Shown here piece after piece: positions 1 to 64,000 of a DNA stretch of 64,000 bases. The DNA is taken from assembly GCF_014856545.2 (NCBI RefSeq), contig NZ_CP109811.1, forward strand, positions 552,001 through 616,000. Direction: 5' to 3'. Source of the stretch: Mesobacillus jeotgali (GTDB lineage: Bacteria; Bacillota; Bacilli; Bacillales; Cytobacillaceae). Under the pieces are notes generated by a model that was given only the letters and a program-made list of their open reading frames with translations, did not search any database and had not been told where the DNA came from. Both the position numbers and the translations under genes were made by a program. Numbering within the stretch: the stretch's first letter is position 1; each line of letters starts with the position of its first letter.

Positions 1-387
1 AGGCAACAATGACTCGTAATCGCTTTGCTTAGCGTTTCTAATTAATATATCCATACTTTTTTCTACCCCCGATAATTGTGCTCGTTAGTGAGGAACTGAA
101 TTTTTAAAATCCATTTTACCAGATAATGCTATAAATGATTGATTTTAATTAGCGAATACAATTAAATCTCAACAAAAATCAATGGAGAATATGTTCCATT
201 GATTTTTCCATAGTCAGGAAGTTTAGTAGGGCATGGGAATTAACTATAAATTACCAATAAAATCATGTATCCTAATATTAACAATTACACGGAGGAGTAT
301 GGTTGCCAATATGGCTTATGTAGGTCGGTCTGCAGGGAAGTTTCTTTAGCCTGCTTGGTCATTCCCTCTGCTTCAGAAAAGGAAACA
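1..387. other. Gene-free left edge
   Basis: AT-rich sequence with no supported gene. The only clear element is a terminator-like hairpin at 174-207. The ATG at 265 opens the same frame as the next gene, but it has no ribosome binding site and the extra N-terminus does not look like protein, so the gene is started at 388. Confidence 0.5.
174..207. terminator. Hairpin, probable bidirectional terminator
   Basis: A 13-bp perfect inverted repeat (arms 174-186 and 195-207) has A-rich and T-rich outer ends, so it could stop transcription from either side. It probably ends a gene lying left of the window. Confidence 0.6.
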
Positions 388-924
388 ATGATTATGAACG
401 ATAAAAATAATGTTATGCAGGAAGAACATAATATAAAGGTTTCAGAAGGAAAGGTTGAGATTGTCTACACGAATCCAGGTGCAGGTTGCCTGGTGTCATC
501 TGCGTTATTTGGTACTATGCTTTCCGCCTTTGTTCTGTTTGTTGTAGTGCCTGATTCAGGTTTCGTAAGAGGTTTTATAGGTATTATCATCGGAATGATT
601 GGATTGATATTTACAGGCTCTTTCTTAATCAAGCTCATAAGTGTAATCCTTTCAGGTAAGACATTATTAACGATTGAGTCTGGATTGATGAAAGGCCGTA
701 AAGGCAGTGTGCCAATTAATGAAATAAGAGAGATCAAATGGGGAGGGTCCAGCTTAAAGTATCTTGTGGTCCAAACCTCAAACAATAGCAAAATCAAATT
801 TCCTACTTATAACCTGGTTGGTGAAGAAAAGGTGAACCAGGTTATAAAGGAATATGTGATTCCTCATGCGACACCTGACTTAAAGTTGAATTGGGAAAAG
901 CGCATGGGAGATAAAGAATCCTGA
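388..924 (+). CDS. Small membrane protein with C-terminal PH-like region
   Basis: A 178-residue protein. Two hydrophobic segments (about residues 34-55 and 60-86) are followed by a soluble beta-rich tail of about 90 residues. The tail's alternating hydrophobic pattern and a K-W-G-G turn resemble the bacterial PH-like/YfjD (DUF5381-type) layout; this is a resemblance only. The start at 388 is chosen because AAAAGGA lies 5 bases upstream; the ATG at 394 is an alternative. The gene at 2810-3307 has the same architecture, so the two may be distant paralogues. Function unknown. Confidence 0.7.
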   Translation: MIMNDKNNVMQEEHNIKVSEGKVEIVYTNPGAGCLVSSALFGTMLSAFVLFVVVPDSGFVRGFIGIIIGMIGLIFTGSFLIKLISVILSGKTLLTIESGLMKGRKGSVPINEIREIKWGGSSLKYLVVQTSNNSKIKFPTYNLVGEEKVNQVIKEYVIPHATPDLKLNWEKRMGDKES

Positions 925-1250
925 ATGGGGAGCGAGGGGACGTTATACACCTTTTGGTGAGTGACTTTTGGAAGCGAAAGGTCTGTCCCTCTGCTTCCAC
1001 TTTCTTTCATCTCGCGAGATTAATAGTATTTTAGGACGTACAGTTTTATGGGGGAAACCAGAATATTACTATGCAATGAAGACGGATTGGAAATTTGGAG
1101 GCATATAATAAAACATCATCTCAACTGTAGAGTAATTCTTTAAGAAGAATTTCAATTACGATATATCAATGGTGGAAGATTTCCGGAAGGCCGTCTTACT
1201 ATTATAGCGATTAAATGGCTGGATCACATGTATTGGAAAGCAGTGAGACG
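925..1250. other. Gene-free stretch with a dispersed-repeat relic
   Basis: No supported gene. Around 930-1010 is a member of the dispersed GGGACG/GTCCCT hairpin family seen throughout the window, with a run of bases ending GTCCCTCTGCTTCC. A short open stretch near 1034-1105 could be the tail of a lost gene but cannot be assigned. Confidence 0.4.
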
Positions 1251-2414
1251 ATGAAAGCAATCATTATTGGTGCTGGTATCGGGGGGCTGAGCACAGCCAT
1301 TGCCCTGCGCAAAATCGGGGTGGATGTGATGGTGTTTGAAAGCAAGCCGGAGGTGCGTTTCGCAGGTGCCGGGCTCGGAATTGGAGCGAATGCTGTTCAG
1401 GCATTGCAGCAGCTTGGTGTAGGTGATTCAGTGCTTCGGGAAGGGAAGGTGTTGGATGAGCTTCGCATCCTTACGCCTGCAGGAAAAATCCTGCAGCGGA
1501 CGGACACAGCCGTCATTAGCCAAAAGTATGGACCTGCCAATGTTACGATTGAGAGAGGGAAGCTCCTGGAGTTGCTCATGAGCGCCATAGGTCCGGAGCA
1601 AATTGTCCACACAGGAAAGACTTGTCATCGTTTTGAACAAAATGACTCCGGGGTGAAAGTATGGTTTGAAGATGGATCAACGGAGGAAGGGGATTTGCTG
1701 ATTGGCGCCGACGGTGTATACTCCACCATTCGCGAAACTCTGCTGCCGAACGCAAAACCACGATATGCAGGATACACTTGCTGGAGGGCAGTTGTGAAGG
1801 CCGGACCGGATTTGCGTGATTATGATCCGAATGTATTTATAGAAACTTGGGGACGCAGCGGCCGCTTTGGAGTGGTTCCCTTGCCGGAAAACCGGATCTA
1901 TTGGTACGCATGCGTGAATGCTAAAGCCCGCGATTCCCAATTAAAAGCCTTTACTACCCGGTACTTGATGAAGATTTTTGAAGGCTATCATAATCCGATT
2001 CCTCAAATACTAGAGCAAACCTCCAATCACCAATTGCTCCACCATGATATTTATGATCTGCCGCCAATCCGCCGCTTCGCATTCGAACGCATTGTTTTAC
2101 TCGGAGACGCGGCTCATGCCATGACACCCAACATGGGGCAAGGGGCCGGGCAATCTATTGAAGACGCAGTCATACTGGCTAGCCATTTGAAACGAAATTC
2201 CAATATTAAAGAGGCGTTGGTAGGATATGAACAAGAGCGAACCGTCCGGACCAGGCAAATTACGAATATGTCGAACCGGATTGGAATGGTGGCCCAGTTG
2301 AATGAGCGCGTTACTGTCACTCTTCGTGATGCACTATTCCCGCTTATTCCAAATAGGGTTCTGGAAAAGCAGTTTCAGTTTCTATATAAAGTGGAGCTTG
2401 GTGGATTATTGTAA
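1251..2414 (+). CDS. FAD-dependent monooxygenase (UbiH/salicylate hydroxylase-like)
   Basis: A class A flavoprotein monooxygenase of 387 residues, which would use NAD(P)H and O2 to hydroxylate a small, often aromatic, substrate. The N-terminus carries the FAD-binding Rossmann motif GAGIGGLS. The DG motif (GADGVYS) lies near residue 155, and the second FAD motif (LLGDAAHAMTPNMGQG) near residue 285. The order and length fit the family. The ATG at 1251 is preferred over 1215 because the Rossmann strand begins directly after it; the ribosome binding site is weak. The gene stands alone, so the substrate cannot be inferred. Confidence 0.88.
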   Translation: MKAIIIGAGIGGLSTAIALRKIGVDVMVFESKPEVRFAGAGLGIGANAVQALQQLGVGDSVLREGKVLDELRILTPAGKILQRTDTAVISQKYGPANVTIERGKLLELLMSAIGPEQIVHTGKTCHRFEQNDSGVKVWFEDGSTEEGDLLIGADGVYSTIRETLLPNAKPRYAGYTCWRAVVKAGPDLRDYDPNVFIETWGRSGRFGVVPLPENRIYWYACVNAKARDSQLKAFTTRYLMKIFEGYHNPIPQILEQTSNHQLLHHDIYDLPPIRRFAFERIVLLGDAAHAMTPNMGQGAGQSIEDAVILASHLKRNSNIKEALVGYEQERTVRTRQITNMSNRIGMVAQLNERVTVTLRDALFPLIPNRVLEKQFQFLYKVELGGLL

Positions 2415-2462
2415 AGGATTTGATTTTCGAGACTTAGTAACATGTCATAAGAAGGTGATTCA

Positions 2463-2751
2463 ATGTCTAAGAAAATACTAGGTTATCTATCAGGCATCCT
2501 GGGTGTCGTTACTATTATAGGGATTAATATGGGCGTATTATGCAAAGGACGAAAAAGGTGTCGTTCATCTCGAAGGAAATGAATTGTATGCCAGCATTTT
2601 CTTGATGCTTGCCAGTTTGACTTTGATCTTTGGTTCTATTTCCTTAAGGGCCAGTATTGAAAAGGGCGACAAAATCAGTAAGAAGGCTGTGTTATCGGGT
2701 TTAGCTGTAGCGGGAATTATTTTTTTGTGGAGATTGTCGGTCACTATGTAA
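2463..2751 (+). pseudogene. Frameshifted small membrane protein
   Basis: The ATG at 2463 follows AAGAAGGTGATTCA and opens a hydrophobic N-terminus (MSKKILGYLSGILG). That frame stops after 39 codons in low-complexity arginine-rich sequence. From 2530 the next frame continues sensibly (WAYYAKDEKG...) through a second hydrophobic segment to the TAA at 2749-2751. Together the frames give a two- or three-helix membrane protein of about 95 residues. One extra base near 2529 explains the break. A run of seven T near 2721 may mark a second shift at the C-terminus. It is either a decayed gene or a sequencing error. Confidence 0.65.
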
Positions 2752-2809
2752 GCAAGATAAGGGTAGTGTCATTGAAAAAAAGTATTAACATGATAATAAA
2801 AGGTGATTT

Positions 2810-3307
2810 ATGAAGAGTGTTACATATAGAACGTCGACTATACTGAACCGGATTATATTGACTGGAGGCTTTGTCCTCGTAGGCATTCTTTTAATCTTGG
2901 CGGGACTGAACGAGGGTGAAGCCATTTCCAATAGGATATATTTTATTCTTGCAGGGATTGTTGGGATTCCTTACTTTGGCAGGTATTTCATTTTGTACAT
3001 GATCCTTCTTTTAAGGGATAAGACGATCGTAAGCTACGATGATTACATAATTAAAGTTAAGAACAGGCAATTCAGCCTTCATGAAGTGCAGAAGGTATCA
3101 ATGACAAGCAGCTTCCCTGTAGGATTTCTGTGGATTCATACACCAGCTTATATGATCCTTACTTTCACAGGAGAAAAAGTCTATATTCCAACCTACTATG
3201 CAATGAATAAAAAAGATGAGGGAGAAGTATACGATATTCTAAAACATGTCATCAGCAACAAGAAAAAGGCAGAAAAGGCGTCTGCCCTCGTGTCTCGCAA
3301 AAAGTGA
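2810..3307 (+). CDS. Small membrane protein with PH-like tail
   Basis: A 165-residue protein with two transmembrane helices (about residues 12-32 and 42-66) and a C-terminal cytoplasmic beta-rich region ending in a lysine-rich tail. The start is supported by AAAAGGTGATTT directly upstream. The layout matches the protein at 388-924 and recalls the YfjD/DUF5381 type of Bacillus small membrane proteins. It lies between a frameshifted small membrane gene and another multi-helix protein, so this end of the window is a cluster of uncharacterised membrane genes. No function can be assigned. Confidence 0.72.
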   Translation: MKSVTYRTSTILNRIILTGGFVLVGILLILAGLNEGEAISNRIYFILAGIVGIPYFGRYFILYMILLLRDKTIVSYDDYIIKVKNRQFSLHEVQKVSMTSSFPVGFLWIHTPAYMILTFTGEKVYIPTYYAMNKKDEGEVYDILKHVISNKKKAEKASALVSRKK

Positions 3308-3371
3308 AAAAAAAAGCGTTGGCATAGGAATGTTTGCCTCTGTTAAAAATTTTGACAGAAAGGAGCTTGCG

Positions 3372-4031
3372 ATGAAGACGGTGAAAACCAAGTCAGGACA
3401 TACAACTCAAGAAGAGATGCAAAAAAAATTCCGATTTGTAACTGTTGCATTTTGCATAATCAGTCTTTTTATTTCTTTAATAAATATACAGTCAATTACA
3501 ATCCTGCCAAGCTGGTTGAATATAAGTCTTATCATTCTATTAATCTGTTCGATTGCGCTCTTTGGCTATGGATTATTTTTTTCGAGAAAGTATATATCCT
3601 GGGTTAAGGGAGGACTTCATTTCTTCTTTTTCCTCCTTGTCATAAGCTTTCAACTACTCCTGACATCAAACGGCATGTATACAATCGGGGTCAGGGAAGG
3701 CCAAATCGTCGAGGAAGTAAACTTCTCTCAGTTGACTCTCCTTCTCTATCTGGCAAGTGCTGTCATTCTATTAGTATTATCTCTATTCATCTCTTCCCCA
3801 AAATTGAGGAGAATGGATGGTTACAAGGCATATGTGACGGGAACCATTTTAGCCGTGGTTATGATTGCGATCATATTTATTGCTCTTAATGTTATAAGAG
3901 GTACATTCTTCACCCATCCAGATAAGGTTAAAGAGTCTTATGAGTTTTTTATAGGCTCTGTCCTGGCACTTTTTCCAGCTACAGCATTAGGTGTTAGTAT
4001 AATCCGTGTGAAAAAGCACGGCATTGAATAA
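3372..4031 (+). CDS. Multi-pass membrane protein, unknown
   Basis: A 219-residue protein. About five or six hydrophobic helices follow a charged N-terminus of about 20 residues; a charged loop near residue 105 (VREGQIVEEVNFS) separates two halves. The start at 3372 has AGAAAGGAG seven bases upstream. The frame is open back to 3246, but that part overlaps the preceding gene and lacks a ribosome binding site. I do not recognise a family. It is followed 17 bases later by a GNAT gene on the same strand, so co-transcription is possible. Confidence 0.7.
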   Translation: MKTVKTKSGHTTQEEMQKKFRFVTVAFCIISLFISLINIQSITILPSWLNISLIILLICSIALFGYGLFFSRKYISWVKGGLHFFFFLLVISFQLLLTSNGMYTIGVREGQIVEEVNFSQLTLLLYLASAVILLVLSLFISSPKLRRMDGYKAYVTGTILAVVMIAIIFIALNVIRGTFFTHPDKVKESYEFFIGSVLALFPATALGVSIIRVKKHGIE

Positions 4032-4048
4032 TTAGGGAGAGGTGCAAA

Positions 4049-4489
4049 ATGAAATTCCGCATTACGGAAGAAGTAAACGAAAGTAAAAAAAGCCATGTTA
4101 ATCAGAAACTTTATGAATATAATTTAAGCCATTTTCCTGAAGATTTAAGAGGAAGATACCGAGAAGTGAATTTCTTTTTACTAGATGAAGATGAGAATGT
4201 TCGTGGCGGCATTTTGGGAGAGATATGTTGGAATTGGCTGGAAATACATACGCTTATGGTTGATGAAGACCTCCGTGGCTTAGGATATGGTACTAAATTG
4301 TTAGTAGAAATGGAACAAATCGCCATAGAGAGTGATTGTGATTTTATAAAGGTGGATACTCTGAGCTTTCAGGCGCTGGATTTTTATCAAAGTAATGGTT
4401 ATACCGTTTACGGTACATTGGACAATGTGGGAAGAGATTTCAAGCATTTCTATTTAAAGAAGGATCTCATAAGAGGAGAATCATTGTGA
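4049..4489 (+). CDS. GNAT N-acetyltransferase
   Basis: A 146-residue GNAT-fold enzyme that would transfer an acetyl group from acetyl-CoA to an amine. Motif A, the acetyl-CoA pyrophosphate loop, reads RGLGYGTKLL near residue 75. The family's C-terminal pattern (ALDFYQSNGY) appears near residue 110. The start has GAGAGGTG upstream. Its stop overlaps the GTG start of the next GNAT gene (GTGA), so the two are translationally coupled. The substrate is unknown. Confidence 0.87.
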   Translation: MKFRITEEVNESKKSHVNQKLYEYNLSHFPEDLRGRYREVNFFLLDEDENVRGGILGEICWNWLEIHTLMVDEDLRGLGYGTKLLVEMEQIAIESDCDFIKVDTLSFQALDFYQSNGYTVYGTLDNVGRDFKHFYLKKDLIRGESL

Positions 4490-4911
4490 ATATAGTAGAG
4501 GCACAGATAACGGATTTAGACGCGATTGTACAAGTAGACCGTCAAGTTATAGGGAATACTAGCAGAAAAGTTTTCATTGAGAAAGCCATTAAGCAAGGAC
4601 GTTGTATTCTAGTGAATGAAGATGGGGATGTTGCGGGATTTTTGATCTATGATACTCATTTTTTTGAATGTACTTTTATATCCTTGATTATTGTATCTCC
4701 CGCAAAGAGACGAAAGGGGTATGCAAGTCAAATGATGAATTATCTGGTTCGTACTTCTCTTACTGAAAAAATTTTCTCGTCTACGAACCGTTCTAACGAG
4801 AGCATGCAGAAAGTATTTAAAGCGAATGGATTTATTCAGAGTGGTATCGTCGAAAACCTGGATGAAGGCGACCCGGAGATCATCTACTTTAAATCAAAAA
4901 GTCTATCATAG
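4486..4911 (+). CDS. GNAT N-acetyltransferase, coupled to the upstream gene
   Basis: A 141-residue GNAT protein starting at a GTG that overlaps the previous stop codon, with AGAGGAGAA upstream. The acetyl-CoA loop is the RRKGYAS stretch near residue 75, after a VSPAKRRKG beta-4/alpha-3 turn. The C-terminal NGF segment (FKANGF) is the usual GNAT end. The sequence differs clearly from its neighbour, so the pair is a two-gene acetyltransferase operon rather than a tandem duplication. Substrate unknown. Confidence 0.85.
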   Translation: MNIVEAQITDLDAIVQVDRQVIGNTSRKVFIEKAIKQGRCILVNEDGDVAGFLIYDTHFFECTFISLIIVSPAKRRKGYASQMMNYLVRTSLTEKIFSSTNRSNESMQKVFKANGFIQSGIVENLDEGDPEIIYFKSKSLS

Positions 4912-4912
4912 G

Positions 4913-4996
4913 AGCATGGGGCGTACCAGAAATTGTCTTAGGGTAAATTTGTGAAACCTTGAGACGACAGAACCGTCCCTCTGTCTCTCTGTCTCG
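4913..4996. repeat. Dispersed GGGACG/CCGTCCC hairpin repeat
   Basis: Begins GAGCATGGGGCGTACC and ends in an imperfect hairpin built on GAGAC...ACCGTCCCTCTGTCTC. It is one of at least ten related intergenic elements in the window and may double as a terminator for the GNAT pair. Confidence 0.5.
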
Positions 4997-5022
4997 TTTA
5001 TGCATTCTTCAATAGAAGCAAT

Positions 5023-5354
5023 TTACGTCAAGTATGCAAAATAGATGTATCCAACGATTAAAACCAATATTATTACGGTGATGCTTCTCCTTCTGCTTTG
5101 CCGCCAATTTAATATGCTTAGATAAATCAAGCTGACGAGGATCAAGATCACACTTAAACCCATGATTACTTTATTTAGGAAAATAACTGAAATTACAAGT
5201 AAAACTTGCCCAAATACAAAAATCCGGTTTCAAATACCAACTCTTTTTTAAACGTTTTCTTATCCTTTTGATCTAGCTTCTTATATTTTTTTGATATAAA
5301 TAAGATCACTAAAATCAAGTATACTAGCGTTACTGCGATTTTGATCAAGAACAT
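5023..5354 (-). pseudogene. Frameshifted small membrane protein
   Basis: On the minus strand an ATG at 5354, preceded by TAAGGGGAAAAAC, opens a frame with one transmembrane helix and a lysine-rich segment, but it stops after 54 codons. Just before that stop another frame takes over (GQVLLVISVIFLNK...) and runs through two further hydrophobic segments to a TAA at 5023-5025. The joined product would be about 110 residues with three helices. One indel near 5195 accounts for the break. This is a decayed gene or an assembly error. Confidence 0.62.
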
Positions 5355-5433
5355 GTTTTTCCCCTTAATTTACAAGTTTTCTTTGGATAAGGCTATTCTG
5401 CAGGAAGTGAGTTTTTTCTCAGATGATGATTAA

Positions 5434-5610
5434 TCATAATGAGGGACGATTCTCTCTCTTTTCTGCAAATAACAAAAATAGTGTTGCTAAAGGGCCTAAT
5501 AAAAGAGAAAGCAAAAACCAGTTTAATCCGGTCCGATTCTTTCCTTGTGCAAGCCCAGCATTTATTAATGCCAAGGTACCCCAGCCAACAAAATATTGAT
5601 TATCCATCAT
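5434..5610 (-). CDS. Small membrane protein, 58 aa
   Basis: A short minus-strand gene with a strong ribosome binding site (GGAGG, six bases before the ATG at 5610). The protein begins MMDNQYFVGWGTLALINAG and has a conserved-looking hydrophobic core (WFLLSLLLGPLATLFLL) with a charged C-terminus. I recognise the general type as a short Bacillus membrane protein often labelled hypothetical; function unknown. The plus-strand frame over the same bases has no ribosome binding site and is rejected. The frameshifted gene at 5023-5354 lies 79 bases downstream on the same strand. Confidence 0.7.
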   Translation of the reverse strand: MMDNQYFVGWGTLALINAGLAQGKNRTGLNWFLLSLLLGPLATLFLLFAEKRENRPSL

Positions 5611-5947
5611 CTTTCGCCTCCGGTTTATTAAAGCTTATAAACATTCAAGTGAACTAAGCAGCTGTTTGAATTTTCTACTCTCTATATAACAATTATACTA
5701 TCTTTCAACTAATAATTGGGAATGGGATAAGGAAATATTAGGAAGTGTTTTAGAGGAAATCCACTGTACTACTCTATCACTTTTTAAAAGGCAGGTAAGT
5801 AGCATCATACGCGGCAGACCCCGCCCCTCCGGCCATTTTGAGGATATGCGCCACTTATGCTTTAATTCAGTTTTCCCTTGGCCCTTAGAAATTTCATGTT
5901 GATTTAAACTAAGTCATTAACCAAGTTCAACGAAATGAAGTGATAAA
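5611..5947. other. Gene-free stretch
   Basis: AT-rich sequence around 5640-5760, then a GC-richer patch near 5812-5845. I see no gene, clear hairpin or repeat. It separates divergent genes, so promoters for both are expected here. Confidence 0.4.
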
Positions 5948-6595
5948 ATGAACCTTAAAATACAAATTCCCTTTTTTGTAGTTGGTCTTATCCTTTTTAG
6001 TTACGGTATAGCTGTGGCAATCAAGGTTAAGTACTTAGGGGTCCACCCCTGGGATGTATTGAATATTGCATTTTATGATAAGTTTGGTTTAACCATTGGA
6101 ACATGGAACGTGATCTTCGGTATCATGTTAGTTCTTGTAACACTTTTGATTGATCGTACTTATGTTAATATTGGTACCTTTATTAATGCGCTGATGGTTG
6201 GCCCAATGGTTGACTTTTTTCTCTGGCTGGATGTTTTGCCCCAGGCTTCCATGCTCGTGTTTGATGTTTTGGTGTTGCTGCTTGGTATTGTAATCATGGG
6301 TATTGGTGGAGGGATGTATAATGCTGCTCGAATCGGATCGGGGCCAAGAGATGGATTCATGCTTGCGATTTCAGCTAAGGTCGGCTATTCAATCAGCAAA
6401 GTGCGAATAATTGTTGAGAGTATTGTGCTGGTGGTTGCCCTATTACTGGGCGGGCCGGTTTTTATTTTCACCTTTATTTATACCTTTATCCAGAGTCCTA
6501 TTTTCCAGGCTGCGTACAAGGTCTGTACAAGATGGATTGAAAAGTTATCTAGCTTAATAAACAAAAAAATGATTTCTATGTCGCCTGAACGATGA
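5948..6595 (+). CDS. yczE: YczE/YyaS-type membrane protein
   Basis: A 215-residue integral membrane protein with about five helices. Family hallmarks are the early G-V-H-P-W-D segment (near residue 32), the GTWNV turn, and the glycine-rich stretch GIGGGMYNAARIGSGPRDG near residue 120 that precedes helix four. B. subtilis YczE is required for bacillaene/surfactin-related physiology, but its biochemical role is unclear. The ATG follows AATGAAGTGATAAA. It is a single gene closed by a strong terminator. Confidence 0.82.
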   Translation: MNLKIQIPFFVVGLILFSYGIAVAIKVKYLGVHPWDVLNIAFYDKFGLTIGTWNVIFGIMLVLVTLLIDRTYVNIGTFINALMVGPMVDFFLWLDVLPQASMLVFDVLVLLLGIVIMGIGGGMYNAARIGSGPRDGFMLAISAKVGYSISKVRIIVESIVLVVALLLGGPVFIFTFIYTFIQSPIFQAAYKVCTRWIEKLSSLINKKMISMSPER

Positions 6596-6620
6596 AAATA
6601 AAAGGAAAATAAAAGTTGAG

Positions 6621-6655
6621 GAAGCATAGGGGTGTTGAACCCTATGCTTTTTTGC
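6621..6655 (+). terminator. Intrinsic terminator after yczE
   Basis: GCATAGGG and CCCTATGC arms with an 8-base loop, followed by TTTTTT. Confidence 0.85.
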
Positions 6656-6779
6656 CTTGGGAAATAGGGGGGATTAATCTGTTGAAATATGAAAATCATG
6701 GAACGGCATACCGACCCTCCTATCCCGGTCTCCACATTTCTACCATAAACCCTATATTGATAGTATATAGTATTTAATG

Positions 6780-6795
6780 ATACACTCGAGGGTAT
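6780..6795. promoter_or_regulatory. Palindrome upstream of the copper operon
   Basis: A 16-bp near-perfect palindrome centred on CTCGAG (ATACACTCGAGGGTAT; seven of eight pairs match). It lies 20 bases before the start of ycnJ. In B. subtilis this operon is repressed by the copper sensor YcnK, so a repressor site here is plausible; the match to a known operator was not tested. Confidence 0.4.
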
Positions 6796-6815
6796 GTGGG
6801 TTTTAAAAAAGGTAG

Positions 6816-8414
6816 GTGATATTTATACTTAGCAAGCGTACTGCCATTAGTCATTCTTTTATTCTATTTGCTCTTATTTTTATATTTTTAGTTCCGCAAG
6901 AAGCCTGTGCCCATGCGACGCTGAAGATGGCTGATCCTGCGCCTGATAGTGAATGGGAAGAATCCCCGAAAGAGGTTGTTCTGACATTTGATGAAAGACT
7001 TGAAGACGAACTCTATTCGATTAAGGTTTTTAATGAAAATGGGGAAAGAATCGTCAATGCGAAGCCGGAGATGAGCAAGGATCAAACCTCCATAAAGCAG
7101 CCTTTGCCTGATTTGCCTGACGGGAATTATGTTATATCCTATAATGTCATTTCGGCTGACGGCCACCCGATCAGGAGCTCCTATGTCATTTCTGTAGGAG
7201 AAGAAACGGTCTTCCAAAGGGATATTAACCAGCAGGTTCAAGAAACACAAAAGAGCTCAGCTGGTGTAAATGCGATCAAGTCAGCGGTGAGGATGCTGTT
7301 TTATATGGCATTGATCCTGATAACTGGCTGGATTGTGTGGGGTACCGTCTATTCTTTAAAAGAAGAGATGAAGCCAACCTTCAGACGGAGGACATTTCAA
7401 TTACAAACTGCGCTGTTCCTCACAACGGTGGGAGTGGGAGTACTCCAACTCTTGGAATTACTTGATCGCAGGACTCTGACTGAAGTGGTATCTATTTTAA
7501 CAGGAACAACAGTAGGTATATCTTTGGTCGCTTCTGTGCTGCTGTCTCTATTAGGCTTTTTCGTCTTACTTCGTTATAAGTGGATTGATTTAGTGTGGGT
7601 ATTTTTGATTCTGTCGGTCAAGACTTTTAACGGACATGCTGCAGCGTTTGAATCGGAAATCCGCTCCATGTCACTTGAACTGGCTTTCATCCATTTACTT
7701 TCAGCCGCTGTTTGGGCAGGCGGCCTGATGTACATCCTAACTTACTGGAAAAAGCAGAAGGAACATATTAGACAATTCCTTCCCTTCTTTTCGCAAGCGG
7801 CCTTAATCAGCATGGTCATGCTGTTATTAACGGGGTCAACTTACACGGTAATCTTTGTGCCAGAACTCGATTATCTGCTTCAAACACTATGGGGAAAGCT
7901 GCTCATAACGAAAGTGGCCTTGGTCACAATTGTCTTCGGAATTGGTGCCATTTTACGGTATAAGTTGAAAAAGAAAAAAGAAGACTCTATCAGCAGATTG
8001 GTGAAATTCGACTTCAGTTTGATGCTGATCATTTTGGGGATCGTCGGTGTGATGACCTATATGAATCCACTTCCGGAAAATGAGCCTTTGGAATGGGAAA
8101 ATGAAGATCAGCACATCGAATTCACAACATCGATCTCACCGAAGACCCCAGGCTACAATCATTTTAAAGTGACAGCAAACACGCTTGAAGAAGACGTAGA
8201 GATTAAACGGGTTGAGCTATTCTTGATTTATAGAGACAACCTTGAAATCGAGCCGATCCCAGTTCCTTTTTCCGAAATACAACAGTCAGATCATGTTCAA
8301 TTCAAGGTTAATGGTTCGTATCTGCCAATTGAAGGAAACTGGACTGTGGAGCTTAGAATACTAGATTCTGAGGACAATGAGAAGGTATATCATAAGGAAT
8401 TCATTGTTTATTAA
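6816..8414 (+). CDS. ycnJ: CopC-CopD fusion, copper uptake protein YcnJ
   Basis: A 532-residue protein. Residues 1-32 form a signal peptide ending AHA. Residues 33-125 are a CopC domain, starting with the metal-ligand histidine after cleavage (HATLKMADPAP) and holding the second-site motif SADGHPI. Residues about 150-420 are a CopD membrane domain with eight helices. Residues 440-532 form an extracellular YtkA/FixH-like beta domain. YcnJ imports copper in B. subtilis. A GTG at 6816 is used as start, but the GGTAGGTGAT around it could itself be a ribosome binding site for a non-standard start a few codons later. It forms an operon with ycnI. Confidence 0.9.
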   Translation: MIFILSKRTAISHSFILFALIFIFLVPQEACAHATLKMADPAPDSEWEESPKEVVLTFDERLEDELYSIKVFNENGERIVNAKPEMSKDQTSIKQPLPDLPDGNYVISYNVISADGHPIRSSYVISVGEETVFQRDINQQVQETQKSSAGVNAIKSAVRMLFYMALILITGWIVWGTVYSLKEEMKPTFRRRTFQLQTALFLTTVGVGVLQLLELLDRRTLTEVVSILTGTTVGISLVASVLLSLLGFFVLLRYKWIDLVWVFLILSVKTFNGHAAAFESEIRSMSLELAFIHLLSAAVWAGGLMYILTYWKKQKEHIRQFLPFFSQAALISMVMLLLTGSTYTVIFVPELDYLLQTLWGKLLITKVALVTIVFGIGAILRYKLKKKKEDSISRLVKFDFSLMLIILGIVGVMTYMNPLPENEPLEWENEDQHIEFTTSISPKTPGYNHFKVTANTLEEDVEIKRVELFLIYRDNLEIEPIPVPFSEIQQSDHVQFKVNGSYLPIEGNWTVELRILDSEDNEKVYHKEFIVY

Positions 8415-8432
8415 AAATGAGGAGATTTTCAC

Positions 8433-9083
8433 ATGAAGAAACTTTTAACCTTAACCATATCAATGATTGGCGCGATCACCCTTTTTGCCGGATCGGCAAG
8501 TGCGCACGTTACGGTTCAGCCACAGGAAACTTCACAAGGAAGTTATGAAGTATTCACTGTACGAGTTCCTTCAGAAAGTCAAGATGCTCTGACAACGAAA
8601 GTGGAAGTGAAATTCCCTGAAGAAGTGAATGTCACCCGCTTTGAAGCGAAGCCAGGCTGGACATACGAAGTTCAAAAAGATGACACTGGAAAAATTACAA
8701 GTGCTACGTGGACAACGGAAGGAAAAGGGTTAACAGAGAGCGAATTCGTTCAATTTAACATCCAGGGAAAAGTTGGCGACGAAGCGACAGAAATCGTTTG
8801 GAAAGCCTACCAAACCTACAGTGATGGTAGTGTAGTTGAATGGGTTGGTGCACCTGATGCAGACAAGCCAGCTTCTTATACTGTTGTGAATCCTGCAGAT
8901 GGATCTGGCCATGGGCATGGGGGAACCTCTGCTGATTCTTCTAATGACCACAGCGCCGCTGGAGACCTGACAAATGATACGGAAGCAAAAACAACAACCA
9001 GCAATGTACCGCTGTTCCTTTCGATCGCTGCATTAATCGCAGGATTGTTGGCATTGGTTTTCTCATTGAGAAAAAGAGCTTAA
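8433..9083 (+). CDS. ycnI: YcnI family copper-binding protein (DUF1775)
   Basis: A 216-residue membrane-anchored extracellular protein. The signal peptide is about 24 residues and cleaves before His25, the N-terminal histidine that forms the copper brace in YcnI. The DUF1775 domain covers residues 25-150, with a conserved tryptophan in the WKAYQTYSDG region. A histidine/serine-rich linker (HGHGG near residue 160) precedes a C-terminal helix and basic end. It starts 18 bases after ycnJ with a GAGGAGA site. It probably hands copper to YcnJ at the cell surface. Confidence 0.92.
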   Translation: MKKLLTLTISMIGAITLFAGSASAHVTVQPQETSQGSYEVFTVRVPSESQDALTTKVEVKFPEEVNVTRFEAKPGWTYEVQKDDTGKITSATWTTEGKGLTESEFVQFNIQGKVGDEATEIVWKAYQTYSDGSVVEWVGAPDADKPASYTVVNPADGSGHGHGGTSADSSNDHSAAGDLTNDTEAKTTTSNVPLFLSIAALIAGLLALVFSLRKRA

Positions 9084-9127
9084 TTGAAAATCATTCAGGC
9101 ACTTGAATTAGATTCTTTTGCCATTTA

Positions 9128-9163
9128 GGGAGCATGGGGACGTACCCTGTGCTCCTCTTTTTT
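9128..9163 (+). terminator. Terminator made from a dispersed GGGGACG repeat
   Basis: GGAGCA and TGCTCC arms enclose GGGGACGTACCC, followed by CTTTTTT. It ends the ycnJI operon and belongs to the dispersed GGGACG family. Confidence 0.75.
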
Positions 9164-9312
9164 ATCAGAAAAAGCGGGAAGATCCTTGGTTTTAAAATGA
9201 GGGCATCAGTACCAGCCTATGTCTCAAGGAGTGTCGTCGCTTTTTTTATAAGGGTAACGTATAATGAAACTATAGAAATAAATATACGATTCATTAGGAG
9301 GCTCAATGTTTC

Positions 9313-10731
9313 ATGAATAGTGAACTAACAATGCCGACAAAAATATCGTTCAAATCTAATAGAGTTATGGTTAATGGAGAAGTGGTGCGGACAGCAATCT
9401 TCGCGAGATTCATGGTCGCCGAGGTCCAAACTAAATTAACCGAAAAATACTATCTGATTTTCTACAAAAATGCCCTTATCTATGGTGATCAGATCGAAAA
9501 GGTACAAAAAGGTTCATTTATTGATAAAGTGCTGAATGAAGGGATCGCCTTAAATCAAAAGCACCCCCTTTTGCCTGTACTCATTCCCGCCACAGCATTA
9601 ACCATACCAGCTAAAAACAAGCTCTTCAATCATCTCCAGCGTCATTATTCTCTCCTTGAAATACCATGTATTGCCGCAGCACTTGACTCGTTTTTCCCAC
9701 CAGAACAGCTCACCAAATTCATCGAAAATATCTTCTTCGACTACAGAAGAAACGGCAGTTTTTCCAAAGCTTATCAATCGATCCGTCTATTGTCCGACTT
9801 ATCTCCATCCCTGGAAAAACTCAGTGATCTCCTCCATTCCCGGGAATACAGCTCATATTCCAATTTCTACACTACTTCATCTTTACCAGCAATCCAAAAG
9901 AAGGACCCCTTATTTGCTGAGTTCCAATGCTTTATGAAACGAAAAACCAATGAACATTTTCATATGCTCGAAAAGATATTAAAAAAAGAAGAACGGTATG
10001 CCGAGTGGCTGCTGGTTTGGATGGATGACAAAGGGAATCTTACTTCCGAGTCCGTTAAGAGCCAAACAGAGCTTGCCTTGAAGTACATCCCGCTCGAGAA
10101 CTGGATTAAGGTATTATCCTATGCTGAAATAAATCCATATAAATGGGTACCGGAGGCTCGAACTTTTATTGAAGGATTGATTAAAGACGGACAATATGAG
10201 AAAGCGGCACTTTATTTATTCCCCTTCATAGAGGATTTGCCTGAAGAGTTTCATCTGCTCCTTAATGAAATTTGGAAGCAGGTTGATGCTGGATTTGTAA
10301 CTTCTCACTTGGATGAGTTTCTCCTGCTCCATCAGAAAGTTGCTCAGGAACATGACCCGAGGCAATCTGAACAAAGAATTCTGCAGCTGACAGCGAAGCT
10401 GATGGAGGGGCATGACTTGAAAGTAGTCTGTGAAAAGTTGAAGCCTATTCAGAAAAACTTTCCGCATTCGATCACCATCCGAAAAATCAATGAAATGGCC
10501 GCTCTTACGGAGAATCCTGACAGAATGATGGAGTTGGGGCAATTTTACGCAGATTTCAACCAATATGATCAAGCAATCGAATGTTTCTACTGGGAAATGG
10601 AACTCAACCCGGCTGACCCAGGCCCGGTCAGGCAGCTGAGTAAAATGTATCAGCAAAAAGGGATGATCAATGAGGCTTCAGCCTATCAGCAAATTTATAC
10701 ACAATTAAGGAGCGACCAGGAGACGGGCTGA
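9313..10731 (+). CDS. TPR-containing cytoplasmic protein
   Basis: A 472-residue soluble protein without signal peptide or membrane helices. The C-terminal third contains tetratricopeptide-like helical pairs, most clearly residues 420-465 (YDQAIECFYWEMELNPADP then a second helix pair). The N-terminal 200 residues are not recognisable; they begin with a beta-rich segment. The start at 9313 has AGGAGG ten bases upstream; the ATG at 9306 runs into a stop after four codons. A TATAAT lies near 9260. TPR proteins act as scaffolds; the partner is unknown. Confidence 0.75.
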   Translation: MNSELTMPTKISFKSNRVMVNGEVVRTAIFARFMVAEVQTKLTEKYYLIFYKNALIYGDQIEKVQKGSFIDKVLNEGIALNQKHPLLPVLIPATALTIPAKNKLFNHLQRHYSLLEIPCIAAALDSFFPPEQLTKFIENIFFDYRRNGSFSKAYQSIRLLSDLSPSLEKLSDLLHSREYSSYSNFYTTSSLPAIQKKDPLFAEFQCFMKRKTNEHFHMLEKILKKEERYAEWLLVWMDDKGNLTSESVKSQTELALKYIPLENWIKVLSYAEINPYKWVPEARTFIEGLIKDGQYEKAALYLFPFIEDLPEEFHLLLNEIWKQVDAGFVTSHLDEFLLLHQKVAQEHDPRQSEQRILQLTAKLMEGHDLKVVCEKLKPIQKNFPHSITIRKINEMAALTENPDRMMELGQFYADFNQYDQAIECFYWEMELNPADPGPVRQLSKMYQQKGMINEASAYQQIYTQLRSDQETG

Positions 10732-10886
10732 AGCTGGGAAAATTGGGTGGGTTATGCTGTCTCATCATTTGAAAATAATGTGATTAATGTGGATCAAATT
10801 GAGACATGGAGAGGTTCTCTTTGATTAGGACTGTACCTTCCTCCACTGTGTTAAGATGGAAGTGAGGCATGTTTAGGAGGGGTATT

Positions 10887-11444
10887 TTGAAAAAAGCAGG
10901 GTATTTGGTTCTATTCGTTGCGGTTATGGCGATTGGCTATGGTATCTATTATTTTAATCAATATCCAATCGATGATAACCAAGCAGCTATTCAATCCGGT
11001 TTGCAGGAATGGAGTAATCGGGCGTCAGGAAGTATAAAGCCAGATGTGATTAAGACTGTTCGGTTAGATGATACGAGCTCGTACATCGTGCTGTTCCAGA
11101 CTGATCGAGGTGAGATAGGCTATGCTCATCTGATCAAGGGGTTAAATGGAAAATATAAAATTGACCATTCTGGTTTTGGAACCAATATCATATCCTATCA
11201 AAAAATTAAAACAAACAAAGGAATGTATGGGATCATAATTGGGAAAAATCCAAAGATGAAAATTGATCATATCAAAGCGGAATTGTATTCAGGAGAGTAT
11301 AGTTTCGAATCTAACGTAAAAGGCGAAGAGAGATTTATAAGCTATGAAAAATTCCCCAAAAATACAAAGCAACCATTTCCAGCTGAACTGACTTTTTACG
11401 ATGAGAAAGGTTCCGTTATTGAACTATCAGAGTTCCAAGATTAA
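10887..11444 (+). CDS. Small membrane-anchored protein, unknown
   Basis: A 185-residue protein with an N-terminal signal-anchor helix (about residues 4-22, GYLVLFVAVMAIGYGIYYF) and a beta-rich extracellular region. The TTG at 10887 is preferred because AGGAGG lies six bases upstream; the in-frame ATG at 10869 has a weaker site. The external region recalls small Bacillus lipoprotein-like or PepSY-like domains, but no cysteine lipobox is present and I cannot name the family. It is the last gene before the ilv regulatory region. Confidence 0.65.
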   Translation: MKKAGYLVLFVAVMAIGYGIYYFNQYPIDDNQAAIQSGLQEWSNRASGSIKPDVIKTVRLDDTSSYIVLFQTDRGEIGYAHLIKGLNGKYKIDHSGFGTNIISYQKIKTNKGMYGIIIGKNPKMKIDHIKAELYSGEYSFESNVKGEERFISYEKFPKNTKQPFPAELTFYDEKGSVIELSEFQD

Positions 11445-11555
11445 CCCTGTAGGGACAATGGTTTTATAGTATTTGAGGCTTTTAAAACGCTTGTCTTGAT
11501 CAACGGGCACTTTTTCCGAAAATAATCATCCGCTAAAAAAAATCTTAAAAATAGT

Positions 11556-11584
11556 TTGACAAAACAATTTTCACCTGATAATTT
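11556..11584 (+). promoter_or_regulatory. Promoter of the ilvE-ilvD block
   Basis: A perfect -35 TTGACA (11556-11561) with a weak -10 TAATTT 17 bases later; a TATAAT also lies at 11585-11590. The AT-rich spacer contains AATTTTC, half of a CodY-type palindrome, so nutritional repression is possible but not shown. Confidence 0.5.
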
Positions 11585-11612
11585 TATAATTAATAAATTT
11601 TGGAAACTAAAA

Positions 11613-11881
11613 ATCGATGACGAGAAGAGTAAGATGAGTGCCCTGTTCCACAGAGAGTCGGTAAATGGTGAAAGCCGATGTTCAGAACTGATCCGAAAAT
11701 CATCTCCGAGATGCAATGCTGAACTTTTTCAGTAAGTGTTGCCGGGCTGTCCGCCGTTACAAGGAACGCGTATGATTGTACGTTGATTGAGTGCCGTAAT
11801 GTGGATTTTTTTATCCATGAACGGAACTAGGGTGGTATCGCGAGCTAAACTCGTCCCTATTTTAGGGGCGAGTTTTTTTAT
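11613..11881 (+). promoter_or_regulatory. T-box leader of ilvE-ilvD
   Basis: A T-box riboswitch reads the charging state of a tRNA and lets transcription continue when it is uncharged. Stem I opens with GATGACGAG plus AGTA (loop E). The T-box sequence AGGGTGGTATCGCG is at about 11829-11842. The terminator is CTCGTCCCT/AGGGGCGAG followed by seven T at about 11850-11877. The most likely specifier is ATC (isoleucine), within GAAAATCATCTCCGAG near 11695; this fits the aminotransferase and dehydratase it controls. Stem I boundaries are by eye. Confidence 0.9.
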
Positions 11882-11913
11882 TTTTCAAAAAAACATATGG
11901 AAATGAGGAATGG

Positions 11914-12810
11914 ATGATGAAGGAGCAATTGATCTTTTTGAATGGCCAGTTTGTCAGTAAGAAAGACGCTGTTGTATCGGTGTATGATCATGGTTTTTTA
12001 TACGGAGATGGTGTCTTCGAGGGGATTCGGGTGTATGAAGGCAATGTGTTCAGGCTTCAGGAGCATGTTGATCGCCTATATGACTCGGCGAAGTCCATTA
12101 TGTTGTCCATTCCTTACAGCAAACAGGAGTTAAGCGATCTTGTGGTTGAGACTTTGAGAGTGAATGACTTGCTGAATGCTTATATTCGAGTGGTTGTCTC
12201 CAGGGGAGTGGGTAATCTTGGTCTGGATCCATCATCCTGTGCGCGGCCGCAGGTCATCGTCATTGCGGAGGAGCTTGCACTATTCCCGAAAGAGTTATAT
12301 GAGTCGGGGATCGAGATTGTCACGGTTGCCACGAGACGGAATCGCTCGGATGTGCTTTCGCCGAAAGTGAAATCACTGAACTATTTGAATAATATCCTTG
12401 TCCGGATCGAGGCTGGTTTATCCGGTGTGAATGAAGCGCTGATGCTGAATGACCAGGGCTATGTGGCGGAAGGCTCTGCGGATAATGTTTTTATCGTAAA
12501 AAATGGCGAGATCCTGACGCCTCCCGGGTATGTGGGAGCACTGGAGGGGATCACGAGAAATGCCATCATGGAAATCGCCCACAATCTTGGATTCTCGATG
12601 AGGGAGGAAGTTTTCACAAGGCATGATGTCTATGTGGCTGATGAAGTCTTTTTAACCGGAACAGCTGCAGAGGTCATTGCGGTTGTGAAGGTGGATGGCC
12701 GGGCGATCGGTGATGGCAAACCAGGTGCTGTCACAAATCAACTTTTAAAAGAGTTCAGGAAAACCGTCGTGGAAGACGGAGTAAAAGTCTATGAACAGCA
12801 AAGTGTATAG
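11914..12810 (+). CDS. ilvE: Branched-chain amino acid aminotransferase
   Basis: A 298-residue fold-type IV PLP enzyme that makes the last step to isoleucine, valine and leucine from their keto acids, using glutamate. Family features are the early YGDGVFEGIRVY segment, the PLP lysine in KSLNYLNNIL near residue 158, and the phosphate-binding GTAAEV near residue 255. Length is normal for the class. ATG codons at 11914 and 11917 are both possible behind ATGAGGAATGG. It is the first gene after the isoleucine T-box, 24 bases before ilvD. Confidence 0.93.
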   Translation: MMKEQLIFLNGQFVSKKDAVVSVYDHGFLYGDGVFEGIRVYEGNVFRLQEHVDRLYDSAKSIMLSIPYSKQELSDLVVETLRVNDLLNAYIRVVVSRGVGNLGLDPSSCARPQVIVIAEELALFPKELYESGIEIVTVATRRNRSDVLSPKVKSLNYLNNILVRIEAGLSGVNEALMLNDQGYVAEGSADNVFIVKNGEILTPPGYVGALEGITRNAIMEIAHNLGFSMREEVFTRHDVYVADEVFLTGTAAEVIAVVKVDGRAIGDGKPGAVTNQLLKEFRKTVVEDGVKVYEQQSV

Positions 12811-12834
12811 AGATAAATCAAGGGGGGATTTTGT

Positions 12835-14502
12835 ATGCGCAGTGACATGATCAAAAAGGGAGTCGACCGGGCTCCGCACAGAAGCTTGCTTTATGCAACC
12901 GGCGTGAAATTAGAGGATCTGGAAAAGCCCTTCATTGGCGTTTGCAATTCGTATATCGATATTATTCCGGGACATGTCCACCTGAGGCAGTTTGCGGATG
13001 TTGTCAAGGACGCGATCAGAGAGGCGGGCGGGATTCCGTTTGAGTTCAATACGATCGGCGTTGATGATGGCATCGCGATGGGGCATATCGGCATGAGATA
13101 TTCATTGCCGAGCCGGGAGCTGATCGCAGATTCAGCTGAAACCGTGATTAATGCGCATTGGTTCGATGGAGTTTTCTACATTCCGAACTGCGACAAGATC
13201 ACTCCTGGGATGCTGATGGCGGCAGTGAGGACAAATGTTCCGTCAGTATTTGTTTCGGGCGGCCCGATGGAAGCAGGTGTTTCCAGCACGGGGCAGCCGT
13301 TATCGCTGGTGTCCGTCTTTGAAGGCGTCGGTGCCTATCAATCTGGAAGAATGTCAGAAGAAGAATTGCTGGATATTGAAAAGAATGCCTGCCCAACCTG
13401 TGGCTCTTGCTCTGGAATGTTCACTGCCAATTCTATGAATTCCCTTATGGAAATGCTCGGGGTAGCGCTGCCTGGTAACGGCACGCTGGTTGCGACCTCG
13501 GAAGAACGCCATAAATTAATCTATGAGGCAGCTCGTCATTTGGTTGAAATGGTCAAAAAGGATATTAAGCCAAGAGACATTATCACCAAAGAAACGATTG
13601 ATGATGCTTTTGCCCTGGATATGGCGATGGGCGGATCGACGAATACGGTCCTTCATACGCTGGCGATCGCTAACGAAGCAGAAATTGACTATGACTTGAG
13701 CCGGATCAATGAAGTGGCGAAGCGAATTCCTTATTTGTCTAAAATAAGCCCCGCTTCCCACTATTCGATGCAGGATGTCCATAATGCCGGCGGTGTCAGC
13801 GCGATTATCAAGCAGCTTTGTGAAATGGAAGGAGCTGTACACCCGGACCGGATCACCATCACTGGTAAATCTCTTTACGAGAATGTAAAGGATGCGAAGG
13901 TTTTAAATAATGACGTCATCCGCAGCAAGGAAACGGCCTATAGCCCTGTCGGCGGTCTATCGATTCTGTTTGGAAATATTGCACCGGATGGAGGGGTCAT
14001 CAAGGTAGGAGCGGTGGACCCTTCCATCAAATCTTTTAAAGGGGAAGCAATTGTCTATGAATCTCAGGATGAAGCTTTGGCTGGAATTGAAAGTGGCGAT
14101 GTACGTGAGGGGCATGTGGTTGTCATCCGCTATGAAGGGCCAAAAGGCGGTCCGGGAATGCCGGAAATGCTTGCACCAACAGCCGCGATTGCCGGAAGAG
14201 GTCTTGAAAAGAAGGTCGCCCTGATTACGGATGGCAGATTCTCCGGTGCCTCAAGGGGAATTTCCATCGGCCATATTTCGCCAGAAGCGGCTGAAGGAGG
14301 GCCGATCGCGTTTGTGGAAAATGGAGATTCTATTTTCATTGATTTAGAGGAAAGAACGATTAGTTTGGAGGTTCCCGAAGCAGAATTAAACGACCGAAAA
14401 GCACAATGGAAACAGCCGGAGCCGAAAATCAAGAAAGGCTATCTGGCTCGATATTCGAAGCTCGTCACCTCCGCAAGCACGGGTGGCATCCTGAAAATTT
14501 AA
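12835..14502 (+). CDS. ilvD: Dihydroxy-acid dehydratase
   Basis: A 555-residue iron-sulfur enzyme that dehydrates dihydroxy acids to the keto acids used by IlvE. The cluster ligands lie in NCDKITPG (near residue 122) and [11 protein letters not shown] (near residue 190). The C-terminal signature [11 protein letters not shown] is near residue 468. Length and order match IlvD. The ATG at 12835 follows AAGGGGGGA. It shares the ilvE transcript. Its stop codon overlaps the first copy of a duplicated T-box element. Confidence 0.96.
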
Positions 14503-14573
14503 TAGATACCTCGATGACGAGGTTAAGGGAATTTGAAAACATAATAGATAACTCGATGACGAGGTTTAGGGAT
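14501..14573 (+). repeat. Direct duplication of T-box stem I 5' arm
   Basis: Two copies of about 30 bases, each AATAGATA followed by CTCGATGACGAGG and TT(A/T)AGGGA, start at 14501 and 14543 (42-bp period). The second copy opens the complete leader; the first begins in the ilvD stop codon. Both carry the conserved GATGACGAG that starts a T-box stem I. Confidence 0.8.
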
Positions 14574-14870
14574 TGGATTCCGTATTCACAGAGAGCTGGT
14601 CGCGCTGGAAGCCAGCAATACGCCAATTCCTTCATCCCCTCTGAGTGCTGTCCTGAAATAGCAGTAGGGACAGCCGGATATACGCGGACGTATACTCGTT
14701 AACAAAACAAGACAGTTCAGGTCTTTTTTAAAAAGGTGACCTGACCTGCCTTAAGAGAGGCTGCGTTTCGCAATAGATGCAGCAAACGAGGGTGGTACCG
14801 TGGAATGCTATAAGCCTTTCACCCCTGCACAGATTGATTTTTGTGTGGGGGGGAGGGTTTTTTATTTTGC
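14543..14870 (+). promoter_or_regulatory. T-box leader of ilvB-ilvN-ilvC-ilvA
   Basis: A second T-box riboswitch inside the ilv cluster. Stem I starts at GATGACGAGG; the apical AGAGAGCTGG and GGAAGCCAGC pair; the T-box sequence AACGAGGGTGGTACCGTGG lies at about 14785-14803. The terminator is an imperfect CCTTTCACCCC/GGGGGGGAGG hairpin plus TTTTTT near 14813-14864. The specifier region reads CCTTCATCCCCTCTGAG; leucine codons CTT or CTC are candidates, but alignment is ambiguous because the AGTA loop E is absent from the 5' side. No separate promoter is obvious, so it may act on read-through from ilvD. Confidence 0.88.
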
Positions 14871-14907
14871 TCTGATTAATCAATAGGAAGAAAAGGAGGA
14901 AATGGAG

Positions 14908-16622
14908 ATGGCAGCAAAAGAGCCAATGGTAACGGTCGAAACAGAAGAATTGAACATGAATGGGGCGGATCTCTTCATTCAGGCCCTGAAGAGTGAGGGT
15001 GTCGAGCTATTGTTCGGCTATCCTGGCGGGGCGGTTTTGGGTATTTACGATGCTCTGCACAGGTCACCGATCAAGCACGTTCTCGCGCGTCATGAACAAG
15101 GAGCGATCCACGCGGCGGAAGGCTATGCGCGTGTTTCGGGAAAGACGGGGGTTGTGATTGCTACCTCGGGGCCTGGCGCAACTAATGTGGTGACAGGAAT
15201 TGCCGATGCGATGATGGACTCATTGCCGCTTGTCGTTTTTACAGGGCAGGTTGCTTCACAGGTGATCGGGACGGATGCCTTTCAAGAAGCCGATATCGTC
15301 GGGATGACTGCACCAATCACAAAGCAGAATTACCAGGTGAGAAGGATTGAGGATCTGCCGAGAATCGTGAAAGAAGCCTTCCATCTGGCGACAACCGGAC
15401 GACCGGGCCCTGTCTTGGTCGATATTCCGAAGGATCTTGCAGCACTAAAAACTTCTTTTTTGCCAGAGGTTGAGGTCAACCTTCCGGGATATCGGCCAAC
15501 CGTAGAGCCTGATCCCTTGCAGGTAGACAGCCTGCTAGAGGCACTTAGACATTCCAAAAAACCTGTGATCCTGGCTGGGGCTGGAGTTTTGCATGCGAGG
15601 GCTTCGGAAGAATTGTTGGCTTTTGCAGAACAGTATCAATTGCCTGTTGTGCACACTTTGCTAGGTCTTGGAGGTTTTCCTGCAGAGCATCACCTGTTCT
15701 TGGGGATGGCCGGTATGCACGGCTGTTATACCGCGAACATGGCACTTTATGAGTGCGATCTATTGATCAATATCGGTGCCCGTTTCGATGATCGATTAAC
15801 AGGCAATTTGAATTCCTTTGCCCCGAATGCCAGGGTTGCTCATGCCGACATTGATCCGGCGGAAATCGGCAAGAATGTCGAGACACATTTTCCGATTGTT
15901 GGAGATGCGAAAGCAGTTTTACAGAAGCTTTTAAGCCGCGAAGTTGAAGGGCCGGTTTCGCAGCTTTGGCTGAAGCACTTGGAGGAAAATAAAGTTGAGT
16001 ATCCGTACTGGTTTACGGAACATGAGGAGTTCCTTTCTCCGCAGCATGTGATTGAATTAGTGCACAAGCATACGAATGGAGAAGCAATTGTCACGACAGA
16101 TGTCGGCCAGCACCAGATGTGGGCTGCCCAATTTTACTCGTTTTCTCGGCCAGATCGCTGGGTCACATCGGGCGGACTGGGAACAATGGGATTTGGTTTC
16201 CCGGCGGCCATTGGTGCGCAGCTGGCAGAACCAGATGCGACGGTCGTTTCCCTCGTCGGGGACGGCGGCTTCCAAATGACGCTGCAGGAATTGATTTTAT
16301 TAAAAGAATGGAATCTGCCAGTAAAAGTGCTGATCATCAATAATGGCTCGCTTGGCATGGTCCGCCAGTGGCAGGAAACCTTTTATGAAAAACGGTTTTC
16401 GCACTCGATCTTTTCGCTGCAGCCGGATTTCATAAAGCTTGCAGAATCCTATGGCCTAAAAGCTTATAAAGTGAGCAGTACAGACGAAGCAGAGAAAGTT
16501 TTCAGTAAAGTTTTAACAGGCCGCGAGCCAGTCCTGATTGACTGCAGAGTGAATCCTGAGGAAAAGGTCTACCCAATGGTCGCACCGGGGAAAGGGCTGC
16601 ACGAAATGATTGGGGTGAAACC

Positions 16623-16626
<4 letters not shown>
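14908..16626 (+). CDS. ilvB: Acetolactate synthase large subunit
   Basis: A 572-residue TPP-dependent enzyme that condenses two pyruvates, or pyruvate with 2-oxobutyrate, for valine and isoleucine synthesis. The N-terminal pyrimidine-binding domain has [15 protein letters not shown] with the following catalytic glutamate ([15 protein letters not shown]). The C-terminal TPP/Mg motif is [12 protein letters not shown] near residue 452. The ATG at 14908 is chosen over 14902 because AAGGAGG lies eight bases upstream of it and only two from the other. Its stop overlaps the ilvN start (ATGA). Confidence 0.96.
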
Positions 16627-17964
<1,338 letters not shown>

Positions 17965-17992
17965 TCAATTTTGAGGTGAGCATATTGGGAAT

Positions 17993-18970
17993 TTGTTAAA
18001 GAACGTTCAGATACAGGAAGCGATGGAAAAGCTGAAGGACAAAGTGCATCAGACTCCTTTAAAGCAAAGTACGACATTAAACTACTTAACGAATGCTGAC
18101 GTTTATTTAAAACTGGAGAATCTGCAGAAAACGGGTTCGTTCAAGCTAAGGGGCGCGATGAATAAAATTCTATCGTTATCAGACCAGGAAGTGAAAAATG
18201 GTATTCTTGCTGCTTCGGCCGGCAATCATGCCCAGGGGGTAGCACTGGCCGCATCGTTAAGGGGCGTCATGTCGAAAATTTATATGCCGAAGCATACACC
18301 TTTTTCCAAGGCTTCTGCCACAGAGGGATATGGTGCGGAAATCGCTTTGGTCGGCGAAACCTATGATGAATCCTATCAAAAAGCGGTTGAAGAAATGAAC
18401 CAGAATGGAAGCACTTTTGTCCATGCGTTTGATGATGAAAAGGTGATTGCAGGACAGGGAACGGTTGGGTTGGAACTTTTGCAGCAAAATGCTCAATTGG
18501 ACGTTATCTTTGTGCCTATTGGCGGGGGCGGGCTGATCTCGGGAGTGGCGCTCGCCATCAAAGCCACCAAGCCTTCCATTAAAGTTGTTGGCGTTCAGGC
18601 TGCCGGGGCACCTGCCACCTATCATAGATTTACCGGGCAAAAAATGCAGTCACCACAAGATATCCACACAATAGCAGACGGGATCATGGTGAAGGAACCT
18701 GGGGCCATAACCTACCCAATCATCGAAAAGTATGTCGATGACATCGTTACCGTAACCGATGAAGAAATCGCCCATGCCATCATGTTCATGCTTGAAAGGG
18801 AAAAGATGCTGGTCGAAGGAGCAGGAGCCGCAGCATTGGCCGCAATTTTATACAAAAAGTTCCCGGTTGACCGTAAGAAAATAGGATGTATCATCAGCGG
18901 CGGAAATGTAGACCCCGTTAAAATCCAAACCTATAAGGAAATGGCAAAAACAAGGAAGAAAATTGGATAA
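17993..18970 (+). CDS. ilvA: Threonine deaminase, short form without ACT domain
   Basis: A 325-residue PLP enzyme that converts threonine to 2-oxobutyrate, the isoleucine precursor. The PLP lysine is in TGSFKLRGA near residue 52, and the phosphate loop is the GGGGL near residue 180. It lacks the C-terminal regulatory domain of classical IlvA, so it is not expected to show isoleucine inhibition. The start is a TTG at 17993, the only usable start that keeps the N-terminus aligned with the paralogue at 37222; GAGGTGAG lies 12 bases upstream. It closes the ilv operon. Confidence 0.92.
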   Translation: MLKNVQIQEAMEKLKDKVHQTPLKQSTTLNYLTNADVYLKLENLQKTGSFKLRGAMNKILSLSDQEVKNGILAASAGNHAQGVALAASLRGVMSKIYMPKHTPFSKASATEGYGAEIALVGETYDESYQKAVEEMNQNGSTFVHAFDDEKVIAGQGTVGLELLQQNAQLDVIFVPIGGGGLISGVALAIKATKPSIKVVGVQAAGAPATYHRFTGQKMQSPQDIHTIADGIMVKEPGAITYPIIEKYVDDIVTVTDEEIAHAIMFMLEREKMLVEGAGAAALAAILYKKFPVDRKKIGCIISGGNVDPVKIQTYKEMAKTRKKIG

Positions 18971-18989
18971 CGAATACTTTTAAACTAAC

Positions 18990-19026
18990 AGCTTTCCTTG
19001 CACATAATGAGGAAAGCTGCTTTTAT
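18990..19026 (+). terminator. Terminator of the ilv operon
   Basis: AGCTTTCC and GGAAAGCT arms separated by 13 bases, followed by GCTTTTATTTC. Confidence 0.8.
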
Positions 19027-19160
19027 TTCATTCTCCAATAGACTGAATGAATTGCATTCCTAGGTACATAATCAATTATCGTATTTGATAAAACTGTGGT
19101 CATTCAGTCATGCAGGGAAATATGATGAGGTTTTATAAGGAAAAAAGCTTATGGTACTTT

Positions 19161-19411
19161 CTATCGGACACTTTTCTCATGTTCCAACTTGCGTTTTTCC
19201 GATAGAGCCATCCTATCGGACACTTTTCTCATGTTCCAGCTTGCGTTTGTCCGATAGAGCCATCCTATCGGACACTTTTCTCATGTTCAAGCTTCTGTTT
19301 GTCCGATAGAGCCATCCTATCGGACACTTTTCTCATGTTCCAGCTCCCGTTTTTCCGATAGAGCCATCCTATCGGACACTTTTCTTGCGTTCAAGCTTCT
19401 GTTTGTCCGAT
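19161..19411. repeat. Tandem 52-bp hairpin repeat, family A (5 copies)
   Basis: Five contiguous units start at 19161, 19213, 19265, 19317 and 19369. Each unit has arms CTATCGGACA and TGTCCGATAG around a 25-base loop with TTCTCATGTTC, then the linker AGCCATC. Copies differ at few positions, mostly in the loop. In copies one and four the second arm has one mismatch (TTTCCGATAG). No variable spacer exists, so it is not a CRISPR. The whole gap 18971-19518 holds nothing else apart from the ilv terminator. Confidence 0.92.
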
Positions 19412-19518
19412 ATGACTTAATCTCCAATCCAGAATGAAAAATGTAACATCCTGTTCATCTTCTATTCATATAAGAGGTTTATTCTAAGGAAGTCAAAGAG
19501 AGAATGGAGGATGTCATT

Positions 19519-20553
19519 ATGAACCTTGCCTGGAAAGAAATTAAAAAAAATAAAGTAAGATTTTTGATATTAGGTTCCATCATTTTTCTGGTTAGTTTAT
19601 TAACCTTTATAATTTCTGGTTTAGCAAATGGACTATCACAAGATAATGCTTCATTAATCAAAGATTTACCAAACGGGCATTTTTACATGAATGCAGATGC
19701 AGATGAAACCTTTAATTTGTCAAAAATTGATAGCAGTATCCAGGAAAAGTTATTAAAGAATCAGAAAGATGCTGCAGCACTTTCGATTCAAATGGGCTTT
19801 TTGAATGATGAGCACGGGAAACAACAAAGCGTGGCTTTAGTAACCTCAACACAATCAAACTTATTTAAGGATGTTAAAGCCGGAGAAGTTTTGTTGGACC
19901 GTTCAATGGAGGATAAAGGGATCAAAGTTGGGGATACCTTAACGAACGATCAATTCAGCGGGCAGTTTATTGTAAAAGGCTTTGTTGAACAGACGAAATT
20001 CAGCCATGCACCTGTTGCTTTCATTAACATAGAGAACTACAAGGAAATTTATCGAGTAGAGGAAATGCAATTAGTATTCGCCCCTGGAAATGGTGATGCA
20101 GTAGAAGTGAATGGCTTACAGTCATTTTCTAAGGAACAATTTCTCAATACGATTCCAAGCTATAACGCCGAACAATTGTCTCTTAATATGATTGTCTGGT
20201 TCTTAGTAGTGATTAGTGGGATGCTGTTCGCGATTTTCTTTTATATGATGAACGTACAAAAGATTGGCCTGTACGGTATTTTAAAAGCAATCGGTCTAAA
20301 AACAAGTGAGTTATTCAGAATGATGTGGGTACAAATGATTTTCATTACCGTAACTTCACTTGCTTTGTCTATTGCATTCAGCCAAATCTTTAATATGATT
20401 GCACCAGAAGAAATGCCTTTTAGTTTACCAATAGAGACAACAGCGCAATTGTCTATCGTTTTCTTGATCATTGGATTTGTCGGATCTACACTTTCTGGTA
20501 TTCAGATTCGAAAGGTAGAGCCACTACATGCGATACAACAAGGAGAGCTGTAA
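19519..20553 (+). CDS. ABC transporter permease, FtsX/MacB-like
   Basis: A 344-residue permease: an N-terminal helix (about residues 14-36), an extracellular region of about 190 residues, then three helices (about 235-255, 280-300, 315-335) in the FtsX fold. The start at 19519 has GGAGG eight bases upstream; the frame upstream to 19504 has none. The next gene, two bases away, is the matching ATPase, then a response regulator and kinase follow. This arrangement usually serves export or sensing of antimicrobial or envelope-active compounds. Confidence 0.88.
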   Translation: MNLAWKEIKKNKVRFLILGSIIFLVSLLTFIISGLANGLSQDNASLIKDLPNGHFYMNADADETFNLSKIDSSIQEKLLKNQKDAAALSIQMGFLNDEHGKQQSVALVTSTQSNLFKDVKAGEVLLDRSMEDKGIKVGDTLTNDQFSGQFIVKGFVEQTKFSHAPVAFINIENYKEIYRVEEMQLVFAPGNGDAVEVNGLQSFSKEQFLNTIPSYNAEQLSLNMIVWFLVVISGMLFAIFFYMMNVQKIGLYGILKAIGLKTSELFRMMWVQMIFITVTSLALSIAFSQIFNMIAPEEMPFSLPIETTAQLSIVFLIIGFVGSTLSGIQIRKVEPLHAIQQGEL

Positions 20554-20554
20554 A

Positions 20555-21232
20555 ATGGCATTATTTAAAATTGAAGAAGTTAAAAAGACGTTTACTAATG
20601 GGGAAGTAAAAGAAGAAATACTAAAAGGGATCAATCTTTCTCTTAAAGAAGGGGAAATCATCGCCTTGGTGGGTGCGTCCGGTTCCGGTAAAAGTACGCT
20701 ACTTACAATAGCAGCGGGCCTCCAGCCGGCATCAGGAGGACAGGTGGTTTTTGATGGCGAAAGTTTGACGGCCATGAGTACAGAGCAGATTAGAAAGATA
20801 CGGGCAAGCAAATTCGGTTTTGTCTTTCAATTTGCACACCTTGTTCCGTTCCTGACCGTTGAAGAACAACTATCGCTAATGTTAGATGTTTCAGAATCGA
20901 GGTTAGACAAACGTGAACAAAAAAGAGAAATTAAAAAAATTCTGGAATTAGTGGGAATGGAACATAGGAAAAATGCTTACCCATCTTCATTATCAGGCGG
21001 TGAGAAACAAAGAGTGGCAATCGCTCGTGCAATCATTCATAAGCCTAAAGTTCTTTTTGCAGACGAACCTACTGCAAGCTTAGATTCAAAAAGATCTAAA
21101 GAAATCATGACATTAATCAGAGATCTAACCAAGAAATTGAATGTTACTACTTTAATGGTCACTCATGATGAAGAAATGCTTTCTTATGCTGACCACATCA
21201 TTAAAATGAGTGATGGTCAAATTGCAGAATAA
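20555..21232 (+). CDS. ABC transporter ATP-binding protein (LolD/MacB type)
   Basis: A 225-residue ATPase. Walker A is GASGSGKST near residue 39, the signature LSGGEKQR near residue 144, and Walker B VLFADEPTASLD near residue 164, with the H-loop THDEEM near residue 200. The start at 20555 has AAGGAGAGC upstream; the frame before it overlaps the permease. It pairs with the permease directly upstream. A terminator-like hairpin 20 bases downstream may set lower expression of the two-component genes. Confidence 0.93.
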   Translation: MALFKIEEVKKTFTNGEVKEEILKGINLSLKEGEIIALVGASGSGKSTLLTIAAGLQPASGGQVVFDGESLTAMSTEQIRKIRASKFGFVFQFAHLVPFLTVEEQLSLMLDVSESRLDKREQKREIKKILELVGMEHRKNAYPSSLSGGEKQRVAIARAIIHKPKVLFADEPTASLDSKRSKEIMTLIRDLTKKLNVTTLMVTHDEEMLSYADHIIKMSDGQIAE

Positions 21233-21251
21233 CCCTCTAAAAAATGTTCAA

Positions 21252-21286
21252 AAAACAGCCCAGGCATTTGCGCTAGGCTATTTTTT
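21252..21286 (+). terminator. Terminator between the ABC and two-component genes
   Basis: AGCC(C)AG and CT(A)GGCT arms followed by ATTTTTTG. It separates the transporter pair from the response regulator, so partial read-through or a separate promoter drives the latter. Confidence 0.65.
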
Positions 21287-21344
21287 GATTTATGACGATA
21301 TAAAAAGAGAACCATGTAATTTTTACTTAAAGGAGATCCAAAAA

Positions 21345-22025
21345 ATGACGAAGATCCTGATTGTGGATGACGATGTGAATGTCTTAACGCTCTTAGATAT
21401 CCATTTATCTGAACAGGGTTATACAGTATACAAAGCAAAGGAAGGACTCGAAGCGCTTGAGATTTTGAATAAGAACGCATGTGATTTGGCAGTCGTTGAT
21501 GTGATGATGCCTTTTATGGATGGCTATACATTAACTCAGGAAATTCGAAGTCGGTTTCATATTCCCATCATCCTTTTAACTGCTAAAAGCCAAATTGAAG
21601 ATAAGGAGCAAGGATTTCAAGCAGGCACAGATGATTATCTTGTTAAACCATTTGAGCCGAAGGAGCTAAGCTTCCGTATAAAAGCTTTGTTACGCCGATA
21701 CGACCATAAAACAGATGAATCCATCCTCACCATTGGCAGTACCATCGTAAACAAACAAAGCTATGAAGTAACCATTAAGAACCGGACGATTCTTTTACCG
21801 TTAAAAGAGTTTGAACTCTTGTATTTTCTCATGTCGAAACCCATGCAAGTGTTTACCAGAGAGCAATTAATTGAACGTATTTGGGGGCTAGACTATGAAG
21901 GTGATGAGCGCACGGTTGATGTTCATATAAAAAGGTTAAGAGAGCGCTTTTCTAAACTGACGGATGACTTTCAAATAAAAACAGTACGCGGCGTTGGTTA
22001 TTCACTGGAGGCTAAGCGCGAATGA
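21345..22025 (+). CDS. OmpR-family response regulator
   Basis: A 226-residue DNA-binding regulator. The receiver domain (1-115) has the acidic pair in VDDD, the phospho-acceptor aspartate in VVDVMMPF near residue 51, and the KP motif in LVKPFEP near residue 101. A winged-helix effector domain covers residues 130-226 (REQLIERIWG, TVDVHIKRLRERF). The start at 21345 has AAAGGAGATCC upstream. It overlaps the histidine kinase start by four bases and probably controls the transporter upstream. Confidence 0.93.
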   Translation: MTKILIVDDDVNVLTLLDIHLSEQGYTVYKAKEGLEALEILNKNACDLAVVDVMMPFMDGYTLTQEIRSRFHIPIILLTAKSQIEDKEQGFQAGTDDYLVKPFEPKELSFRIKALLRRYDHKTDESILTIGSTIVNKQSYEVTIKNRTILLPLKEFELLYFLMSKPMQVFTREQLIERIWGLDYEGDERTVDVHIKRLRERFSKLTDDFQIKTVRGVGYSLEAKRE

Positions 22026-23401
22026 AATCTCTTTATGTGAAATTTGTTGTCATTACGATCGGGATCATGATTTTTAGCAGTATGTTAGCCTTTTTCATAT
22101 CGAACGCTTATTATCAGCAGAACCTGAAACCCCAGAATGATGAAAAAATCACAAGAATTGCCCATTCGATTGCCAGGTATGCTGACGAGTATCCTAGTGC
22201 GGACTTGAACGAGTACCTGGGGAATATTTCTGCTATTGGCTATCAAATTTATTTGGTTGATCATTTTGGAGAAGAAGCTTTTTTTGGCTCACCTTTCAGG
22301 GAAAAAAGCCTTTCTGATTCAACTAAAGAATACGTATTAAACGGCAATGATTATCATGGCATTCTTCATTTTCCCCAAAAAACTTTTGTAACAGGCTTTT
22401 TTGCAAATGAATTGAAGAATACAATTGGTGTTCCATTAACACATAATGGAGTAAATTATGCTCTTTTCGTCAGGCCTGATCTTAAACTCCTTTTTAATGA
22501 GATGCATCTTCTCTTTGGATGGATGCTTATATTTACGATTGTTTTGAGTATCGTTATCGTGCTGGTAAGTACCAAGTATTTGGTAAAACCTATCTCAAAA
22601 CTGACAACAGCCACAAAGTCTCTTTCAAACGGTGACTTTAATGTAGAACTCGATCTTAATCGTCATGATGAATTAGGGGAACTTTCACATAGTTTTTCAC
22701 GTATGGCAAGAAGATTGGAGCAAATGGAAGACATGAGAAAGGAGTTCATATCGAACATTTCTCATGATATCCAGTCCCCCCTGTCCAATATAAAAGGATA
22801 TACAAATCTATTGGAGAAAAAGTCGGTAAGTGCAGAAGAAAAAGACCGTTATTTTTCAATTATAAATGGTGAAATTAGAAGACTGTCTACATTAACCAAA
22901 CAACTATTAATCCTTGCCTCATTAGATCGAAACGAGGATATCCTGAAAAAAAGACGTTACAATGTCGGACAGCAAATGAAGGAATTGCTGCGAAATTATC
23001 AATGGATCGTAAATGAAAAAAATATTATGCTCAGCTACACCTTGCCAGATGTTGAAATCAACGGTGATCCCGCTTTCCTGAATACTGTTTGGGATAATTT
23101 ATTGACGAATGCCATCAAATATAATAAACCTGGCGGCAGTATTGACATATGTATTGAAGAAAAAGGAGAAATGATACAAGTAACCTTTGAAGATACAGGA
23201 ATTGGATTGAGCAAAACTGAAATGGAAAGGATATTCGATCGGTTTTATCGAGCTGATACATCAAGAACACGGACAACCGAAGGAACAGGACTAGGTCTAT
23301 CGATTGTCTGGACTGTTGTAAAACTGCATGATGGTCATATTAGAGTGAAAAGTAATGCTCATGAAGGAAGTACTTTTATTGTAGAATTGCCAAGGAAGTA
23401 A
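22022..23401 (+). CDS. Sensor histidine kinase
   Basis: A 459-residue membrane kinase. Helix one is at residues 7-27, an extracellular sensor region of about 135 residues follows, then helix two near residues 162-182, HAMP (about 183-236), HisKA with the phospho-histidine in SHDIQSPLSN, and HATPase with N-box NLLTNAIKYN and G-boxes DTGIGL and GTGLGLS. The start overlaps the regulator's stop codon. It is partnered with the regulator at 21345; the signal is unknown. Confidence 0.93.
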   Translation: MKSLYVKFVVITIGIMIFSSMLAFFISNAYYQQNLKPQNDEKITRIAHSIARYADEYPSADLNEYLGNISAIGYQIYLVDHFGEEAFFGSPFREKSLSDSTKEYVLNGNDYHGILHFPQKTFVTGFFANELKNTIGVPLTHNGVNYALFVRPDLKLLFNEMHLLFGWMLIFTIVLSIVIVLVSTKYLVKPISKLTTATKSLSNGDFNVELDLNRHDELGELSHSFSRMARRLEQMEDMRKEFISNISHDIQSPLSNIKGYTNLLEKKSVSAEEKDRYFSIINGEIRRLSTLTKQLLILASLDRNEDILKKRRYNVGQQMKELLRNYQWIVNEKNIMLSYTLPDVEINGDPAFLNTVWDNLLTNAIKYNKPGGSIDICIEEKGEMIQVTFEDTGIGLSKTEMERIFDRFYRADTSRTRTTEGTGLGLSIVWTVVKLHDGHIRVKSNAHEGSTFIVELPRK

Positions 23402-23436
23402 AAGTAACACCAGATTACTCGCTTGCCGGCTTCACC

Positions 23437-23469
23437 AGAGCATGGGGATGAACCACGTGCTCCTTTTTA
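23437..23469 (+). terminator. Terminator made from a dispersed GCATGGGGA repeat
   Basis: AGAGCA and TGCTCC-like arms around TGGGGATGAACCACG, followed by TTTTTA. It ends the kinase transcript and is a member of the dispersed GGGACG family. Confidence 0.6.
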
Positions 23470-23559
23470 TCAAAGGTGAACGGTCCCTGTGGCCGGGAAA
23501 TATTAATAGTATAATGAAAAAACAAGGCCTACTAGATTTTAAGGAGTTGAATATAAACC

Positions 23560-24546
23560 ATGGACGAACGAGTAATCAAGTGGGGAATATTAGGAACCGG
23601 TGGAATCGCCAGTGCTTTTGCGAGGGATTTAGAATTTGCAAAGCATACCGAAAAGACGGCTATAGGTTCGCGTACGATAGAGAGTGCTGAAAAGTTTGCG
23701 GAGGAGCATGGAGTTTCCCGCGCTTATGGAAGCTACGAAGAATTAATGCTGGACCCGGATGTCAATGCCATTTATATTGCTACGCCACACACTTTTCATA
23801 AGGAAAATGTTTTGGCATGCCTTCGTGCCGGCAAGGCTGTGCTCTGCGAAAAACCGTTTACGATCAATAGCGGAGAACTGGAAGAAATCATTCAGTTTGC
23901 CAGAGATCAAAAGCTATTCTTGATGGAAGCGATGTGGACACGGTTCCTGCCTCCGATTGTGAAAGTGAAAGAATGGATTGAGAGCGGGAAAATTGGTGAA
24001 GTGCTTTTAGTAAAAGCTGATTTTGGTTTCCGTGCATCATGGAATCCTGAGGGGAGATTGCTTAATCCCGCCCTTGGAGGAGGGGCCTTGCTTGATGTAG
24101 GGATTTATCCTGTAACCTTTGCATCGATGATTTTCGGTACAAAACCAGAGAAGATTTTGAGCACTGCTCATATTGGTGAAACGGGTGTGGATGAACAGTT
24201 TTCCATCATCATGTCCTATCCTGCCGGAAAGACTGCCACCCTCAATGGCGCTTTTCGAGTCGATTTAACGAATGAAGCCTACATACTTGGGACAGAGGGT
24301 TATATTCGGATTCCATCCTTTCATAGTGCCAAATCAGCCTTCTTATATAAAAATGGTGAGGAAGCAGAGTCTTTCCAGGATGACAGACAAGCGGCGGGGT
24401 ATGCGTTCGAGATAGAAGAAGTAGGAAGATGCCTAAATCAAGGTCTTTTAGAAAGTCCTGTCGTTCCGCTGGATGAATCATTAAAAATTATGAAACTGAT
24501 GGATGAAATTCGTGGACAGTGGGGATTGAAATATCCTTTTGAGTGA
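23560..24546 (+). CDS. Gfo/Idh/MocA-family oxidoreductase
   Basis: A 328-residue NAD(P)-dependent dehydrogenase. The N-terminal Rossmann domain begins GILGTGGIASAFARDL; the family's EKP motif is in LCEKPFTIN near residue 104; the C-terminal alpha/beta domain contains the GGALLDVGIYP signature near residue 168. Dihydrodiol or sugar dehydrogenases are the closest general type; the substrate is unknown. The start has TAAGGAGTTG upstream. A truncated paralogue with the same promoter sequence lies at 42703-42907. Confidence 0.92.
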   Translation: MDERVIKWGILGTGGIASAFARDLEFAKHTEKTAIGSRTIESAEKFAEEHGVSRAYGSYEELMLDPDVNAIYIATPHTFHKENVLACLRAGKAVLCEKPFTINSGELEEIIQFARDQKLFLMEAMWTRFLPPIVKVKEWIESGKIGEVLLVKADFGFRASWNPEGRLLNPALGGGALLDVGIYPVTFASMIFGTKPEKILSTAHIGETGVDEQFSIIMSYPAGKTATLNGAFRVDLTNEAYILGTEGYIRIPSFHSAKSAFLYKNGEEAESFQDDRQAAGYAFEIEEVGRCLNQGLLESPVVPLDESLKIMKLMDEIRGQWGLKYPFE

Positions 24547-24675
24547 TTGAGGGATGTGGGGACGCTTACGGTGCCTCCCATAAATTTTTAACTGAAGCAC
24601 GCTCTTTAATTTCAAATAAATCTTTGAACAGCAGAAGCACCTTATTAACTGGAAAAAAACAGCCGAAATTTCCAT

Positions 24676-24796
24676 TTCGCTATAAAAATGAAAAATTCGC
24701 TATAAAAATCATATTTTCGCTATAAAAATGAAAAATCCGCTATAAAAATCAATTTTTCGCTATAAAATCGAAAAAATCGCTATATAAAACTTGAAA
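24676..24796. repeat. Short tandem repeat, CGCTATAAAAAT units (6 copies)
   Basis: Six units of about 20 bases, each TCGCTATAAAAAT plus an A/T-rich tail, lie downstream of the oxidoreductase. The same array is found behind its decayed copy at 43050-43181. The non-coding gap 24547-25036 holds this array, a GGGGACG hairpin relic near 24555 and nothing else. Confidence 0.85.
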
Positions 24797-25036
24797 GTCG
24801 CCAATGAATTATCTAGAAGGTGAATTTTGAGTCATCACAGACAAACACCTTCCCTTTTTAACACGAAAATAAAGGCGTTTCTGGGTATTTCACAAATGCA
24901 GTGAAGGATAAAGATTAAATTGATACGAAAACAGTACTAAATCACTAAAAAAATCGCATTTCGTATGGATATGGGCATTGCGAATAAGAAAACACCTCCA
25001 GAAGAAAAATACAGAATAAACTTTGGAGGAAAAACG

Positions 25037-25204
25037 ATGAGGGATAATAAGCATAAACAGAAGGGCAGCCAAATGATCAACAGTGTTCAGAATGAAGAGC
25101 AAATGGAGATCAGCCAAACAGAATATGGCTTGGAATCCGTTGCGGAAGGGACTGACTACATGGAGGGAGATCAAAAGAATTCCCCAAATTGTGGTGGATT
25201 ATGA
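25037..25204 (+). CDS. Small acidic hydrophilic protein, YozQ-like (copy 1)
   Basis: A 55-residue soluble acidic protein with a glutamine/asparagine-rich first half and the segment GTDYMEGD near residue 40; the type recalls YozQ/DUF4025 proteins of Bacillus. The start at 25037 has TTTGGAGGAAAAACG upstream. A copy about 80% identical lies at 44369-44536, and the non-coding leader is conserved between them as well. A Bacillus sporulation or stress role is a guess only. Confidence 0.72.
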   Translation: MRDNKHKQKGSQMINSVQNEEQMEISQTEYGLESVAEGTDYMEGDQKNSPNCGGL

Positions 25205-25240
25205 CCGCATCGTGAACGAAGACGTTTTTAATTAAATCTG

Positions 25241-25276
25241 AAGCAGGTGTCCTGAAAAGGGGGCAGCTGCTTTTTT
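25241..25276 (+). terminator. Terminator after YozQ-like gene, copy 1
   Basis: Imperfect AGCAGGTGTCC / GGGGGCAGCTGCT hairpin with TTTTTT. The homologous terminator at 44580 is a better match. Confidence 0.6.
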
Positions 25277-25407
25277 GTAATTTAGTGGGGGCATTCAGAA
25301 ATGTCTGTCCAATTTTCCTGAAATAGGAAGGAAGAACAGTTTGTTTAGAGAACTATTTTAGTTAAGACGGTTAAAGTTGGATTATTGATACAGGGAGGGA
25401 GTTCTAC

Positions 25408-26094
25408 ATGACCTCATATAAGGTGATTTTATTTGATTTAGACGGAACCATTTCCGACCCAAAGGAAGGAATAACGAAATCGGTTCAATTCGCATTGCAG
25501 AAAATGAAGGTTGCAGCACCTGACGTCGATCAGCTCGAGTGTTTTATTGGACCTCCCCTGCAGGTTTCATTCGCTGAACACTTCAATTTTGATGAAAGCC
25601 AAACTAAAAAAGCAATTGATTTTTACAGAGAAAGGTTCAAGGAAAAGGGGATGTATGAAAATGAATTATACTCAGGTATTCCATTATTATTACATTCTCT
25701 AAAGGAAAAGGGCTCTACTTTAGTTGTTGCCACTTCGAAGCCAACCGTATTTGCTGAACAAATACTGCGGCATTTTGAAATTGACCATTATTTTGATCTT
25801 ATTGTTGGAAGTAACCTGGATGGAACGAGGTTATCGAAAGCTGAAATCATTCAATACATACTAGATGCGTACAAACAGTATGATCGAGAAGATTTTATCA
25901 TGATTGGCGACAGGGAGCATGATATAGAGGGGGCCAATCATAACGGCATTGACTCAATTGGAGTGATGTTTGGATATGGCTCTTATGAGGAATTGCAGAA
26001 CTCCAAGCCTGCTTATATTGTTGAAAGCGTTGAAGGGTTAAAAGTGCCTTTGCTGAACATGAATCAAAAAACGGAAGTTAAATCACTTTTTTAA
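25408..26094 (+). CDS. HAD-superfamily phosphatase, PGPase-like
   Basis: A 228-residue HAD hydrolase. Motif I is the FDLDGTISD near residue 9 (nucleophile and acid/base aspartates), motif II is the VATSKP near residue 112, and motif IV is MIGDREHDIEGA near residue 170, with a helical cap between. The layout is like phosphoglycolate phosphatase and the 5'-nucleotidase-type Gph proteins. The start has GGGAGGGAG upstream. A DUF523 gene follows 30 bases later. Confidence 0.9.
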   Translation: MTSYKVILFDLDGTISDPKEGITKSVQFALQKMKVAAPDVDQLECFIGPPLQVSFAEHFNFDESQTKKAIDFYRERFKEKGMYENELYSGIPLLLHSLKEKGSTLVVATSKPTVFAEQILRHFEIDHYFDLIVGSNLDGTRLSKAEIIQYILDAYKQYDREDFIMIGDREHDIEGANHNGIDSIGVMFGYGSYEELQNSKPAYIVESVEGLKVPLLNMNQKTEVKSLF

Positions 26095-26123
26095 AACGAC
26101 CTTATAACAATGAGGTGTTACCA

Positions 26124-26594
26124 ATGATCCTAGTGAGTTCCTGTTTAGCAGGATTGGAAGTACGGTATAATGCTACTCATTCTTTAAACCACAAGATACG
26201 TCAGCTGGTAGATGAGAAAAAGGCAATGACTGTGTGCCCTGAATTACTTGGCGGTTTTTCAACTCCTCGAGAACCTGCAGAGATTATTGGCGGGGATGGA
26301 GAAGATGTCCTCGATGGCAGAGCCAGGGTAATTGAAAAATCAGGAAGGGATGTAACGGATTTATACATAAAGGGAGCTTATCTTACTCTTGAAACAGCCC
26401 AGGAATACGATGCTGCTGTAGTGGTGCTTAAGGAATTCAGTCCTTCATGTGGAAGTTCAATGATTTATAACGGTACGTTTCAGGGGGAGAAAGTACCTGG
26501 AAATGGCGTCACTGCCGCTTTACTAAAAAGGAATGGAATACGGGTAGTCTCTGAGGAAGGGTTTAGCGACTTACTTCGGGAGCTCGGTTATTGA
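26124..26594 (+). CDS. DUF523 family protein
   Basis: A 156-residue protein of the DUF523 family (YbbK type). Conserved features are SSCLAG near the start, CPELLGG near residue 40, and CGSSMIYNGTF near residue 113, with three cysteines that could bind metal. Function is unknown. The ATG at 26124 is preferred over the GTG at 26115 because TGAGGT lies eight bases upstream. It follows the HAD gene on the same strand and may be co-transcribed. Confidence 0.88.
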   Translation: MILVSSCLAGLEVRYNATHSLNHKIRQLVDEKKAMTVCPELLGGFSTPREPAEIIGGDGEDVLDGRARVIEKSGRDVTDLYIKGAYLTLETAQEYDAAVVVLKEFSPSCGSSMIYNGTFQGEKVPGNGVTAALLKRNGIRVVSEEGFSDLLRELGY

Positions 26595-26737
26595 TTATTC
26601 AGATTTGTTTCGAACAACGAAGGTAAGGGCATCTGGTGATAACTCTGTTGGAAAACAGGGACACATGAGCCCGGGTTATTTGGGGATTGCCGGGAGATGC
26701 TATAGACAAAATAGTGTTGAGGCAGAGGGTGGTTAAA

Positions 26738-27163
26738 GTGAAGGTGTTGTCGATGATCCAGCCCTGGGCGAGTCTGTTTGTCTTGCGCGAGGCTCAATAT
26801 GAAACGAGGTCATGGAGTACGAAGTATCGCGGCCCTCTTGCGATTCATACCAGCAAAAAGGTCGATAAGGCGGTCTGCAGCCATGTGGCCATCAAGTCGC
26901 TGCTTTTAAAGTACGGCTACAAGACCGATGACCTTCCATCTGGCGTGATCATTGCGGTCTGCCAGCTTGAAAATTGTCTTAGGGTAATAGAAAACAACGA
27001 GACATGGGCCGTCTTGGAGGATGGGAGAATCGTATCTGGCAATGACTTCTTCCTCGGTGATTATAAAGTGGGAGGATATGTCTGGGAAGTCCGGGATATG
27101 AAGATGCTGGACAGCTTCATTCCGGTAAAAGGAAGGCTTGGGCTGTGGGAGTATGAGTTATAG
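26738..27163 (+). CDS. ASCH domain protein
   Basis: A 141-residue ASCH-domain protein, related to the PUA fold and expected to bind RNA or modified nucleotides. Hallmarks are the early SMIQPWASLF (the family's IQPPWA strand), the YETRSW strand near residue 24, and the C-terminal YVWEVRD. The start is a GTG at 26738 behind GAGGGTGG; ATG 26753 is an alternative. No partner gene is clear. The preceding 140 bases hold nothing recognisable. Confidence 0.83.
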   Translation: MKVLSMIQPWASLFVLREAQYETRSWSTKYRGPLAIHTSKKVDKAVCSHVAIKSLLLKYGYKTDDLPSGVIIAVCQLENCLRVIENNETWAVLEDGRIVSGNDFFLGDYKVGGYVWEVRDMKMLDSFIPVKGRLGLWEYEL

Positions 27164-27198
27164 AGTGCCTGTTCATTGGGAACAGGCACTATTTTTTT
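27164..27198 (+). terminator. Terminator after ASCH gene
   Basis: AGTGCCTGTTC and GAACAGGCACT arms, loop of five, followed by ATTTTTTT; perfect 11-bp stem. Confidence 0.92.
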
Positions 27199-27399
27199 AC
27201 TCTCTGCTAGTTCAGCGGCAGGTCTCAGAAAGAAGGTGTTCCAACCACACAGAGCACAAAATAATTCTATATTCATTTTTAAAAATTAATAGAATTTTCA
27301 TATAAGTACTTGTAATCTATAATTAAGAGGAAAACTGCAGGTGGGCTGGGCTTATCTGATTGGTCAGCTTCGGTTTTTATGGGTGAAGGGGATGAGAAA

Positions 27400-29199
27400 A
27401 TGACAGATAAAGAGATTGTTTTCCGGAAAAAGGCTTCTGACTACTATATCGTACTAATTGGTGTACTAGGATGGGCTTTTATTTTGTATTCGATCCCTTT
27501 TGCGGCTATTCCAGAAAAGCCAATTGTGCTGATCCTTCTGATTGTATTAATGCTGCTGGCAGAGTATTTTCCGATCCCGTTATTTTCGATCACCATGTTC
27601 AGCACGATGACATTCCCAATTCTTTATATCATGAATTTGTATTTTGGCATTTATACCGCCACCGCCATTTTTGCAGTTGTGCTGATTTTTGAAGCCTTTC
27701 ATCATAAAAGATCTCTTCGTTCGACCGTTTTCAATATTGCGCAGTACACTCTCTCCCTTGTTGGAGCGAACTGGCTGGTTAAGGTATGGATTAGCCAGTA
27801 CCCATTAAGTGACCCATTCTTAAATCTCTTGATTATTTATGCGTTTACTTCCTTCTATTTTTTAATCAATAATGTCCTGAATGATATCCTCTTTTCCATA
27901 CGTCCTTTCCCTTTTACAATAAAAGAGTGGAAGAGCAAAGCTTTACAAGAGCTGTTTATTTCCAAGATGTCTATCATCTTACTCGCTTTTCTTGAAATCT
28001 ACACAAATTATCTTCCTGAGAATGTTATCGATTTTACGACTATTCTCTTTTTAACCCTCTGGATTGGAATCACAACGACCAGCTCCATTCTGACAAAAGC
28101 AAGGATTGAAAGGAAGAGATTGAATGCGCTATCCATGCTTAGTACAGAATTGAACAGGATCATTACAAAGGATTTCGGTGAGAAGAAAAGGCTTCTTGCC
28201 GAGACTTTCAATGCCAATGCTTTCGTTTTACTGGTTAAAGAGCATCATGAATGGAATCTTTTGCTTAAGGATGGGCAGGTGAAAAGCGAGGTCACATGGA
28301 GTGATGAAATGTCACTCTATCTGGATGAGATTTCTGAAATGACCGTTGTGACCGAAAAGGAAATCGAAAATCTTCCGGGAAACTCTATTTTTAACAAGAT
28401 GGTTCTCTCGCAGATTTTTTCACCGCTTATTATCGACAATGACAAAGTTGGTATGCTGATTGTCGGAAGAGTGAGTGGAATTGGATTTATCCATGATGAG
28501 ATTCGTTTATTGACCGTTTTATCCAATGTTCTGGCCAGTACATTGAAAACGCGGTCGCTCATACTCGAAAATGAAAAACTCTTAATTGTGGAAGAACGCA
28601 GCCGAATTGCCCGGGATATTCACGATGGCATTGGCCAGTCCCTGGCAGGCATCGTTTTTCAAATGGAGTCTTCGCTGCGGAAGAAAGAGAACCTTCCTAA
28701 TGAACAGATTGAACGATGGATATATAAACTCAGAGACAGCCTGAAAGAGCTTCGTCAATCCATTTATTCATTACGAACCTGTCCGGTGGAAAAATATGGA
28801 CTAAAACAGGCGATAGAAGAAAAAATCCGGAAAGTGGAGCTGGAAGATGAAGCAAGAATTACGTTCACCCAGAAGGGCGAACCCTACTCTTTAGGTTATC
28901 AAATTGAAAAAGTTATTTATGATATTTTCCAGGAAAGCCTGCAAAACTCTGTCAAACATGCAAAGGCAGATAAAATCGAGGTCATGCTTAAATATAGCCG
29001 TGAACAGACGTTGATAAAAATCAAGGATGACGGCATTGGTTTTTCCCTATATGACAAGTTGATTAAAGGACAAACAGAACCTCATTTTGGCATTCTCACC
29101 ATGAGCGAACTTGCGCATGATTTTAATGCCAAATTAGAAATTGACAGTGCCGAAGGAAAAGGAACAGAGATCCGGCTTGGCATACCACACTTTAGTTAA
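27400..29199 (+). CDS. NarL-type membrane sensor histidine kinase with GAF domain
   Basis: A 599-residue kinase. Six or seven helices fill residues 15-235, followed by a GAF-like domain (about 250-385) and HisKA_3 with the phospho-histidine in IARDIHDGIGQSL near residue 412. The HATPase contains ESLQNSVKHA and DDGIGF. The start at 27400 has GAAGGGGATGAG upstream; the ATG at 27379 lacks one. A TATAAT-like element lies near 27317. It sits 14 bases before its response regulator. The large N-terminal membrane block may sense membrane or small-molecule cues. Confidence 0.92.
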   Translation: MTDKEIVFRKKASDYYIVLIGVLGWAFILYSIPFAAIPEKPIVLILLIVLMLLAEYFPIPLFSITMFSTMTFPILYIMNLYFGIYTATAIFAVVLIFEAFHHKRSLRSTVFNIAQYTLSLVGANWLVKVWISQYPLSDPFLNLLIIYAFTSFYFLINNVLNDILFSIRPFPFTIKEWKSKALQELFISKMSIILLAFLEIYTNYLPENVIDFTTILFLTLWIGITTTSSILTKARIERKRLNALSMLSTELNRIITKDFGEKKRLLAETFNANAFVLLVKEHHEWNLLLKDGQVKSEVTWSDEMSLYLDEISEMTVVTEKEIENLPGNSIFNKMVLSQIFSPLIIDNDKVGMLIVGRVSGIGFIHDEIRLLTVLSNVLASTLKTRSLILENEKLLIVEERSRIARDIHDGIGQSLAGIVFQMESSLRKKENLPNEQIERWIYKLRDSLKELRQSIYSLRTCPVEKYGLKQAIEEKIRKVELEDEARITFTQKGEPYSLGYQIEKVIYDIFQESLQNSVKHAKADKIEVMLKYSREQTLIKIKDDGIGFSLYDKLIKGQTEPHFGILTMSELAHDFNAKLEIDSAEGKGTEIRLGIPHFS

Positions 29200-29213
29200 A
29201 GGGGTGAGGGAGT

Positions 29214-29858
29214 ATGATTAACATAATGATCGTGGATGATCATACCGTTTTGAGGGATGGAATCCGCAGCATTTTGGATGTTGAAGAGGACCTGCTCCTC
29301 GTTGGAGAAGCAGATACAGGAGATGGCCTATTAGAGAAATTGGATACGATCGTGCCTGATGTCATCGTTTTGGATATTAACTTGCAGGATAAGAATGGGA
29401 TTGAATTTATTTCGCTGATTAAAGAAAAGCATCCTGCCTGTAAAATACTGATCTTAACGATGTTTGATCATGATGAATACTTTAAATCTGCCCTTAGGGA
29501 AGGAGCTGATGGATATTTGTTAAAGGATGCTTCCTCCATGGAAGTGATCGATGCCATTCGCAAAATCCATAAAGGGAATTCCATCATCCATCCTAAAATG
29601 GCAAGCAAATTGATTTCCTATCACCGGACCCAGAGCGATTTTACCTATCAGGAAAATGAATTGACCAACAGAGAGAAGGAAGTCCTTAACGAATTGGTCA
29701 GAGGGAAGTCCAATAAGGAAATAGCTGCCCAGCTATCCATAAGCGATAAAACGGTCAAAATTCATGTGAATAAAATTTATAAGAAACTAAATGTGAACAG
29801 CCGCTCCCAAGCTATCATTTACGCTGTACAAAATAAGCTCGTACCTTATTTAAATTAA
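29214..29858 (+). CDS. NarL/LuxR-family response regulator
   Basis: A 214-residue regulator. The receiver domain has the acidic VDDH, the phospho-aspartate in VLDINLQD near residue 54 and lysine in LLKDASS near residue 104. The LuxR helix-turn-helix is at residues 148-212 (LTNREKEVLNELVRG, SNKEIAAQLSISDKTVKIHVN). It follows its kinase by 14 bases. It ends at a strong terminator, so the pair is a two-gene operon without a target gene attached. Confidence 0.94.
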   Translation: MINIMIVDDHTVLRDGIRSILDVEEDLLLVGEADTGDGLLEKLDTIVPDVIVLDINLQDKNGIEFISLIKEKHPACKILILTMFDHDEYFKSALREGADGYLLKDASSMEVIDAIRKIHKGNSIIHPKMASKLISYHRTQSDFTYQENELTNREKEVLNELVRGKSNKEIAAQLSISDKTVKIHVNKIYKKLNVNSRSQAIIYAVQNKLVPYLN

Positions 29859-29864
29859 TCTCAT

Positions 29865-29889
29865 GCTGCCTTTATGGCAGTTTTTTTTT
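29865..29889 (+). terminator. Terminator after NarL-type regulator
   Basis: CTGCC and GGCAG arms with a 5-base loop followed by nine T. Confidence 0.85.
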
Positions 29890-30069
29890 GTAAAATTTCA
29901 AGGTCTATAACCTTAGTACTACCCCATCTATAATCTAGTATCTAGAAAAATAGAACAAACACTCAATATTCAAAAAGTGCTGATTCTACCATAATAGTAG
30001 AGTAGGATAAATGGCGTTAAGATTAAGTTTCTGTAAAGATTTTTTGAAGAAAAAGAGGTGTGCAGCGTC

Positions 30070-30249
30070 ATGACTAAGGAGGATCTGATTGAAGAAACTC
30101 GCAGAAAAATGATCATTAGCATAAAGGAGAATGGTTATTTGAATAAAAAGACCATTGAACTTAGTCAGGAATTGGACGTCTATATTTTGGAGCAGCAAAA
30201 GCTCGGGATGGAACTGCTGAGGAAAAACCGATGTAATAGTTTGGGATGA
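30070..30249 (+). CDS. Spo0E-like aspartyl-phosphate phosphatase
   Basis: A 59-residue protein with the Spo0E family signature SQELDVYILEQQ near residue 35, within a two-helix hairpin. Such proteins dephosphorylate Spo0A-P, which delays sporulation. Length and charge fit the family. The ATG at 30070 is preferred; GTG 30058 is in frame. AGAGGTG lies upstream. An XRE-type regulator follows 96 bases later, but a link is not shown. Confidence 0.83.
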   Translation: MTKEDLIEETRRKMIISIKENGYLNKKTIELSQELDVYILEQQKLGMELLRKNRCNSLG

Positions 30250-30344
30250 TTAATTCTTGGGGCACAGACCTTTCTTAAAATCTATGACTACTTTTAGTTT
30301 TAAAGGATATGAGAAAAAGCTAAATGAGGAGTTGAGACCACTAC

Positions 30345-30530
30345 ATGAAACATGAGAGTCTGGGCGATATATTGAGAATGGAAAGACATAAGAGGGATTT
30401 AACACAAGAAAAAGTATGTGAAGAACTTGGGCTGAAGCTCGATACACTTAAGCGAATCGAAAACAGTAAAAGTGTCAGAGGAACGACTATCAAAAAACTG
30501 TTGAACTATTATCAGATGAAAAAAGAGTAG
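30345..30530 (+). CDS. Small XRE-type DNA-binding protein
   Basis: A 61-residue protein that is almost only a Cro/C1 helix-turn-helix: GDILRMERHKRDLTQEKV then ELGLKLDTLKRIEN, with recognition helix residues near 35-45. There is no effector domain. The ATG at 30345 follows a GAGGAG about 13 bases upstream. The gene may control nearby genes or act with the Spo0E-like protein. It is typical of small Bacillus regulators. Confidence 0.8.
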   Translation: MKHESLGDILRMERHKRDLTQEKVCEELGLKLDTLKRIENSKSVRGTTIKKLLNYYQMKKE

Positions 30531-31087
30531 CTGGCAGCAATCATAATTTAAATTTTAATTATAAAAAATACAATAATCCTTTGAATGTAATCCATTAAGC
30601 TGGATTGTTTTTTTATGCAGTTTCTTATTTTTCCTCCGTGATAGTTTTCTTCTGGGTTTCTGCAGTAATCACTTTGCAGGAGATTGGGCAACTTTTTCCC
30701 AAACTCAATTACTAGAGCTAGTTTATAAGTTGGATTCAATCTGTACAAATTGTATCTTGGAAGGGCCATTTTTCTTGTGGTGGTTTTCGCATTTTGTACA
30801 TATTCTGGCCTCCTTTAACAAAGGTATTGGGCCCGGTTTGATAAGAGCTCTGGGTGATGCTAAGAAAATAACAAAGTTTGTGAAAGATTCATAGGAGAAA
30901 AGGAAATAAAGTGGAATTACAATTGGTATTCTCCTTCCATATCAATGTTCAGAATCCATTCGGACCTATCATTTTTCCCAAACAAAAAGGCTCATCTAAG
31001 GGTTGATAGTGGCTGAAAATTTAGAATATACTTAATTCTGCAAGCCGGCATGCATTACTATTTTTCAAAGGTGAGAGGAGCAATAGA
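30531..31087. other. Gene-free stretch with decayed coding remnants
   Basis: A terminator-like hairpin (AATCC/GGATT plus seven T) lies at 30589-30616. On the minus strand near 30600-30800 a strong AAAGGAGG is followed by interrupted frames; one segment has cysteine and histidine pairs (CTKCENHHKKNG) and a longer open frame ends CIKK near 30615. On the plus strand near 30817-30894 an open tail reads GLIRALGDAKKITKF. These look like broken genes, but none can be assigned. Confidence 0.4.
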
Positions 31088-32368
31088 ATGAAGAAGAAGA
31101 GAATACTAGGATCTGCAGTACTTAGTCTAGCAATGGGTGTTTCAATGTTTGCGACAGGGGCCTTTGGAGCAGGAGTGCAAGAAAGCCAGGATACTTATCG
31201 AGTTTTAGTTAAGGGTCCGAGTGCAGAACAAGCAAAAGTGAAAGAACAGTATGGCAAGCGCTGGGACTTTGGGAAGCAAGGATTCACAACAGAAGTAAAC
31301 AGCAAGCAGTATCAAGCTCTATTAAAGAATAAAAATATTGAGATCTCTCAGGTAGAGCAATACACAATAGATGCTCGAGTTGAAGGAAACAGCAATGGCA
31401 AAGGCAAAGGTGATTACACTGCCCAGGCATCCTATCCATCTGATCAGACTCCTTGGGGCATTCAAGCAATTTATAACGATAACTATATCCAAGCTACAAG
31501 CGGAGGAGATGGAATCAAGGTAGCTGTCCTTGACACAGGCATCAACCGAAACCATATTGACTTGACGGACAATGTTGAACAATGTAAAGATTTCACCCAG
31601 TCATATTCTTCACTGGTCAATGGATCATGTACTGACCGCCAGGGCCATGGCACACATGTAGCAGGAACAGCTGTTGCCAACGGCGGCTACGATGGAGCAG
31701 GAGTGTACGGAGTAGCACCTGATGCGGAACTATGGGGCTACAAGGTTTTAGGAGATAATGGTTCAGGTTATTCAGATGATATCGCAGGGGCAATCCGCCA
31801 TGCTGCAGATGAAGGCGTCCGTACAGGGTCAAAAGTCGTCATCTCGCTTTCATTAGGTTCAAGCGGCAAGGATTCCATGATCGCAAGTGCTGTTGACTAT
31901 GCATACAGCAAGGGTGCTTTAGTTGTTGCAGCTGCTGGTAACAGTGGCCCAAGCGCCAACACGATTGGTTATCCTGGAGCTTTAACAAATGCGATTGCGG
32001 TAGCATCACTGGATAACACATTCGTCAATGGAACACATAAAGTCTCTGACTTCTCTTCTCGCGGCAACCCTTACACTGACGGTGATTACTATATCCAGGA
32101 AAGGGATGTTGAGGTATCAGCACCAGGCGGCGGGATCTATTCAACAGCCGTAGATGGAAATTATGCAACGATGAGCGGTACATCAATGGCGACGCCACAC
32201 ATCTCGGGCCTTGCAGCTAAACTGTGGTCTTCGAATAAGTATTGGAGCAATTCACAGCTGCGTTATGAAATCCAAAGACGTGCAAAGCTATATGACATCA
32301 AAGGCGGAACAGGGGCAGCCACAGGCGATGATTATGCGTCTGGATTTGGTTTCCCTCGTGTAAGATAA
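31088..32368 (+). CDS. Subtilisin-like serine protease (S8)
   Basis: A 426-residue secreted protease. The signal peptide covers residues 1-27, and an I9-type propeptide about 35-95. The catalytic domain has Asp149 (VAVLDTGI), His187 (QGHGTHVAG) and Ser366 (SGTSMATPH), with the oxyanion Asn285 (AAAGNSG). All four are intact. Cys166 and Cys181 flank the histidine loop, and a disulfide is possible, which most Bacillus subtilisins lack. The ATG follows GAGAGGAGCAATAG. It is a single gene with its own terminator. Confidence 0.95.
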   Translation: MKKKRILGSAVLSLAMGVSMFATGAFGAGVQESQDTYRVLVKGPSAEQAKVKEQYGKRWDFGKQGFTTEVNSKQYQALLKNKNIEISQVEQYTIDARVEGNSNGKGKGDYTAQASYPSDQTPWGIQAIYNDNYIQATSGGDGIKVAVLDTGINRNHIDLTDNVEQCKDFTQSYSSLVNGSCTDRQGHGTHVAGTAVANGGYDGAGVYGVAPDAELWGYKVLGDNGSGYSDDIAGAIRHAADEGVRTGSKVVISLSLGSSGKDSMIASAVDYAYSKGALVVAAAGNSGPSANTIGYPGALTNAIAVASLDNTFVNGTHKVSDFSSRGNPYTDGDYYIQERDVEVSAPGGGIYSTAVDGNYATMSGTSMATPHISGLAAKLWSSNKYWSNSQLRYEIQRRAKLYDIKGGTGAATGDDYASGFGFPRVR

Positions 32369-32387
32369 TCTTCATAAAACATTATGC

Positions 32388-32423
32388 CAGCCATCCGGGT
32401 TGATTGATCCGGGTGGCTTTTTT
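32388..32423 (+). terminator. Terminator after the protease
   Basis: AGCCATCCGG and CCGGGTGGCT arms followed by TTTTTT. Confidence 0.88.
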
Positions 32424-32685
32424 AATTCATAAATTATCTTCTGAATTCAGTTAACTTATTCCTTGAAATCCCGATAATAAGAAAGTAAAGATATCTTGAA
32501 TTAAAGGTTATATTATTCAAAAAAATGTTCATTTCGTCATTACCATAAATTCTATCCCAACATACTAAGGCATCTGCTTATGAATGGCAATTTAAAACAA
32601 TAGCGCCAGTGATGGTCATTTTGACAGAAGAGTCTCCTGTTGCTAAATGCAGCAGGATTTTCGCGTTAAATCCAAGGAGGACACC
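32424..32685. other. Intergenic region before diguanylate cyclase
   Basis: AT-rich; no gene or riboswitch consensus seen. A small CCTGTTGC/GCAGCAGG hairpin lies at 32634-32657, directly before the AAGGAGG of the next gene. Confidence 0.4.
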
Positions 32686-33822
32686 ATGAAGGAACAAAAA
32701 GAATGGAACGATATAGCTGGACTGAACAGGTTAATATTAAAATTTTCATGGTGGATGGTCATTGTCATTGTTCTTCTATCCGTTTTGGGAACTTCAATCT
32801 CCTATCAATTTAATGGGAAAGGCATTATGGAAGTGGCTAGCTCTTACGTCTTGCTGCCGACAATCTATACAGTCGTGATCCTTGCCATGACACAAGTGTT
32901 ATATTACATGTTCAAGCCATGGGGAGATTATATCCTTCTCCTGGGGATTTTCGCGATTCTCCACGTGTATATTATTAACTTTCCTTTTGCGCAAGGCATC
33001 CATTATTTGCTGATTATCAGCGTACTCATTTCTGCTTTATATTATCAAAAGGATAAAATCTATATTACTGGTATTTTGAGTTTGATCTCCATCTTGGCAC
33101 TTTATTTCTTTTATGAGCCTCTTTCCAGAGAACTTGAGAGCAGAGATATATTTGCATTCATAGGGATCTTTATTGGATTTGTCTTTATATCGATCGGAAT
33201 CATTTACCGTGGCCATTATTTGCTAAAGCACCTGGAAGAATCGATAAGAAATCAGGAAGAACTAATGGTACGGAACATTATGATGGACAAGGCAAGCAAA
33301 ATGGATGCACTGACCGATTTGTACAATCATAAAACGTTTCATGAATACCTCGACAAATTGATTGAGCAAAGTGATCAGGAACATTTGTCCTTCCAGCTTG
33401 CGATTATTGATATTGATAATTTTAAAAAAGTGAATGACCAATTCGGCCACTGGGTGGGTGATATTGTTCTAAAACGAGTCGGTGAACAATTAAAGCTGAA
33501 TGTAACCCCCGATGATTTCGTTTCAAGGTATGGCGGCGAAGAATTTGCCGTGATTTTTACCGAAAAAAACCAACATGTATCCTACCAATTAATTGATCAC
33601 ATACGTTCAACGATCAGTAAGATCGCCCATCCGGAAATGGAAGATAAGCCTGTTACAATCAGTGTGGGAATGTGTTCCTATGTAGCTGGCCTCGGTAAGG
33701 AGAGCTTCTTCAAAGCTGCAGATGACAGCTTGTATGAAGCAAAAAGGAATGGCAAGAATCAAACTGTGGTGGCGAAGCTTTCCAAAGAATTGACCGAAGA
33801 GAAAAGCCTGACAGCCTTGTAA
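32686..33822 (+). CDS. Membrane diguanylate cyclase (GGDEF)
   Basis: A 378-residue protein: about six transmembrane helices (residues 20-185), then a GGDEF domain (about 205-365) that would make cyclic di-GMP from two GTP. The active-site motif is intact as RYGGEEF near residue 282. The inhibitory I-site RxxD is missing (TPDD at that position), so product feedback by this route is unlikely. The start at 32686 has AAGGAGG upstream; the frame upstream to 32647 lacks one. Confidence 0.92.
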   Translation: MKEQKEWNDIAGLNRLILKFSWWMVIVIVLLSVLGTSISYQFNGKGIMEVASSYVLLPTIYTVVILAMTQVLYYMFKPWGDYILLLGIFAILHVYIINFPFAQGIHYLLIISVLISALYYQKDKIYITGILSLISILALYFFYEPLSRELESRDIFAFIGIFIGFVFISIGIIYRGHYLLKHLEESIRNQEELMVRNIMMDKASKMDALTDLYNHKTFHEYLDKLIEQSDQEHLSFQLAIIDIDNFKKVNDQFGHWVGDIVLKRVGEQLKLNVTPDDFVSRYGGEEFAVIFTEKNQHVSYQLIDHIRSTISKIAHPEMEDKPVTISVGMCSYVAGLGKESFFKAADDSLYEAKRNGKNQTVVAKLSKELTEEKSLTAL

Positions 33823-33826
33823 ACTG

Positions 33827-33876
33827 GACCCTGTGTAGTAGACTCTTAAAAAGCGTCTAATGCACGGGGTCTTTTG
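33827..33876 (+). terminator. Terminator after diguanylate cyclase
   Basis: Long hairpin GACCCTGTGTAGTAGAC / GTCTAATGCACGGGGTC, with mismatches, followed by TTTTGTTTA. Confidence 0.7.
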
Positions 33877-33889
33877 TTTATTATATTCA

Positions 33890-33917
33890 TTTACAGTCTT
33901 TATACTGAATTTTTACA
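33890..33917 (+). promoter_or_regulatory. Putative Pho box upstream of phoX
   Basis: TTTACA (33890), TATACT (33901) and TTTACA (33912) are spaced exactly 11 bases apart. This matches the PhoP direct-repeat pattern TT(A/T/C)ACA with 5-base gaps; two repeats are exact and one is partial. It lies 81 bases before the phosphatase start. Confidence 0.5.
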
Positions 33918-33997
33918 AAACTAGGGATATCTCTTAATACTTTCAATTTAATCTATTACTAGATTCAAAAAATACATAGGATGAGGAGAGATGAGGT

Positions 33998-35428
33998 ATG
34001 ACTGAGCAAAATACGAACAGCGGCTTGAACAGAAGGGATTTCTTAAAAGCAGGCGGGATGGGCGCGCTTGCCATTACTCTTGGCAGCACTGGAGTGATGG
34101 GATTGAGTTCCACAGCACTTGCGGATTCTGCTCACAAGACAACTAGCGGATTTGGCGGTTATGGAGATTTGGTTCCAGATCCTAATGGCATTCTCGATCT
34201 TCCAAGAGGCTTCCAGTACAAAATCATCTCCAGAGAAGGCGACTTGATGACAGACGGAACTAAGATTCCTGGTGCTTTTGATGGAATGGCGGCGTTTGAT
34301 GGACCGAACAACACAACCATCCTTGTCCGCAATCATGAATTATCGTCAGGCCCTGCTTTTGGAAAAAATCCTTATGATGCAAATGCCCAGGGGGGAACAA
34401 CAGCTCTTGTTGTAGGGGCCAATCGTAATGTGATCAAAGAATATGTAACATCTTCAGGGACAATCCGAAATTGCGCAGGTGGTGCGACACCTTGGGGAAC
34501 TTGGCTGACTTGTGAAGAAAACCGTTCAGAGGGGCACGGATATGTTTTCGAAGTCGATCCGACACAGCCTGAGAACGATATGTCCAAAACACCAATCAAG
34601 GAAATGGGCCGTTTTTCACACGAGGCATGTGCGATTGACCCAGCGACAGGATATGTCTACTTAACCGAAGATGCAAGCCCGAGCTTCCTGTACCGTTTTA
34701 TCCCTAATGACTTGAGCCAAAAGCCGGGTGCGCTGCAAAAAGGCGGCAAGCTTTATGCGGCTGCGATTGTAGAAGTCGCTGATCCATCAGCCAGCACCTT
34801 TAAAACGGGACAAACTTTTAAAATTGTTTGGAAGGAAGTAGATCCTCATTGGTGCCGTGAAGAAGCTGCTGCGCAAAAATGCATTGTGTTCTCAAGGCTT
34901 GAGGGGGCCTTCTTCCAAGAAGGAGTGTTCTGGTTCGATGACACCTCTGCAGGTGATAAAAAACTTGGACGAGTTTATCGTTATGTTCCTCATACAAATA
35001 CACTGGAGCTTTTCTACGAGGGAAATAATGCGCGATACATGGAATATCCGGACAATATCTGCTGTACTCCTTGGGGCGACCTTTGGTATGCAGAAGATGG
35101 TTCCGGACAGGACCGAATTATGGGGATTACACCAGAAGGCAAGGTTTATCCTTTTGCTGCCAACCGTTTAAGCGGTTCTGAACTGGCAGGGCCAACCTTC
35201 TCGCCAGATGGAAATACCCTTTTCGTCAATATTCAAAGCCCAGGCAAAACGTTTGCCATTTGGGGGCCATTCCAGCGCCGCAATTCTGCGCGTGCAAGGG
35301 AAATGTCCTTCGCTGCACCAGCCAATCTTGCACCTCAGGTTTCTGAAAAAGTGGCCAAGGCTGCCAAGGCACAAGGGATGTCCATCCTCGAAGCAGCCGC
35401 ATTTGAGCGTCATGGAGTAAATATGTAA
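33998..35428 (+). CDS. PhoX-type phosphatase, Tat-exported (DUF839)
   Basis: A 476-residue secreted protein. The N-terminus holds a Tat signal, NRRDFLKAGG (residues 11-20), a hydrophobic stretch and the AxA cleavage site near residue 42. The rest is a DUF839/PhoX beta-propeller enzyme, a calcium/iron-dependent alkaline phosphatase family. Expected metal-ligand residues are in VRNHELS and SHEACAIDP stretches. tatA and tatC follow directly, as tatAd-tatCd follow phoD in B. subtilis. The gene is probably under phosphate control through the box at 33890. Confidence 0.9.
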   Translation: MTEQNTNSGLNRRDFLKAGGMGALAITLGSTGVMGLSSTALADSAHKTTSGFGGYGDLVPDPNGILDLPRGFQYKIISREGDLMTDGTKIPGAFDGMAAFDGPNNTTILVRNHELSSGPAFGKNPYDANAQGGTTALVVGANRNVIKEYVTSSGTIRNCAGGATPWGTWLTCEENRSEGHGYVFEVDPTQPENDMSKTPIKEMGRFSHEACAIDPATGYVYLTEDASPSFLYRFIPNDLSQKPGALQKGGKLYAAAIVEVADPSASTFKTGQTFKIVWKEVDPHWCREEAAAQKCIVFSRLEGAFFQEGVFWFDDTSAGDKKLGRVYRYVPHTNTLELFYEGNNARYMEYPDNICCTPWGDLWYAEDGSGQDRIMGITPEGKVYPFAANRLSGSELAGPTFSPDGNTLFVNIQSPGKTFAIWGPFQRRNSARAREMSFAAPANLAPQVSEKVAKAAKAQGMSILEAAAFERHGVNM

Positions 35429-35531
35429 CAGATTCATAAATAAGATGTAAGCTGAACACTTTGTATGGTTTACATCTTTTTTTACCTTCTTGGTTATTGT
35501 TGGTGAGCACGTAAAAATGGAGGTCTTGTCA

Positions 35532-35729
35532 ATGTTACAGAATATAGGAATACCGGGCTTAATCCTTGTCCTTGTCATAGCTTTAATTATTTTTGGTCCA
35601 TCCAAGCTGCCTGAAATAGGCCGTGCGTTTGGATCGACTTTAAAAGAGTTCAAAAAATCAACACGTGAATTGGTTGCCGAAGACGAGTCGAAAAAAGAGG
35701 ATGAAAATAAAAGAAGTGTAACTCAATAA
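35532..35729 (+). CDS. tatA: Sec-independent translocase subunit TatA
   Basis: A 65-residue protein with a single N-terminal helix, the [14 protein letters not shown] hinge and the start of the amphipathic helix, then a charged tail. TatA forms the pore for folded Tat substrates. The start at 35532 has GGAGG eight bases upstream. The substrate gene lies 103 bases upstream and tatC 61 bases downstream. Confidence 0.95.
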
Positions 35730-35736
35730 GAAATTG

Positions 35737-35778
35737 AAGAAGATGCAGGTAGCTACCATACTTTCATCTTCTTTTTTT
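35737..35778 (+). terminator. Terminator-like hairpin between tatA and tatC
   Basis: AAGAAGATG (35737) pairs with CATCTTCTT (35765) and runs into a stretch of seven T. The loop itself contains the palindrome GGTAGCTACC. It would make tatC depend on read-through. Confidence 0.75.
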
Positions 35779-35790
35779 AGAGGTGATTTT

Positions 35791-36516
35791 ATGGATGAAA
35801 AACAGATGAATCTAGTAGGCCACTTGAGTGAATTGCGTAAACGCGTGATGATCATCGTCGGAAGCTTTATGTTCATTGTCATGGTGGCTTTGGTGTATGT
35901 GAAAAATATTTACCATTGGTTAGTCCAGGATTTATCAATAAAATTAGCTGTTCTCGGCCCAAGTGATATTTTGTGGGTGTATTTGATGTTGGCGGCCGTG
36001 ATTGCTTTAGCGGGCACGATTCCGATTGCAGCTCATCAAATCTGGCTCTTTGTAAGGCCTGCTTTATCTGAAAAAGAGAAAAAAGTAACAGTAGCCTACA
36101 TACCGGCACTATTCCTGCTTTTCATAGCGGGCATTTGCTTCGGGTATTTTGTCATTTTTCCGCTGGTGTTTCAATTCCTGCTTTCCTTATCAGAAGATAT
36201 GTTCATGGAATTTTTCACGACAGAGAAATACTTTCGGTTTTTAATCCATATGGTCCTGCCCTTTGGTTTCTTATTTGAACTGCCTGTCGTCATTATGTTT
36301 TTGACGAGCCTGGGTGTGTTGAATCCATACCGGTTGCAAAAAGCCAGGAAGTATTCTTATTTTATGCTGATTGTCACAGCTGTTCTCATCACGCCCCCTG
36401 ATCTTCTGTCAGACATACTTGTCATTATCCCCCTGCTGTTTTTGTACGAATGCAGCGTTCTATTATCGAAGATCGTTTACCGGCGGAAACAGGAATCTGA
36501 ATTATCGGCAGCTTGA
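35791..36516 (+). CDS. tatC: Sec-independent translocase subunit TatC
   Basis: A 241-residue, six-helix membrane protein that recognises the twin-arginine signal. Conserved parts are HLSELRKRVM at residue 10, which contacts the signal, and the region near residue 100 with FVRPALSEKEKK. The start at 35791 has AGAGGTGATTTT upstream; the frame before it falls in the hairpin. It completes the two-component TatAC unit typical of Firmicutes (no tatB). Confidence 0.95.
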   Translation: MDEKQMNLVGHLSELRKRVMIIVGSFMFIVMVALVYVKNIYHWLVQDLSIKLAVLGPSDILWVYLMLAAVIALAGTIPIAAHQIWLFVRPALSEKEKKVTVAYIPALFLLFIAGICFGYFVIFPLVFQFLLSLSEDMFMEFFTTEKYFRFLIHMVLPFGFLFELPVVIMFLTSLGVLNPYRLQKARKYSYFMLIVTAVLITPPDLLSDILVIIPLLFLYECSVLLSKIVYRRKQESELSAA

Positions 36517-36537
36517 ACTTTGCTTGTACAGGAGTAA

Positions 36538-36564
36538 GGGACAGTCCCATAAATGGGCTGTCCC
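36538..36564. terminator. Hairpin after tatC, dispersed-repeat member
   Basis: GGGACAG and CTGTCCC arms with a 13-base loop that contains an inner TCCCAT/ATGGG match. No clear T tract, so its activity as a terminator is uncertain. Confidence 0.5.
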
Positions 36565-36577
36565 GCAACTTGTTAAT

Positions 36578-36871
36578 CTATCTGAATATCCCCATGCCCA
36601 TATCTCCAAATTGATAATAAAGATAAAAAATGAAAAAAATTAGGTTGATTATGAAAGAAATACGGAGAAGAGATTTCGAAGCTTTTATTTTCCACAGTAA
36701 GAATACAATAAAGAAATTGATCAGCACTGGTACAAATGTATAGGTCATTCTTTCATCAATAAGAGAAAGTGCATTTGGGCTCAGCAAGTAAATGAAGCTG
36801 TCTGATATCTGTGCTATGACAGAAAAAATGATAAGACACCAAAATATCATCAGCAAAATGACTTTTTTCAT
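36578..36871 (-). CDS. Small membrane protein, 97 aa
   Basis: Three hydrophobic segments (about residues 4-22, 44-60 and 70-88) separated by short charged loops; the C-terminus ends GMGIFR. Function unknown. The start is the ATG at 36871, preceded by GGCTGGGGAAAA. Its ATG overlaps the TGA that ends a decayed alkylation-repair gene, so it once followed that gene in an operon. Confidence 0.72.
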   Translation of the reverse strand: MKKVILLMIFWCLIIFSVIAQISDSFIYLLSPNALSLIDERMTYTFVPVLINFFIVFLLWKIKASKSLLRISFIINLIFFIFYLYYQFGDMGMGIFR

Positions 36872-37070
36872 TTTTCCCCAGCCTTGGCCTTCGCAATATG
36901 CTTCAACGCTTCTCTCCTGCTCAGTTTGAAATTGGATATGTATTCGTAATTTCAATCACTTTCTCAGGGTCTTGTTTAGCATATTCTCTTAATGCCCAGC
37001 CGATTGCTTTATTGATGAAGAAATCCTTGGTGTGGCAGGTTCTTGAGATGTTTTCCATTTTAGTTTCACC
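36868..37070 (-). pseudogene. Truncated DNA alkylation repair (AlkD-like) remnant
   Basis: About 65 codons match the C-terminal part of the intact protein at 63242-63916: SRTCHTKDFFINKAIGWAL, then EYAKQDPEKV, then after a frameshift near 36920 the LSRREALKHI tail. The N-terminal two thirds are missing. The tail runs to a TGA that overlaps the next ATG. It is a relic of a second AlkD-like gene. Confidence 0.85.
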
Positions 37071-37221
37071 AACTCTGATTGATTTATATCTTTATTTATA
37101 GGATTATCGAATGGGCAGCATCTATTCCTCGCTGCGACGTCCCATTCAATTGCATTTTACATACTTTTCCTCCTCCTGAGCAACCTAAAGAGAAAATGAA
37201 TGGAAATCAGGGGGCTTCATA

Positions 37222-38427
37222 ATGAATTTGGATGATGTGATTTTAGCGCGTGAAAAAATGAAAGGGATTGTGCATTCGACCCCTCTTGATTATTCTAAAA
37301 CATTTAGCACCCTCTCAAAAAATGAAGTGTTTTTGAAGCTTGAAAATCTGCAAAAGACAGGATCCTTTAAGGTCAGGGGCTCTTATAATAAACTGATCTC
37401 TTTGTCTCCTGAAGAGCTTCAGAAGGGAGTAGTGGCCGCTTCTGCCGGGAACCATGCCCAGGGAGTGGCGTATTCGAGCCAGATGCTTGGCATCCCATGT
37501 ACCATTGTCATGCCGAAAGGTGCACCCCTCAGCAAGGTGCTGGCGACGAGGCAATACGGAGCTGAAGTCATACTCGAAGGTGCCGTTTTTGATGAAGCCC
37601 TGGCTTATGCATCGGAGCTAAAAGACAAGCTGGGCGCCACTTTTATCCATGCCTTTGATGATGAGGCAGTCATTGCCGGGCAAGGAACAGTAGGATTGGA
37701 GATTCTTGATCAGCTTCCGGATGTGGAGGCGATTATCTGTCCTGTTGGCGGGGGAGGACTGATTGCGGGTGTGGCAATGGCGGTGAAAGAGAAAAAACCT
37801 GACATTAAGGTATATGGAGTCCAGACGCTCGCTTGTCCGAGCATGAAACAGTCGTTAAAGGAGAACCAGCCAGTCGCTGTAGAGTCTGCTCCAACAATGG
37901 CAGATGGAATTGCTGTCCAGAAGCCAGGGCTGAAGACTTTTGAAATCATCAGGAAGTATGTAGATGATATTTTCTGTGTGGATGAAATGGAAATCGCTAG
38001 AACCATGCTTCTTGTCCTAGAAAGAAATAAGCTGCTGGTTGAAGGATCAGGGGCAAGCCCGCTGGCTGCCCTGCTGTATGACAAAGTGAATCTTAGCGGT
38101 AAAAAGGTTGCCGTTGTTTTAAGCGGGGGAAATGTCGATGTCAATTTCATTTCCCGGATTATTGAACGCGGACTCGTTGAATCAGGCAGGTTTGCCCATT
38201 TTACAATTAACATAAAAGATAAGCCAGGGGAACTCCAAAGAGTGTTAAACTCTGTAACCGAACTAAATGCGAATATCCAATTTGTCAATCTCCATCGGAT
38301 TGGCAAGCATATCTATCCAGGCAATGCGCTGCTGGAGATCTCAGTAGAAACAAAAGACCATGCACATATTGAGCAGCTTTATAAGAATTTAAGGAGCCAG
38401 GGTTTTCAGCTGAAAACAGAGGAATGA
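37222..38427 (+). CDS. ilvA: Threonine deaminase with C-terminal ACT-like domain
   Basis: A 401-residue PLP enzyme. The PLP lysine is in TGSFKVRGSYN near residue 50, and the GGGGL phosphate loop is near residue 178. Residues about 325-401 form an ACT-like regulatory domain, as in the roughly 400-residue TdcB/IlvA type. The core is clearly paralogous to the protein at 17993-18970. This gene stands alone with AGGGGGC as ribosome binding site, so it may serve threonine breakdown rather than isoleucine synthesis. Confidence 0.92.
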   Translation: MNLDDVILAREKMKGIVHSTPLDYSKTFSTLSKNEVFLKLENLQKTGSFKVRGSYNKLISLSPEELQKGVVAASAGNHAQGVAYSSQMLGIPCTIVMPKGAPLSKVLATRQYGAEVILEGAVFDEALAYASELKDKLGATFIHAFDDEAVIAGQGTVGLEILDQLPDVEAIICPVGGGGLIAGVAMAVKEKKPDIKVYGVQTLACPSMKQSLKENQPVAVESAPTMADGIAVQKPGLKTFEIIRKYVDDIFCVDEMEIARTMLLVLERNKLLVEGSGASPLAALLYDKVNLSGKKVAVVLSGGNVDVNFISRIIERGLVESGRFAHFTINIKDKPGELQRVLNSVTELNANIQFVNLHRIGKHIYPGNALLEISVETKDHAHIEQLYKNLRSQGFQLKTEE

Positions 38428-38564
38428 CAATGAGTATAAATGAGACATGGGATGGTTCTGTTTCTCGTGTAAATTCACGAGACAGCATAGCCTTCCCTGT
38501 GTCTTCATTAAAATTATTGATCCCTGGACATAAGTCTTTAACGGAGCACAATCACGCTGTCCCA

Positions 38565-39518
38565 TTATTCCTCCTCTCTTCGCCCCCACCAGCCCTTTTT
38601 CCGGAAGTATAAGGCAATGGATAAACCCGTGAGAAGCATGAGAACAAGTGCATAAAGATAGCCGTAATCCCACTTCAACTCTGGGATTATTTCGAAGTTC
38701 ATTCCATATAATCCTGCTAAAAAAGTCATTGGCAGAAATATGACACTTACGAGAGTCAATGTTTTCATGATGGTATTGGAGTGGTCTGCTTTAAGTGTCA
38801 TCTGCAAATTGAAAATACTGTTTAAGCTTTCTTTGAATGTGTCGAGTGCGGTAATTATACGGGCATAATTGTTGTTGAGGCTTTTGATGAAATACCCTGA
38901 TTCCTCATTAGTGAAAGGGAATTTTTCAGAACTAATCGTTTCCATTACATCTTCTTGTGCCTCCATCGTTTGTCTTAATTCATGAAGAGTTGCCTTCCAC
39001 CGATATACACTCCTGGCAATCTTGTTTTCAAATGGATCTTTAAAAACCTTTTTCTCTAAACTTTGAATTTCATCTGCTATTTTATCGATCATTTCTAAAT
39101 CCTGAGATATGGTTTGATCAAGAAAATGGAAAAGAATCATTCCCACGTGGGACATTTTTTCAGGATTATCAATAAACGGTTTTTCTAACGTTTCAGCTAG
39201 ATATAGGTCCTTTTCAACCTTTGATACTACATAATGATGACCAACCAATATGGTGATTTTTACTCGAGTATAATCCTCCCGAATCGCAATGAAGGACATA
39301 ATAGCTTCATTTTTAAAAACATCAATCTTTGGAATATCACTAAATTCCTGCAGTCCTTTCAATGCCAAAGGATGAATGTTCAAATTCTTGATAAAAGGTT
39401 CAAATTGATTTGCATTCGACGGATGAAAATGAATCCAGGCAATATCTTCACTGGATGCAGGAAGGGAGATCTCCTCTTTCTTCATAACAGTCCTATTGTT
39501 TGCTGAGTATATGAGCAT
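38565..39518 (-). CDS. CorA-family magnesium/cobalt transporter
   Basis: A 317-residue CorA-type channel. The N-terminal 240 residues are cytoplasmic, mostly helical. Two C-terminal transmembrane helices flank the selectivity motif YGMNF (in AGLYGMNFEI). Residues after helix two are basic (RKKGWWGRR). The family forms pentamers. Start is the ATG at 39518 behind AGGAGATACTAT. It lies downstream of the RsbR-like gene on the same strand, 222 bases away, separated by a terminator. Confidence 0.92.
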   Translation of the reverse strand: MLIYSANNRTVMKKEEISLPASSEDIAWIHFHPSNANQFEPFIKNLNIHPLALKGLQEFSDIPKIDVFKNEAIMSFIAIREDYTRVKITILVGHHYVVSKVEKDLYLAETLEKPFIDNPEKMSHVGMILFHFLDQTISQDLEMIDKIADEIQSLEKKVFKDPFENKIARSVYRWKATLHELRQTMEAQEDVMETISSEKFPFTNEESGYFIKSLNNNYARIITALDTFKESLNSIFNLQMTLKADHSNTIMKTLTLVSVIFLPMTFLAGLYGMNFEIIPELKWDYGYLYALVLMLLTGLSIALYFRKKGWWGRREEE

Positions 39519-39707
39519 CTATAGTATCTCCTGAAATGGATTTTCCTTATTTTGTGTTATTATTGGGATTTTTATAAGGGCTCAAGGAGGAGAGGCTTAT
39601 TCAACTTGGGGTGCTTTATATAAAGCCCAGGCGATTTTATAAAGGTGGAGTCGACTTTTGTGAAATAATGGTTATTAAATGTGGAGATGATTGCGATGCT
39701 TCCATAA

Positions 39708-39740
39708 AAGAGAAAAAGCAAAGGATCCGTCCCTTTGCTT
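39708..39740 (-). terminator. Terminator of the RsbR-like gene, dispersed-repeat member
   Basis: On the minus strand AAGCAAAGG and CCTTTGCTT arms enclose GACGGAT, followed by TTTTCTCTTTT. It carries the GGGACGG core of the dispersed family. Confidence 0.75.
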
Positions 39741-40610
39741 CTACTTTCGTGCCATATGAGTATCTGATATGAGGATTTTATTCGCCTTCAATGCTTGCTT
39801 TAAGGTTGCCTGTGTGGGTACTTTGTGAAAGTTGATTCCTAGTTGGATTGCTGTCTGGGCTATCTCTGGACGGATGCCGCTGATATGTACCTTTACTCCG
39901 ATTAGCTTCAAGATGTCGATAATTTGGAATAACTGGTTTGCTACCATTGTATCGATAATGGAGACACCTGATAAATCGATAAACAGATGGGTTAAACTGT
40001 AATCTTTGCTTTGCATCAGTACGGATTCTGTTATGTACTTAGCACGCTGGGTATCGATTTCTCCCACAAGCGGCAATACTCCGATAGAATCAGAGAGTGG
40101 TATGATCGGTGCGCTCAATTCATTGATTAATTCACTTTGGACAGAAAGTCGATCATTGTAATAGTTATAATATTTTTCAGCAAATGTTTCGATGATTGTA
40201 TCGAATGTGGAATGAATCAACGTGCTCCAATGCAAAATTTCTGAATCGGAAGTTTCCCCTTTATTCAGCATAACAAATTGGTGAATATGTTCCCAAAAAA
40301 TACCTCTGAAAATCCCGAATTGATGAATGACTTCGTGGATGGGAGTTCTTGTTTCCACACGGTCCACCGCAACGGTTTGGGCCCACGTTATAATCTCTTG
40401 TTTCACTTCGTTTTCGCTGGCAACCAGCACTTTGGCTACCGTTTTAATAAAAAGGCCATTTTGTTCCCTTAATCGCACCTCAGCATGATGGTTGTCACAA
40501 GAGTATACGCTTGCCGGGGTGTTGGATCTCTTACTTAACCATTTATTCGTAAGGATGGAAGGGTCTTCAGTAATAAAATCATAGAGTTTCTTATTATTAG
40601 TAGAATTCAT
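39741..40610 (-). CDS. RsbR-type stressosome protein
   Basis: A 289-residue protein. The N-terminal half (about 1-150) is a helical, non-heme-globin-like sensor module, and the C-terminal half is a STAS domain (about 165-280). The STAS segment DLSGVSIIDTMVANQLF carries the threonine that RsbT phosphorylates in RsbRA. Such proteins build stressosomes that control sigma-B. Start is the ATG at 40610 behind AAGGAGAAATT. No rsbS or rsbT lies nearby, so it is a stand-alone RsbR paralogue. Confidence 0.9.
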   Translation of the reverse strand: MNSTNNKKLYDFITEDPSILTNKWLSKRSNTPASVYSCDNHHAEVRLREQNGLFIKTVAKVLVASENEVKQEIITWAQTVAVDRVETRTPIHEVIHQFGIFRGIFWEHIHQFVMLNKGETSDSEILHWSTLIHSTFDTIIETFAEKYYNYYNDRLSVQSELINELSAPIIPLSDSIGVLPLVGEIDTQRAKYITESVLMQSKDYSLTHLFIDLSGVSIIDTMVANQLFQIIDILKLIGVKVHISGIRPEIAQTAIQLGINFHKVPTQATLKQALKANKILISDTHMARK

Positions 40611-40927
40611 AATTTCTCCTTAATTTTAGTCTGATTTCCGAATGGCTATTTTAAGTTAAATATATAGAAGATATTATATAAAATCAATTTATTGTATGCG
40701 CAGGATTGCGCGTGCAATATTTGGCTTTGACTCTTGCTTATATTAGTCTGAGAAACAGTATTTTTATTGTCATTCCGACCAGGCTGAGGTAAATTCTAAA
40801 CCTTAAAAGCAGGATATTTCTGCGGAATAAAGAATATAGATTTGGTATTGATACAGACCGGGATAAGGGAGCAGTTTTCTATCTTGTGAAGCTGAAAAAC
40901 GTCTTTTTTTTGAAGGGATGGATCATC
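40611..40927. other. Divergent intergenic region
   Basis: AT-rich region between divergent genes. No gene or strong hairpin seen; promoters for both directions are expected here but none is clear. Confidence 0.4.
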
Positions 40928-41824
40928 ATGAAGGTCGAAGCACTAAAATTAGAGCAGCAGGGAGACTTTTTCGAATACTGTAAAAAACATCGAAAGGAAC
41001 TGGATGATTCTTTTTTGTATGATGAAGACCTCCAGAATTTTAAAGTAGATGCAGAAAATCCTACATATATTTTGACTGGCTCAAAAGGGCAAATAAAGGG
41101 TGCTGCCTCGCTGATTCTCGATGCCTATCATCGCAAAGGGAAAAGGGCAAGGTTCCGGATTTTTCATTGTGAATCACATGATGACCAGGACTATAAAAGA
41201 CTGTTCGAGCAGGTATTGAAACATACAGAGTCATTAGATCATGTGTTTTTATTTGTCCCCTTGCTTAATCAGAAGCTGAAGGATGCGATGGAAAAGTTAA
41301 GGTTTGAAGTAGAGAGATATACTTTCCTGCTTGTCAGGGAGGACTTGAAGGTTCGTGAACCGTCTATCCCCAAAGGTTATGAGATTAGGAGATACAGGCC
41401 TGGCTTTGATGAGGAAGCTTGGTGCAAGATTAGGAATGCGGCGTTCTCCACGCTGAAGGGAAGTGAGACGGCGATTACGGCTGAGATGGCAGCAAAAATG
41501 CCGACAGAGTCTGATTACCTGGATGGCGGCATGATGATCCTTTATGAGAATGACCAGCCAGTTGGAGTGGTGAGAGGTTCGGACGATGAATATGAGGATT
41601 CCCCAATCATGAACATTGGACCACTGGCGATTTTGCCGGAATACCAGGGAAAAGGATTGGGAAGGGCCCTCCTGAGAGCTTCGATCAAGTTTTCCAAGGA
41701 AAATGGATACAACCGATGTGTGCTGTGTGTAAATGCAGACAATGAACAAGCAAAAGCCCTTTACCTGCAGGAAGGTTTTGAACAGACAGAAGGGGTCGTT
41801 TGTTATCGATACGAACTTAAGTAA
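40928..41824 (+). CDS. Tandem GNAT acetyltransferase
   Basis: A 298-residue protein made of two GNAT-like halves. The N-terminal half (about 1-130) is degenerate. The C-terminal half has an intact acetyl-CoA loop EYQGKGLGRALL near residue 243 and the EQAKALYLQEGF end. The layout resembles mycothiol-synthase-like double GNATs. The start at 40928 has AAGGGATGG upstream; earlier ATG 40886 lacks a site. A strong terminator follows. Substrate unknown. Confidence 0.87.
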   Translation: MKVEALKLEQQGDFFEYCKKHRKELDDSFLYDEDLQNFKVDAENPTYILTGSKGQIKGAASLILDAYHRKGKRARFRIFHCESHDDQDYKRLFEQVLKHTESLDHVFLFVPLLNQKLKDAMEKLRFEVERYTFLLVREDLKVREPSIPKGYEIRRYRPGFDEEAWCKIRNAAFSTLKGSETAITAEMAAKMPTESDYLDGGMMILYENDQPVGVVRGSDDEYEDSPIMNIGPLAILPEYQGKGLGRALLRASIKFSKENGYNRCVLCVNADNEQAKALYLQEGFEQTEGVVCYRYELK

Positions 41825-41885
41825 GGCATGGGGACTTGTTCTTATGCTCTATCGTACTCGCCCCCTTTGCTAGTTGAGGTACATC

Positions 41886-41911
41886 GGAACGGTTTCAAGC
41901 CGTTCCTTTTT
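41886..41911 (+). terminator. Terminator after tandem GNAT gene
   Basis: GGAACGG and CCGTTCC arms, 7-base loop, followed by TTTTTA. A GGGGACTTG relic of the dispersed family lies just upstream near 41830. Confidence 0.85.
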
Positions 41912-42005
41912 ATTTTCTTCTCCTTTGTTTCTCTAAGTAGAGTGCCATACCAATGTATATGCTAAAGAGAAAAAACATGAATAATGGAGTGGATAGAGAA
42001 TCCAT
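41910..42005 (-). CDS. Very small membrane protein, 31 aa
   Basis: Begins MDSLSTPLFMFFLF at 42005, one helix, then a basic end (EKQRRRK). GAAGGTGGT lies just before the ATG and overlaps the end of the larger gene, whose stop is 11 bases upstream. Size, site and helix-plus-basic-tail pattern support a real short gene; there is no known family. Confidence 0.55.
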   Translation of the reverse strand: MDSLSTPLFMFFLFSIYIGMALYLEKQRRRK

Positions 42006-42016
42006 GTGACCACCTT

Positions 42017-42547
42017 CTATTTCAAATCGTGTAACGCTGGATGAAAAAACAATAGGAGAATGACAATGATTGGTGCCGATACCAGGAATGCAGCCAGAGT
42101 GTTTTTATAGTGGATTCTAATGACAGTAAAAGTAATGATATTAAACAAGACAGACCACCAGGCATTCCAGCCATTTTCATAAACAAACAATCCCTTTGCC
42201 TCAAATAGATATTCAATCACCGAGAAATAGGCCACCCAGATCGATACATACAAAAAACCCCTTAACTTTTTCTTCGGAAAATATTCGAGGTACATCATCA
42301 AGACGACAGGGACAATGAAAAAGGTGAAGGAAATCTCGATTAAAGTGTGATTTAACCAATCGACTGTAACAGCTTTATATCTCCATAAAGTATGTTGATA
42401 AAAGAGGAAGTTATACAAAAGATTGCATATTATGTAGAATTGAATGGTTGGGTAGTATTCTTTCCACCTTTTCCAATTGACAAATTTTTTTGCGAAAATT
42501 ATATATACAATAATTACGACTAATAGATACATGTCCGAAAACCTCAT
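42017..42547 (-). CDS. CBO0543-family membrane protein
   Basis: A 176-residue, five- or six-helix membrane protein. The early FVNWKRWKEYYPTIQFY and the later ENGWNAWWS segments are typical of the CBO0543 family found in spore-forming Firmicutes. Function is unknown; a spore-related role is often suspected. The ATG at 42547 has only a weak upstream site. A 31-residue gene follows directly. Confidence 0.8.
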   Translation of the reverse strand: MRFSDMYLLVVIIVYIIFAKKFVNWKRWKEYYPTIQFYIICNLLYNFLFYQHTLWRYKAVTVDWLNHTLIEISFTFFIVPVVLMMYLEYFPKKKLRGFLYVSIWVAYFSVIEYLFEAKGLFVYENGWNAWWSVLFNIITFTVIRIHYKNTLAAFLVSAPIIVILLLFFHPALHDLK

Positions 42548-42702
42548 CTAACTTTTACTAAAATTCTCTCCAAAAAGGCCATTCCATAGACCCGGGATCA
42601 TAGTAAAAACCGTTCCGGGCCGAAAAACTTTAATAGTATAATGGACAAACCAGGTTTGTTCTGTATAGTGCAACTAGATCATTAAGGAGTTGAATACATA
42701 CG

Positions 42703-42907
42703 ATGGACGAAAGAGTAATCAAGTGGGGAATATTAGGAACAGGTGGAATCGCAAGTGCTTTTGCGAGGGATTTAAACTTTGCTAAAAATACCGAAAAGGC
42801 TGCTGTTGGTTCACGTACAAAAAAGAGTGCGGCAAAATTTGCGGAGGAGCATGGCGTTTCTCACGCATATGGATGGCTATGAAGAAATGAAATATCCGTT
42901 TGAGTAA
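42703..42907 (+). pseudogene. Internally deleted Gfo/Idh/MocA oxidoreductase
   Basis: The first 57 codons match the intact gene at 23560 closely (MDERVIKWGILGTGGIAS onward to HGVSHAYG). They then jump to a stop at codon 61, and the DNA continues AAATATCCGTTTGAGTAA, the equivalent of the intact gene's last codons (KYPFE). About 780 bases are missing. The upstream promoter and AAGGAGTTG site are conserved too. Clear pseudogene of the duplicated block. Confidence 0.93.
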
Positions 42908-42916
42908 TAGATGGAA

Positions 42917-42941
42917 ATGGGGACGCTTGTGGCGTCCCCAT
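42917..42941. terminator. Perfect hairpin, dispersed GGGGACGC repeat
   Basis: AATGGGGACGC pairs with GCGTCCCCATT across a 5-base loop. The matching position behind the intact gene (near 24555) carries a degraded version. Confidence 0.7.
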
Positions 42942-43049
42942 TGATTATTAACTGAAGCACGCTTTTTAATTTAGCTCCAGTTTCAAAATATAAATCTTCG
43001 AACGGCAGAAGAGGCTTATTAACTGGAAAAAAACAGCCGAAATTTCCAG

Positions 43050-43181
43050 TTCGCTATAAAAATGAAAAAGTCGCTATAAAAATCATATTTTCGCTATATA
43101 ATCGAGAAAGTCGCTATAAAAATCATATTTTCGCTATATAATCGAGAAAGTCGCTATATAAAACTTGAAATTCGCCAATGA
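43050..43181. repeat. Short tandem repeat, CGCTATAAAAAT units (copy 2)
   Basis: Six to seven units built on TCGCTATAAAAAT or TCGCTATATAATCG, with a longer 39-bp period repeated twice (43072-43149). The array is the counterpart of 24676-24796 in the duplicated block. The gap 42908-43301 holds it, the hairpin at 42917 and nothing else. Confidence 0.85.
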
Positions 43182-43301
43182 TTTATTCAGAAGGTGAATT
43201 TTGAATCATCACAGACCTACTGATAGCATTTTACCTTCACTTTTTAACAATAATATAATGAATTTGCGGCCATTTAGGGATATTTCTCAATTAACACCTC
43301 A

Positions 43302-44162
43302 TTAATACCCACGCTCCTTGCTTAAAAGCTTCTTCGTTAAAAAGTTGACCCAAAAGAGAATAAAGACAAAAGCTGAGAATCCGAACATCAATTGAGGTGG
43401 TGTTAAAGAAAGTCTCTCAGCCAGTTCCACTGAGTATGCGAGCAGTGTTGCAGTGAAGAGTTTTGAGATTGAGGCAATCAATATGAACCTTTTTGGTGAT
43501 ACTTGCCCTATTCCTGCTCCTACACAGATGATTTCGTCAGGTAGGATAGGAATGATGAATAAAAGGAACATAATCAATGTTTCGTTTTTAGAGACATAAT
43601 ATTGGTATTTTCCTAGCTGCTCTTCCTTGATGAACTTGGAAATGAATTTCCTTCCCCCGTATCTGGCGGCAAAAAACATGGCTGAAATCCCAAGAAGTGT
43701 TCCTGGAAACGCAATGGCTGCTGCAACAGCGGGACCGAAAACCGCGCTCGCACCTGGTATGGTAACAGCTTCGGGAATCGGGAGGAGGATGGGTTGGGCA
43801 AAGCTGATGAAAAAGAAAATATATTTAGCTGTTTGCAGATGTTCTTTTAACATACCTTCAAATCCATACGCATCGGTAAAAACAACCACTTTTGTTACAT
43901 AAAAGATTGTCAATACCACAAGTAAAATCGCCCCTAAATATAAAAGGAGCATCCTATTGATTTTCAAAAGGTTGTTCCGCTTCGTCATAATGAAAAATCC
44001 ATCGATTACTAAAACCATGATCAAAGCGCTTAAATAAAGCCATTTAAAAATGGGAAGTACTGTGGGCAGTAGAACAAATACAAAATATACGGACACTATG
44101 CTTATAGCTAGGTGCAGAATCCATTCCTGCATTTCATTGATTTTTTCTCTATGTGTCAACAA
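43302..44162 (-). CDS. TVP38/TMEM64 (VTT-domain) membrane protein
   Basis: A 286-residue membrane protein with seven or so helices. The VTT core (about residues 125-250) shows PGASAVFGPAVAAAIAFPG, the GISAMFFAARYGGR re-entrant part, and IPILPDEIICVGAG. Members act in membrane lipid movement or are of unknown function in bacteria. The start is a TTG pair at 44162 behind AAGGAG. The gene interrupts the decayed duplicated block, on the opposite strand; the copy at 24.9 kb lacks it. Confidence 0.86.
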   Translation of the reverse strand: MLTHREKINEMQEWILHLAISIVSVYFVFVLLPTVLPIFKWLYLSALIMVLVIDGFFIMTKRNNLLKINRMLLLYLGAILLVVLTIFYVTKVVVFTDAYGFEGMLKEHLQTAKYIFFFISFAQPILLPIPEAVTIPGASAVFGPAVAAAIAFPGTLLGISAMFFAARYGGRKFISKFIKEEQLGKYQYYVSKNETLIMFLLFIIPILPDEIICVGAGIGQVSPKRFILIASISKLFTATLLAYSVELAERLSLTPPQLMFGFSAFVFILFWVNFLTKKLLSKERGY

Positions 44163-44368
44163 GTCAATTCTCCTTTATGCCACTACTGTTCTGATTTTTG
44201 CTTGTGTTTACATTATAGGAAAGGAATAGAGTGGAATCGACGCGCTTAGGGTTGAAATTGCGATAGGACCTGAGGCCGATGAACAGAAGGGGACTTGATG
44301 TTTTTCTCATTGCGAATAAGAATCTACCTCCAGGAGAAAAATACACAATAAACTTTGGAGGGAAAACG

Positions 44369-44536
44369 ATGAGGGACAATAAGCTAAAGCAGAAGGATAG
44401 CCAAATGATCAATCATGCTCAGAACGAAGAGCAACTAGAGATCAGCCAAACAGGATATGGATTGGAATCAGTTGCCGAAGGTACTGACTACATGGAGGGC
44501 GATGAAAAGGATTCACCGAACTGTGGCGGGTTATAG
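44369..44536 (+). CDS. Small acidic hydrophilic protein, YozQ-like (copy 2)
   Basis: A 55-residue paralogue of 25037-25204, about 80% identical, with the same GTDYMEGDEKDSPN end and the same TTTGGAGGGAAAACG ribosome binding site. Unlike the neighbouring oxidoreductase copy it is intact. Its survival in both copies suggests it is useful, while the paired oxidoreductase was dispensable. Confidence 0.72.
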   Translation: MRDNKLKQKDSQMINHAQNEEQLEISQTGYGLESVAEGTDYMEGDEKDSPNCGGL

Positions 44537-44579
44537 GCGAATTGGACGACCGGAAGAATGCGGAATAATTTAATTCAGA

Positions 44580-44612
44580 AGCAGGTGACCTGAAAATAGG
44601 CACCTGCTTTTT
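44580..44612 (+). terminator. Terminator after YozQ-like gene, copy 2
   Basis: GCAGGTG and CACCTGC arms, 13-base loop, then TTTTTCT. Confidence 0.85.
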
Positions 44613-44748
44613 CTATCAATCGATTTAAGGTTTTTCATTCAAGTAACCCGTTTTCATAGTGGAAAAATCAACTGTATAGCGAAAAGTCCGAGCTTTTTAG
44701 CGATAATAAAACATATGGGGATCTTGATATTTGTTTGTTTAGGAATTT

Positions 44749-44780
44749 TTGCGACACAAGAAACCGTCCCTATGTCGCAA
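44749..44780. repeat. Dispersed CCGTCCC hairpin
   Basis: TTGCGACA and TGTCGCAA arms enclose AAACCGTCCCTA. No T tract follows. The region 44537-44864 also has the terminator at 44580 and an inverted TATAGCG relic near 44675. Confidence 0.6.
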
Positions 44781-44864
44781 TAAAGTTATTAAACTTTTAA
44801 AACTATTTTTCTTTTGTTTACGAATATATGGGAGAAGGGATTATTTCACAGGATGAGGCTAGAC

Positions 44865-45422
44865 ATGATGATGGAAAAAGTGTGGATTAGGAAGGTCCAG
44901 AGGAAGGGCGATGAACGGGCTGCGAATGAGCTTGTGAAGTTCTATTACCAGCAGATTTATGCGTTTGTGTACAGGCAGACGTTTGATAAGGAGCTGTCTC
45001 TGGATTTGACTCAGGAAATTTTCATAGGGATGCTGAAGTCGATTCAAGGCTTTGATCCGGCAAGGGGTTCGTTCAAGTCATGGCTGTACAGGATTGCGAC
45101 GAATCATGTCGTGGATTACTTCCGGTCGCGTAGCTACAAGTATGAGCGGATTGTGGATTCGATGGAGGAAGTGGATGTGCTGGTTCAAAATGATTTTACC
45201 CTGGAGCTTGAATTCAGGGAAGTTATTGAGAAGGCGAGCGCATTTGTGAATGAGCTGGATGCCTTCTCTCAGCAGGTCATGCGTTTGAAGCTTTTTGCTG
45301 AACATACTTTTCAGGAGATTGCCAGTTTGCTTGAGAGACCGGAATCATCAGTTAAGACGAGATATTATTCAGTGATGAAAAAATTAAAAGAATGGATGGA
45401 GGCTGAGCGCATTGAAGGATGA
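44865..45422 (+). CDS. ECF-type RNA polymerase sigma factor
   Basis: A 185-residue ECF sigma factor. Region 2 spans about residues 20-90 (QQIYAFVYRQTFDKELSL, GSFKSWLYRIATNHVVDYFR), and region 4 about 125-180 (FSQQVMRLKLFAEHTFQEIA, SSVKTRYYSVMKKL). The start at 44865 has ATGAGG upstream; the frame back to 44814 lacks a site. It overlaps the start of the next membrane gene by 11 bases and heads a five-gene operon with an ABC transporter, so it probably controls that operon and perhaps distant genes. Confidence 0.93.
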   Translation: MMMEKVWIRKVQRKGDERAANELVKFYYQQIYAFVYRQTFDKELSLDLTQEIFIGMLKSIQGFDPARGSFKSWLYRIATNHVVDYFRSRSYKYERIVDSMEEVDVLVQNDFTLELEFREVIEKASAFVNELDAFSQQVMRLKLFAEHTFQEIASLLERPESSVKTRYYSVMKKLKEWMEAERIEG

Positions 45423-46170
45423 CAAATGGTCTGTGGACTTTCCGGATGATTCCGAAATGACAGGCGAAATTCAAATCATTTTGTCAAAAGGTTTGATAAA
45501 GTCCAAGCCTTTTCATGAGTATCTGATGGAGATGTATAGGCAGCTGGGATTCAGGTATCTGTTTCGTGATGCAACGGAGGTTCTCTTCACGGTGCTGGTG
45601 GTTTCCTTTGCGATGGTGTTCGGCCTTTTCCAGGTCATGGATAGCGGGAAGGATGAGGGCGGACTGTACTCCTATCTGTTTACGATGTCACCCATCCTGT
45701 ACATGCTGATTGCTTCGCTTTTTCTGGTGAATCTGCGCAGCAGGGATACTTTCGCAGTAGAGATGACGTGCAAATACCATGTGTACCAGCTGGCAGCGTT
45801 CAGGATGCTTGTGTTCAGTGTCCTGGCGGTGCTGTTGAACTTGGCGTATATCCTGATTTTGTTCATGTTTTATCAAACGTTCAATATCGTGGAAGCAATG
45901 CTAATCTCTGTCAGCTCATTGAGCATTTTTTCTACGGGCTATTTATACATCATACAAAAGGTGAAATCAAGGATAACCTCTTATACATTGATGGCGGGTT
46001 GGCTGCTCGTGAACGCTGCGCTTGCTTATTTTAGTAAGGAATTATATGCCTCAGTGTTGAGCCAGGTCCCGTTTTATGTGTATATCAGCGTTATTGCGGG
46101 CTGTCTGTATCTCTATGTACGCCGGTTAAAATATTTCATTACATTCCGTAATGTCGAAGGAGTCATGTAA
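45412..46170 (+). CDS. Membrane protein, candidate anti-sigma or transporter partner
   Basis: A 252-residue protein. About 55 N-terminal cytoplasmic residues precede six helices (about 62-80, 92-108, 125-150, 155-175, 185-203 and 213-232). The start is a TTG at 45412 with GGAGG nine bases upstream, inside the sigma gene. No zinc-finger anti-sigma motif (HxxxCxxC) is present. Position directly after an ECF sigma suggests an anti-sigma role, but this is inference. It joins the ATPase gene without a gap. Confidence 0.72.
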   Translation: MKDDKWSVDFPDDSEMTGEIQIILSKGLIKSKPFHEYLMEMYRQLGFRYLFRDATEVLFTVLVVSFAMVFGLFQVMDSGKDEGGLYSYLFTMSPILYMLIASLFLVNLRSRDTFAVEMTCKYHVYQLAAFRMLVFSVLAVLLNLAYILILFMFYQTFNIVEAMLISVSSLSIFSTGYLYIIQKVKSRITSYTLMAGWLLVNAALAYFSKELYASVLSQVPFYVYISVIAGCLYLYVRRLKYFITFRNVEGVM

Positions 46171-47043
46171 ATGTTAATCGTTCAAAATGTATCGAAGAAC
46201 TTTGGCAAGTTCAATGCGCTGAAAGAAATCAATCTGGAATTCCATAATGGAGTCTATGGACTACTCGCGCCAAATGGAGCCGGGAAGACAACGCTGATCA
46301 AAATGCTCACCACCCTGCTGTTCCCGACAAGCGGCTCGATTTTATATAACGGCAAGGATATCATCAAGCTGGATGAGGAATACCGGGAGATTCTCGGCTT
46401 TCTGCCCCAGGAGTTTGGCTATTACAAGAATTATAGTCCGACAGCCTATTTGCTCTACCTCGCAGCGTTGAAAGGAATCGAACGCCAGTCGGCAAAAGAG
46501 AGGGTGAAGGAGCTGCTGAAGCTGGTCGCGCTTGAGGATGTGGCGGATAAGAAGATGAAGAAGTTTTCCGGGGGAATGATTCAGCGTGTCGGAATTGCCC
46601 AGGCGATGTTGAATGATCCGAAGATCCTGATTTTGGATGAGCCGACAGCGGGACTTGATCCAAAGGAGCGTGTCCGTTTCCGCAACCTGCTGACGGACCT
46701 GGCGAGGGATCGGATTGTCATTCTGTCAACGCATATCGTCTCGGATGTCGAGTCGATCGCGAATGAAATCATCATGATAAAAGACCAGCAGGTTCTCTAT
46801 CAAGACAGCGTGTCGAACATTTGTAAAAAGCTTGATGGGCTTGTCTATGAAACGGAAGTAGAATACGAGGCTGCGGCAGCATTCCGTAAGAAGTATTTTT
46901 CATTATCGGAAAAACAGGAAAGCGGGAAGATGTATATCCGCTTCCTGACAGAAGAGCCGGCTCGTCCGGAATGGCGGGTTGCCAGGCCGAATCTTGAGGA
47001 TGTATTTTTGCACACCTATCAAGATGAAGCAGGTTTAGTATGA
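46171..47043 (+). CDS. ABC transporter ATP-binding protein
   Basis: A 290-residue ATPase of the ABC-2 (YtrB/BcrA) type. Walker A is APNGAGKTTL near residue 35, signature FSGGMIQRVG near residue 130, Walker B ILILDEPTAGLDP near residue 150, and the H-loop STHIVSD near residue 188. The last 75 residues are a C-terminal extension. It overlaps the next permease by four bases. It works with the two permeases downstream. Confidence 0.93.
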   Translation: MLIVQNVSKNFGKFNALKEINLEFHNGVYGLLAPNGAGKTTLIKMLTTLLFPTSGSILYNGKDIIKLDEEYREILGFLPQEFGYYKNYSPTAYLLYLAALKGIERQSAKERVKELLKLVALEDVADKKMKKFSGGMIQRVGIAQAMLNDPKILILDEPTAGLDPKERVRFRNLLTDLARDRIVILSTHIVSDVESIANEIIMIKDQQVLYQDSVSNICKKLDGLVYETEVEYEAAAAFRKKYFSLSEKQESGKMYIRFLTEEPARPEWRVARPNLEDVFLHTYQDEAGLV

Positions 47044-48296
47044 TTCCGAGATTGGAGTTAAAAAAGATTGTAAGCTCGCCGATTGTGATGGCCTTGCTGG
47101 TGCTTTTTACAGCATTTAATTTATATCTCATTTATATGAATGCGCCTAAGAGCGAGGATGTTGCGAAAATCAATGAGGTCATCGATGCGTATGGTTCATT
47201 GATGGATCAGGATGGGCGCTATCTTTTAAAAGATTCATATGAGATTGGTCTGGAGAGCTGGAATGCCCGGAATGGCAAAGAGTTTGAGTCAGCATCAGAA
47301 TTTTTCAAGGCTGAAAATTATTATCCTGCGATGGATTCAGGTGAGATCTCAGATAGAGAGCTTGAGAAGATAGTGGAATTGAATGTAAAAGAATCAATCC
47401 TTTTAACGGCAGAGGGACTTGAGGAGCAGTACCAGAAATGGGATTTGTTAAAAAGTGCAGATACCCAGATTGAATTATTCAGACTTGAGGGTGATGCAGC
47501 TGAAATGGTGCGTGAGCAATATAAGTCCCTAATTCCTAGATTTGAAGAAATCAAAGGGGATCAGGAACATTTGCATGTTTTCCTTCCGGGAAAAATCTTC
47601 AGGACTCATTCGCTAGTATTTAAAACCTTATTCGGCGTCGTCCTATTCCAGATTATGCTGCTTGTTGTGCTGTTCACGGCATTTTTGACAAATTATGAAT
47701 TTGATCAGGGGTCCCATCTCGTTACTTTTTCAACTAAGCGAGGAAGAGGGCTGATGTGGGATAAGCTATTGGCTGCCTTGAGTGCAACAGGGATGGTGAC
47801 CGCATTCCTGCTGCTAGCCACCTTTGGCACCTATTTTCTGACGGTTGATTATTCGAGGCTATGGCATTTGCCGATCAGCACTGGATTCATGATTGAACCG
47901 GATGGCAATCCCTTCATCAGCTGGTGGGATTTGAGCTTTATTCAGTATTTCTGGCTGGGAATCCTATTGATTTTCGTCCTGCAGGTTCTCTTCACTTTGA
48001 TAACTTTTGTTCTGTCACTTTGGATGAAAAACAGCTATGTCGTATTCATCGTTTTTGCGATTCTGTTTGGATTGGGATTGCTTGTGCCAGGCGAGATGCC
48101 GAAGGATTCGGTGCTATCTCTTTATACAACCTTTAATCCGTCATCACTGGTGCTGGGTTCAAAGAAATGGTGGATGGAGAGCGGCGCATTCACGACTTTC
48201 AAATACTATGAAATGATCACAGCTGGTGTTTGGATGGCAGGGTTTATTTTAGCGGGATGGTTTAGCATGAAGAAATTTCACACTAGGAATTTGTAG
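47040..48296 (+). CDS. ABC-2-type permease, first of two
   Basis: A 418-residue membrane protein. Helix one is at about residues 14-34; a charged extracellular loop of about 150 residues follows; then five or six helices from residue 190 to the end. A WWDLSFIQYFWLG motif lies near residue 296, and a corresponding WWDLTFLQYILL motif in the next gene shows the two are paralogues. The start overlaps the ATPase stop (ATGA). Together they probably form a heterodimeric channel. The substrate is unknown. Confidence 0.85.
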   Translation: MIPRLELKKIVSSPIVMALLVLFTAFNLYLIYMNAPKSEDVAKINEVIDAYGSLMDQDGRYLLKDSYEIGLESWNARNGKEFESASEFFKAENYYPAMDSGEISDRELEKIVELNVKESILLTAEGLEEQYQKWDLLKSADTQIELFRLEGDAAEMVREQYKSLIPRFEEIKGDQEHLHVFLPGKIFRTHSLVFKTLFGVVLFQIMLLVVLFTAFLTNYEFDQGSHLVTFSTKRGRGLMWDKLLAALSATGMVTAFLLLATFGTYFLTVDYSRLWHLPISTGFMIEPDGNPFISWWDLSFIQYFWLGILLIFVLQVLFTLITFVLSLWMKNSYVVFIVFAILFGLGLLVPGEMPKDSVLSLYTTFNPSSLVLGSKKWWMESGAFTTFKYYEMITAGVWMAGFILAGWFSMKKFHTRNL

Positions 48297-48310
48297 TTAG
48301 GAGCGAATAC

Positions 48311-49453
48311 ATGAGGATTATCTGGAATGAATTAAAGAAGATCTTGACGTTGAAAGTTATGCTTTTGCTGGTGCTTGTCAGTACGATTTTCTATCAGCTA
48401 TTTATTGTGTTTGACTTTGAGTACTTTCCGAATGGAAGGCCTGCGGGGGATACATTCAAAGTCGGCGAGGAAATGATGGCGAAATATGGCCAGTTTATGG
48501 ATGAGAAAGAATTCAAGGATTTTAAAAAGGTGTATGAGCAAAGGGTGGGAGATGCGACTGAGTATCTTCAATCACAGCCGGAAATGAAAGCGGCGGGCAT
48601 GGGCAGCTATGAGGAATTTAAGAATGCTGACCTGGATCAGGATCAAAAGAAGTCTGAGCTTCACTCCAAAGTGATGTTTGAGGATGGAGTGGACGTCATG
48701 TGGGAGCTGCAGGCGAGGGAGTATTTGATTGATTTGTATGAGCAACCTGAGTGGTTTGGTTCTTATGGCAGGGAATTGACGGGGGAGCAGTCAGACCGTG
48801 TGGAGGTATTGCGGTCAAGCGGGAATGCCTATTCGATTTTCCTTCATGACGTTTTTGAGAACTATAAGAACCTTTCGGGCAACCTGTCCATCCTTATTCT
48901 GATCAGTGTAATGATCGTCGTGACGCCATTGTATATGGCTGACCGCAGGAACAAGATGACCCTGCTGCAGTATACAGCCAAAATGGGGCGTACACTTTTT
49001 TTGAAAAAACTTGTGGCTGCATTTATTGCTGTTATTACGGTCATTACCGTACAATTAGCAGTGTTTTTCTATCTGTACGAGGGGAATGATACCGGACAAT
49101 TCTTGGACAAAAAGGTCAGCTCAATCTTCAGCTTTTTTATCTCATGGTGGGATTTGACATTTTTGCAATATATCCTGCTGACAGTCCTGAGCATGTACAT
49201 AATGGGAATCGCCGTACTGCTGCTGGTTGCCTTCATTTCAAGCACAGCACCTAACTACATGACCAACATCGGACTGCAGATTCCATTGGCCGCCATCTTC
49301 ATCGCCATAGGAATCGAGTATTTGATTAAGGACGTCACCAGTTTACATCTGCCAAAACCATTCTTGCCAGCTTCATTAGGCATGCTGCTGGCTGCTAGTG
49401 GCCTAATCTTTCTTTTAAAATGGAGAAAAGAGCGAGTAGCTGATGTCCAGTGA
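48311..49453 (+). CDS. ABC-2-type permease, second of two
   Basis: A 380-residue paralogue of the upstream permease: one N-terminal helix (about 12-32), a charged loop of about 150 residues, then about six helices. It shares the WWDLTFLQ motif near residue 278. The start at 48311 follows TTAGGAGCGAATAC. It is the last gene of the sigma-led operon, followed by the 53-bp repeat array rather than a clean terminator. Confidence 0.85.
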   Translation: MRIIWNELKKILTLKVMLLLVLVSTIFYQLFIVFDFEYFPNGRPAGDTFKVGEEMMAKYGQFMDEKEFKDFKKVYEQRVGDATEYLQSQPEMKAAGMGSYEEFKNADLDQDQKKSELHSKVMFEDGVDVMWELQAREYLIDLYEQPEWFGSYGRELTGEQSDRVEVLRSSGNAYSIFLHDVFENYKNLSGNLSILILISVMIVVTPLYMADRRNKMTLLQYTAKMGRTLFLKKLVAAFIAVITVITVQLAVFFYLYEGNDTGQFLDKKVSSIFSFFISWWDLTFLQYILLTVLSMYIMGIAVLLLVAFISSTAPNYMTNIGLQIPLAAIFIAIGIEYLIKDVTSLHLPKPFLPASLGMLLAASGLIFLLKWRKERVADVQ

Positions 49454-49476
49454 GACACTGGCTGGGGAATGTACTA

Positions 49477-49617
49477 CATAAGGGTGCAATTCAGCAAGAA
49501 CGATACTCTTATATAGCTGGATTAGACTTCGTAAGGATACAATTAGTCAAGAATCGTACACTTATGTAGCTGGATAGGCCTTCATAAGTGTACGATTAGG
49601 CGAGAACCGTATCCTCG
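49477..49617. repeat. Tandem 53-bp hairpin repeat, family C (about 2.7 copies)
   Basis: Units begin at 49477, 49530 and 49583. Each has arms like CATAAGTGTACGATT and AATCGTACACTTATG around the loop AGTCAAG, and the linker TAGCTGGATAGGCCTT. Copies are less alike than in family A, and the last is truncated. It lies between converging genes. Confidence 0.85.
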
Positions 49618-49676
49618 AAGCATGGGGAAGTACCTTTTGCATCCATCTTGGAAGCAAAGGGTACTTCCCTTTTCTT
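49618..49676. terminator. Long hairpin made from a dispersed GGGGAAGTACC repeat
   Basis: GGGGAAGTACCTTTTGC pairs with GCAAAGGGTACTTCCC, and TTTTCTTTATTTTC follows. It can end the sigma-ABC operon. Belongs to the dispersed GGGACG family. Confidence 0.75.
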
Positions 49677-49703
49677 TATTTTCATTATCCAGAAGGTACG
49701 CCA

Positions 49704-50126
49704 CTAAGTTTTGCTATCATTTTGATTTGCTCTGGATAAAGCATTATAATGCTTGAGACTTTTAAACCGCTTTTTCTTTTTCATATACTTTTCGTTCAGG
49801 ACGAGCACTTTCCCGTTCTCGGCGGCCGAAAATTTGCGGTAGACGGTTTTGTATTTTTCAAAGGCTAAGTGACCGGAGATATAAACAGGGAAGGTGATGG
49901 CGATCAGGATCATTACATCCCTGATAATATGGAATTGTTGCCCGAAAACATATCTCGTCATAACGGCTTGGGATGCAAAAGCCACCATTAAAATGATCAG
50001 CACATTGCAGATGTGAAAGGGGAAGAACTCTTTTCCTTTTAGAAACATCCGCTCGAGCTCATTTTTAAAAAAGAGGGAAATGAATGCTGAAATCACAATG
50101 AAAAACAAGGAAATGAAAAACGCCAT
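49704..50126 (-). CDS. Small membrane protein, 140 aa
   Basis: Three hydrophobic helices (about residues 4-20, 36-53 and 66-86) are followed by a basic cytoplasmic tail of about 45 residues (YMKKKKRFKSLK). Start is the ATG at 50126 with GGAGG nine bases upstream. No family recognised. It converges on the sigma-ABC operon, with the hairpin at 49618 between. Confidence 0.72.
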   Translation of the reverse strand: MAFFISLFFIVISAFISLFFKNELERMFLKGKEFFPFHICNVLIILMVAFASQAVMTRYVFGQQFHIIRDVMILIAITFPVYISGHLAFEKYKTVYRKFSAAENGKVLVLNEKYMKKKKRFKSLKHYNALSRANQNDSKT

Positions 50127-50308
50127 TTTACCCGTCCTCCTTCGATGGATGAACCCTTTTTCGGTATTGTAACATAATGGAATCTTAACTGGGAGTGATT
50201 GGGACTGAAAGGATTGTGCACAAAAGCTATCCAATACCAAGTTTTGCTATAATGGCGTTAACATACTAAATAAGGTTGTGTTCAATTTGGCAAATAAAAA
50301 GAATCAGG

Positions 50309-50431
50309 ATGGGCTTTGTGAGCAAAGAAGAAATGAAGTCTCTGGAGGATATGCAGAAGCGAATAAAGGAACTTCAGGAGGAGAATGAGATTTTACGAAA
50401 GGCTATGGATTTTGCGAAGAAACGGAAGTAG
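50309..50431 (+). CDS. Short coiled-coil protein, 40 aa
   Basis: A short frame, almost all helix, with leucine-heptad pattern (KELQEENEILRKAMDFAKK). The upstream TATAAT near 50251 and AAGGTTGTG suggest expression. A TTG at 50288 (MANKKNQDG-like start) is in a different frame, so the N-terminus may be frameshifted. The tail also recalls the leucine-zipper end of IS3-type OrfA, but no other transposase sequence is present. Confidence 0.45.
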   Translation: MGFVSKEEMKSLEDMQKRIKELQEENEILRKAMDFAKKRK

Positions 50432-50493
50432 GTGTTCAGGGGGAGCTGTCTCAAAAAATAGAGACAGCTGAACGGCCCAAGATTTATATAGCA

Positions 50494-50661
50494 CTAGTTG
50501 ACCAACCCGAACCAATTCACAAAGGAATACGTCAGGAATCCTGTGACAAAGAAGATAATCAGAAATCTTACCGCCCAAACATACCTGTAAGGACGAAAAA
50601 AAGAAACAGCGCCAATCCCTACGAAGAAAACTCCTAGTAGAAAAATAAAGATTGAAGACAT
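50494..50661 (-). CDS. Small membrane protein, 55 aa
   Basis: Starts MSSIFIFLLGVFFVGIGA at 50661; two hydrophobic helices with a basic bend (FRPYRYVWAVRF) between; ends at TAG 50494. AAGGATGTG lies about ten bases upstream. It follows the secreted TIMP-like gene on the same strand by 57 bases. No known family. Confidence 0.6.
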   Translation of the reverse strand: MSSIFIFLLGVFFVGIGAVSFFRPYRYVWAVRFLIIFFVTGFLTYSFVNWFGLVN

Positions 50662-50718
50662 CAACATTCACATCCTTCAGTTAGTTTCGTGCTTTTTCGG
50701 GCGAAATAGAAGGCAATC

Positions 50719-51270
50719 CTACTTTTTAATACGCTTCATGAACAAAAAAGTTCCGAGGGCGACTACTGCTAAAGCTCCAGCAATCCATAGATAAAAAGGA
50801 TTCGGGTTTTGGTTGCTGCTGCTGAAGTCCGCTTTCTCCGTCGGGGTTTCTCCTGCACCTAAAAGCTCAAGGTCATCTTGTAAAGCTCTCAATCTATTGG
50901 TCCGGTCACACATAGTTGTTGTAAGCGATTTCGCTCCGTACATGTCCGATTCTTTTGCATAGACCAGGTATTCTTGTCCCTCGATAAATCGAAATCCACA
51001 GTCCCCGCCACCCTGTCCTGTCGTGATGATCACTTGAGATTCATCCACGCCCTTCCACGTATTTGTGAGCTCAAAGAGCACAGATTTCGTCATATAGCCA
51101 TTCACTTTCTTTTCTTTTATCTCGATGACCTTCCCGCTAAAAATAGCTTCTGAACGTTCCATTTCTTCTTCTGCAGTCGGTAATTCCGCGCAAGAGCATG
51201 CACTTGTTACAGCGGGGAAAGATCCTATTAGGAACAAACCTAAAAACATAAATGCGATTGCCTTTTTCAA
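50719..51270 (-). CDS. Secreted TIMP/NTR-like protein with membrane anchor
   Basis: A 183-residue protein. Signal peptide is residues 1-23, cleaved so that the mature end reads ACSCAELP, the Cys-X-Cys start of the TIMP/NTR fold. Two further cysteines lie at about residues 90 and 120. A linker is followed by a C-terminal helix (about 158-178) and KRIKK. Bacterial homologues are often mislabelled CbiN; the function is unknown. The ATG at 51270 has a GGAGGCGC site. Confidence 0.82.
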   Translation of the reverse strand: MKKAIAFMFLGLFLIGSFPAVTSACSCAELPTAEEEMERSEAIFSGKVIEIKEKKVNGYMTKSVLFELTNTWKGVDESQVIITTGQGGGDCGFRFIEGQEYLVYAKESDMYGAKSLTTTMCDRTNRLRALQDDLELLGAGETPTEKADFSSSNQNPNPFYLWIAGALAVVALGTFLFMKRIKK

Positions 51271-51386
51271 AATTGCGCCTCCAAAACGTTTGTTTAATAT
51301 AACTATTCTAGAACTTTAGGTCGTCACCTTCTTTAAATAGCATACGATAAAAAAGAATGCCTCGAAGTATAGGCATTCTTCAATGT

Positions 51387-51887
51387 TTATGACCATTTTT
51401 CTTCATCATCAATCCATTTATGACTCTTTAAATCATACGATTTATAATCATCGTGAAAAACGAAAAACGATGGTAGATTCAATGAAGTTCCGCCTGCCTC
51501 TTCCCAGCATTGCCTAAACCAGTCTGTGAAAACCTCTTGCTCTTGTGGAACCAATGTCTCTTCATTTTGCTCATAGAACTCAAAAAAATCATTTAACTGA
51601 CTTTCGTTCAGCTGATGATATTCGACTTCCGGCAGGATCTCCTCACTGCCAGCAAAAACTGATGTGTCATTTCCTTCATCGAAAACTTCATTGCCTTCCT
51701 TATCCATTGAGAACATCATTATTGATAACTCGAACCTCGTAGGTTCAATGAATGCAGAGAAATCCAATAAATCTATATCTGATGAGAAGTTGTATGCAGT
51801 GATATTTTTAAGGTTTCTCACTAGTAATCCCGATTGTTTCTCAAGATTGGCTTTGATGGATCCAATATACTTATCGACTGTAAACAT
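51387..51887 (-). CDS. Soluble acidic protein, unknown
   Basis: A 166-residue acidic cytoplasmic protein, without signal peptide or helices. Tryptophan-rich C-terminus (DWFRQCWEEAGG, then HKWIDDEEKW). Start is ATG 51887 with GGAGGTTCTTGTT upstream; a start at 51902 would overlap that site. I do not recognise the family. It is the last gene before the family B repeat array. Confidence 0.7.
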   Translation of the reverse strand: MFTVDKYIGSIKANLEKQSGLLVRNLKNITAYNFSSDIDLLDFSAFIEPTRFELSIMMFSMDKEGNEVFDEGNDTSVFAGSEEILPEVEYHQLNESQLNDFFEFYEQNEETLVPQEQEVFTDWFRQCWEEAGGTSLNLPSFFVFHDDYKSYDLKSHKWIDDEEKWS

Positions 51888-52539
51888 AACAAGAACCTCC
51901 ACAAAAAATTTGAAATAAGCGGTAAACCGTTAAACCGTTAGACGGTACAAACCTATAAATTCTTCAAAGAATCTTTGAATCCCTTTTTTCGGAAAAGCGA
52001 ACCATGCAAAATATTGCTCTGAACTTTGCAGCTTCTCATTCAGCCCAGATTAGTAGGTATTATAGGCTTTGAATTTTGGTCACAATGTAAATGAGCTAAA
52101 TTAATTCCTCCACTTTGTTTTCGTCGCTGATTACATTGAGGAGATTGATTTGGCTTATTTTTATGTGCGAAGCCCGATTGGTGCCCTAAAACTCCAGAAA
52201 CTAGAAAAAGAGGACACCGATAAGTCCGATTGGTGCCCTAAAACTCCAGAAACTAGAAAAAGAGGTCACCAATAAGCCCGATTGGAGCCCTAAAAATCCG
52301 ATAACTAGAAAAAGAGGACACCAATAAGCCCGATTGGTGCCCTAAAAATCCAGAAACCAGAAAAAGAGGTCACCAATGAAGCCCATTGGTGCCCTAAAAA
52401 CCCAGAAACTAGAAAAAGAGGTCACCAATGAAGCAAGTTAGCTAACCTTTCTGCTCCCGTTCCGCCCCTGCTAATTCTGGTATATAGAAAATACTTCCTT
52501 TAAAATAGAGAAGATAGAAGTGGAAGTGTGGTGGTTATA
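51888..52539. other. Gene-free stretch holding the family B array
   Basis: Apart from the repeats at 52174-52436, a triple AAACCGTTA-like run (51920-51945) and the promoter region for the next operon, no gene is visible. Part of 52095-52165 resembles the terminator at 57096-57148. Confidence 0.45.
52174..52436. repeat. Tandem 52-bp hairpin repeat, family B (5 copies)
   Basis: Contiguous units start at 52174, 52226, 52278, 52330 and 52382. Each has arms ATTGGTG and CACCAAT around a 31-base loop with CTAGAAAAAGAGG, then the linker AAGCCCG. Copies are highly alike. The arms and sequence are unrelated to families A and C, but the unit length is the same. Confidence 0.92.
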
Positions 52540-53229
52540 ATGTTAAAGCTTTTGCTGATTGAGGATGATGCTTCTTTGTTCCAAGAGATTCGGGAGCGTC
52601 TGATTCAGTGGTCGTATGAGGTGTATGGGGTGACGGATTTTGGTGATGTGATGGGTGATTTTACGAGGGTTAAACCTGACTTGGTGATCATTGATATCCA
52701 GCTGCCGAGGTTTGATGGGTTTCATTGGTGCCGAATGATCCGGTCGCATTCGAATGTCCCGATCATTTTCCTGTCTTCACGTGACCACCCTACGGATATG
52801 GTCATGTCGATGCAGCTGGGAGCGGATGATTTTGTTCAAAAGCCGTTCCACTTTGATGTGCTGATTGCGAAAATCCAGGCAATCCTTCGTCGTGCCTATA
52901 ATTATAATGCGACCCAGAACCAGTTGAAGACATGGTGCGGGGCGACGATTGATTATGATAAAAATACGGTTGAAAATGAGATGGGCCGGATTGAATTGAC
53001 GAAGAATGAGATCTTCATTTTAAAGCTGCTGATTGATCAGAAAAACAAAATAGTCAGCCGTGATGAGGTAATGAACAGCTTGTGGGATGATAAGCGGTTC
53101 ATCAGCGACAATACGCTGACCGTCAACGTCAACCGACTGCGGAAAAAGCTGGATGAAATAGGGCTGGGCCGCAAAATTGAAACAAAGGTTGGACAGGGAT
53201 ATATGGCCGTTGAAGAGGGACATGTCTGA
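52540..53229 (+). CDS. OmpR-family response regulator, BceR-like
   Basis: A 229-residue regulator. Receiver domain: acidic IEDD, phospho-aspartate in VIIDIQLPRFDG near residue 52, lysine in VQKPFHF near residue 101. The winged-helix domain spans residues 125-225 (RDEVMNSLWDD, NTLTVNVNRLRKKL). Start at 52540 has GGTGG upstream; the GTG at 52528 is less likely. It forms an operon with a Bce-type kinase and transporter and should activate bceAB-like genes. Confidence 0.92.
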   Translation: MLKLLLIEDDASLFQEIRERLIQWSYEVYGVTDFGDVMGDFTRVKPDLVIIDIQLPRFDGFHWCRMIRSHSNVPIIFLSSRDHPTDMVMSMQLGADDFVQKPFHFDVLIAKIQAILRRAYNYNATQNQLKTWCGATIDYDKNTVENEMGRIELTKNEIFILKLLIDQKNKIVSRDEVMNSLWDDKRFISDNTLTVNVNRLRKKLDEIGLGRKIETKVGQGYMAVEEGHV

Positions 53230-54229
53230 TGTTTATTACATACTTAAAGGAACGGCGGAGCTGGATTCTGTTATTTCTGCTGCTCCAGTTTCTACTCGTT
53301 TTTATTGCTTATATCGATTCTGCTGTTTCGATGGAGTCGGCTCTTTATTATGTTTTTCTGTCAGCTCTTATATTTGTTATTTTTATCTTGATCCGTTTCC
53401 AGAAAGAAATGAGATTTTACCAAGGGCTGAAGGAAGCGGAGGATCTCCTGGAATTTTCAGATAGGGAACTGCACAGTCCATTTGAAGGGATGGTAGTCGA
53501 GAGCATCGCTTATCATTTGAAGCGCTGAAAAAAGCAGTGTCCGAGAATGAGCGGAGGCTGGATCAGGAAAAGGATGAGCTGCTTTCCTGGATCCATGAAG
53601 TGAAAACGCCGTTGACGGCTTTGAAATTGATGATTGATCGGCTTGAGGATCAGAGTTTAAAAAAGGAAATGACTTATGAGTGGCTGCGAATATATCTTTT
53701 ATTGGACCAGCAGCTGCATAAAAAACGAATCCCGTTCATGGAGAATGACTTGTACATTGAACAGACTGATCTGGAGGATGTGATTTTCGGAGAGGTCAAA
53801 ACCTTGCAGTCATGGTGCATCCAAAAAGGAATTGGCTTCGATATCGATCTGGAGTACAACGAAGTAATGACGGATGCCAAATGGCTTGCATTTATCCTGC
53901 GGCAGCTGTTGACGAATGCTGTGAAATACAGCGATGCATCAGATGTGCAGATTAGAAGTGGGCAGCGGGATGGGCAGACTATCCTCGAGATTGCCGACGA
54001 GGGCAGAGGGATTGATTCCAGGGATCTCCCGCGCATCTTTGAAAAAGGTTTTACATCCACAGCCCATCACCAGGATCATGCCGCAACCGGAATGGGCTTA
54101 TACCTGGCAAGGAAAGCTGCACAGCCGCTGAAAATCAGGATTGATGTGGAATCCGCACCTGGCAAGGGAAGCGCGTTCACTCTTACCTTCCCGAAAAGCA
54201 ATGAATTTGTGCAAATAACAGGCATGTGA
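53229..54229 (+). pseudogene. BceS-like sensor kinase, frameshifted
   Basis: An intramembrane-sensing kinase broken by one frameshift. Frame one (53229-53528) gives two helices (about 13-33 and 37-57), no extracellular domain, and a linker ending HLKR. The second frame picks up near 53500 and runs to 54229: SWIHEVKTPLTAL (phospho-histidine), QLLTNAVKYS, DEGRGID and GMGLYLA of the ATPase. All motifs are intact. Joined, the product would be about 333 residues, normal for BceS. A sequencing error, a recent mutation or programmed shifting are possible. Confidence 0.85.
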
Positions 54230-54246
54230 CAAAAATGTCACATGCC
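54221..54246. promoter_or_regulatory. Perfect inverted repeat, putative BceR-like operator
   Basis: GGCATGTGAC and GTCACATGCC arms, with AAAAAT between. It spans the kinase stop codon (54227-54229) and lies about 60 bases before the TATAAT of the transporter promoter. A weak T tract (CTTTG) follows, so terminator activity is less likely. Confidence 0.55.
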
Positions 54247-54294
54247 TTTGCTCATTTGTTACCTGAATCGAAGGAAGGCATAGAGCCAGGATTT

Positions 54295-54300
54295 TATAAT
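54295..54300 (+). promoter_or_regulatory. -10 element of the Bce-type transporter genes
   Basis: TATAAT, about 29 bases upstream of the ATPase start. The -35 position (AGGAAG at 54272) is not a consensus, as expected for a promoter that needs an activator at the inverted repeat upstream. Confidence 0.5.
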
Positions 54301-54328
54301 GAAACTATCAAAGAAAGGATGTGCGGAC

Positions 54329-55090
54329 ATGATTTTACTGGAAGCTGCCAAACTTCATAAAACATATGGAAATAAATTTAATAAACAAGAAGTGTTGAAA
54401 GGGCTCGACCTGAAGATTTTCAAAGGGGAGTTCGTGAGCATCATGGGAGCCTCTGGCTCGGGAAAAACCACGCTGCTGAATGTGCTTTCTTCAATCGATC
54501 GGGTGTCCAACGGGTCGATCAAGATTGAAGGGAAAGACATTACTGGGATGAAGGAGAAGCAGCTGGCGGAATTCCGCAAGCAGCATCTGGGCTTTTTGTT
54601 TCAGGATTACAATCTGCTCGATACGCTGACGGTGAAGGAAAATATCCTTTTGCCGCTTTCGGTCAGCAAGACGCCAAGGAAGGAAGCGGATCAAAGGTTC
54701 GAGAAGATTGCCAGTGAACTGGGGATTATCGAGCTGAAGGATAAGTATCCGAATGAAATTTCCGGCGGGCAAAAGCAGCGGACCTCGGCTGCACGGGCAT
54801 TTATCCATGAACCGAGCATCATTTTTGCCGATGAACCAACGGGTGCCCTTGATTCGAAATCGGCGTCAGACCTCTTGAACAAGTTGAGCGACTTAAATCA
54901 AAAACGACAGGCGACGATCCTGATGGTCACTCACGATCCTGTTGCGGCAAGTTATTGCAGCCGGGTTATTTTTATCAAGGATGGACTGATTTACACAGAA
55001 TTGAATAAAGGCGACCAGACGAGACAGGAATTTTTCAAGGACATCATGAAAACCCAGAGCGTATTGGGCGGTGTGCAAAATGAGCGTTAA
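54329..55090 (+). CDS. Bce-type ABC transporter ATP-binding protein
   Basis: A 253-residue ATPase. Walker [10 protein letters not shown] near residue 42, signature ISGGQKQR near residue 146 (ISGGQ, as is typical of BceA), Walker [13 protein letters not shown], and H-loop THDPVAAS. Start at 54329 has AAAGGATG upstream. Its end overlaps the permease start by 11 bases. BceA-type proteins power removal of bacitracin- or lantibiotic-like peptides and co-sense with the kinase. Confidence 0.94.
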
Positions 55091-57020
55091 TCAACTCATC
55101 CTCCGCAATTTGAAAAAGAACCTGAAGAACTATTACTTGTATGTGTTTGCGCTGATGTTCAGTGTCGCTCTTTATTTCGCATTCGTCACTCTCCAATATG
55201 ATCCATCGATGGATGAAACAAAGGGTTCGATCAAAGGGGCCGCTGCGATAAAGGCTGCTTCTGTCCTGCTAGTCGGCATCGTCGCAATTTTTCTGACGTA
55301 CGCCAATCGGATTTTTATCAAGAGGAGAAGCAAGGAAATAGGGTTATTCCAGCTGGTGGGGATGACGAAGGGCAAAATTTTCCGCATCCTGAGTGTCGAG
55401 AACTTTCTGCTGTACTATGGTTCTTTGTTCGCTGGCGTTTTACTCGGGTTCTCCGTTTCCAAGCTGATCATGATGATTCTGTTTAAAATCACCCAGGTTG
55501 ACGGGGTTGCGAAGCTGCATTTTTCCAGCACAGCGCTGACACAGACTCTGATTGTTTTTTCACTGATTTATGTATTGCTGCTGGTGCTGAACTTCATTTT
55601 TATAAAAAGACAGAGCATCCTGTCCCTATTCAGAGTGGTATCAAAAACGGAAGGCCGGGTAAAGAAAATCTCTTTCTGGGAGATGTTGATTGGGGTCCTG
55701 GGCATTGCGCTGATTGGGATCGGCTATTATGTATCTTCCAAGCTGTTCGAAGGGGATTTCACGTCGGTGAACGAACTCTTTTCCGCCATGGTGTTCATTC
55801 TAGCTTCGGTCATCTTCGGAACCTATCTGTTTTACAAAGGGTCTGTCAGCTTCATCGCCAATATCATCCGGAAAAAGAAGGATGGTTATCTGAATATCAA
55901 TGAGGTGCTTTCGTTATCCTCGATCATGTTCAGAATGAAGTCAAATGCACTGCTGTTGACGATTATCACCACGGTGTCGGCATTGGCGATTGGGTTATTG
56001 TCGTTAAGCTATATCTCCTATTATTCCGCAGAGCAGTCTGCAAAAAATATGGTCCCAGACAACTTTGCTTTTGTGGATGAAAACTCTGCAGCTGATTTTA
56101 TGGAGAAGTTGAATTCGAAGGGCATTGATTTTACGGAAAAAAGGATTGAGGTCCTTCAGGCGGTGATGAATGCAGAAGAAATCATTGGCCTGAAAATGGA
56201 GGGTTATACACAGGATCCGCGAGCCATGAGTGTGTCGGTCATCAGCGAGAAGTCTGATGGCCAAAGGGAAGTGAGTAAGGATGAAGCTTACATGACAGGC
56301 TACAGTGATATCATGATGAAATTTATCTCCATGAAGGACTCAGGACCGATTGAAATCATCGGGAAAAATCATGCCATTCCGCTGCAATATCTTGGAATGG
56401 AAAAGGAGTATCCTGTTTCCCGGTATTTTGGGGGAGCTCCTGTAGCCGTGGTGGATGAGACTGTATTCGAGAAGTTAAAGGAAGATGCGGACCCTGCTAT
56501 TCAAACAGGCTCTACCCTGTATATCGGAATTGAGATTCAAAATGAAAGCGATCTGGAGAGAGCGAATGACCTGTTCAATGAAAACAAGTACCATGAAGCG
56601 GGTATGAATGAATCCCGCCTGGACAGAGAAAATATCCAAAAGAAACTGATGGGTCTGACCATGTTCATCGTCGGTTTCCTCGGGCTGACTTTCCTCGTCA
56701 CATCAGGCTGCATCCTCTATTTCAAACAAATGGATCAGACAGAGGACGAAAAAACGAATTATACGATTTTACGAAAACTGGGGTTCACCCAGGGAGATTT
56801 GCTGAAAGGAATCCAGGCAAAGCAGGCGTTCAACTTCGGCATCCCGCTAGCGATTGGGCTGCTGCACAGCTACTTCGCCGTTCAATCTGGCTGGTTCTTC
56901 TTCGGAACAGAACTTTGGTGGCCGATGCTGATCGTCATGGGACTCTATACAGCACTGTACTCTATCTTTGCTGTACTCTCGGTGGTGCACTCAAAGAAAG
57001 TGATTCGGGAATCTCTTTAA
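55080..57020 (+). CDS. Bce-type ABC permease with large extracellular domain
   Basis: A 646-residue permease with ten helices: one near residues 18-40, seven more in pairs to about residue 310, then an extracellular domain (about 315-525) and two or three closing helices (about 530-640). This is the BceB layout; the extracellular domain determines drug recognition. Start is ATG 55080, overlapping the ATPase gene. A long terminator lies about 80 bases downstream. Confidence 0.93.
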
Positions 57021-57270
57021 TGTTGGAAGTGGGACTTTCTCATGTTCTGTTGCTGTTCCGATAGTGCACATCAGCATCCCAAAGACCCACGATAAATCAG
57101 CCAAATTAACCCTCCACGTTGGTGGAATTAATTTGGCTGATTTTTTTATTTGAAAAATTTACGTTATTACCCGATTGGCGGCCGAAAACCCCTCATCACC
57201 ACCCATGTACCATGAAACCTTATGTCCTTTGATTCGTATATACTAAGGACAAATTGATAAGGGGATTATT
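57021..57270. other. Intergenic region with relics of repeat families A and B
   Basis: At 57029-57066, TTTCTCATGTTC followed by GTTCCGATAG is a single degraded unit of family A. At 57171-57194, CCCGATTGGCGGCCGAAAACC matches the start of family B. A terminator sits between them. No gene. Confidence 0.6.
57096..57148 (+). terminator. Terminator after the Bce-type operon
   Basis: ATCAGCCAAATTAA pairs with TTAATTTGGCTGAT (14 bp), inner CCAC/GTGG match, then seven T. Confidence 0.93.
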
Positions 57271-58941
57271 ATGGGGAATATAATGTTATTTGCGCTATTA
57301 GTTGGTTTGGCTTCTGCTCTGATTCTTACTCCTTTTTCAAGAGGGGAAGAAAAGGGATGGAGAATGAGGTCGTCCTTTTTGATTGCTGTGATTGTCCTTG
57401 TTACAATTGGAACTTTTGCGTTTTACTATGCCTTTAATTTGGATCGTAACTTATCTTCTCTATGGCCGTTTGCGGTTTTGATAACGTTTGGCGGAACGTT
57501 CTTTGCGGTTGGGAAGGAAAGGATGGTAAAAGGGATTCTATTTATAGCCGTCCTTCTTGTTGGTGTCTATTTTATGATTGCCTTCCTTTTTAACGCTGAG
57601 GAAAAATATGAATCTGCGAAAATGGCGGAGAAGACGGAAATCTCCACCTTTGATGAAAAGGAAACACCTGCAAGTGTCCCTCCGCAGTTTGCGCGCAATA
57701 AAATGAAGAAGGCGTTCGGCCAGGTTCCGAATACGAGTTATTATGAGCTTGGGAATCTGCAGATCCAGAAGGTCAACGGTGAGTATGTTTATATTGCTCC
57801 TGTCGAGTTTTCAGGCTTTTTCAAGTGGTGGAATGGCGAATCGACACCGGGTTATTTTACAGTCAGTGCCACAGATTCATCAGCAAACCCTAAATTCATG
57901 AAGTCGAAGATGATTTACACGCCATCTTCTTACTTCAATAAAAACCTCGAGCGTCATATCCGGATGCAGTATCCTGAGGCTATTTTTTACGGAGAAACGC
58001 AGCTGGAGATTGATGATGAAGGGAAACCTTTCTATATCAGGACTTTTGGTGAGTTTATCTCAGCCAGAAATGGTTTTGATGTAAAAGGGGTCGTCGTTGT
58101 GGATCCGGAATCAGGGAAGACAAATTCCTATGCGCTGGCCGATGTACCTGAATTCATTGACGGAGCTGTTTCTCCTGAGGCGGTCAGTCTGCAAAACAGC
58201 TATTTCGGAAACTATGTCCATGGCTATTGGAACAGTGTTTTTGGCAAGACGGATGTGAAGCTGCCTTCAGATGAAGGAACCGAGGCCCAAGTCAGCCCAA
58301 TCTTCGATGAAAATGGCGACATGTATTATTTCACCGATTTTACCAGCCCGAAAGAAGGGGTCGACTCGATGCTCGGCTACGCGCTGACAAACTCACGGAC
58401 TGGGAAGGCGACTTTCTATACCGGTAATCTCGAAGATTCCTATATGGATTCCGAAGGGGCTTTGCAGATTATTGAGAAGAAATTCATTGAGAAAAAATGG
58501 CACGGTGAAATGCCGATCATCTACAACTTCTATGGCGAGGCCAGCTGGTTGTCAGGTGTACTTGATTCAAACGGTTTCCTGCAAAACTATTTTATTGTGT
58601 CAGCAGCGAACCCGGAGATTTCAGCGTATGGCAACACTCCAAATGAAGCTTTGAAAAAGTATAAGACCGCTCTCCAGCATGGAGGAGGGACGGTCGATGG
58701 CAATTCTAAGGCGGAGGAAAAGCAAACAAGCGGAACCGTGCTGCGCGTCTACAAAGAAAAAACAGGCGATTACACGATTGTATCGATCCTGCTGGATAAC
58801 AAAAAGAACTACATCATTTCATCAGAAACCAACCCGCTGGCGATTTATGTAAAAGAAGGCGACCAGGTCAATGTCAAATACATGGATACCGGCGAAACCT
58901 TCCTGCCAGTGAAAGAGTTAGTGATACAAGGATTAGAGTAA
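57271..58941 (+). CDS. Large membrane-anchored protein, unknown
   Basis: A 556-residue protein. Four short hydrophobic helices in the first 115 residues are followed by about 440 extracellular residues rich in beta strands. Parts of the extracellular region (VVVDPESGKTNSYAL, GNLEDSYMDSEGAL) have the repeating look of PepSY-like domains, but I cannot name the family. Start at 57271 has GATAAGGGG upstream. It has its own strong terminator and no operon partner. Confidence 0.75.
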   Translation: MGNIMLFALLVGLASALILTPFSRGEEKGWRMRSSFLIAVIVLVTIGTFAFYYAFNLDRNLSSLWPFAVLITFGGTFFAVGKERMVKGILFIAVLLVGVYFMIAFLFNAEEKYESAKMAEKTEISTFDEKETPASVPPQFARNKMKKAFGQVPNTSYYELGNLQIQKVNGEYVYIAPVEFSGFFKWWNGESTPGYFTVSATDSSANPKFMKSKMIYTPSSYFNKNLERHIRMQYPEAIFYGETQLEIDDEGKPFYIRTFGEFISARNGFDVKGVVVVDPESGKTNSYALADVPEFIDGAVSPEAVSLQNSYFGNYVHGYWNSVFGKTDVKLPSDEGTEAQVSPIFDENGDMYYFTDFTSPKEGVDSMLGYALTNSRTGKATFYTGNLEDSYMDSEGALQIIEKKFIEKKWHGEMPIIYNFYGEASWLSGVLDSNGFLQNYFIVSAANPEISAYGNTPNEALKKYKTALQHGGGTVDGNSKAEEKQTSGTVLRVYKEKTGDYTIVSILLDNKKNYIISSETNPLAIYVKEGDQVNVKYMDTGETFLPVKELVIQGLE

Positions 58942-58946
58942 AAAGA

Positions 58947-58998
58947 AAATCGCCTGTCCTCCGGTGTGACTGCTAGACCGGAGGCAGGCGATTTTTTT
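58947..58998 (+). terminator. Strong terminator
   Basis: A 20-bp stem, AAATCGCCTG...CCGGT / ACCGG...CAGGCGATTT with one mismatch, followed by TTTT. The symmetric A and T ends may also stop transcription from the minus-strand gene. Confidence 0.93.
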
Positions 58999-59089
58999 AA
59001 ATGTGGATCATTAAAAGGAAAGATAATGTCTTGAGGACTTCGGAAGCATTTATTTGTGGGAGATTTAAGAGATGGTGTACGTGAAAAAA

Positions 59090-59491
59090 TTACTGCTGTT
59101 TTTCATTCAGTATCTCCAAAACATCCTGATGCTGCTTCTGAACATTGGAAACATGCTTAATCTCACTTGATAGTTCTGATTTCGTTTCATCCAGCTTTTT
59201 CATTAAAGTGCCATAATAAAATGCCATTTCCCTCCGCATCTCGCTCTGTTCCGAAAGTAAAGAGTGCTGGCCTTTAGCCAAAACGCTCTGTTCTAATAGT
59301 ATGGATTGTTGACCTTTACTCAACTCGCCTTGTTGTAATTGCAATAATTGTTGACCATTCTCTAAGTTGATTAAACGATTCTTCATAGAATTAAACCGTA
59401 AATCAACAGAATCAAACCGTACATCAACAGAATCAAAGCGCTTGTCAATGGAATCCAGCCGATCTAATATCTTATTCAATATTTCCTCCAT
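59090..59491 (-). CDS. Coiled-coil protein, 133 aa
   Basis: An almost fully helical protein with heptad-spaced repeats: three near-identical 7-residue units (RFDSVD, VRFDSVD, LRFNSM) near residue 20, then glutamine/leucine-rich heptads (QQLLQLQQGEL, EQSVLAKGQHSLLSEQ). It is long enough for one extended coil. The type is common in Bacilli as a hypothetical protein. Start ATG 59491 has GAAGGAGGTGAATTG upstream, a very strong site. Function unknown. Confidence 0.78.
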   Translation of the reverse strand: MEEILNKILDRLDSIDKRFDSVDVRFDSVDLRFNSMKNRLINLENGQQLLQLQQGELSKGQQSILLEQSVLAKGQHSLLSEQSEMRREMAFYYGTLMKKLDETKSELSSEIKHVSNVQKQHQDVLEILNEKQQ

Positions 59492-59850
59492 CTCAATTCA
59501 CCTCCTTCTTCTATATGGTTCCATTATACCCAGCCCTGTAAAACAAGTCACCACAGAATGGTTGGCAGTTTTGCTTTTTTAAACGCTCCTCAGATCGCAT
59601 TGCTTATACATAAGTATTCTACTGGGTGGAAGTTATCGCCTTTATAAATTGGCAGTGAAGAAGACCACATTCGCAAGAGATTATTTCGGGTAAAATAGAA
59701 ATATTGTGATACCAATCACCGTCCCTCTGTTTGTATCGGGGGCTTTTTAATACTCTAAGTGGCGGAGGGAGATGGCTAGGAATTTTCTAGCAAAATTGTC
59801 CTTTATCTCGTATTCTATAAAGGGAAGTCGAAATTCACGTTTTAGGTGGT
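59492..59850. other. Gene-free stretch
   Basis: Holds one dispersed-family relic near 59711-59752 (GATACCAATCACCGTCCC... GTATCGG, then CTTTTT) and the promoter region of the next gene; nothing else recognisable. Confidence 0.45.
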
Positions 59851-60933
59851 ATGATCTTGCTGAAAGATTTTTTAATACATTCTAGTTTTGTTATCACGTT
59901 TTTGTTTATAGGCGGAAGTTTATTTAAGAACAATCCGGAGATGGATACAACTCTTCAAAAATTAAAACTTGGGGCATTAGCCGGAATACTTGGTTCAGTG
60001 TTAATGGCTTTTAGTATTCAGATTACTCCTGTGATCATGATGGACTTGCGCCATGTCGCAATCCTGTTGTCTGCTTTTTATGGAGGGTTTGTTTCGGCTT
60101 TCGTAGCCGCGAGCATAATCAATATCAGCAGATTAGTATTTTTTGATGGAAGTTTGGAAACATTTCTGGTCACTGTGCTCATAATGTTTATTATTGCGGG
60201 GTTTGCCGCACTGGTTCAAAAAAAGGTAGAGGGTCCGGACTTTTTAAAGTGGACGATTATGGGATTGATTAGCTTAATTTCGATCTCCTCCGGCTTGTTG
60301 TATCTAATGGGCTTTTCTGATCAGGTATATCAACTTCTGGTTAACTATTGGGTTATTACAACAATATCAGGAGTTCTGGTGTATTTTTTGGCAGGATATA
60401 TCGTCCAGTCGAACCAAATGTTTTTGCATCTGAAAACCCAGTCGGCAACAGACTTCCTTACGGGATTAAATAATGTCAGACAGTTCGATTCTTCATTAAA
60501 TGAAAGTATAGAAAGTGCCCAGGAGCTTAATGAAAAATTATCATTGCTTATGATTGATATCGATCACTTCAAAAAGGTCAATGATACATATGGTCATCAA
60601 GCTGGAGATGAAGTATTAAGGCAATTGGGAGGATTGCTAATCACCTGCTCGCGCCCAAGCGATATTGTCTCAAGAAATGGCGGTGAAGAATTTTCTCTGT
60701 TATTAAAGAATTGTTCCTATTCCCAAGCGCTGGAAATCGCAGAACGCCTCCGCGGAATAGTGGAAAATCACCGATTCTCCATTCCAAATGGCAAAGAAAT
60801 CAAGCTTACCATCTCCCTTGGTGCTTCCACCTATCTAGAAACAACTCAATGCTTAGAAGATTTCATCAAACAGGCGGATGATACCTTATATAAGTCAAAA
60901 CGGACAGGAAGAAATAAGGTATCCGCACTATAA
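59851..60933 (+). CDS. Diguanylate cyclase with 5TM-Lyt sensor
   Basis: A 360-residue protein: an N-terminal 5TM_5TMR_LYT membrane sensor (about residues 1-185) and a GGDEF domain (about 198-355). The active site is RNGGEEFSLL, and the I-site RPSD lies five residues before it, so product feedback is expected, unlike the cyclase at 32686. Start is ATG 59851, but the AGGTGGT upstream is close to it; TTG 59857 would have better spacing. The expected output is cyclic di-GMP. Confidence 0.92.
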   Translation: MILLKDFLIHSSFVITFLFIGGSLFKNNPEMDTTLQKLKLGALAGILGSVLMAFSIQITPVIMMDLRHVAILLSAFYGGFVSAFVAASIINISRLVFFDGSLETFLVTVLIMFIIAGFAALVQKKVEGPDFLKWTIMGLISLISISSGLLYLMGFSDQVYQLLVNYWVITTISGVLVYFLAGYIVQSNQMFLHLKTQSATDFLTGLNNVRQFDSSLNESIESAQELNEKLSLLMIDIDHFKKVNDTYGHQAGDEVLRQLGGLLITCSRPSDIVSRNGGEEFSLLLKNCSYSQALEIAERLRGIVENHRFSIPNGKEIKLTISLGASTYLETTQCLEDFIKQADDTLYKSKRTGRNKVSAL

Positions 60934-60967
60934 AGCCCGGGGGGGACGTACCCTGGGCTTTTTTATT
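60933..60967 (+). terminator. Terminator made from a dispersed GGGGGACGTACCC repeat
   Basis: AAGCCCGGG and CCTGGGCTT arms around GGGGACGTA, followed by TTTTTATTTT. Overlaps the cyclase stop region. Confidence 0.85.
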
Positions 60968-61103
60968 TTGTGTACGTCGTTAAAATATTTGCCTAATGAA
61001 AGCAATATCAGCAAGCTTCCATTTTTTAAAAGACATCTAGCATAATAGGGAATTAAAGGTAAAATAGAGTTAAAGAGAAAGTGTGTTAAAAGGGGGGGAT
61101 AAA

Positions 61104-63158
61104 TTGATTCCAGCAAAAATGGATGCCATCACGATCGCAACTGTTCAAGAAAAGGGAATCGATTCTGTCGTGGATTGGTTCGAACGGCATAAGCAACCCT
61201 TTTATGCACTAGGCTGGTTTTATCTTCGCAATCAGCAGCAAATGGAAGAACTATTTTACCGGTCAATTATAAAAGTACACAGGGAATTGCCTCGATATAA
61301 AAAAGATACCTCATTTCAATTATGGGTTGCTTCAATTTTCATTGATATTTGCCGGGAGCTTTCGGACGATGAAGTCACGCTGACATCAGAGGAAGATGCA
61401 TCACATCAGGATTTATTTAGTGCACTGGATCAACTTGAGGATGCGGAAAAAGAAGCGATGGTCCTTACATATGGCACAGGGTTCTCCCAAGAGGAAGCTT
61501 CACATATTTTACGAGTTTCAGTGGATAAAATGAAAGAGCTGTTGTTCTCCGGGACTCAGTCGGTCAGAAAACAATTGTACGGCGCAACTTTTAACGGCTG
61601 TAAAGAATATCAGAAGAACTACATTGATTATCTGGAAAAAAGGATGGAGCGGCCGGAAAAAATAGAGTTTGAGATCCATCTTTACAAATGCCGGGAATGT
61701 CAGGAGGATTTGGCTGCCTTTCAGGATGTCACCTTGATGTTACATCATGCTGAGTGGATGAATGATTTGACCGTGCCGGAGCATTTAATCGCGAATATCA
61801 AAGAACGGTTTTCAGAAAAAGAGCAGCAGAGGCAGCAGAAATTTAAAAAGCTTAAAAAAGTGGCACTGGTCTTTGCAAGTGTTTTTGCCATTGTGATCGG
61901 GATTGGTTTCTTTACTGGCGCTTTTGCAAATGTCTATTATACTTGGACCGAAGAGGATGAGCAATTACGTACCTTCCTGCAGCAGAACCTTGGCCAAAGG
62001 GTGAACCTGGAAGCAGAAAGCGACGGTGTGAAAATCAGAATCAAGGGTGTCGTTGCTGATGATTATCAGACACTTGTTTTTTATGAAATAGAAGATACAA
62101 ATGAGGATAAACAATATGTAATGAATTTCGATGACGGGCTTATTATAGAAAACGAGAATGAACTCATGAAGCACAATACATATCCAAGGTATCATCCACC
62201 GGATCTTAAGGCGGAGATGAATAAAAAGGAAAAGAATCTGTTTTACGGCAAGGTTGGACTGCGGCCGCTTGAGGAAGATAGTGGTGTTATTGAAATGAAT
62301 ATTGAGAGGATTCAGGAACTGGTTCTCGATGGTCATGAGGCAATGTTGGGATTTGGTTACAGGAGCAATGGATTTAAAACAGGTGAGTGGAAATTCGAAA
62401 TCCCGGTGACTAAGCAGCCTTCCGTCGAGTATGAATTGAATGAACAAGCAGAAATCGAAGGAATCCCGGTTCGCCTGGATAAATTGATCATGGCCCCAAC
62501 AGCCACGGTTTTGGAATATGGTATTCCGATGGGAGATCAGGATAAGAGGATTGATCAAATTCGTTTTGGAAATTTAAAAGTGAACGGTGTAAAGGTGAAA
62601 CCGGATCAATTTGGCGGTTATCAACATTTACAGCCTGAACACAATTGGCAAATACTCCAAATGTATTACGATCCGTTTTACGGAGAGGAACCGAAAGACG
62701 TTACCGTTCAATTTGATTCTGCCTATTTTTCATACAAAGACCAGAAAAGCATCGAACTGGATGCAAATGCGCAGTATCCTCAGACATTTGAATATGCGGG
62801 AAGCACCATCAGCATTGATAAAGTTGAAATTGGCCAGCCCACGACCGTTGTCATCAGCAATCATGAAGTTGAAAACCGGGAATTTGAGACACTCCACATT
62901 AATGTTGTAGGGGAAAATGAACACGAACCAATTTCAATGGGGATGAGTACTGAGGGAGTTATTGTTGATAAGAACGGTGTTGAATACGATATGAATTCTG
63001 GCTCATTCGATTATGAAAAAATAGAACAGCCCCGCCATTTCGTTACTGTCCAAAATTTAATGTTGGACGGCGACGAAATCATCCCTAAAAGACTGGATAT
63101 ATACGGATATAACTCGATGAAATATTTGGATGATGTGGTGGAGATTTCGCTGGATTGA
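61104..63158 (+). CDS. Sigma factor-like / anti-sigma-like transmembrane fusion
   Basis: A 684-residue single polypeptide. Residues about 31-88 look like ECF sigma region 2 (FYALGWFYLRNQQQMEELFY, SFQLWVASIFIDICREL). Residues about 108-158 look like region 4 (FSQEEASHILRVSVDKM). Residues 166-215 look like a zinc-binding anti-sigma domain, with Cys166 and the His192-X3-Cys196-X2-Cys199 motif. A helix (252-274) leads to about 410 extracellular beta-rich residues of the DUF4179/DUF5643 kind. Start is TTG 61104 behind AAAAGGGGGGG. Normally these are two genes. It stands alone. Confidence 0.82.
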   Translation: MIPAKMDAITIATVQEKGIDSVVDWFERHKQPFYALGWFYLRNQQQMEELFYRSIIKVHRELPRYKKDTSFQLWVASIFIDICRELSDDEVTLTSEEDASHQDLFSALDQLEDAEKEAMVLTYGTGFSQEEASHILRVSVDKMKELLFSGTQSVRKQLYGATFNGCKEYQKNYIDYLEKRMERPEKIEFEIHLYKCRECQEDLAAFQDVTLMLHHAEWMNDLTVPEHLIANIKERFSEKEQQRQQKFKKLKKVALVFASVFAIVIGIGFFTGAFANVYYTWTEEDEQLRTFLQQNLGQRVNLEAESDGVKIRIKGVVADDYQTLVFYEIEDTNEDKQYVMNFDDGLIIENENELMKHNTYPRYHPPDLKAEMNKKEKNLFYGKVGLRPLEEDSGVIEMNIERIQELVLDGHEAMLGFGYRSNGFKTGEWKFEIPVTKQPSVEYELNEQAEIEGIPVRLDKLIMAPTATVLEYGIPMGDQDKRIDQIRFGNLKVNGVKVKPDQFGGYQHLQPEHNWQILQMYYDPFYGEEPKDVTVQFDSAYFSYKDQKSIELDANAQYPQTFEYAGSTISIDKVEIGQPTTVVISNHEVENREFETLHINVVGENEHEPISMGMSTEGVIVDKNGVEYDMNSGSFDYEKIEQPRHFVTVQNLMLDGDEIIPKRLDIYGYNSMKYLDDVVEISLD

Positions 63159-63200
63159 TTAAGCGCAGAGGGACGTTTAGCTTTTATCGCCCTTGTTAAA

Positions 63201-63235
63201 AGAGCACAGGGATAAAATTCCGTGTGCTCTTTTTA
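63201..63235. terminator. Terminator between converging genes
   Basis: AGAGCACA and TGTGCTCT arms around GGGATAAAATTCCG, then TTTTTA. A-rich left side may serve the minus-strand gene. Confidence 0.85.
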
Positions 63236-63241
63236 TTCTCT

Positions 63242-63916
63242 TCACTTCTTGCCAATATGCTTCAAGGCTTCTCTTCGGCTTAAGTTTGAAAGAGGGAGCC
63301 TGTTCGTCATCTCAAGGACTTTCTCAGGGTTTTGCTTAGCGTATTCTCTTAAGGCCCAGCCTATTGCTTTATTGATAAAAAATTCATTTGTATGGCAGGT
63401 TCTTGAAATAATGTCCTCAAGCATGGCTGCGTCGGTTCTTTCTTTATAGCCTAATTGAAATAATATGCAGGAACGGATCAGCCAGATGTTATCCGATGCG
63501 ATCCATCTGTCGATAATAGGCTGCCTGTGCTGCGGGCATTTTTCTAGATAGTAGCCAAAGTGCTTCTTCGCAATATGGTCGACCGTGTCCCACCAGGGCT
63601 TCGTTGTGATGATGTATTCCAGAAGCTGGAGATCATCTTCGGTGAACTGTTTTTTCATTAAATCTAACAGGTATGCCCCGCTAATCTGCATTTCCCGTTC
63701 TTCCAGCTTCCAGAGGGAAGTGATGACCTCGTGTAAATCTTCCTTTGCAGGCAGGCCGTAAGTCTTTACATGCTGTTTGAAAAGCTCCTGCATCTGCGGA
63801 GCCCTCAAACCAATATATTCAAATTGATTCCGCATGTATTTAGACAGCCTGGCCGCTTCCGTGCTATTCCGGTGTTTTAATGCTTCCTCGTATAATGCTT
63901 TGACGTAGTTGTTCAT
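63242..63916 (-). CDS. DNA alkylation repair protein (AlkD-like)
   Basis: A 224-residue all-helical HEAT-like repeat protein of the AlkD family, which removes bulky or cationic alkylated bases. The N-terminal segments (NYVKALYEEALKHRN, RNQFEYIGLRAPQM) and the W-W-D-T-V-D-H helix near residue 110 match the family. The C-terminus reads SRREALKHIGKK. A truncated relative is at 36868-37070. Start ATG 63916 has TGAGGAACAG upstream. Confidence 0.92.
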   Translation of the reverse strand: MNNYVKALYEEALKHRNSTEAARLSKYMRNQFEYIGLRAPQMQELFKQHVKTYGLPAKEDLHEVITSLWKLEEREMQISGAYLLDLMKKQFTEDDLQLLEYIITTKPWWDTVDHIAKKHFGYYLEKCPQHRQPIIDRWIASDNIWLIRSCILFQLGYKERTDAAMLEDIISRTCHTNEFFINKAIGWALREYAKQNPEKVLEMTNRLPLSNLSRREALKHIGKK

Positions 63917-64000
63917 CTGTTCCTCACCATTTCATTCGATTGAATTGCAGCCTTTATTTTACATACAGATCCCTAAATTCATCTTCCAGAATACTCATTT
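63917..64000. other. Right edge
   Basis: Upstream region of the AlkD-like gene; no feature seen before the window ends. Confidence 0.4.

What the first reader, a model, noticed from the sequence alone, without database searches (positions are those of the whole stretch)
61104..63158. Sigma factor and anti-sigma factor fused into one membrane protein
One uninterrupted frame encodes sigma region 2-like and region 4-like segments, then a zinc-finger anti-sigma-like domain (His192, Cys196, Cys199), a transmembrane helix and a large extracellular sensor. ECF sigma factors and their anti-sigma partners are normally separate adjacent genes. A fused pair would need proteolysis to release the sigma part, or the sigma part is degenerate and works only as a decoy or scaffold.
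Basis: partly seen in the sequence, partly recalled or inferred. Interest (0 to 1): 0.72.

Follow-up and report, generated by a model that had tools for sequence, protein, structure and literature searches.

The report
Sigma factor fused to its inhibitor
A relative of Bacillus carries a membrane sensor protein in which a gene-switching factor and its own inhibitor have merged into one chain, and the switching half looks as if it has lost its grip on DNA while still being kept by evolution, so it has probably become part of the sensor rather than a releasable switch.

Summary
Window 61104-63158 (+) encodes one 684-residue protein: ECF sigma-like domain (1-160), zinc anti-sigma domain (C166, H192, C196, C199), one transmembrane helix, then a DUF4179/DUF5643 sensor. 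It is no assembly error: the genome is one contig, 98 distinct fused proteins (its own included) were recovered, and 94 of 151 family genomes hold one (my reading). Rarer relatives are split into adjacent sigma and anti-sigma genes; a tree is compatible with one fusion.

The sigma half is degenerate in a specific way. Of five canonical DNA-side features the 98 fused proteins keep none or one (25); all 11 split relatives keep five. Split sigma genes have a GGAAC-N18-CTCTAATT promoter (10 of 11 exact); the core fused genes do not (0 of 97 within two mismatches). Yet the sigma half is under purifying selection (dN/dS 0.24-0.28). A low-confidence model shows it in the closed, inhibitor-bound shape.

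So 'decoy or scaffold' is better supported than 'sigma released by proteolysis'. Sigma/anti-sigma fusions are known (IutY, ECF52); this Bacillaceae-centred lineage with a pseudo-sigma is a new variant. What it signals to is unknown.

The parts
61104..63158 (+). whole fused sigma/anti-sigma/sensor gene, 684 aa, TTG start, TGA stop
   Evidence: full-length relatives
61092..61098 (+). Shine-Dalgarno-like run of G before the TTG start
   Evidence: read; G-rich stretch also seen by eye before many relatives' starts
61161..61382 (+). sigma region 2-like segment, residues 20-93; lacks the canonical Asn (81) and basic residues
61422..61583 (+). sigma region 4-like segment, residues 107-160; recognition-helix basic residues at 146 and 149 lost
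61590..61748 (+). zinc anti-sigma domain, residues 163-215, likely ligands C166, H192, C196, C199 (98 of 98 fused proteins)
61749..61847 (+). last anti-sigma helix and juxtamembrane stretch, residues 216-248, predicted continuous with the membrane helix (228-271)
61848..61928 (+). single transmembrane helix, residues about 249-275, lysine-rich on its N-terminal side
61839..62093 (+). DUF4179 match, residues 246-330; residues 276-330 are the most conserved segment of the family
62427..62765 (+). DUF5643 match, residues 442-554, outer sensor part

Best explanation
This is a membrane sensor, N-terminus inside, descended from an ordinary two-gene ECF sigma/DUF4179-anti-sigma operon whose two genes fused. 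SHOWN by sequence: the fusion, its recurrence, its split sister lineage, the loss of DNA-side residues and of the split genes' promoter in the window's clade, full conservation of the zinc site, and purifying selection on the sigma half. INFERRED: the sigma half no longer reads promoters; it has become a permanent in-chain partner of its own zinc anti-sigma domain, a pseudo-sigma that keeps the closed sigma/anti-sigma module folded under the membrane helix. An outside signal felt by the DUF4179/DUF5643 part would act by changing how that module is presented to a partner in the cell (another sigma, another anti-sigma, or RNA polymerase), not by freeing a promoter-reading sigma factor. The partner is not known.
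Confidence: 0.55

Rival explanations
1. A working sigma factor held in-chain by its anti-sigma domain: an outer signal triggers site-1 and site-2 cleavage, and the freed sigma, with altered promoter preference, drives transcription (IutY/ECF52-like).
For: Architecture as in IutY and ECF52; DUF4179 of RsiV holds a signal peptidase site (PMC6066255, passages) and the window protein has A-F-A at 273-275; ECF superfamily score above cut-off on residues 1-165; purifying selection on the sigma half.
Against: DNA-side features 0 or 1 of 5 in 98 of 98; the split genes' promoter is missing before core fused genes; small residues at both 273 and 275 in 35 of 98 core fused, and by a looser alignment in 51 of 134 fused against 8 of 12 split.
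Confidence: 0.2
2. A membrane-anchored sigma mimic that works in partner switching, like PhyR: on signal, the pseudo-sigma lets go of its own zinc domain and binds another anti-sigma, or the zinc domain is freed to bind another sigma, so one sensor controls a different sigma factor in trans.
For: The PhyR sigma-like domain is the best solved sequence match of the sigma half; both halves are under purifying selection; the own genome has many other sigma genes as possible targets (21 taken as ECF-like from the list).
Against: No trans partner identified; no conserved neighbour gene (best cluster 11 of 71 loci); by my reading only 7 of 94 genomes with the fused gene also hold the split pair at E<=1e-10, so that pair is not the general target.
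Confidence: 0.2
3. The sigma half is a passive remnant that only helps the protein fold; the selected function lies entirely outside the cell.
For: Parts of region 2 or the linker are missing in some lineages (L178-L180, L182, L183, L200-L202); one fused gene elsewhere has lost its membrane helix and DUF4179 (L122).
Against: Sigma2 and sigma4 evolve no faster than the outer part (0.24 and 0.28 against 0.28); among the matches listed I saw no intact member of this clade without a sigma-like part fused or next door, though in L112 it is damaged and only some candidates per genome were scored.
Confidence: 0.1

Closest known systems
IutY of Pseudomonas putida (ECF243, some members)
   Same: sigma and membrane anti-sigma in one chain; the one case where release by Prc and RseP was shown, according to the review PMC8999054 (passages)
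   Different: iron-starvation cell-surface signalling in a Gram-negative; no FecR-type match in the window protein at E up to 5 (that IutY's anti-sigma part is FecR-type is recalled); here the sigma half lacks DNA-side residues
ECF52 group, SCO4117 of Streptomyces coelicolor
   Same: sigma domain, zinc finger, transmembrane helix and outer part in one protein (PMC5826349, passages)
   Different: described as exclusive to Actinobacteria, with proline-rich and carbohydrate-binding parts; SCO4117 affects many genes; here DUF4179/DUF5643 and a degenerate sigma half
RsiV and other DUF4179 anti-sigma factors (ECF30 partners)
   Different: RsiV is a separate protein with an active sigma; its signal peptidase site has no conserved counterpart at 273/275 here
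PhyR sigma-like domain (anti-anti-sigma)
   Same: sigma fold that engages an anti-sigma; best solved match of the sigma half by sequence
   Different: response regulator acting on NepR in trans (recalled; titles); here the partner domain is zinc-type and in the same chain
Split sister family found here (L105-L111, L194-L197)
   Same: closest relatives in the tree; same anti-sigma and sensor layout
   Different: two genes, overlapping by 4-20 nt in 9 of 11 and just apart in 2 of 11; intact DNA-side residues; ECF-type promoter

Membership tests
ECF sigma factor | region 2 and region 4 fold/profile | tested here: met
ECF sigma factor | DNA-side residues of regions 2.3/2.4 and 4.2 | tested here: not met
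   0 or 1 of 5 features in 98 of 98 fused core; 3-5 in 20 of 21 own-genome ECFs
ECF sigma factor | recognises a promoter with core RNA polymerase | not testable with these tools
   needs in vitro transcription; split relatives' promoter absent before core fused genes
Class I zinc anti-sigma domain | zinc site (here C-x25-H-x3-C-x2-C) and a fourth helix before the membrane | tested here: met
   CHCC in 98 of 98; helix 228-271 in the model; class I layout as in PMC7406223 (passages); zf-HC2 score below cut-off
Class I zinc anti-sigma domain | binds its sigma partner | not testable with these tools
   closed arrangement only predicted
DUF4179 anti-sigma (RsiV type) | DUF4179 domain with one membrane helix | tested here: met
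   60.2 bits against 30.1; helix 249-275
DUF4179 anti-sigma (RsiV type) | signal peptidase site at the membrane edge | tested here: inconclusive
   window protein has A-F-A at 273-275, but small residues at both places in 35 of 98
ECF52 | carbohydrate-binding and proline-rich outer part, Actinobacteria | tested here: not met
   no carbohydrate-binding Pfam match at E up to 5; named relatives are Bacillus, Mesobacillus and Perspicuibacillus, Mesobacillus being Bacillaceae
IutY-type (ECF243) | FecR-type iron-signalling anti-sigma | tested here: not met
   no FecR match at E up to 5
PhyR-type sigma mimic | sigma fold without DNA-side residues | tested here: met
PhyR-type sigma mimic | receiver domain controlling the mimic | tested here: not met
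   no receiver domain in the Pfam scan at E up to 5
PhyR-type sigma mimic | acts on an anti-sigma in trans | not testable with these tools
   needs pull-down or two-hybrid

The most novel reading that the evidence does not exclude
A widespread family of Bacillaceae-type membrane sensors has turned a captured sigma factor into a built-in sigma mimic: the pseudo-sigma occupies its own zinc anti-sigma domain, and an outside signal switches that lock so that one of the two halves captures or frees a different sigma factor. This would be a one-protein, membrane-bound partner switch, reached through a two-gene operon, then a fusion, then loss of DNA reading.
Probability: 0.2. Interest if true: 0.8.

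Novelty: new variant of a known kind. Interest (0 to 1): 0.55.

Why it matters
Fused sigma/anti-sigma proteins are known but are read as sigma factors awaiting release. Here living split relatives, a fused clade and intermediates that keep 2-4 of 5 DNA-side features lie side by side, so the conversion of a transcription factor into a non-DNA-reading regulatory part can be followed and tested. It also warns against annotating these common proteins as sigma factors: a profile hit over the cut-off coexists with lost DNA contacts.

Tried and rejected
Assembly error: rejected (complete single contig, many relatives). Chance sigma similarity: rejected (curated cut-offs passed on residues 1-165, fold match). 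Loss of RNA-polymerase binding as an argument: dropped, because Q52 and E53 are lost in the split sigmas too (Q52 kept in 2 of 11, D/E53 in 0 of 11), which look active by their promoters. Shared gene neighbourhood: none strong (best cluster 11 of 71 loci). Consensus sigma-70 promoter scan of 60900-63260: not above shuffles. Wider spread: at E<=1e-16, hits in 4 of 398 class genomes, all of the same order. Short model A1: region 4 under pLDDT 50. Literature: searches for the fusion terms, DUF4179, ECF265, DUF5643 (no papers) and pseudo-sigma terms showed no description of this Bacillaceae fusion in what I saw, which was listings, plus passages of PMC8999054, PMC5826349, PMC6066255, PMC8844934 and PMC7406223; the ECF reclassification paper is not held and may list it.

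Rows dropped before counts: L122 (353-aa internal-deletion form) left out of the 98; frame-broken or N-terminally short copies L005/L032, L025/L123, L120, L121 never entered them; L005 also left out of the tree; L112 (damaged sigma) is in the tree but not in sigma comparisons. L152 was left out of the 25 canonical rows of the column test (20 own-genome plus 5 outgroup). The tree used 42 of 134 fused rows (18 of the core, all 24 divergent). Of the 41 'wider' rows 6 are the same genes as core rows. In one search a few wider genes count twice, one core gene has too short an upstream stretch, and starts of wider genes are estimated.

Full report
OBSERVATION. The frame 61104-63158 on the + strand is real and encodes 684 residues. 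Curated profiles place an ECF sigma domain (TIGR02937, 43.9 bits against 42.9 on residues 1-165, 37 bits on the whole protein; Sigma70_r4 above and Sigma70_r2 below its cut-off), a zinc anti-sigma domain (zf-HC2 below cut-off), DUF4179 and DUF5643 (both above cut-off). One hydrophobic helix lies near residues 249-275. The genome G000 is a single 4.84 Mb contig, and a second fused gene (489848-491866, 56% identical) lies elsewhere in it.

DISTRIBUTION. In 151 genomes of the family, own genome included, 98 match at E<=1e-10. Reading that table, 4 of the 98 (G067, G072, G102, G126) lack a single-frame match from sigma to sensor, leaving 94; a few of these also hold a frame-broken copy, and G080's match counts one stop near its start. 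In 299 genomes of the order, 185 match a sigma-plus-anti-sigma profile at E<=1e-6, many by ordinary ECF sigmas alone; by my reading 42 hold a fused gene, in 8 of 47 family codes. At E<=1e-16, 4 of 398 genomes of the class match and all 4 are of the same order. Named relatives are Mesobacillus, Bacillus sp. and Perspicuibacillus; Mesobacillus is placed in Bacillaceae, Caryophanales.

SPLIT RELATIVES. Eight family genomes (G025, G042, G081, G088, G093, G101, G126, G140) and at least four order genomes (G273, G292, G371, G391) carry the same parts as two adjacent genes; in G140 the sigma gene is damaged. In 11 intact pairs the genes overlap by 4-20 nt or lie just apart. A maximum-likelihood tree of the anti-sigma and sensor part (42 fused, 12 split, 5 outgroup pairs) puts all fused on one side of a branch (support 89/82, not starred) and all split on one side of another (97/94, starred). 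One fusion is therefore the simplest reading, not a proven one.

THE SIGMA HALF IS DEGENERATE ON THE DNA SIDE. Aligning 98 fused, 11 split, 5 outgroup and 21 own-genome sigmas, I scored five features: N81, K/R at 88 or 89, S/T145, K/R146, K/R149. Their role in -10 and -35 contact is recalled; I picked them after seeing the alignment. Fused core proteins keep 0 (73) or 1 (25); split keep 5 in 11 of 11; outgroup pairs keep 4 in 5 of 5; own-genome sigmas keep 3-5 in 20 of 21. To avoid picking positions after the fact I also took all 41 columns with one residue class in at least 75% of 25 ordinary ECFs. Thirteen are kept in under a quarter of the fused: five of these are kept in split, eight are altered in both. 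Of the 23 hydrophobic columns 18 are kept in fused. Three of the five fused-specific losses are on the DNA side, two (118, 132) are hydrophobic. Charges agree. Results against: K144 and R155 remain in 92% and 100%, and in the wider set of 41 fused rows 13 keep two, 5 keep three and 2 keep four features, for example L191, L192 and L177/L204 with a nearly intact recognition helix. So the loss is graded across lineages and near complete in the window's clade. Some lineages lack part of region 2 or the linker (L178-L180, L182, L183, L200-L202).

THE PROMOTER IS GONE. All 11 split sigma genes have GGAAC-N18-CTCTAATT upstream (10 exact, 1 with two mismatches), the form of an ECF autoregulatory promoter (form recalled). 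In 151 family genomes the exact motif occurs once in each of the 7 genomes with an intact split pair, directly before the sigma gene, and in 17 of the other 144; the reversed control occurs in 12 of 151. In the order search the copies with five T after GGAAC are those before the split sigmas of G273, G292 and G371. Before fused genes: 0 of 97 core and 1 of 31 wider rows within two mismatches (the one has exactly two), against 3 of 485 and 0 of 155 in shuffles. G000 has no exact match.

THE SIGMA HALF IS STILL SELECTED. Over 42 independent pairs of relatives (41 for the zinc domain and DUF4179) dN/dS is 0.24 for sigma2, 0.28 for sigma4, 0.15 for the zinc domain, 0.15 for DUF4179 and 0.28 for the outer part. 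The four likely zinc ligands are kept in 98 of 98. Among the matches listed I saw no intact anti-sigma/sensor gene of this clade without a sigma-like part fused or next door, though in L112 that part is damaged.

MECHANISM. Shown: fusion, split sister group, graded loss of DNA-side residues, loss of the promoter, conserved zinc site, purifying selection. Inferred: a closed in-chain complex, no promoter reading, signalling through exposure of the module to a partner. Site-1 cleavage: DUF4179 of RsiV holds a signal peptidase site (PMC6066255, passages), and the commonest type I site is A-x-A (PMC8844934, passages). The window protein has A-F-A at 273-275, but small residues at both places occur in 35 of 98 core fused proteins and, by a looser alignment, in 51 of 134 fused and 8 of 12 split. 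Release by signal peptidase at this place is therefore not a family trait; cuts elsewhere were not tested.

COMPARISON. The review PMC8999054 (passages) names IutY as the one proven case activated by proteolysis and ECF48, ECF52 and ECF53 as expected ones; SCO4117 is the studied ECF52 member (PMC5826349, passages). In the passages seen neither describes a Bacillaceae fusion with DUF4179 or a degenerate sigma half. My searches covered open-licence papers only and were seen mostly as listings, and the 2021 ECF reclassification was not held, so prior listing of this group cannot be excluded.

Noticed in passing
window 53181-54229: A sensor-kinase-like gene (by eye) between a response-regulator-like and ABC-transporter-like genes changes frame: the membrane-spanning start is in another frame than the kinase part. 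Described only; pieces not joined.
   Followed up: partly
L122 (G126:C33): A fused gene in which about 336 residues, including the membrane helix and DUF4179, are missing in frame, leaving sigma, zinc domain and the C-terminal outer part.
   Followed up: no
L005 / L032 (Mesobacillus boroniphilus contig): The fused frame is interrupted near residue 184, between sigma and sensor parts, in a draft assembly; error or real separation not known.
   Followed up: no
L105-L111, L194-L197: A small ECF sigma family with a strictly spaced promoter (GGAAC-N18-CTCTAATT); in the family genomes the exact motif was found once each, before the pair itself.
   Followed up: partly
L089, L114, L185, L204 (and L203, 4 kb apart): Tandem or neighbouring fused paralogues in several genomes; the own genome has two unlinked copies.
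   Followed up: no
window 44814-46170: Another ECF sigma gene (L139) followed at once by a 252-residue membrane-protein-like gene and ABC-transporter-like genes (by eye), possibly a separate sigma/regulator unit.
   Followed up: no
window 17993-18970 and 37222-38427: Two threonine-dehydratase-like genes (by eye) of different length in one window.
   Followed up: no
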